Shown: positions 1-22,571 of the stretch, piece by piece | How positions within the stretch are numbered: the first letter of the stretch is position 1 | Layout of the letters: every line of letters starts with the position of its first letter | IMG/VR virus record: IMGVR_UViG_3300021197_000706 | Coordinates: 1-22,571 of that record | Direction: 5' to 3' (one strand) | Source of the DNA: a virus | DNA: 22,571 nucleotides | Notes under the pieces: generated by a model | Seen by the model: only the letters and a program-made list of their open reading frames with translations | Told to the model about the DNA's origin: nothing | Database searches by the model: none | Translations under genes and position numbers: made by a program

Positions 1-27
1 TTGAAAGGAAGAGGAGTAAAGAAATAA
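1..27 (+). CDS. 3' end of an upstream gene (partial)
   Basis: Only the last eight codons and a TAA (25-27) are inside the window, ending in basic residues (KGRGVKK). The stop overlaps the next ATG by one base (TAATG), the same coupling seen at several other junctions here, which is the main reason to call it. Nothing can be said of its function. Confidence 0.4.
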   Translation: MKGRGVKK

Positions 28-581
28 TGCCACGACCAAAGAAAAAAGACCAGTTCAAGCCTAAGTACGCTAGGGCTAAGGACAAAGAACAGTCTCCAGA
101 AGAAAGACTAGCAGACGCTATAGCTAGTCAGGACAGAGGCTCTGAATCACTACTCTATTTGCTAGAGTCTATGCGATCACCTACCTCTCAGGAGCGTAGA
201 GCAGAAGCATTCGATCCTAGTAGACGGTTCACCCCTATGGGTAGAGCTTTTGAAAAAAGCGGAAGGGCTATGTATCAAGGGCCTTCAGATACCGAAGGGG
301 AATACAGAGGCTCTGGAGCCCTCCCCACTAGACAGGATATAGCGGAGATTACTGGCGGTAGAGGAGAAACAAGCTCAAGGGGTGAAATCCAGGTAGCTAA
401 GATGCTAAGAGACCCAGGAGTTATGAGATACTTCATGGATCTGTACGGAGAATCAGGAAAACAAAGAAAAGCAAATACAGTTTCTCTTGGCGGTGAATCC
501 AGAAAAGAGGATGACTGTCGGCCAGATAGAACTGGTAAGATACCAGCTAGCTGTAAGGGCCAGAAGGATGCTTACAATTAA
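27..581 (+). CDS. Hypothetical phage protein, 184 aa
   Basis: I do not recognise this protein. It is hydrophilic and charged, with a Lys/Arg-rich first 20 residues (MPRPKKKDQFKPKY), no membrane segment and no signal peptide. The C-terminal part holds DDCRPDRTGK and two cysteines about 11 residues apart. The start follows a purine-rich stretch (aggaagaggag, 7-17), one of the few Shine-Dalgarno-like leaders in the window, and overlaps the previous stop as TAATG. Its own stop overlaps the next ATG in the same way. It lies just upstream of the endolysin gene, so a late structural or lysis-associated role is possible, but this is only inference from position. Confidence 0.75.
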   Translation: MPRPKKKDQFKPKYARAKDKEQSPEERLADAIASQDRGSESLLYLLESMRSPTSQERRAEAFDPSRRFTPMGRAFEKSGRAMYQGPSDTEGEYRGSGALPTRQDIAEITGGRGETSSRGEIQVAKMLRDPGVMRYFMDLYGESGKQRKANTVSLGGESRKEDDCRPDRTGKIPASCKGQKDAYN

Positions 582-730
582 TGGGTAGTAAAAACTACTT
601 CAACCCTAGGCTTAAGCGGATTAACCCTGCGTATATTGCAGAGAAAAATAAATTCAATGAGGTTAAGCAAAAATCTAACGCTAAAAGAAGTGGTGAAGTC
701 AAACACCGCGACACGAAGGGGGATAGATAA
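581..730 (+). CDS. Small basic ORF, 49 aa, overlapping the endolysin gene
   Basis: A 49-codon frame starts at an ATG that overlaps the preceding stop (TAATG) and ends at TAA 728-730. The product is hydrophilic and basic (begins MGSKNYFNPRLKRINPAY), with no recognised domain. Its last 74 bases overlap the start of the M15 peptidase gene in another frame. The coupled start argues for a real gene. The long overlap and short length argue against it. If it is not translated, 582-656 is simply the leader of the peptidase gene. Confidence 0.4.
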   Translation: MGSKNYFNPRLKRINPAYIAEKNKFNEVKQKSNAKRSGEVKHRDTKGDR

Positions 731-1118
731 CACCCCTGATCAGTGGGCAATCAACAATATCCAGGCTGTAGCGGACCATATCTTTCAACCAGTACGTGAT
801 CACTTCGGTGTACCTATCGGGGTTACCTCTGGTTTTCGATCAAAAGAATTAAACAAGGCTATCGGGGGTAGTAAATACTCTCAGCATATGATTGGGGAGG
901 CTATTGATATAGACGCCGATATATACGGGAGGGTCACTAACTCAGAAATATTCGACTTCATAAAGAAGAACTTAGAGTGGGATCAGATGATATGGGAGTT
1001 CGGCGATGACGAAAATCCTGCCTGGGTTCATGTCTCTTATAAAGAGTCAGGGAAGAACAGGAATCAGATCAAGCGAGCTTACAGAGACGAAAAAGGAACC
1101 TATTATAGAGTAATCTAA
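657..1118 (+). CDS. Peptidase M15 family endolysin (D-Ala-D-Ala carboxypeptidase-like)
   Basis: Zinc peptidase of the M15 family, expected to cut peptidoglycan peptide stems and so act as the lysis enzyme. The 153-aa product shows the family pattern. The N-terminal opening is LSKNLTLKE followed by KSNTATRRGIDNTP. The zinc motif is SQHMIGEAID (His77, Asp84), and the third ligand lies in WVHVSY (His115); Glu104 in MIWEF may be the catalytic acid. No signal peptide or membrane anchor is visible, so export would need a holin or similar. An upstream in-frame ATG at 636 exists, but 657 gives the canonical family N terminus. The frame overlaps the 49-aa ORF upstream by 74 bases, and its stop overlaps the next ATG. 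Family assignment is strong; the exact bond cut is not determinable. Confidence 0.9.
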   Translation: MRLSKNLTLKEVVKSNTATRRGIDNTPDQWAINNIQAVADHIFQPVRDHFGVPIGVTSGFRSKELNKAIGGSKYSQHMIGEAIDIDADIYGRVTNSEIFDFIKKNLEWDQMIWEFGDDENPAWVHVSYKESGKNRNQIKRAYRDEKGTYYRVI

Positions 1119-1252
1119 TGGCAAAGCAATTAAACAATTTCGCACCTGAGGAAAACAAAGTTTCTCGACCAGGAGTGCACGCTAAGACAAAGACGTCAAG
1201 CAATAAGCGTAGTAAAAACTACAAGAAAGCCTATAAAGGGCAAGGGCGTTAA
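1118..1252 (+). CDS. Small basic phage protein, 44 aa
   Basis: A 44-aa lysine-rich protein with the C-terminal pattern RPGVHAKTKTS then SKNYKKAYKGQGR. From memory, proteins ending in a GVHAKxKTS...KNYKKxYxGQG pattern recur in phages of Bacteroidota; their function is unknown to me. The start is coupled to the endolysin stop (TAATG). The stop overlaps that of the minus-strand gene through a shared TTAA at 1249-1252. Basic character and length would suit a nucleic-acid-binding or virion-packaged protein, but that is inference. Confidence 0.7.
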   Translation: MAKQLNNFAPEENKVSRPGVHAKTKTSSNKRSKNYKKAYKGQGR

Positions 1253-1668
1253 AGTGAGTTATAAAAACGCTGTACCGCTAGCCTACCTTTCTGCGTCATC
1301 GCATAGCGAACTCTGTAGTTATATTTTGTCTCATCACGGAATAAGTGATCCTCTAGAGTCTGGGACGGCGTAAGTTTATCGAAGTGTTTATACAGGTACC
1401 CGCCAGATACTAACGGGTATATCATTCTGTCGGCTAGGTTCTTTTTATACATACCGTAGTTCTCTGCCACCCACGATATAGTAAAGAATTCCAAATCGTA
1501 AACGAACAGCATTAAATTAAGGTAAGACCTAGTAAGGTCTGGATTGCTATCCAGGAAGTCGTGTGTAGCACTACGTAAATTCTTTAAGTGGTTGTTCTTT
1601 ACGTACTTGTCTGGAAGCTTTGACACCTCTCTAAAGAGTCTTGTCTTTTTAACTGTTGACTTAGGCAT
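1249..1668 (-). CDS. Putative winged-helix (MarR-like) DNA-binding regulator
   Basis: The only convincing minus-strand gene in the window, 139 aa. The N-terminal 15 residues are basic. The middle (about residues 45-95) reads as a helix-turn-helix: YDLEFFTISWVAENYGM, then KNLADRMIYPLVSGGYLYK as the likely recognition helix and following segment. The C-terminal RYAMTQKGRLAVQRFY resembles the wing plus terminal helix of winged-helix proteins (compare the TxKGR of MarR types). It is transcribed divergently from the operon starting at 1709, and the two promoters lie side by side between the genes. It may therefore control itself and that operon. The fold call is from pattern only; a structural protein cannot be excluded. 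Confidence 0.6.
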   Translation of the reverse strand: MPKSTVKKTRLFREVSKLPDKYVKNNHLKNLRSATHDFLDSNPDLTRSYLNLMLFVYDLEFFTISWVAENYGMYKKNLADRMIYPLVSGGYLYKHFDKLTPSQTLEDHLFRDETKYNYRVRYAMTQKGRLAVQRFYNSL

Positions 1669-1681
1669 CTGAATTGTGTCG

Positions 1682-1689
1682 TATATTTG
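1682..1689 (+). promoter_or_regulatory. Bacteroidota-type -7 box for the 1709 operon
   Basis: TATATTTG matches the Bacteroidota consensus TAnnTTTG and lies 19 bases before the ATG at 1709. A TTG at 1656-1658 is a possible -33 element, though its 23-base spacing is long. It sits in the short gap between divergent genes, as expected for a promoter. Confidence 0.65.
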
Positions 1690-1696
1690 ACTTAAA

Positions 1697-1704
1697 CAAA
1701 TTTA
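1697..1704 (-). promoter_or_regulatory. Bacteroidota-type -7 box for the minus-strand regulator
   Basis: Read on the minus strand this is TAAATTTG, a match to TAnnTTTG, ending 28 bases before the regulator's start codon (1668). It lies 7 bases from the oppositely directed box at 1682-1689, so two RNA polymerases would compete for the site. Confidence 0.5.
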
Positions 1705-1708
1705 CATC

Positions 1709-2005
1709 ATGAACCCGAAAGACACCCTCTTCTTTGCCGAAATGTATTCCCTCGTCAAAAAGATGGAGGAGACGATTGATGAGTTCGAAATGAAAGACCG
1801 CACCCTGGCCTCTATTGTAGTAGGGGTGATAGACTTTGATTCCGTTGAGGACGGTGACGAAAGCGCAGAAATGAAAACAATGTACAGTTTTAACCTAGAA
1901 AGTAGATCGGAGCTAGAGACATTAAAGAGTGTAATGGACACCGCGTATTCGGAAGACGAATCATTAGATGATCTCCTTGGTGACTTGGGTATATCCCTAA
2001 ACTAA
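1709..2005 (+). CDS. Hypothetical acidic protein, 98 aa
   Basis: Unrecognised. The product is strongly acidic, with a helical N-terminal half (FAEMYSLVKKMEETIDEFEM), a short beta-like stretch (LASIVVGVIDFDSV) and a Glu/Asp/Ser-rich end. No cysteine pair, membrane segment or known motif is seen. First gene of a + strand operon with its own promoter at 1682. The next gene starts two bases after its stop. Phage position and acidity might suggest a host-takeover or regulatory role, but nothing in the sequence proves it. Confidence 0.75.
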   Translation: MNPKDTLFFAEMYSLVKKMEETIDEFEMKDRTLASIVVGVIDFDSVEDGDESAEMKTMYSFNLESRSELETLKSVMDTAYSEDESLDDLLGDLGISLN

Positions 2006-2006
2006 G

Positions 2007-2243
2007 ATGGAAGGACTTATTAGAAAAATTGTCGTAGGCAAGGAGCCTAAAGACGGCATGGCTTATTATATAGGTATGAAGGCTGGTAGAGGATCTGTTT
2101 CCGCTATACTGGAAGATGATCATCACCTCCATAAGTTTGGTAAAAAACGATACCTTGTATATATTGAGAACGACGAGGGCACCCTCCTTTGGAAATCCAT
2201 AGATGAGATGCCCTGTATGCTTGAATTTGATTTAAACTTTTAA
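2007..2243 (+). CDS. Hypothetical protein, 78 aa
   Basis: Unrecognised small soluble protein with alternating hydrophobic residues suggesting a compact beta fold: LIRKIVVGKEP, then MAYYIGMKAG and KRYLVYIEND. It follows the 98-aa gene by one base and precedes the GroES-like gene by three, so the three are almost certainly one transcript. The motif GMAYYIGMKAG looks like a conserved core, but I cannot tie it to a family. Confidence 0.75.
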   Translation: MEGLIRKIVVGKEPKDGMAYYIGMKAGRGSVSAILEDDHHLHKFGKKRYLVYIENDEGTLLWKSIDEMPCMLEFDLNF

Positions 2244-2246
2244 TTT

Positions 2247-2831
2247 ATGAAAACACTTGATTTGTTTGTTGTCGAGATAGAAAAGCTCGTCAACGATACG
2301 ATCACGACCGATAGTGGTCTTGAACTTTATATAGACAATAGATTCAATGAATTCAAAAACAGAACCACAGAAGCCGTCGTCGTTTCTGCACCGCTTAAAT
2401 ACAATACGGGAGTCAAAGCTGGTGATACACTTTACTTCCATCACCTTGTTGTTGTTAACGATGGTCAGCCTCTTACTGGTGAGGATAATCACTATCTTGT
2501 TCGATTCGATCCTACTGCTACCATTAATAATCAAGCTATTGCTTACAAGTGTCAGGAGACTGGGAGGGTACGTCCGCTGGCGGGGTGGTCTCTTCTTGAG
2601 GGAGTGGAAGAAAAGAAAGAAAAGCAATCGGATGTCATCGAGGTTGTTACGCTTAAGGAATCGCCTGTCACTAAAGGCATGGTCGCATTTACGGCGCCTT
2701 GGGTGGATGAACTAGGATTGAAGGTGGGGGATGTAGTCGGATTCGCTAAGAACATGGACTACAGGATTAGTATTGACGGTAAGGAATACTACCGCACCCG
2801 CTCCGAAGACCTGTTATATAAAGAGATCTGA
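2247..2831 (+). CDS. Phage protein with two GroES (Cpn10)-like halves; putative co-chaperonin
   Basis: A 194-aa protein that appears to contain two Cpn10-type barrels. Half 1 (about 5-102) has SGLEL in the place of the GroES mobile-loop region, then TTEAVVVSAP and GVKAGDTLYFHH, and ends YLVRFDPTATI. Half 2 (about 128-194) has TKGMVAFTAP, then LGLKVGDVVGF, SIDGKEYYRTRSEDLL. The VKxGDxxxF and xxDGxEYxxxRxxDLL patterns are typical of GroES, where they form the barrel core and its last strands. GroES caps GroEL; phage versions (for example T4 gp31) let host GroEL fold the capsid protein. The role here is inferred from that analogy. An acidic/lysine linker (VEEKKEKQ) separates the halves. It overlaps the next gene as TGATG. 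Confidence 0.7.
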   Translation: MKTLDLFVVEIEKLVNDTITTDSGLELYIDNRFNEFKNRTTEAVVVSAPLKYNTGVKAGDTLYFHHLVVVNDGQPLTGEDNHYLVRFDPTATINNQAIAYKCQETGRVRPLAGWSLLEGVEEKKEKQSDVIEVVTLKESPVTKGMVAFTAPWVDELGLKVGDVVGFAKNMDYRISIDGKEYYRTRSEDLLYKEI

Positions 2832-3118
2832 TGGCAAGCAAGTTTACCACTGTAAGCGCCGCCAGGAGGCTCATGCAAAGCATGGAGGTGGCGATCAATA
2901 ACATGATCGAGGAAGTCAAAAAGCCAGTAGACCCCGAAGCGGGCGGCTCTGCGCGTAAGGCCGAGCTCCAATCCATAAAGCAAACTGCTATCGACTGTAA
3001 AGAGCTTTTGGTGGAGCGCCAGAGGCTAGAACAAATGGTTAAAGAACTAAACGACAATGGAGAAATCGAAAAAGACAAAGACTACTCAGGAGGATTCGCA
3101 GAAAGATTCTCCAAGTAG
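2831..3118 (+). CDS. Small helical/coiled-coil protein upstream of the terminase, 95 aa
   Basis: Nearly all-helical prediction by eye: SAARRLMQSMEVAINNMIEEV, then a KPVDPEAGGSARK turn, then a heptad-like helix (DCKELLVERQRLEQMVKEL) and a charged tail ending GGFAERFSK. It starts on the stop of the GroES-like gene (TGATG). A small helical protein ahead of the large terminase is what a small terminase subunit would look like, and no other candidate for that role is visible. There is no sequence motif proving it, and the two tRNAs separate it from the terminase, so this remains a suggestion. Confidence 0.65.
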   Translation: MASKFTTVSAARRLMQSMEVAINNMIEEVKKPVDPEAGGSARKAELQSIKQTAIDCKELLVERQRLEQMVKELNDNGEIEKDKDYSGGFAERFSK

Positions 3119-3209
3119 CGCGAGCGGACTCATATACTGGGACGACTATAACTTTGATAATCAGTCAGTTACGACCGATCACATAAAAGTATACTTTAAG
3201 CTCTCTTAG
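3057..3209 (+). CDS. Possible small overlapping ORF, 50 aa
   Basis: A 50-codon frame begins inside the 95-aa gene (62-base overlap) and ends at TAG 3207-3209, ten bases into the first tRNA gene. The N half is Lys/Ser/Thr-rich; the C half (SGLIYWDDYNFDNQSVTTD, then IKVYFKLS) looks protein-like rather than random. It fills the otherwise empty 3119-3199. No family is recognised. It could equally be chance, with 3119-3199 serving as spacer before the tRNAs. Confidence 0.4.
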   Translation: MEKSKKTKTTQEDSQKDSPSSASGLIYWDDYNFDNQSVTTDHIKVYFKLS

Positions 3210-3273
3210 CTCAGTCGGTTAGAGCATCCGACTCATAATCGGCAGGTCCCAGGTTCAAGTCCTGGAGAGAGCA
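3200..3273 (+). tRNA. tRNA with CAT anticodon (Met elongator or Ile2)
   Basis: Full cloverleaf. The acceptor GCTCTCT (3200-3206) pairs with AGAGAGC (3266-3272), followed by discriminator A3273. The D stem is GCTC/GAGC, the anticodon loop CTCATAA and the T arm CCAGG-TTCAAGT-CCTGG. The anticodon is CAT. The outermost anticodon-stem pair is a T/C mismatch. CCA is not encoded (CAT follows). Whether it inserts Met, or Ile after lysidine modification, is unsettled: the 4-69 pair is C-G as in Ile2, but 5-68 is T-A. Confidence 0.9.
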
Positions 3274-3276
3274 CAT

Positions 3277-3353
3277 GCACCAGTAGCTCAGTTGGATAGA
3301 GCATCTGCCTTCTAAGCAGACGGTCACAGGTTCGAATCCTGTCTGGTGTACCA
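3277..3353 (+). tRNA. tRNA-Arg (TCT anticodon)
   Basis: Full cloverleaf. The acceptor GCACCAG (3277-3283) pairs with CTGGTGT (3343-3349), with a G-T first pair, discriminator A3350 and an encoded CCA (3351-3353). The anticodon stem TCTGC/GCAGA encloses loop CTTCTAA, giving TCT, which reads AGA/AGG. The T arm is ACAGG-TTCGAAT-CCTGT. It lies three bases after the CAT tRNA, so they are probably co-transcribed. The phage genes use AGA and AGG freely, which would make the tRNA useful. Confidence 0.93.
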
Positions 3354-3368
3354 ATTAAATTAAACAAT

Positions 3369-3557
3369 ATGCCCGATCTTATTTGCAAGAAGTGTAAAGC
3401 AGAAAAATCTGTAAGAAGCCTAACCATGAAGTTCCGAAATGGTAGTGTTTACTACCCTGAAGGACAGTGTGAGTGCGGTGAACAAATGGAGATTAAAAAC
3501 CCTAAAGAAGGCGTACCTTCGCTGGGAAGGATGAACTCACACGGACAGAGTTATTGA
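3369..3557 (+). CDS. Small zinc-ribbon protein upstream of the terminase
   Basis: A 62-aa protein with a CxxC near the N terminus (LICKKCKAEK) and a CxC after a beta-like stretch (GQCECGEQM), the layout of a one-zinc ribbon. The tail GVPSLGRMNSHG is polar. Its stop overlaps the terminase start as TGATG, so the two are translationally coupled. From memory, similar short zinc-ribbon proteins sit beside the terminase in flavobacterial phages. A role in packaging or DNA binding is inferred from position and fold only. Confidence 0.75.
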   Translation: MPDLICKKCKAEKSVRSLTMKFRNGSVYYPEGQCECGEQMEIKNPKEGVPSLGRMNSHGQSY

Positions 3558-5689
3558 TGTCTAATTTAATCGACATAGAAGGTTATGAAGCTAAGGGGAT
3601 TAAAATCGACCCTAACGGTACAGAAGGAGAAACTATCGAGCTCCACGGGTTACTCGTGGTACTACCGAAGAAACCGCGCAAATCGGAAATTCTCTTCCAT
3701 AACCAACCAAAGAAGTTGCAGCTGTGGAAACGCATACCTATGCCAGAGGAAATGCGTAGGATACGCAGTATGGATGAGTGGTTCGAAAAGCCTGCCGAGT
3801 TTCGGAACAAGTTTCGTTCTTACGTCGAACAAGAGTTTCAGCGTAGGCGTGACGGTGTATGGTTTTACAATAATGGGGAACCTACGTATATTACAGGGAG
3901 ACACTATATGTTTCTACAATGGTCTAAAATTGATATCGGATACCCATCATACCTTGCTTTCCAAAAAGACATCTTTACGCACATGGCTGCTTGTGAAGCT
4001 GATCCTCGTTGTTTCGGTCAGCTTTATACTAAGTGCCGTCGTTCTGGCTACACTAATGTATGCTCTTCTGTCCTTGTGGATGAAGCTAGTCAAGTTAAAG
4101 AGAAGCTTCTTGGCATACAGTCGAAAACTGGTAAAGACTCGCAGGAGAACATATTTATGAAGAAGGTGGTTGCGATTTTTCGTAGCTACCCATTCTTCTT
4201 TAAGCCTATTCAGGACGGTACCACAAACCCCCGTATGGAGCTGGCATTTCGCGAGCCCTCTAAGCGTATCACAAAGAATAATAAGACTTCTCAGATCGGC
4301 GATGCCCTGAATACAGTAATTAACTGGAAGAACACCACTAATAACGCATATGACGGGGAGAAGCTACATATGCTGTACCTCGATGAGGCTGGTAAATGGG
4401 AGAAACCTACTGATATCCGAGAAGCCTGGAGGATTGAGCGCACTTGCCTGATCGTGGGTAAAAGGGTAGTGGGAAAGGCGCTTGTAGGTAGCACGGTAAA
4501 CCCAATGAACAAAGGAGGGGAGGAATATAGAGAGCTGTGGGCTGACTCTGACCCCAACGAAAGAAACCAGAACGGTAGAACCAGGTCTGGACTATACAGA
4601 ATATTCATACCAGCGTATGCCGCCCTAGAAGGTTTCTTTGATGTGTATGGGAATGCTATAGTTGATGATCCCTCCGAAAACGTACACATACATGGTATAG
4701 ACGGGGAAATCATTGATCAGGGAAGTAAGACCTATTTAAAGAACGAACGAAGCTCGTTTAAAAACGACCCCTCTGAGCTTAACGAGATAATTAGGCAGTT
4801 TCCTTTTACAGAGGATGAAGCCTTCAGAGATAGTATTGAGGGAAGCCTGTTTAATATCGGTAAGATATACCAGCAGATAGAGTTTAACGAGGATATGTTT
4901 CCTAACCCAGTAGTGAGGGGTAATTTTGTTTGGAGGAATAAAGACGAGGAGGTTGTGTTCTCCCCAGATCCAAACGGTAGGTTTAGGGTTTCCTGGATGC
5001 CACCAGATCATTTAAGAAATCAGAAGAAAGACGAACGAGGCAAAAAGGTGGCCCCTAACGGGCATATCGGCGTTGGCGGGGTTGACTCATATGATTTAGA
5101 CGCTACGGTTGACGGAAGGGGCTCTAAAGGGGCTCTACACCTATATAATAAGTTTAGTATGGATGCCCCAGCAAATATGTTTGTAGTGGAGTATGCTTCT
5201 CGTCCAGACCTAGCTAGTATCTTTTATGAGGATGTTCTGATGTGTGCTTTCTTTTACGGATATCCTTTGCTTGTAGAGAACAACAAGTACGGTATCGTAA
5301 GGTACTTTGAGTCAAGGGGTTACGACGGTTACTTAATGGATCGTCCTGACTTCCTTAAGACAGGGAACTCTTCGGTGAATGTGAGAACTAAAGGGATCCC
5401 ATCTAACTCACAGGATGTTATACAGTCTCACGCCCAGGCTATCGAAGCATACATACACGACCACGTAGGTATAAAGGCTGAGACTGAGGAGTTTGGGAAC
5501 ATGTACTTCAACCGAACTCTAGAAGATTGGATTGCGTACAAGATTGACAAGCGTACTAAGTTTGACTTAACTATTAGTTCTGGATTAGCACTTCTTGGTG
5601 CTCAAAAAGCTAAAAAAGAAAAGGTTGTTTCTAGCTTTAGTGATAAGAAGTTTTTTAGGACTCACAAGCCAAAAGCTTGGCACTTCTAG
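3557..5689 (+). CDS. terL: Terminase large subunit (DNA-packaging ATPase/nuclease)
   Basis: The motor that pumps DNA into the prohead and cuts it. In the 710-aa product, a Walker A-like segment is TKCRRSGYT (158-166), a degenerate form seen in some phage terminases. Walker B is LYLDEAGK (273-280) with catalytic Asp276-Glu277. QFPFTEDEAF (about 414-423) is the typical link before the nuclease. The RNase H-like nuclease shows GGVDSYDLD (Asp510), LVENNKYG (Glu574) and KFDLTISSG (Asp670), a plausible metal-binding triad. A TTG at 3554 is in frame, but ATG 3557, coupled to the zinc-ribbon stop (TGATG), is preferred. The upstream TTTYITGRHYMFLQW-like part (PTYITGRHYMFLQW, 109-122) also matches long terminases of this type. 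Length is full; no damage is seen. Confidence 0.92.
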   Translation: MSNLIDIEGYEAKGIKIDPNGTEGETIELHGLLVVLPKKPRKSEILFHNQPKKLQLWKRIPMPEEMRRIRSMDEWFEKPAEFRNKFRSYVEQEFQRRRDGVWFYNNGEPTYITGRHYMFLQWSKIDIGYPSYLAFQKDIFTHMAACEADPRCFGQLYTKCRRSGYTNVCSSVLVDEASQVKEKLLGIQSKTGKDSQENIFMKKVVAIFRSYPFFFKPIQDGTTNPRMELAFREPSKRITKNNKTSQIGDALNTVINWKNTTNNAYDGEKLHMLYLDEAGKWEKPTDIREAWRIERTCLIVGKRVVGKALVGSTVNPMNKGGEEYRELWADSDPNERNQNGRTRSGLYRIFIPAYAALEGFFDVYGNAIVDDPSENVHIHGIDGEIIDQGSKTYLKNERSSFKNDPSELNEIIRQFPFTEDEAFRDSIEGSLFNIGKIYQQIEFNEDMFPNPVVRGNFVWRNKDEEVVFSPDPNGRFRVSWMPPDHLRNQKKDERGKKVAPNGHIGVGGVDSYDLDATVDGRGSKGALHLYNKFSMDAPANMFVVEYASRPDLASIFYEDVLMCAFFYGYPLLVENNKYGIVRYFESRGYDGYLMDRPDFLKTGNSSVNVRTKGIPSNSQDVIQSHAQAIEAYIHDHVGIKAETEEFGNMYFNRTLEDWIAYKIDKRTKFDLTISSGLALLGAQKAKKEKVVSSFSDKKFFRTHKPKAWHF

Positions 5690-5703
5690 TTTTACTATAT
5701 TTG
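5677..5703 (+). promoter_or_regulatory. Promoter for the portal gene
   Basis: TATATTTG (5696-5703) fits the TAnnTTTG -7 box, with TTG at 5677-5679 as a possible -33 element 16 bases upstream. It overlaps the terminase stop region and lies 31 bases before the portal ATG (5735). This would allow portal and downstream genes to be transcribed apart from the terminase. Confidence 0.65.
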
Positions 5704-5734
5704 CATTGAGTTATAAGAACTCTACTCATTGCAG

Positions 5735-8164
5735 ATGCACAGTAACAACAAAAAATCTAGCTTTCCAGACCCGCTAGCTCCGTCTGAGCAAAAACAAAGC
5801 AAAGCTTACGGTCTTAGTTACGCTAAGGCTGTATACAAGCAGTGGGGTAAGATGGACCAACAAAACTCCATCTTTGGAAACAGAAAGAAAACGTTTGAAA
5901 GAAACAGACGATACGCAAACGGAACACAAGACACGGCTATTTACAAGTCTCTTCTTACCTCACTAGATCCGAACAATGGTGACGGAAGTATGCTCAATAT
6001 TGACTTTACTCCAGTACCAATTCTACCTAAGTTTGTGCGTATTGTGGTCAATAAGATCCTGTCTTTATCTCCATATCCAAACCTGGAGGCTATCGACCCT
6101 TTATCTTCTTCTGAAAAAGATAAGGAGCGAAGAAAAATCGAGATGATGATCCAGGCTAAGCAACAGCTTGCTAAGATCGAAGAGAAGACTGGGGTTAGCG
6201 TGGGGATGAAGTCCTCAGAGATTCCAGAGACACTGGAGGAGGCTGAGATCTTTATCGGTAATAACATCAAGTCGTCTTCTGAGATTGCCGCCCAGATAGG
6301 CACTAACCTAACACTTGAGTGGAACGACTTCAATGACTCTACTTTACGTAGATGCGTGAATGATCTTGCTATTACTGGTATGGCTGTGGTCAAGCGTTCT
6401 AACGACCCTAACTACGGGATTAAGACCGACTATATAGACCCCATAAACTTCGTCCATAGCTTTACAGAAGATCCAGACTTCGGTGATCTTACATACGCTG
6501 GTCATGTGCGTTACGTCCCGATCCAGGAGTTGAAGCGCATGGCGGGAGACCAATTCACTGAAGAGGAGTTTAAAGAGATAGCAGACAAGGCTCAGAAGAA
6601 GTATGGTTACGATGCAAGTAAGCTAACTCAGTCGTCTTATGATAGGGTGAACAACCAGTCTAACTTTGGATACGATGAGTATATGGTTGAGGTATTGGAC
6701 TTTGAGTTCATGTCTGTCGATCACGAATACTTTGAGAACAAAGAAAGCAGATATGGCAATATAGGTTTTTACTCTAAGGGTGAAAATTACAAAGGCCCTC
6801 AAAACTCTGTATTTAACAGAGATGTGGTAAAACTTGAGTCTGCTTCTGTCTACGGAGGCTGTTACGTTCTTGGAACTGACTTCTTGTTTAACTACAGCAA
6901 GAAGAACAACATACCTAAGAATATCCACGACATCTCTAAGACTAACTTGTCTTACTCGGTTTGTTCTACGAACATTCTCGACATGATGCCTAAGTCTATG
7001 GTTGACAGCTGCATTGGTTTCGCCGATCAGTTGCAGCTTACGCATTTGAAAATCCAGCAGGCTGTTGCTAAGGCGAAGCCAGACGGAATCATTATCGATA
7101 TCGAGGGACTAGAAAATGTGCAGCTAGGTAAAGGTGGTGAACTGCAACCTCTTGATCTTCATGACATTTACGAGCAGACTGGTGTGTTCTACTATAGAAG
7201 CAAGAACCCAGAGGGAGGTTTTCAGAACCCACCTATCAGGGAGATCGGTAATAGCATTCGAAACATCAACGAGCTTATAGGTCTTTACAACCACTACCTG
7301 CGCATGATCCGTGATGCTACGGGTATTAACGAGGTGATGGATGCTTCTTCACCAAAGGGAGATGCCTTGGTTGGTGTAAGGCAGCAGGCTTTGGCCGCAG
7401 CCAACAACGCTATATATGACATCACTAATTCATCTATGGTGCTGTACAAGAAGGTTTGCAGCGACATCGTTAAGTGCTTGCAGGTAATTCACCCTGACTC
7501 TATTCTGTATCGTATTTACGAGAATGCCATTGGAGCGGAGAATATGTCTGTTTTGAGTTCTTTCAAGAACCTAGCGATGTATAACTTCGGTGTACGTGTA
7601 GTAAAGGAGATGGAAGAGGCTGAGCGTCAGTATCTTGAGCAGAACATTCAGATCGCTTTATCCCAAAAAGAAGTTGACCTAGAGGACGCGATTGCTATTC
7701 GCCAACTCAAGGACATCAACCAGGCCGAGCGTTTGTTAATAGTGCGTCGCAAGAAGCGTATCGCTATGAATCAGCAAATCGCCATGCAAAACTCTCAGCA
7801 GCAGGCTCAGATTCAGCAAGCATCTGCTCAGGCTACATCTCAAGCTAAACAGCAAGAGATGCAGATGGAGGCACAACTAAAAGCTCAAGAATTACAGCTT
7901 AAGACTCAGCTTGAGGCTCAGCTAGAGGAAGTGAAGCACGGGTTTAGAAAAGAGATTGAGATGATCAAAGCTCAGGCTACGCTTGGATTCAAAGAGGACG
8001 ACGAAAACTTTAAGGAGAAGCTCGAAGTGCTTAAAGAAGACAGGAAGGACGACAGGGTTAAGAAGCAGGCTGTTGAGCAAAGCAAGTTGCTTTCTCAGCG
8101 TCAGGGAGAAAGAAGTGAGCTTCCAGAAGAATCAGGAGATATTACATCAGAAATACTAGGCTAA
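5735..8164 (+). CDS. Portal protein
   Basis: An 809-aa protein directly after the terminase, in the usual portal position and size range for long portals. The N part has YAKAVYKQWGKMDQQNS and RRYANGTQD, then a core with VRIVVNKILSLSPYPNLEAIDP. The middle carries GLYNHYLRMIRDATGINEVMD (split as INELIGLYNHYL, then RDATGINEVMDASSP), the helix-turn typical of portals of this kind. Residues about 670-790 form a long Gln/Ala/Glu-rich coiled coil. It should form the 12-mer ring through which DNA enters and to which the tail binds. A TTG at 5729 is in frame, but ATG 5735 is the better start. The family call rests on position and pattern. Confidence 0.85.
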   Translation: MHSNNKKSSFPDPLAPSEQKQSKAYGLSYAKAVYKQWGKMDQQNSIFGNRKKTFERNRRYANGTQDTAIYKSLLTSLDPNNGDGSMLNIDFTPVPILPKFVRIVVNKILSLSPYPNLEAIDPLSSSEKDKERRKIEMMIQAKQQLAKIEEKTGVSVGMKSSEIPETLEEAEIFIGNNIKSSSEIAAQIGTNLTLEWNDFNDSTLRRCVNDLAITGMAVVKRSNDPNYGIKTDYIDPINFVHSFTEDPDFGDLTYAGHVRYVPIQELKRMAGDQFTEEEFKEIADKAQKKYGYDASKLTQSSYDRVNNQSNFGYDEYMVEVLDFEFMSVDHEYFENKESRYGNIGFYSKGENYKGPQNSVFNRDVVKLESASVYGGCYVLGTDFLFNYSKKNNIPKNIHDISKTNLSYSVCSTNILDMMPKSMVDSCIGFADQLQLTHLKIQQAVAKAKPDGIIIDIEGLENVQLGKGGELQPLDLHDIYEQTGVFYYRSKNPEGGFQNPPIREIGNSIRNINELIGLYNHYLRMIRDATGINEVMDASSPKGDALVGVRQQALAAANNAIYDITNSSMVLYKKVCSDIVKCLQVIHPDSILYRIYENAIGAENMSVLSSFKNLAMYNFGVRVVKEMEEAERQYLEQNIQIALSQKEVDLEDAIAIRQLKDINQAERLLIVRRKKRIAMNQQIAMQNSQQQAQIQQASAQATSQAKQQEMQMEAQLKAQELQLKTQLEAQLEEVKHGFRKEIEMIKAQATLGFKEDDENFKEKLEVLKEDRKDDRVKKQAVEQSKLLSQRQGERSELPEESGDITSEILG

Positions 8165-8165
8165 T

Positions 8166-8564
8166 ATGGATAAGGTTTTAAACTTAGACAGGTCACAGCG
8201 TCTTGATTTAATATGTAGAAAAGGGGACACGTTTACACTTAATTTAGAGCTTAAAGACGAAAACAATGTGGCTTTAGATCTCAACGACCAAAGAAATAAA
8301 TACACTTTTAAGATGGATGTCCGACCCAGCGACACCTCTGAGTTGAATATAGTTGATGTAACCCCTAAAATTTCTGTTGACACCCCTGGCTTGGTTACTT
8401 TCTCTGTTGATGCCGATAACATGACTATGGATTCTGGTCTTTATGTTTATGACATTCAACAAACCAGGACCGATGGCGCCACATCTACTGTCCTTTCTGT
8501 AGATACCTTGATATATGGTACATTTAAGGTAAATGAAGACGTAACTACCGACTCAGTTAGGTAA
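8166..8564 (+). CDS. Beta-rich tail accessory protein (BppU N-terminal-like?), 132 aa
   Basis: Reads as an immunoglobulin-like beta sandwich: LICRKGDTFTLNLELKDEN, NKYTFKMDVRPSD, PGLVTFSVDADNM, SGLYVYDIQQ. The RKGDTFxLxLxLxD opening and the GLYxYDIQ strand resemble N-terminal domains of upper-baseplate or tail-fibre adaptor proteins. It sits one base after the portal stop and is coupled to the giant fibre gene by TAATG. It may attach or chaperone that fibre. The family name is tentative; the beta fold is more secure. Confidence 0.6.
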   Translation: MDKVLNLDRSQRLDLICRKGDTFTLNLELKDENNVALDLNDQRNKYTFKMDVRPSDTSELNIVDVTPKISVDTPGLVTFSVDADNMTMDSGLYVYDIQQTRTDGATSTVLSVDTLIYGTFKVNEDVTTDSVR

Positions 8565-11500
8565 TGGCAAAGGTTAAGATTACATTATCGAAAGGTCCTC
8601 AGGGGCCTCAAGGACCACAAGGTCCTTTAGGTCCAGTCGGTCCTTCTGGGCCTCAGGGTATTCAAGGCCAACCAGGAGTTGACGCTAGTCCTATAAACAA
8701 CATTAACGACATTGATGGAGTTTCCATAGACTTCAATACTGCAAACTTATCAACCTTAGGGCTTGAGGGCGTTGGTACTCTTAACCCAAAGTCATATAGA
8801 TATCTAACCTGGGATCCAGTAGACAACATCATTAAGCTTTCTGAGGACGCTCCTGATACTTATGTTGTAGCAGGGACTTCGGGTAGCCCATCTCCTGGTA
8901 ATCAGTTTGTAAACCCTATATTTGCTTCTATTAATGGAGGAGGGGTTTCAAATGTTTTTGCGGCCAGTGGGGTTATATCGGTAAATCAATCTAGTCAAAT
9001 ACCCAGCTCTGTTAACCTGTACGTAAACGGTAACGCAAGATTTAATGGAGCTATACAGGTAGGCGACACATCTAGCGTTTCTTACTCTTTTCCAACCGCA
9101 GATGGGTCTGCTGGTCATTTCCTTAAGACAGACGGAAACGGTCAATTATCGTTTGCCGAAGCTTCCTCGCTTTCTTTAGGTACCACTAGCACTACTGCTC
9201 TTGCGGGAGACACAACAACAATCACTCCCTCGCAAGCAAGCGCTATAACAGCCAACACTTTAAAAGTTGGTTACACAGATGCGGCTGTAGACTCTAGAAT
9301 AGGAGCAGCTAATATAGAAGACCTAAGCGACGTGCCTACGATGGGAACGGCGGGTCAGGTGTTGGCTGTTAATTCAGGAGCTACAGCTTTGGAATATGTA
9401 TCGCAGTCAGGAGGAGGAAGCTCCCCGTGGACAACCACAGGTAGCGACATCTACTACAACACTGGTAATGTAGGTATTGGCACAACCTCACCTAGCCAAG
9501 CCCTTCACGTAAGCGGTACGGATAAGCACATCTACATTGAGGACGGTAACCTGAAGCTAGATAGGAATAACGAAGGCAGAATTGAGTTCGGTATTTCTGG
9601 TCAGATGTGGGGGGAAAGCAACGGAAACACTGTTTACCTTCAGAAAAGCGGAAACAATCATAGGATTGATTTCGGCACGCAAGTCGGAACCATAAAGGTT
9701 TTAGACACTTCTGTAAATAACGATTTCTTCACAATAACCACAGAAGGGTTTGAGTCTTATAGCGGCAGCTATTTTAAGTACGTTCAGCACAATGCGGCTA
9801 ACAACAACAGCGGTAAGGTATTAGAGTACAGCAACGACGGTGCATCAGTTAACAGGGGTCTTGTTCAAGTCAACGGAGACCTCAAGGTCAATGACTACAC
9901 GACGGGTAGTGCGGTAGAGAAAATCAAGCTCGGAAACGACGGGAAAATAAAAGCCCTTTTTGGTACAGAGAATGTTCTTATTGGTGATGCTGGAACTAAC
10001 ATAACTGGTTACTCCAACACCGCTGTTGGTTCATTCACTCTTAGAGACGCTACTTCGGCTAATCAAAACGTAGCTATTGGTCAGCAAGCTCAGAGGTATA
10101 CAACTGGAAATTACAACGTTACGGTTGGTACTCAAGCCAATATGTATACCACTGGCGCTAATAATGTAGCGGTTGGTGGTTTGGCGGCGAAGGGGGGTTC
10201 TACCTCCACCTTCTCCAACACAACTGCCGTCGGTTATAATGCCCTCAACGCCCTGACCACAGGGTCATCAAACACAGCTATAGGTTATAATTCGGCTAGA
10301 CTGTCAACAACGTCAAGCAACCTTACGGCTGTTGGTTACGCAGCGCTTCAAGGCAATGTTAGCGGGACTGGGAGCACTGTTATTGGTGCACATGCCGCGA
10401 CAGTTGGTAGTTTTAGTAATGTGACCGCCATAGGATATGGTTCTGCCCAATATGGTAGTTCAGGTCAATTCAATGCCTATTTAGGAGGGGCTACAGGTAA
10501 GTATACCTCTGGAAGCTATAACGTTCTGGTTGGTCAAGACGCTGGAGTTGGGTCTAGCGGATCTACGTTTTCATCCTCTGTAGGTATTGGGTACAGGTCG
10601 TTGATCCAATCTACATCAGCAAGTAACAATACCGCCGTAGGTCATCACACTGGTTACTATATTACAACTGGAGATAAAAACACCCTTTTAGGTAGTTTAG
10701 CTGGTAAAGGGGTTAGCGGAACATCAACCTTCACGAACACAGTAGCAGTAGGCTACCAAGCTTTGACAGCGCTGACCACAGGGGCCAACAACACTGCTTT
10801 CGGTTATCAAGCTGGATTAGCTACAACGACAGGGGCTTCTAACGTTTTCGTTGGTTATCGAGCTGGATCAGCCGTTACTACCGCCTCTAACAAGCTCTAT
10901 ATAGCAAACTCAAATACAGCCACCCCGCTTATTTATGGCGAGTTCGATAACGATTTAGTTAGAGTTAACGGAGACCTTCAGTTAGGCGCACCAGCGCCCA
11001 ACGCCCCAGACAAGTCACTTACTATTGCTGGGTATTCTGCGGCAAAGCTTGCCTTTAACCTTCATAACGGTTTCGGTAAACCCGAAATATCTGCGAGTTT
11101 TGATGGAAGTGTAAAGTTCATAAACCAAGGGGCCAGCTCGACATTGTTAAGTCTGCAATTTGGAGAAAGCGCAAGCAGGCAAGGAGCCATGAAGTTTTTC
11201 TCGAATTCTAACGATGCAATGAAGTTTGGGACAAACGCTGCCTATCCCATCGCTTATATTGGACCTAACGAAGAGGGTAACAACTATAATGGAGGTCTAC
11301 TTATTAAAAGTAGAAATGGCACTTCTGGTACAAACGATTTCTATTTTAGTAAACTAGGTTATTTTGGTGTTGGAACTAAAACTCCTGATCAGAAACTTCA
11401 CGTTTTGGGTCAGATTAAGGTTGATGACGGCACAAATCCTTTTACATTACCAGCTGCTGATGGAAGCGCTGGTCAATTTCTACAGACAAATGGTAGCGGT

Positions 11501-12361
11501 GTTGTTACTTGGGCAGCAGCAGGAGGCGGAAGTGGCACAGTTACAAGCATTACAGCAGGCACAGGCTTAGACGGAGGAACCATTACGTCTTCTGGAACGA
11601 TTGATTTAGCTAATACAGCGGTAACAGCGGGAGCCTATACAAGCGCAAATATCACAGTAGACGCTCAGGGTAGAATTACTGCGGCGGCTAACGGAAGTGG
11701 TGGAGGAGGCTCAGGAGGCATTGGTACAGCTGATCAAACGCTTAATGCCGATAGAACTATAGATACTAACGGCTTTAATCTTGATATTGAGTTAGACCCA
11801 ACAGGCACAGCAGATACCTTTACAATCCACGACGGTACTCACGACCTATTTCAGGTAGATACCAGCACAAGCGGCACACTGTTTAGTGTAAACGATGTTT
11901 CTGGATTACCTAAGCTCGAAGTAGATGAGACTGAGGGTGTTATTGCTAAAAGCATTAAAGTAGATGACTCAGCATTAACAGCTGCTGGTCAGTACGGTAA
12001 GGGTGCAGAGATTTGGTATCAAGGTACCTCTACCCCAACTGCTGGTAGTGTTTATTACTTAGATAGCTCAGGGAATTGGGCTAATACAGACGCAAGCGCT
12101 GTAGCTACAGCTAAAGGTATGCTGTCGGTTTCGGCAGGAGCAGATTCAGACGTTGACGGGATGGTAATTAAAGGATTTGTGTACGTAGGTACCGATCCTG
12201 GAGGTAGTGTAGGGGATGTTGTTTATCTTAGCGAGACAGCAAACCAATTAACTACCACTCCCCCAACAACAGCTTCTGCTGTAGTAAGAGTATGTGGTTA
12301 TAAAGTAGGGACTAACGTCGTTTATTTCGAACCATCTAAGGACTGGATTGAGCTTTCGTAA
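8564..12361 (+). CDS. Giant tail fibre with collagen-like and YadA-head-like repeats, 1265 aa
   Basis: Predicted trimeric receptor-binding fibre. In order: nine Gly-X-Y collagen-type triplets (11-38); a linker; a shaft with FPTADGSAGHFLKTDG and GNVGIGTTSPSQALHV, common in fibres that end in an S74 chaperone domain; about 17 short repeats of the form N-TAVGYxAL (about 483-770), as in YadA-type adhesin heads, closed by NKLYIANSNTATPLIYG; a second shaft (YFGVGTKTPDQKLHV, LPAADGSAGQFLQTNG); the module GTVTSITAGTGLDGG to DAQGRITAAANG (about 989-1046); and a C-terminal domain (about 1142-1265). No S74 endosialidase-type chaperone domain is visible at the end. The C-terminal domain matches that of the protein at 19553. 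The start is coupled to the previous stop. The exact receptor is unknown. Confidence 0.88.
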   Translation: MAKVKITLSKGPQGPQGPQGPLGPVGPSGPQGIQGQPGVDASPINNINDIDGVSIDFNTANLSTLGLEGVGTLNPKSYRYLTWDPVDNIIKLSEDAPDTYVVAGTSGSPSPGNQFVNPIFASINGGGVSNVFAASGVISVNQSSQIPSSVNLYVNGNARFNGAIQVGDTSSVSYSFPTADGSAGHFLKTDGNGQLSFAEASSLSLGTTSTTALAGDTTTITPSQASAITANTLKVGYTDAAVDSRIGAANIEDLSDVPTMGTAGQVLAVNSGATALEYVSQSGGGSSPWTTTGSDIYYNTGNVGIGTTSPSQALHVSGTDKHIYIEDGNLKLDRNNEGRIEFGISGQMWGESNGNTVYLQKSGNNHRIDFGTQVGTIKVLDTSVNNDFFTITTEGFESYSGSYFKYVQHNAANNNSGKVLEYSNDGASVNRGLVQVNGDLKVNDYTTGSAVEKIKLGNDGKIKALFGTENVLIGDAGTNITGYSNTAVGSFTLRDATSANQNVAIGQQAQRYTTGNYNVTVGTQANMYTTGANNVAVGGLAAKGGSTSTFSNTTAVGYNALNALTTGSSNTAIGYNSARLSTTSSNLTAVGYAALQGNVSGTGSTVIGAHAATVGSFSNVTAIGYGSAQYGSSGQFNAYLGGATGKYTSGSYNVLVGQDAGVGSSGSTFSSSVGIGYRSLIQSTSASNNTAVGHHTGYYITTGDKNTLLGSLAGKGVSGTSTFTNTVAVGYQALTALTTGANNTAFGYQAGLATTTGASNVFVGYRAGSAVTTASNKLYIANSNTATPLIYGEFDNDLVRVNGDLQLGAPAPNAPDKSLTIAGYSAAKLAFNLHNGFGKPEISASFDGSVKFINQGASSTLLSLQFGESASRQGAMKFFSNSNDAMKFGTNAAYPIAYIGPNEEGNNYNGGLLIKSRNGTSGTNDFYFSKLGYFGVGTKTPDQKLHVLGQIKVDDGTNPFTLPAADGSAGQFLQTNGSGVVTWAAAGGGSGTVTSITAGTGLDGGTITSSGTIDLANTAVTAGAYTSANITVDAQGRITAAANGSGGGGSGGIGTADQTLNADRTIDTNGFNLDIELDPTGTADTFTIHDGTHDLFQVDTSTSGTLFSVNDVSGLPKLEVDETEGVIAKSIKVDDSALTAAGQYGKGAEIWYQGTSTPTAGSVYYLDSSGNWANTDASAVATAKGMLSVSAGADSDVDGMVIKGFVYVGTDPGGSVGDVVYLSETANQLTTTPPTTASAVVRVCGYKVGTNVVYFEPSKDWIELS
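8594..8677 (+). repeat. Collagen-like Gly-X-Y triplet repeat
   Basis: Nine consecutive triplets beginning GPQGPQGPQGPLGPVG and ending GIQGQPG. Phage collagen-like segments form short triple helices, so this suggests the fibre is a trimer. Confidence 0.85.
10012..10872 (+). repeat. YadA-head-like coding repeats (about 17 units)
   Basis: Units run 14-27 residues with the core [TV]A[VI]G[YGSQ]xA[LAG], for example NTAVGSFTL, NVAIGQQAQ, NTTAVGYNAL, NTAIGYNSA, NTVAVGYQAL and NVFVGYRAG, often separated by TTG-type turns. Spacing fits a left-handed trimeric beta roll. The DNA of the units has diverged, so they are old rather than freshly copied. Confidence 0.8.
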
Positions 12362-13311
12362 TGGCTATCGATAAGGTAACAGGGACCGCTTGGGCCGATC
12401 TGTCCAAGATAAGCAACGTAGCAAAGGCTGACATTGCAAAAGTTGCTGGGCAAGACGCCCCGTCTGGAGTTTCGGCAACTGTAGTGACAGACAACCTATG
12501 GATTTCATTTGACCCTAATAATATCAGCGGCACAACGATTACAGATCAGAGCGGTAATAGTAGGCACGGAACACTCACTAATGGAGCCACTGTAGTTTCA
12601 AACTACAATGGAGCTACAAAAGCATTCTATACAGACGGCACTAACGACTACGCTCAAAGGGCAACCACAAGCAACCCAAGCACGGGCTTTCCTTACACAA
12701 TTGAGTCGTGGCATTGTCGTCAGAATTCAGCCAACATGACTGGAAACGCCCCTACTGTGGGTAAGCCTCACAATAGTCGTTATAGGTTTGTTGACCACGG
12801 TATCTTCGCTACAGATTACACGGACAGCTACGGCAATAGAGGGGCCTATCACAGATACTACACCAACTCAGCTCTCGGATCAACAAACACTTTTAGCGAT
12901 TCGCATTTTGCCGACACAACTAATACTGGGTCGAACGGACCGTCCGTTCTTAAAAGTGCAGTAGACACTATAATAGGAACCACGGGTGACAAATGGATAC
13001 ACTTATGTACTGTGTTTTCTTACAACAGTAACAATAGGATTAGCATCAAGGGGTACATAAACGGAACAAAGGTTAAGGATATCGACGGCGACAACGTAGT
13101 CGTAAACGGGTCTTCTGTGGGGACCAACGGGGCTTGGCCTTGGGAAGACGGTGGTACGTGTAGCTATGGGTTTGGGTATAGAGAGAGATACACAAGCGCA
13201 GACAGCTACCTTAAGGGTCATTGGGGAGATTATCGCCTCTATACAGACGCCTTAACAGATGCAGAAGTACTAAATAATTTTAACGCTACTAAATCTAAAT
13301 ACGGATATTAA
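12361..13311 (+). CDS. LamG/concanavalin-like lectin protein, copy 1 (316 aa)
   Basis: Putative carbohydrate-binding virion protein. Residues 1-45 form an N-terminal segment (AIDKVTGTAWADLSKISNVA) different from the later copies and probably an attachment region. The rest is a jelly-roll lectin fold: LWISFDPNNISG, DGTNDYAQRA, YTIESWHCR, WIHLCTVFSYN, IKGYINGTKV and the closing strand plus helix YRLYTDALTDAEVLNNFNA. This is the longest and most divergent of the four LamG genes. It is coupled to the giant fibre gene by TAATG. Sugar specificity cannot be read from the sequence. Confidence 0.8.
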   Translation: MAIDKVTGTAWADLSKISNVAKADIAKVAGQDAPSGVSATVVTDNLWISFDPNNISGTTITDQSGNSRHGTLTNGATVVSNYNGATKAFYTDGTNDYAQRATTSNPSTGFPYTIESWHCRQNSANMTGNAPTVGKPHNSRYRFVDHGIFATDYTDSYGNRGAYHRYYTNSALGSTNTFSDSHFADTTNTGSNGPSVLKSAVDTIIGTTGDKWIHLCTVFSYNSNNRISIKGYINGTKVKDIDGDNVVVNGSSVGTNGAWPWEDGGTCSYGFGYRERYTSADSYLKGHWGDYRLYTDALTDAEVLNNFNATKSKYGY

Positions 13312-13312
13312 T

Positions 13313-13567
13313 ATGCATTTTGAAGACAGACACTACGTAATCTTTGACCTCACAGAGGTAGATACGATCGACTTCTCAGAAGTCATGGAGACATCAGCAG
13401 ACACGCTGAGAAAGAACTTAGCTAACACGCAAAGCTTTGTGAAGTACGAAGGGGACCAACCACCTTCGATAGTTGCTCTTACTACACGCAGTCAGGAATA
13501 TTCTCACGAAGAGATTATTACGCTGCTCGCTGGGACTGACTGGACCGATCCTAACGCAGAGATCTAA
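13313..13567 (+). CDS. Hypothetical protein between LamG genes, 84 aa
   Basis: A compact alpha/beta-looking protein: YVIFDLTEVDTIDFSEVMETS, ADTLRKNLANT, QSFVKYEG, then HEEIITLLAGTDWTDP. I recall similar small proteins beside LamG or tail-fibre genes in marine phages but know no function. It starts one base after the first LamG stop and ends directly before the second LamG ATG, so it is part of that transcript. A chaperone or attachment role for the LamG proteins is possible, unproven. Confidence 0.7.
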   Translation: MHFEDRHYVIFDLTEVDTIDFSEVMETSADTLRKNLANTQSFVKYEGDQPPSIVALTTRSQEYSHEEIITLLAGTDWTDPNAEI

Positions 13568-14254
13568 ATGGGTGGGTTTGCAAATAATGCACCTATCGTA
13601 ACCGATGGGCTAGTATTCTATGTGGACGCAGGGAATGATAACTCGTATCCTGGTAGCGGTAATACGTGGACGGACCTGTCAGGGGGTATTAGCAATAGTT
13701 TGGCAAACGGTCCTACCTTTGACTCAGGGAGTGGTGGAGGAATTTCGACTGACGGTTCTGATGACTACATAACGCTTCCTACAGGAGTCGTTCCATCTAA
13801 CACAGACGTTACCATATCTTTTACCGCAAGGAACGACTACACTTCACTTACGACCAACAGGGGTATATTCGCCATAGAAGGAGGAACGGGGAGTAAGCTT
13901 CAGTTCTTTCTGGGGGGTACTACGGGTGGCCCCCACGGAAGGGTCGGAACCTACAATGGTAGTGCTTATGGTAACTCACCAGCTGGATATATGCAGTTTC
14001 CTATAGGAGAGACGCACTCGTTTACATTGGTAATCGACAGCTCTGGTGACTTCAAACTTTATAAAGACGGAGCTTTAGAGGCATCAGTGTCTGGTATTTC
14101 ATTCACGGCTAATGCAGCTACTTACCTAGGTCGGTACCCAGCTAACTCAAATCATGGAAAGTTCACCTTTTACAATGCGAGAGTTTACAACAGAGCTTTA
14201 ACGGATGCCGAAGTACTCCAAAACTACAACGCCCTTAAAAACAGATTCGTATGA
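13568..14254 (+). CDS. LamG/concanavalin-like lectin protein, copy 2 (228 aa)
   Basis: Single lectin-type jelly roll with a short lead-in. Signature segments: IVTDGLVFYVDAGNDNSY near the start, then SGNTWTDLSGG, GGISTDGSDDYITLP, VTISFTARNDY, SFTLVIDSSGDFKLYKDG and the closing RVYNRALTDAEVLQNYNALKN. The lead GLVxYxDAGNxxSYxGSG and tail DAEVLQNYNALKNRF are shared with copies 3 and 4. It is the shortest-spaced member, following the 84-aa gene with no gap and overlapping copy 3 by four bases (ATGA). Likely exposed on the virion for glycan binding, inferred from family. Confidence 0.82.
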   Translation: MGGFANNAPIVTDGLVFYVDAGNDNSYPGSGNTWTDLSGGISNSLANGPTFDSGSGGGISTDGSDDYITLPTGVVPSNTDVTISFTARNDYTSLTTNRGIFAIEGGTGSKLQFFLGGTTGGPHGRVGTYNGSAYGNSPAGYMQFPIGETHSFTLVIDSSGDFKLYKDGALEASVSGISFTANAATYLGRYPANSNHGKFTFYNARVYNRALTDAEVLQNYNALKNRFV

Positions 14255-14946
14255 GCTACAGCTACGGGAAAAGCATAGTGACGGATGGGTTGGTGTTCTA
14301 CGTGGATGCAGCTAACGGCAATAGCTATTCAGGATCTGGCAGCACATTTAGCGACCTGGTGGGTAGTGACGATGTAACCCTTTACAACACTCCTACTTAC
14401 AGCTCGGACAACGGGGGTATATTTTCGTTCGACGGGGTAAATGAAGGTGCGCAGACAAGTACAAGCACGACACTGCTTGACGGCCCTATGTCTATTGATG
14501 CATGGGTAAAACCTCAGACTACTGGAGCGGATGGTGCCGTAATTGGAAACTGGCAACAACCAAACGAAAACTTTTTATTGTGGTGGGACATTGGAGTTAC
14601 TCCAAACTTTAGAGCAATAGCAAGAACATCACCAAGTGTTGTTGTTACTACATCTGAATCAGCAACCCGTGGAACCTTAAACGCTTGGAACCATGTAGGT
14701 GTAACGTGGGACTCAACTAACTTAAAAATATATTTAAACGGAACCCTGCAAGAGACTGTATCAACGGGCACTATGTCCACACCAGGTAGTTATCGTGCAA
14801 ATATTGGGGCTGACTGGAGCGGCACCCCTGGTTCTTCCTCAAGAAACTTAAATGGAGATATCGCAGCAGTAAAGGTTTATAACAGGGTCCTTTCCGCAGA
14901 TGAAGTTCTTCAAAACTACAACGCACTCAAAAACCGTTTCGTATGA
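14251..14946 (+). CDS. LamG/concanavalin-like lectin protein, copy 3 (231 aa)
   Basis: The most canonical LamG copy: IVTDGLVFYVDAANGNSY, then SFDGVNEGAQ, PMSIDAWVKPQ, LNAWNHVGVTWDSTNLKIYLNG (the W-HV-V and LYxNG strands of LamG), and VKVYNRVLSADEVLQNYNALKN. It overlaps copies 2 and 4 by four bases each (ATGA), so translation is coupled. Outer ends match copy 2 closely while the centre differs, as expected if binding surfaces diverge between constant ends. Confidence 0.85.
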   Translation: MSYSYGKSIVTDGLVFYVDAANGNSYSGSGSTFSDLVGSDDVTLYNTPTYSSDNGGIFSFDGVNEGAQTSTSTTLLDGPMSIDAWVKPQTTGADGAVIGNWQQPNENFLLWWDIGVTPNFRAIARTSPSVVVTTSESATRGTLNAWNHVGVTWDSTNLKIYLNGTLQETVSTGTMSTPGSYRANIGADWSGTPGSSSRNLNGDIAAVKVYNRVLSADEVLQNYNALKNRFV

Positions 14947-15617
14947 GCGTAAAGAATCGAAATAGCATCGTTACAGACGGGCTATCATACTGCTTGGATG
15001 CAGGAAATGAGCTATCGTATTCAGGCTCTGGGACTTCTTCAAGCGATCTCGCAAGCAATCTTGTTGGAACACTTACTAATGGTCCAACATTTGACAGTTC
15101 AAATGGCGGGAGCTTTGTGTTTGACGGTTCAGACGACAGCATCCAAGTATCTCACGATAGTGCTATCGCTTTTACTAGTGCGCTTACCAATGAGGTTTGG
15201 TTTAAGTTAGATTCTTTCCCTTCAGGGTCGAACCGATACACACTCTGCACTAAAGCGTCTTCATACTATATGAACGTGTCCAATCAAAGAATATCCGTTT
15301 ACACTTATTGGAGCAACGGGAGTAGACAAAACTCTGGGTATACCGACTCCACTAGTACGCTGTCTTTGAATACTTGGCATCAGGCTGTTTTCACAGAGAG
15401 TACAAGCGGTCTAAGAAAGATTTATATCGATGGTCAGCTCGATAAAACAGAACAGAAGGAAGCTAGTATATGGCCCGAACAAAATTTACTTTATGTGGGC
15501 GGTAGCGGTGGAAGGTTTTTAGACGGTCGTATTGCCCGCGTAAACCTGTACAACCGCGAGCTAAGCGCCTCCGAAGTCCTTCAGAACTACAACGCATTAA
15601 AGAATAGATTTATTTAA
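14943..15617 (+). CDS. LamG/concanavalin-like lectin protein, copy 4 (224 aa)
   Basis: Last of the tandem set. Motifs: IVTDGLSYCLDAGNELSY, FVFDGSDDSIQVSHD, LTNEVWFKLDSFPSG, LNTWHQAVFTESTSGLRKIYIDG, RVNLYNRELSASEVLQNYNALKN. The family W-H and YIDG strands are present. It ends the operon stretch: a fresh promoter follows at 15619. Compared with copies 2 and 3, its DAGN lead carries a cysteine (SYCLD). Receptor unknown. Confidence 0.84.
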   Translation: MSVKNRNSIVTDGLSYCLDAGNELSYSGSGTSSSDLASNLVGTLTNGPTFDSSNGGSFVFDGSDDSIQVSHDSAIAFTSALTNEVWFKLDSFPSGSNRYTLCTKASSYYMNVSNQRISVYTYWSNGSRQNSGYTDSTSTLSLNTWHQAVFTESTSGLRKIYIDGQLDKTEQKEASIWPEQNLLYVGGSGGRFLDGRIARVNLYNRELSASEVLQNYNALKNRFI

Positions 15618-15618
15618 T

Positions 15619-15626
15619 TACCTTTG
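15619..15626 (+). promoter_or_regulatory. -7 box for the 89-aa gene
   Basis: TACCTTTG fits TAnnTTTG and ends 17 bases before the ATG at 15644, immediately after the last LamG stop. No clear -33 TTG is seen at the expected distance. Confidence 0.6.
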
Positions 15627-15643
15627 CGCTAAACTTTTTAATT

Positions 15644-15913
15644 ATGGCATTTTCATTTCAATCAAAGTCCTGGTCTATCGAAGGCGAAAAAGAATTCGAG
15701 AATCACTTCACGATTCTAAACCCAGCCCTATCTGTTATGCAGGTAAGCGTTCATGAAGATAATGTATACATCGGCATGAAAGCAGTAGAGAACGGGGGTG
15801 TGTTTGTGCACAACTTAAACGTTCAGTACAATAACGACGCTGGAGAAACAGATTTGGATGTGATCGTTGACGCAGCAATTGCTCAGGCATTTCCTGAGGC
15901 TACCGTCGTATAA
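15644..15913 (+). CDS. Small hypothetical protein as its own transcription unit, 89 aa
   Basis: Unrecognised. Two beta-rich stretches (SVMQVSVHEDNVYIGMKAV, GVFVHNLNVQYN) lead to an acidic helical end (LDVIVDAAIAQAFPEATV). It has its own -7 box at 15619 and a strong intrinsic terminator at 15936, with no other gene between them, so it can be expressed alone and perhaps to a high level. The leader is A/T-rich (AACTTTTTAATT) with no Shine-Dalgarno. Location within the fibre block suggests a virion or fibre-assembly protein needed in many copies, but this is inference from layout. Confidence 0.75.
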   Translation: MAFSFQSKSWSIEGEKEFENHFTILNPALSVMQVSVHEDNVYIGMKAVENGGVFVHNLNVQYNNDAGETDLDVIVDAAIAQAFPEATVV

Positions 15914-15935
15914 TACAGTCTACACACTCATAAAG

Positions 15936-15958
15936 AAGGCCCGCGAGGGCCTTTTTTT
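15936..15958 (+). terminator. Intrinsic terminator with GCGA tetraloop
   Basis: AAGGCCC (15936-15942) pairs perfectly with GGGCCTT (15947-15953) around a GCGA loop (a GNRA tetraloop), and the hairpin runs into a T tract to 15958. It is the clearest terminator in the window and lies 22 bases after the 89-aa gene. Confidence 0.92.
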
Positions 15959-15965
15959 ATTTTCT

Positions 15966-15973
15966 TATCTTTG
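15966..15973 (+). promoter_or_regulatory. -7 box just upstream of the 15978 fibre gene
   Basis: TATCTTTG fits TAnnTTTG. It starts eight bases after the terminator T tract, and only four bases separate it from the ATG at 15978, so the transcript would be leaderless or nearly so. Confidence 0.6.
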
Positions 15974-15977
15974 TTTC

Positions 15978-17189
15978 ATGGCTGTAATTGTAGGAGATAC
16001 CATAGAGATCATTGTTTCTAACCCAACGGTTAAAAACACAATTAGTGTATCAACGCCATCCCCAAACAATACAATTACAGTTTCCCAAGGCTATGTTGCC
16101 GCTGTGGGTTCGGGCGGTGGCAGTGGTAGCGGAGGAACGGTGACCAGTATAACTGCTGGGGAGGGGCTCATTGGAGGAACTATAACCTCCGCTGGAACTA
16201 TAAGCCTTCCAGATACTAACGTAACACCAGGTCAGTACACGTCCGCAAACATTACCGTAGATGAAAAGGGTAGAATTACATACGCCACCAATGGGTCTAC
16301 AGGCACTGGGAGTGATGGTGAGACGCTAACCACTCAGGTTATAAACATAACCAACAGTGACCCTGCTTTCGATCATATGACCACGCCTATATCTATAGGA
16401 ACTTCTTTAGAGGATATATTGATTGATATGCTTTCTGTTTACAACACCACTATGATATTTCTCAACTCATTGAGCGTATCTCAGCTTGGTTCTAATGGCG
16501 AATGGGGCTCATATCAACAGCTCTTCAACGTACCAGTAAGGGAGGTAGGGGCTGGAATTAGGATAAATGGATTTACATTTAACATACCCGACACTTCAAA
16601 AACTCAAGACAATTCCGTTTCTTTTATCGCTAATAATATCGTTCATGAAAGCGGTATTCCTGATAATGTTTTTTCTCCAACCTTATCTACTGTTTTTGAG
16701 TCTGTTCCTTCGGCTCCTACATCTAACTTTTTCAAGGTATCTGCTGTAGATGATGGAGGGGGGGAAAGTATAAGCATATTTTCTACAAATAAAGTCATTC
16801 AATGGAGAAGAAGGGTTAAGGTCGGGTCCAGCTCAACAGCTTCTCTTGCTGACTCTGCTGCTGCTCAGACATTGTTTGATGGTCTTTCCACAATATTTGA
16901 CGGATTAATCAATGAGTCTGTCATAGATACATTGGGGGATTCTGGAACAAACACTAATGGAAACTTTACTTATATAATTTATCCAATTGATTTCGGATCT
17001 ATTTCTAGTATAATTCAGGACAATGGATTTCAAGTCGTTTCTGACTTTTCAGTAATGTTTAACTTATCTACAAACTCCAATATATTTAATATAGAAAATC
17101 AATATGGAGTTGTTTCTGAATATTATATTTATAGATCTAACGACTCTGGAGTTTTTGGCGATAACACACCTATATCTATTTCGTTCTAA
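15978..17189 (+). CDS. Tail-fibre-like protein with GTVTSITAG module, 403 aa
   Basis: Starts MAVIVGDTIEIIVSN; this ATG is chosen because a longer in-frame start at 15867 would run through the terminator and promoter. Residues about 30-105 comprise a Ser/Gly linker (GSGGGSGSGG) and the fibre module GTVTSITAGEGLIGG to DEKGRITYATNG, shared with the giant fibre. The remainder (about 120-403) is a Ser/Asn/Ile-rich region of unknown fold (ISIGTSLEDILIDML, FIANNIVHESG, VVSDFSVMFNLS), probably the binding or tip domain. Base composition in the C-terminal half is noticeably more A/T-rich than neighbouring genes, which may mean separate acquisition. Coupled to the next gene by TAATG. Confidence 0.75.
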   Translation: MAVIVGDTIEIIVSNPTVKNTISVSTPSPNNTITVSQGYVAAVGSGGGSGSGGTVTSITAGEGLIGGTITSAGTISLPDTNVTPGQYTSANITVDEKGRITYATNGSTGTGSDGETLTTQVINITNSDPAFDHMTTPISIGTSLEDILIDMLSVYNTTMIFLNSLSVSQLGSNGEWGSYQQLFNVPVREVGAGIRINGFTFNIPDTSKTQDNSVSFIANNIVHESGIPDNVFSPTLSTVFESVPSAPTSNFFKVSAVDDGGGESISIFSTNKVIQWRRRVKVGSSSTASLADSAAAQTLFDGLSTIFDGLINESVIDTLGDSGTNTNGNFTYIIYPIDFGSISSIIQDNGFQVVSDFSVMFNLSTNSNIFNIENQYGVVSEYYIYRSNDSGVFGDNTPISISF

Positions 17190-17896
17190 TGCCAGTATTT
17201 CCAGGACTAGTAAGGCACAATAACTCTACGGAGGCCATAATAGATGTGACTCAGGATCAAGTAAAGGGTCTTGGTTTATTTGATTCCACCAGCGACAGAT
17301 CTTCTCTTTCAGATAAAGTACAGACTAACGGGTTCCTTGCCGTAACTCAGGTAAATAATACTTATAAGGCTTTTGTTTACACTGGAAACGATTGGACTAA
17401 CGATTCTTCCTGGACGGAGGTGGGCTCTATACCAGGCGGTAAAAAGAATGCCGTCCTATCAAAGCTTAGTGATAACCAATTGGACTACGACTGGACTGAG
17501 ACACCTCAATTTGAGTCTGTTTCCATCACTCAAAACAGTAGCTCTAATTCACCTTCTATTAACCTCTTTAGATCTAGAGGCTCTGAAGGATCCCTAACTG
17601 AAACGCAATCTGGAGACGTAATAGCTCAAGTGGCTTTCTTTGGTTCCAGTATAGGTGGTAACCAAGCAACAGCTGGAAAAATGGTATTTACTCAGGTTCA
17701 GGCTGCTGGATACGGACCAGGGGTTTCTACTAAAATGGAGCTTTTTGTGGGTAATGATAGTGGCGACGTAGCGGCGCTTACACTAAACGAAGAAAAAGTT
17801 GTATCTATTTCAAGGCAGTCTACACCTCCCGCCCCAATCCCTGGAGGGATATACGCCAACACCAGTAATGAGTTGTTTTTTGGGATAGATAATTAA
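17189..17896 (+). CDS. Tail-fibre-like structural protein, 235 aa
   Basis: N part resembles marine-phage fibre proteins: IDVTQDQVKGLGLFDST, then NTYKAFVYTGNDWTNDSSW. The middle (KNAVLSKLSDNQLDYDWTETP) links to a beta-rich shaft (INLFRSRGSEGSL, DVIAQVAFFGSSIGG, MELFVGNDSGDVAALTLNE). The end STPPAPIPGGIYANTSNELFFG is typical of short phage fibre tips. It is transcribed with the 403-aa gene. No enzymatic motif is seen. The fibre call rests on composition and these patterns, not on a named family. Confidence 0.65.
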   Translation: MPVFPGLVRHNNSTEAIIDVTQDQVKGLGLFDSTSDRSSLSDKVQTNGFLAVTQVNNTYKAFVYTGNDWTNDSSWTEVGSIPGGKKNAVLSKLSDNQLDYDWTETPQFESVSITQNSSSNSPSINLFRSRGSEGSLTETQSGDVIAQVAFFGSSIGGNQATAGKMVFTQVQAAGYGPGVSTKMELFVGNDSGDVAALTLNEEKVVSISRQSTPPAPIPGGIYANTSNELFFGIDN

Positions 17897-17907
17897 TTGT
17901 ATATTTG
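17878..17907 (+). promoter_or_regulatory. Promoter for the 423-aa fibre gene
   Basis: Best two-part promoter in the window: TTTTG at 17878-17882 as -33 element, a 17-base spacer, and TATATTTG at 17900-17907 as -7 box, 16 bases before the ATG at 17924. It overlaps the end of the preceding gene. Confidence 0.7.
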
Positions 17908-17923
17908 CTTAAAATAAGAAAAA

Positions 17924-19195
17924 ATGAGTGCTACTTGGAGAAAAGTATTAACTGACGCTAACATTGCTGGTGGTGTTGCTTCTAGCAACACTTCGAACCT
18001 CGCCACAGGTGCTGAGGTTGCTGCTGCTATCGCTGCTGCATCTGCCGCCGCTGGATCTGGCGACATCACGTCTATAGCCCCCTTTTCTTCTGGGGGTATC
18101 ATTATACATGCGGACCTCAATCTGGATGGAACTTTTAATATAGAGGACGCCACCCAAGGCGCTGCTCAAGTTCAAGTTCAGGCTGGTGATGGAATCACCG
18201 TTAACGCAGACGGTGTCTCCGTCGCCTCAACGCTAGCAGGAAATGGTCTCAATATTTCAAGCGGGGTAATGACCGTAGACCTAGGGACTAACAGTGGACT
18301 TCAGACTGACGCCTCAAATAAGCTCGTTACTAGGTTAGACCCAAATACGCTTCATGTTGACAGTACCACAGCGGGAATAGACATCAAAGACGGGGGCGTT
18401 CAACTGGTTCACTTGGACTCAGGGATGGTATACACTAGCGCCGACAGTGATAGTCTAACATTTACTGATGATACGAAAATTCTTACCGCCTCGGCGATTA
18501 ACGACAACTTTCCTAATGTATCGACGGCAGTCGGGGCAGAGACCTACGTCCAAATGGGGGCAGGTCAGGTGTTGTCTGTCAATGAGATTAACATCAGCGA
18601 TCACACAAATTTAGGCACTGCTGTTGCTGCTTCTAATCCTGCTGTTCAGGGTGATGTTGTTATTACCCTTGCTAATAGCACTCTTTCCGCAGAAGCTATA
18701 AACCTAGGAACCGACGACGCCGTTAGTTTTGCTGGAGTCACCTCTACCGCTCAACTTAACGTTACCACTGGTGGTGCTTCCATTTCGGGTTCTGTAAATA
18801 TTCAGGGTGATCTTAGCGTAACTGGAACAACCACTACAGTAAACTCTACAGAGGTCCTTATTGAGGATCACGTAATCACCCTTGCTAACACTAGCTCTAC
18901 ACCTAGCCAATCTGATGCCTCTGAGTCTGGGCTTGACGTATATACTTCTAGTACAGAATCTCACAGACCAAGGTTCGCTTGGATTACACCTCAGTCTTCT
19001 AATCTTACTGGATGGAAGGTGAGAGGCCACAACGGTTCCGCCACAGGCACTACAGATGGTCTTGTTGACATATCGGTTATGGACTTTCAAACAGGCCCCC
19101 CTACAAGTGGTGCTCAGTCAACTGACCTTTCTTCTGGGGTTGGAGCCTTCTGGTTTAATTCATCAACAAAAGATCTATACCTAAGAGTATCATAA
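17924..19195 (+). CDS. Beta-rich virion/tail-fibre protein, 423 aa
   Basis: Opens SATWRKVLTDANIAGG, an N terminus I recall from many marine-phage structural proteins and matched at 19553. An Ala-rich helix (AAAIAAASAAAG) and a long repetitive beta region follow: LAGNGLNISSGVMTVDLG, DPNTLHVDSTTAGIDIKDGG, YVQMGAGQVLSVNEINIS. It then has the cyanophage-like shaft GSVNIQGDLSVTGTTTTVNS plus VLIEDHVITLANTSS, and a C-terminal domain (RPRFAWITPQSSNL to FWFNSSTKDLYLRVS). It has its own promoter at 17878. Probably a trimeric fibre or whisker; the ligand is unknown. Confidence 0.75.
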   Translation: MSATWRKVLTDANIAGGVASSNTSNLATGAEVAAAIAAASAAAGSGDITSIAPFSSGGIIIHADLNLDGTFNIEDATQGAAQVQVQAGDGITVNADGVSVASTLAGNGLNISSGVMTVDLGTNSGLQTDASNKLVTRLDPNTLHVDSTTAGIDIKDGGVQLVHLDSGMVYTSADSDSLTFTDDTKILTASAINDNFPNVSTAVGAETYVQMGAGQVLSVNEINISDHTNLGTAVAASNPAVQGDVVITLANSTLSAEAINLGTDDAVSFAGVTSTAQLNVTTGGASISGSVNIQGDLSVTGTTTTVNSTEVLIEDHVITLANTSSTPSQSDASESGLDVYTSSTESHRPRFAWITPQSSNLTGWKVRGHNGSATGTTDGLVDISVMDFQTGPPTSGAQSTDLSSGVGAFWFNSSTKDLYLRVS

Positions 19196-19368
19196 TGGGA
19201 ATTCTAGGAAAACAGCCTCCCGAAAAGGGCTTATCTACCGACACTCTCTCTCAGCAAGAGTTAAACTATCTTCTTCTACTACTTTCTGAGTCTAAGTTTG
19301 ATGGAAAAGATGTACTTTTGCTTAGTAGCGTAGTTCAAAAGCTGAACAATCAGCTGGAGGCTAAATAA
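19195..19368 (+). CDS. Small helical protein, 57 aa (paralogue pair, first member)
   Basis: Too short for many gene finders. Coupled to the preceding gene by TAATG (19193-19197). The product has a Pro/Gly-containing start (GILGKQPPEKG) and two helices: LSQQELNYLLLLLSESKFDGKD and VLLLSSVVQKLNNQLEAK. The pattern Q-E-L/V-x-(F/Y)-L-L, a short turn with G-(K/S)-D, then V...KL/I-E recurs in the next small gene, indicating paralogues. I recall similar helical-hairpin proteins in other phages, without known function. Confidence 0.65.
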   Translation: MGILGKQPPEKGLSTDTLSQQELNYLLLLLSESKFDGKDVLLLSSVVQKLNNQLEAK

Positions 19369-19391
19369 ATTTAATCTTTTAATTAATTAAA

Positions 19392-19547
19392 ATGAAGCTA
19401 GACATTCAAGAAGTCTTCTTTCTGAAGCAGTGTGCGCAATCCGCAACAATTAAGGGGTCTGATGCTCCCATCGTGGCCAAGACTATCGAAAAAATTGAAA
19501 AGGAATTTTTAAGATTAGAATCTCTCCAACAAAAACAGCCTAAGTAA
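19392..19547 (+). CDS. Small helical protein, 51 aa (paralogue pair, second member)
   Basis: The product begins MKLDIQEVFFLKQCAQSATI, then KGSDAPIVAKTIEKIEKEFLRLES. It aligns with the 57-aa neighbour over the QE-hydrophobic helix, the (K/D)G(S/K)D(A/V) turn and the second helix. The 23-base gap before it is A/T-rich (TTTAATTAATTAAA) without a Shine-Dalgarno. The next gene starts six bases after its stop. A helical hairpin of this size could be an oligomeric accessory protein; the function is unknown. Confidence 0.65.
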   Translation: MKLDIQEVFFLKQCAQSATIKGSDAPIVAKTIEKIEKEFLRLESLQQKQPK

Positions 19548-19552
19548 TACGT

Positions 19553-20299
19553 ATGGCTACATGGAAGAAGCTACTTGCAGCCCTGGTCGATGACACCTCA
19601 CCTCAGTTGGGTGGTAACCTGGACGTTAATGGGAATGATATTTCAAGCACTTCTAACGGAAATGTAACCATATCCCCCAACGGAACAGGTGTTCTAGAGG
19701 TTAAGGGAGGTACTAACGATGGTGCGATTCAGCTTAACTGCAATGTAAATACTCACGGAGTAAAAATACAATCGCCTCCCCACAGTTCAGGAGCTAGCTA
19801 TACTCTAGTGCTTCCTGATGACACAGGAACTAACGGCCAAGCCCTTACCACTGACGGTTCGGGTAATCTATCTTTTTCAGATGTAGCTTCAAGCGGAACA
19901 GTTCATGTGGGATCTGGAATTAGTAGCGCTGGAAATACAGGCGACGGAGCCTCAACAACTACCTATGGGGGGTCGTCTGGAACCAATTCTAGCGCTGGTA
20001 GGGTTTATTACTATAGCGGAGTAGCGTGGCTACCCGCGTCCCCTAATAGCGCTTCTGCAAACTCGAAAATGCTGGGAATTTCAATGGGAGGAAACACTGG
20101 TGTGGGTATGTGCTTGGAAGGTTTTGTAAAGACAGATGTTACTAATTTAACCCCAGGAAGCAGGGTCTACATAAATACCAACGCATCCGTCACCACTACG
20201 GCTCCAACCACTACTGGATATTACTCTAGAGTAATAGGTTATGCCGTTTCTAGTTCTGTTATATTTTTCGATCCATCTAAGGAGTACGAAACAGTATAA
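19553..20299 (+). CDS. Fibre-like virion protein sharing ends with other fibres, 248 aa
   Basis: Modular. The N terminus ATWKKLLAALVDD resembles that of the 423-aa protein (ATWRKVLTDAN). A shaft follows (GGNLDVNGNDISSTSNGNVT, then YTLVLPDDTGTNGQALTTDG, the last equivalent to LPAADGSAGQFL in the giant fibre). The C-terminal domain of about 120 residues (GRVYYYSGVAW, MLGISMGGNTGVGMCLEGFV, SRVYINTNASVTTTAPTT, VIGYAVSSSVIFFDPSKEY) matches the last domain of the giant fibre. It may be a short spike or a partner using the same tip domain. No catalytic motif is seen. Confidence 0.75.
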   Translation: MATWKKLLAALVDDTSPQLGGNLDVNGNDISSTSNGNVTISPNGTGVLEVKGGTNDGAIQLNCNVNTHGVKIQSPPHSSGASYTLVLPDDTGTNGQALTTDGSGNLSFSDVASSGTVHVGSGISSAGNTGDGASTTTYGGSSGTNSSAGRVYYYSGVAWLPASPNSASANSKMLGISMGGNTGVGMCLEGFVKTDVTNLTPGSRVYINTNASVTTTAPTTTGYYSRVIGYAVSSSVIFFDPSKEYETV

Positions 20300-20319
20300 A
20301 ACCCTTATTTTGTTTTTAT

Positions 20320-20327
20320 TATCTTTG
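20320..20327 (+). promoter_or_regulatory. -7 box for the small-basic-protein cluster
   Basis: TATCTTTG fits TAnnTTTG and ends four bases before the ATG at 20332, so the transcript would be nearly leaderless, as at 15966. It lies in the 32-base gap after the fibre block. No -33 TTG stands at a suitable distance. Confidence 0.55.
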
Positions 20328-20331
20328 CTTT

Positions 20332-20625
20332 ATGCGCTGTTGCAAGAAGTATAAAAAAGGGGGTAACGTAAGCCTTAAGATGGGCAAGCATAAGTCCCGT
20401 TCTGGCGGACTTACTAAGGCTGGTGTAGCTAAATACAACAGAGAAACAGGTAGCAACCTGAAGACCGCTGTTACTACGCCTCCATCTAAACTTAAAAAAG
20501 GAAGTAAAGCCGCAGGTAGAAGAAAGTCTTTCTGCGCTAGAATGTCTGGCGTAAAAGGACCAATGAAAAAGCCTAACGGTAAACCAACCAGGAAGGCTCT
20601 TGCGTTGCGGAAGTGGAATTGTTGA
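20332..20625 (+). CDS. Small basic protein, DUF6321-like, 97 aa
   Basis: Very Lys/Arg-rich. After the N-terminal CCKKYKKGG motif it has HKSRSGGLTKAGVAKYNRETG, SNLKTAVTTPPSKLKKGS, AAGRRKSFCARMSGVKGPM and the end RKALALRKWNC, which I match from memory to DUF6321. That family occurs in phages and has no known function. Charge and conserved Cys/Trp positions suggest nucleic-acid contact or packaging within the virion. First gene of a run of five tiny genes ending at the scaffold promoter. Family call fairly good; role unknown. Confidence 0.75.
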   Translation: MRCCKKYKKGGNVSLKMGKHKSRSGGLTKAGVAKYNRETGSNLKTAVTTPPSKLKKGSKAAGRRKSFCARMSGVKGPMKKPNGKPTRKALALRKWNC

Positions 20626-20638
20626 TTAAGATATAAAG

Positions 20639-20848
20639 ATGCCAGATAATATTTCTCATTTTGAATTCCTGCTTGTTGCGGGATCTTTAGTAGGTGGCTG
20701 GGTGAAGTTTCATTCCGACTACAGCAAGCTGTCTACTAGGGTGTCAGCTTTAGAGGCAGATAACGGAGAATTCAGAGAGGACGTGAAACAGCTTTTAAAA
20801 GACATTCAGGAGATCAAGCTTTTGCTTGCTAAGAACCAAGTTCAATGA
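20639..20848 (+). CDS. Small membrane protein with coiled coil, holin-like, 69 aa
   Basis: One hydrophobic segment near the N terminus (about residues 8-24, FEFLLVAGSLVGGWVKF), then a heptad-rich coiled coil (YSKLSTRVSALEADNGEF, VKQLLKDIQEIKLLLAKN). The layout, one membrane helix plus a coiled coil in under 75 residues, is common in phage holin-like or XhlA-like proteins, though XhlA has the opposite order. Function as the holin partner of the M15 peptidase is possible, but the two genes are nearly 20 kb apart in this window. It overlaps the next gene by four bases (ATGA). Confidence 0.65.
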   Translation: MPDNISHFEFLLVAGSLVGGWVKFHSDYSKLSTRVSALEADNGEFREDVKQLLKDIQEIKLLLAKNQVQ

Positions 20849-21030
20849 ATGCGGTCAAGTACAATAAAGGCGGTAAACTAAAGGTAAGCTCGGCTACCAA
20901 GGCTGTTTCTGCCCCTGATGGTTTTCACTGGATGGAGGAGAGAGGTAGATACTTTCTCATGAAGGGAGGCTACAAACCTCATCCTGGGGCCGTAAAGGAA
21001 GCCAAGTTTAAGATCGTAAACCACTCATGA
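20845..21030 (+). CDS. Small basic protein with KYNKGG motif, 61 aa
   Basis: N terminus MNAVKYNKGGKLK carries the KYxKGG motif shared with the proteins at 20332 and 21027. The rest reads APDGFHWMEERGRYFLMKGG, then KPHPGAVKEAKFKIV, a PxGxHWMxxxGxxxMKG-type pattern that I believe recurs in marine phage small proteins. It is basic and has no membrane segment. ATGA overlaps on both sides tie it to its neighbours. Function unknown. Confidence 0.7.
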   Translation: MNAVKYNKGGKLKVSSATKAVSAPDGFHWMEERGRYFLMKGGYKPHPGAVKEAKFKIVNHS

Positions 21031-21215
21031 AGGCAAAGAAGAAATGCAACTGCGGTTGCAAGAAATATAAGAAAGGGGGTGCCGTGAAAGACGCTTGTTA
21101 CAGCAAGGTTAAGTCTCGTTACAGTGTATGGCCTTCTGCTTATGCTTCTGGTGCTTTGGCTAAGTGTAGAAAGGTAGGTGTTAAAAATTGGGGCAATGGC
21201 GGTAAGAAAAACTAA
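21027..21215 (+). CDS. Small Cys-rich basic protein (VWPSAYASGAL motif), 62 aa
   Basis: Begins MKAKKKCNCGCKKYKKGG, combining a CxCxC cluster with the KKYKKGG motif, and continues YSKVKSRYSVWPSAYASGAL, KCRKVGVKNWGNGG. The SRYxVWPSAYASGALxxCRKxGxxNWG block is one I recall from phage and large-virus small proteins with no assigned role. The DNA for its N-terminal motif nearly repeats that at 20336. The last 20 bases overlap the next gene. Possibly a virion-packaged DNA-binding protein; not shown. Confidence 0.72.
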   Translation: MKAKKKCNCGCKKYKKGGAVKDACYSKVKSRYSVWPSAYASGALAKCRKVGVKNWGNGGKKN

Positions 21216-21435
21216 AGCAGGTCTTAACCTAAAACGTTGGTTTAAAGAGGATTGGAAGACTTTATCTGGAGATAAGGATTACTCAAAAGGTGATCGCTCA
21301 TTTAGACCAACTAAAAGAATATCTAAAGACACTCCAGCAACAGCCTCTGAGTTAACTCCAGCAGATAAAGCTAGAGGGAGAAAAGAAAAACGAGAGAAAG
21401 GCAGGGTAAGTCGCTGGAAGAAGAGCTCTAAATAA
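21196..21435 (+). CDS. Small basic protein, DUF5872-like?, 79 aa
   Basis: The ATG at 21196 (MAVRKTKAGLNLKRWFKEDW) is preferred over an in-frame ATG at 21178, as it gives a clean N terminus and a shorter overlap with the preceding gene. The GLxxxRWFKEDW segment resembles the start of DUF5872-type proteins found in phages and large viruses. The C terminus is highly basic (ADKARGRKEKREKGRVSRWKK). The middle SKDTPATASELTPADKARG is polar. No KYxKGG motif here. Family assignment is tentative, function unknown. Confidence 0.6.
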   Translation: MAVRKTKAGLNLKRWFKEDWKTLSGDKDYSKGDRSFRPTKRISKDTPATASELTPADKARGRKEKREKGRVSRWKKSSK

Positions 21436-21453
21436 CAGATATCAAATAAGTTA

Positions 21454-21461
21454 TATATTTG
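21454..21461 (+). promoter_or_regulatory. -7 box for the scaffold gene
   Basis: TATATTTG lies 18 bases before the ATG at 21480, in the gap after the small-basic cluster. The leader (CACTTCAAGTAAAATTTA) is A/T-rich and lacks a Shine-Dalgarno, as expected in Bacteroidota. Confidence 0.65.
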
Positions 21462-21479
21462 CACTTCAAGTAAAATTTA

Positions 21480-22571
21480 ATGGATCAAGAAAACAATAAC
21501 CCAGTAGAAGAAATGGCTCAAGAAGCTGTTGTCTCTACGCCAGAAGAGTCTACATCATCATTTAGCTTCGTAAGCGATGAAGAGATAGCTCAAATGAATC
21601 AACCCCAAGAACAGCCTACACAGGAAGCTGCTCCAGAGGTTGAGCAACCACAAGAAACTTTTTCTGAACCAACGGAGGCGCAACCAGAGGTTCAGCAAGA
21701 ATATGCACCAGAAGAAGTCGAGACGGCTGTGTTCGAATTCCTTAGCGAAAGGCTTGGGAGGAACATAAGCTCTATCGACGACCTACAGGCGCAGCAGCAG
21801 GAGCAAAGAGAGATTGACGAGCGTATTTCTGTGATTGCGGATTTTGTCGAAAAGACTGGCCGCGATCCACAAGATTGGTTTATCTATCAGTCAATGAACC
21901 CATCCGAAATGGATGACATGACTGCTATTCAGGTCCAGATGGCATCTGATTACCCAAACCTATCGCAAGAAGAAATCGGTATGTTGGTCTCTAGCAAGTA
22001 TAAGCTCGATCCAGATCTTAACTCAGAAGACGAGGTGAAGCTTTCGCAACTGCAAATGAAGATAGACGCATCTAATGCGCGTAAGGGAATTGATGAAATG
22101 CGATTGCAGTATCAAGCCCCAGAACGCCAAGCAGAGGCAGAGTCTACTTCTATGATTGATGATAACTGGGTTTCAAACATGCGTAGTGAGCTGGACGCTA
22201 TGGAAGGGATTGAATTCAATCTTGGAAATGACAAGACGTTTACTTTCGGTATGGATGAGAACTACAAGAATCAGCTGGCTGAGAAAAACACTCGCCTTGA
22301 CGAGTTTTTCGATCCTTATGTGCGAGAGGACGGGAGCTGGGATTACGACACTCTGAATATGCACAGAGCTGTGATTGACAACGTAGAGAGCATTGTCCAG
22401 TCTGTTTACAGACAGGGTATGTCCGACGGTCAGCGCGGCATTGTGAATAAAGCAGCGAACGTATCTCCTACGTCTCCAAATCAAGGACAAGCACCTAATG
22501 GACCCGACCCACTGACTCAGCAACTAAAAGAAGCGCTGGGGGTGAATAAGGGAGGGTTCGGATTTATCTAA
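21480..22571 (+). CDS. Probable phage scaffolding protein, 363 aa
   Basis: Expected to guide capsid assembly and be absent from mature virions. The N-terminal 85 residues are acidic and Gln/Glu/Pro-rich (EEMAQEAVVSTPEESTSS, QPTQEAAPEVEQPQETF), apparently disordered. Residues about 85-215 are helical (VFEFLSERLGRNISS, ERISVIADFVEKTGRDPQDW, SQEEIGMLVSSKYKL). The C-terminal half has EFFDPYVREDGSWDYD and a final GVNKGGFGFI, where a short capsid-binding segment would be expected. The composition, size and strong own promoter suit a scaffold preceding a major capsid gene. The stop is the last base of the window, so that neighbour is not seen. Confidence 0.75.
   Translation: MDQENNNPVEEMAQEAVVSTPEESTSSFSFVSDEEIAQMNQPQEQPTQEAAPEVEQPQETFSEPTEAQPEVQQEYAPEEVETAVFEFLSERLGRNISSIDDLQAQQQEQREIDERISVIADFVEKTGRDPQDWFIYQSMNPSEMDDMTAIQVQMASDYPNLSQEEIGMLVSSKYKLDPDLNSEDEVKLSQLQMKIDASNARKGIDEMRLQYQAPERQAEAESTSMIDDNWVSNMRSELDAMEGIEFNLGNDKTFTFGMDENYKNQLAEKNTRLDEFFDPYVREDGSWDYDTLNMHRAVIDNVESIVQSVYRQGMSDGQRGIVNKAANVSPTSPNQGQAPNGPDPLTQQLKEALGVNKGGFGFI

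Follow-up and report, generated by a model that had tools for sequence, protein, structure and literature searches.

In the human gut, crassviruses are the most abundant viruses, and they load megadaltons of protein into the head and tail. The capsid targeting sequence (CTS) of phage T4 is cut by the prohead protease; maturation sites of the adenovirus/ASFV GG-X type carry GG at P2-P1 in basic core proteins, with a hydrophobic residue at P4. The T4 CTS encapsidates internal proteins into the scaffolding core (PMC3012670). In crAss001, gp45 is cargo protein C1, which is found in both capsid and tail by cryo-EM and mass spectrometry (PMC10172136); its structures include PDB 7qog.

The window, i.e. 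the whole stretch of 22,571 nucleotides analysed here, is a virus record (22.6 kb) and comes from a marine crAss-like phage related to crAssphage. It is assigned to Crassvirales because of its terminase and portal matches (Table 1) together with the muzzle protein (PF25731, E=8.6e-18) encoded by the close relative G008, which is 97% identical to the window at the scaffold-like gene; the capsid gene order is also of crassvirus type. In relatives, the scaffold-like gene lies directly upstream of the major capsid gene. By terminase, the nearest isolates are Flavobacterium, Cellulophaga and Maribacter phages. The window also contains adjacent tRNA-Met(cat) and tRNA-Arg(tct) genes (3200-3353) upstream of the terminase gene, and four adjacent LamG-like fibre genes (12361-15617) with similar C-terminal tails (xxEVLxNYNAxKxxx). 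A 44-aa basic ORF at 1118-1252 (phrog_17967/516) ends in YKGQGR, a C-terminus shared with gp63 of Pelagibacter phage HTVC104P.

Table 1. Late-module genes and tag positions in the window
Feature	Position	Strand	Remarks
Terminase large subunit	3554..5689	+	phrog_6681, E=1.5e-213; places the late module
Portal protein	5729..8164	+	phrog_6547, E=1e-194
97-aa basic protein (pI 11.3), tag CCKKYKKGG and DUF6321 body	20332..20625	+	starts MRCCKKYKKGGNV; PF19846, E=4e-25
Tag 1, codons K-Y-K-K-G-G	20347..20364	+	
61-aa basic protein (pI 10.1), tag KYNKGG and 'GFHWMEERGRYFLMKG' body	20845..21030	+	starts MNAVKYNKGGKL; no named family
Tag 2, codons K-Y-N-K-G-G	20857..20874	+	
62-aa basic protein (pI 10.1), tag CGCKKYKKGG and 'VWPSAYASGALAKCRK' body	21027..21215	+	starts MKAKKKCNCGCKKYKKGGAV; phrog_727, E=2e-16; phrog_3477
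Tag 3, codons K-Y-K-K-G-G	21063..21080	+	
Untagged basic 79-aa neighbour, DUF5872	21196..21435	+	PF19197, E=6e-13; ATG at 21196
363-aa acidic (pI 4.1) scaffold-like protein	21480..22571	+	precedes the capsid gene in related contigs, a conserved position

An earlier note on this DNA described three neighbouring small basic proteins with an N-terminal KYxKGG tag; these were confirmed at the same ORFs, between the fibre genes and the acidic scaffold-like gene. A degenerate pattern for the tag matches the window exactly at three places, which are the three tags; with up to two mismatches there are four matches, a number reached by none of 100 shuffles. The DUF6321 match of the first protein scores 88.7 bits against a curated cut-off of 28.5. 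The tag regions are predicted to be disordered: in the AlphaFold model of the DUF6321 protein (pLDDT 76 overall) residues 1-11, which hold the tag, fall below 50, and the model of the 62-aa protein, a pair of short helices, is likewise below this value at residues 5-15, which run through the start of the tag. Untagged relatives of the 61-aa protein are found in Pelagibacter phages (HTVC104P gp58 and HTVC106P gp28).

The untagged neighbour matches DUF5872 at 49.8 bits (curated cut-off 27.5) over profile positions 48-111 of 116. Its start was taken from G008; a longer ORF from GTG 21178 would overlap the preceding gene. None of the window proteins matches PF25725 (crassvirus cargo protein 1) in Pfam. 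No solved structure was found by sequence for the four small proteins, or by similarity of fold for DUF6321; another fold search returned only DUF6321-type viral proteins. The literature holds no mention of DUF6321, and for YKKGG together with phage it gave nothing beyond one antibody paper.

The tag is one form of a wider motif, [YF]-x-x-G-G. Among 627 distinct proteins from 15 crAss-like sequences (genes called by a simple script), 24 carry this motif within the first 25 residues, where 4.0 are expected from residue permutation. Spacings of 0, 1, 3 or 4 between the aromatic residue and GG show no enrichment in the same sequences. Since homologous sequences are not independent, the count was also made with one member per family (179 families); 6.5 were observed and 1.2 expected. 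In 69 random other viral contigs (626 proteins) there is no excess, with 2 observed and 3.7 expected.

In IMG/VR, DNA encoding KYKKGGK is present in at least 120 stretches, against 69 in all for the scrambled KYGKKGK. The earlier note had named equal frequency at random positions as grounds for dropping its reading; among the matches listed, 44 of 93 ORFs (of at least 40 aa) have KYKKGG no more than 30 residues from the start, against 5 of 40 for scrambled KYGKKG (p=1.5e-4). The remaining 49 of the 93 listed copies lie deeper, between modules or at the C-terminus. Among the matches listed in a separate ATG-anchored scan, 71 are in-frame and 18 out-of-frame.

Selection was analysed in the FHWM family, using an alignment for which sequences were not chosen on the tag. 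The pN/pS ratio is 0.16 for tag codons, 0.21 for the body, 0.28 for preceding codons and 0.50 for following codons; K5 is conserved in 73/73 sequences, K8 in 72/73, G10 in 71/73 and Y6 in 61/73. Protein-level selection on the tag is supported.

Every one of the 26 strictly tagged genes lies on the late strand (p=4e-4). They are located directly before scaffold and capsid genes, beside endolysin and terminase genes, or after giant cargo-region genes. The earlier note proposed asking what the motif is fused to in viral metagenomes; the answer is several body types on late genes, beyond the three of the window. Among them are an EF-hand module that resembles dockerin (PDLTGDGKVT), an AYMSSG module, and proteins 200-570 aa long, some of which bear tags in tandem. 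The same short N-terminal peptide is thus borne by several proteins with different bodies.

Several recurrent features accompany the tags. The EF-hand/dockerin-like module (PDLTGDGKVTxADxLKGRGV) follows directly after a YxxGG tag at L279, L243, G013 8209-8526 and G008 5274-5909; one G008 protein matches Dockerin_1 (E=1.4e-4). Many tiny phage proteins end in a C-terminal motif of the RGxGIAxRGxTRGR type, often after KYKKGGKV (L418, L424, L267, L254). Cys-rich leaders (NSSCGCDCCSGKSYKKGG, CGKEDCDCGCKKYKKGG), which could bind metal, stand ahead of several tags in VWPSAYASG homologues such as L086 and L087.

The tag is optional. Tagged members make up 25/90 of small DUF6321 homologues, 86/103 of FHWM homologues and 25/43 of VWPSAYASG homologues, and the tag comes and goes cleanly between close relatives (MAKVVK-KDACYHK, MAKVVK-KYKKGGSV-KDACYHK). 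DUF6321 is untagged even in G008, the nearest relative. In Pelagibacter phages, the FHWM body is encoded by small untagged genes; apparent divergent DUF5872-like and PSAYA-type bodies, recognised by eye and with no Pfam hit, are encoded in the same way. Absence of the motif from homologues of each family, which the earlier note had listed as evidence against its proposal, is therefore seen in part: many homologues lack the tag while others keep it. Frequent natural loss argues against the tag being necessary for encapsidation. The idea of a genome-specific matching key among tags was rejected: tags in one genome resemble each other no more than chance, hence no genome-specific partner is seen. 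The sole significant within-genome pair, AYM/EF, arises from counting one protein twice.

Homologous bodies occur in virion proteins of other phages. In T4-like cyanophages, DUF6321, VWPSAYASG and a DUF5872-like stretch (the last judged by eye, as Pfam makes no DUF5872 call there) are fused in one protein adjoining the terminase genes; examples are Syn9 gp114, S-SM1 T4-GC119 (annotated as hypothetical), S-SM2_109 and S-SCSM1 gp29. The earlier note called the bodies unrelated. This is correct at the level of sequence, but the bodies belong together, as their fusion in one cyanophage protein shows. In S-CREM2 the modules are split between gp137 (DUF6321, E=3.5e-10) and gp160 (VWPSAYASG). Four and seven unique peptides, respectively, were recovered from these proteins in the CsCl-virion proteome (PMC10665884, Table 3), which is good but not final evidence because CsCl preparations can hold contaminants. 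S-SCSM1 gp29, which carries DUF6321 and VWPSAYASG, is labelled a virion protein by authors who performed virion mass spectrometry (PMC9602691). In Eistla, an unrelated T7-like Pelagibacter phage, a DUF6321 gene is located between the scaffold and capsid genes. Hundreds of phage records contain DUF6321, DUF5872-like and VWPSAYASG modules, to which no function is assigned; on these homologies, the modules gain a likely location in the virion.

The motif is also common to a known crassvirus cargo protein and small late proteins of marine relatives. A KYKKGG-tagged ORF of 72 aa (L350, on a 98-kb contig) matches residues 382-424 of crAss001 gp45 with 74% identity over 43 aa (E ~1e-14). In DAC15_59, the C1 protein of Bacteroides phage DAC15, [YF]xxGG joins modules and precedes both copies of the 382-424-type module; five motifs are observed and 0.8 expected. 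In crAss001 gp45, which starts MAKKKIKRRGKMPPNIFDTGG, enrichment is weak (3 against 0.9 expected, P=0.06). The linkers align position by position: KYKKGGKIHIK in the tagged ORF, LFDEGGGIHIK and LYEDGGGIHIK in DAC15. In crAss001 the linker before the module is IAKDGGDIKIK (AKDGG), in which GG is kept and the aromatic residue is absent. The ordered tail segment of gp45 (residues 214-245) starts just after FSAYGG, and AFGG and MFAYGG flank its ordered domain that is bound to the portal (425-552); bordering of ordered segments by YGG/FGG-type linkers is suggestive. DAC15_59 (L657 2209-4707) has two tandem KFT...RKRATFA modules; crAss001 gp45 has one.

The explanation that we tentatively prefer, and hold at somewhat under even chances, is that the tag represents [YF]-x-x-G-G in one of its uses, set among basic residues, and serves as a docking peptide or linker at module boundaries of internal (cargo-type) virion proteins of crAss-like phages. 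The three window proteins would be made late and enter the prohead. The disordered tag would act as a flexible docking arm for the scaffold, the capsid wall or portal zone, or DNA; this would allow interchangeable basic modules to travel in the particle beside the acidic scaffold. The modules would be separate small proteins here and linked parts of one large protein elsewhere. Loading of tagged proteins into the head is plausible because homologous bodies occur in virions and because of the C1 cargo link. A strict requirement for the tag is disfavoured, as its presence is optional. The earlier note's suggestion of a sorting signal thus holds in part: the tag is specific in position and spacing, is under selection, is restricted to late genes and is joined to bodies related to virion proteins, but it is neither strictly N-terminal nor required, and no GG protease was found. 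For crassviruses, the motif offers a concrete, mutable candidate signal.

It is possible, though doubtful, that the tag does no more than separate modules as a flexible basic spacer, or contact DNA as a tail between them, with a physical role and no specific partner. Predicted disorder, optional presence, occurrence at N-terminal, internal and C-terminal places and the many K/G-rich stretches nearby all fit such a role. A mere spacer is disfavoured because the spacing is strict: low-complexity K/G composition was rejected as a cause, since neither residue permutation nor other spacings reproduce the enrichment. The tag also evolves more slowly than its flanks, and the gut C1 versions are acidic (FDEGG, YEDGG), which makes them ill-suited to contact DNA.

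Alternatively, the motif may be a cleavage site at which a virion-maturation protease cuts after GG, trimming leaders and splitting multi-module proteins. This is unlikely. With a constrained residue upstream of GG and N, K, A, S, T or M freely following it, the motif does resemble GG-specific protease sites; some proteins have a tag before every module (G013 8209, G011 9426), and the ordered segments of gp45 are bordered by motif-like linkers. Adenovirus/ASFV GG-X sites are alike in placing GG in basic proteins; they differ in that the crAss-like motif has a constrained aromatic residue at P5 and no hydrophobic P4, and no protease gene was found. Untagged homologues exist, and neither a maturation protease nor a T4-type prohead protease was found among the 46 proteins of the near-complete relative G008 at Pfam E<=0.01, where a missing match is no proof. 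The words protease and cleav are absent from the crAss001 structure paper (PMC10172136).

A still broader scheme would treat [YF]xxGG, in crassviruses and in aquatic phages related to them, as a general code for processing or loading. C1 would then be a polyprotein of interchangeable modules joined at the motif, and marine crassviruses would carry the same kind of module as free tagged proteins; a single undiscovered machinery would load them and might also cut them. We regard this as rather improbable.

The DNA of the tags has also been considered. The earlier note reported a near-identical 29-base repeat (20336-20364 and 21052-21080) with about four differences; the near-identity stands, and the actual number of differences is three (26/29 bases identical). 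Similarity falls to background on either side. Elsewhere in the window, 25/29 is reached at only two offsets, both of which fall within the repeated LamG-type genes (~14.2-15.6 kb). Gene conversion or a mobile 29-bp repeat could have copied DNA recently from one gene to the other, which would account for identical bases between unrelated flanks. When CKKYKKGG is coded with the codon usage of the phage group, however, a mean of 19.6/24 bases is shared, and the observed 22/24 is reached or exceeded in 8% of draws (P=0.08); shared peptide and codon usage yield the identity, so it needs no special cause, and the object of interest is the peptide. Among homologues, synonymous codons of the tag vary freely while the peptide is kept, and tags within a genome lack mutual resemblance when the main family pairs are compared (each with 11 to 30 locus pairs). 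A recent copy is already largely refuted and is very unlikely. That the stretch acts in the RNA, by providing an intragenic AAGGNGG of Shine-Dalgarno type, has a negligible chance of being correct: AAGGAGG can be spelled by K-G-G codons, but codon choice refutes the effect, as GGA-GG makes up about one third of tag glycine pairs (51/144), with no clear excess over internal GG pairs.

Internal proteins of T4 are the nearest working analogue of the proposed docking peptide, being diverse small late proteins with only a short N-terminal peptide in common. The T4 CTS is a different motif and is trimmed by a protease, whereas the crAss-like motif is optional and also internal or C-terminal, with no such protease found; [YF]xxGG may be compared with a capsid targeting sequence of T4 type as a likeness only. 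The cyanophage protein T4-GC119 (Syn9 gp114, S-SCSM1 gp29) has the same bodies as three adjacent window genes. It differs in being a single fused protein of 443-708 aa whose modules lack a preceding KYKKGG tag. C1 (gp45, PF25725 crAss_CARG1) differs in that gp45 is one chain of 842 aa with acidic or neutral linkers, and the three bodies of the window are not gp45 modules; it is alike in having one tagged small ORF as a homologue of residues 382-424, and in the placement of [YF]xxGG between modules in both gp45 and DAC15_59.
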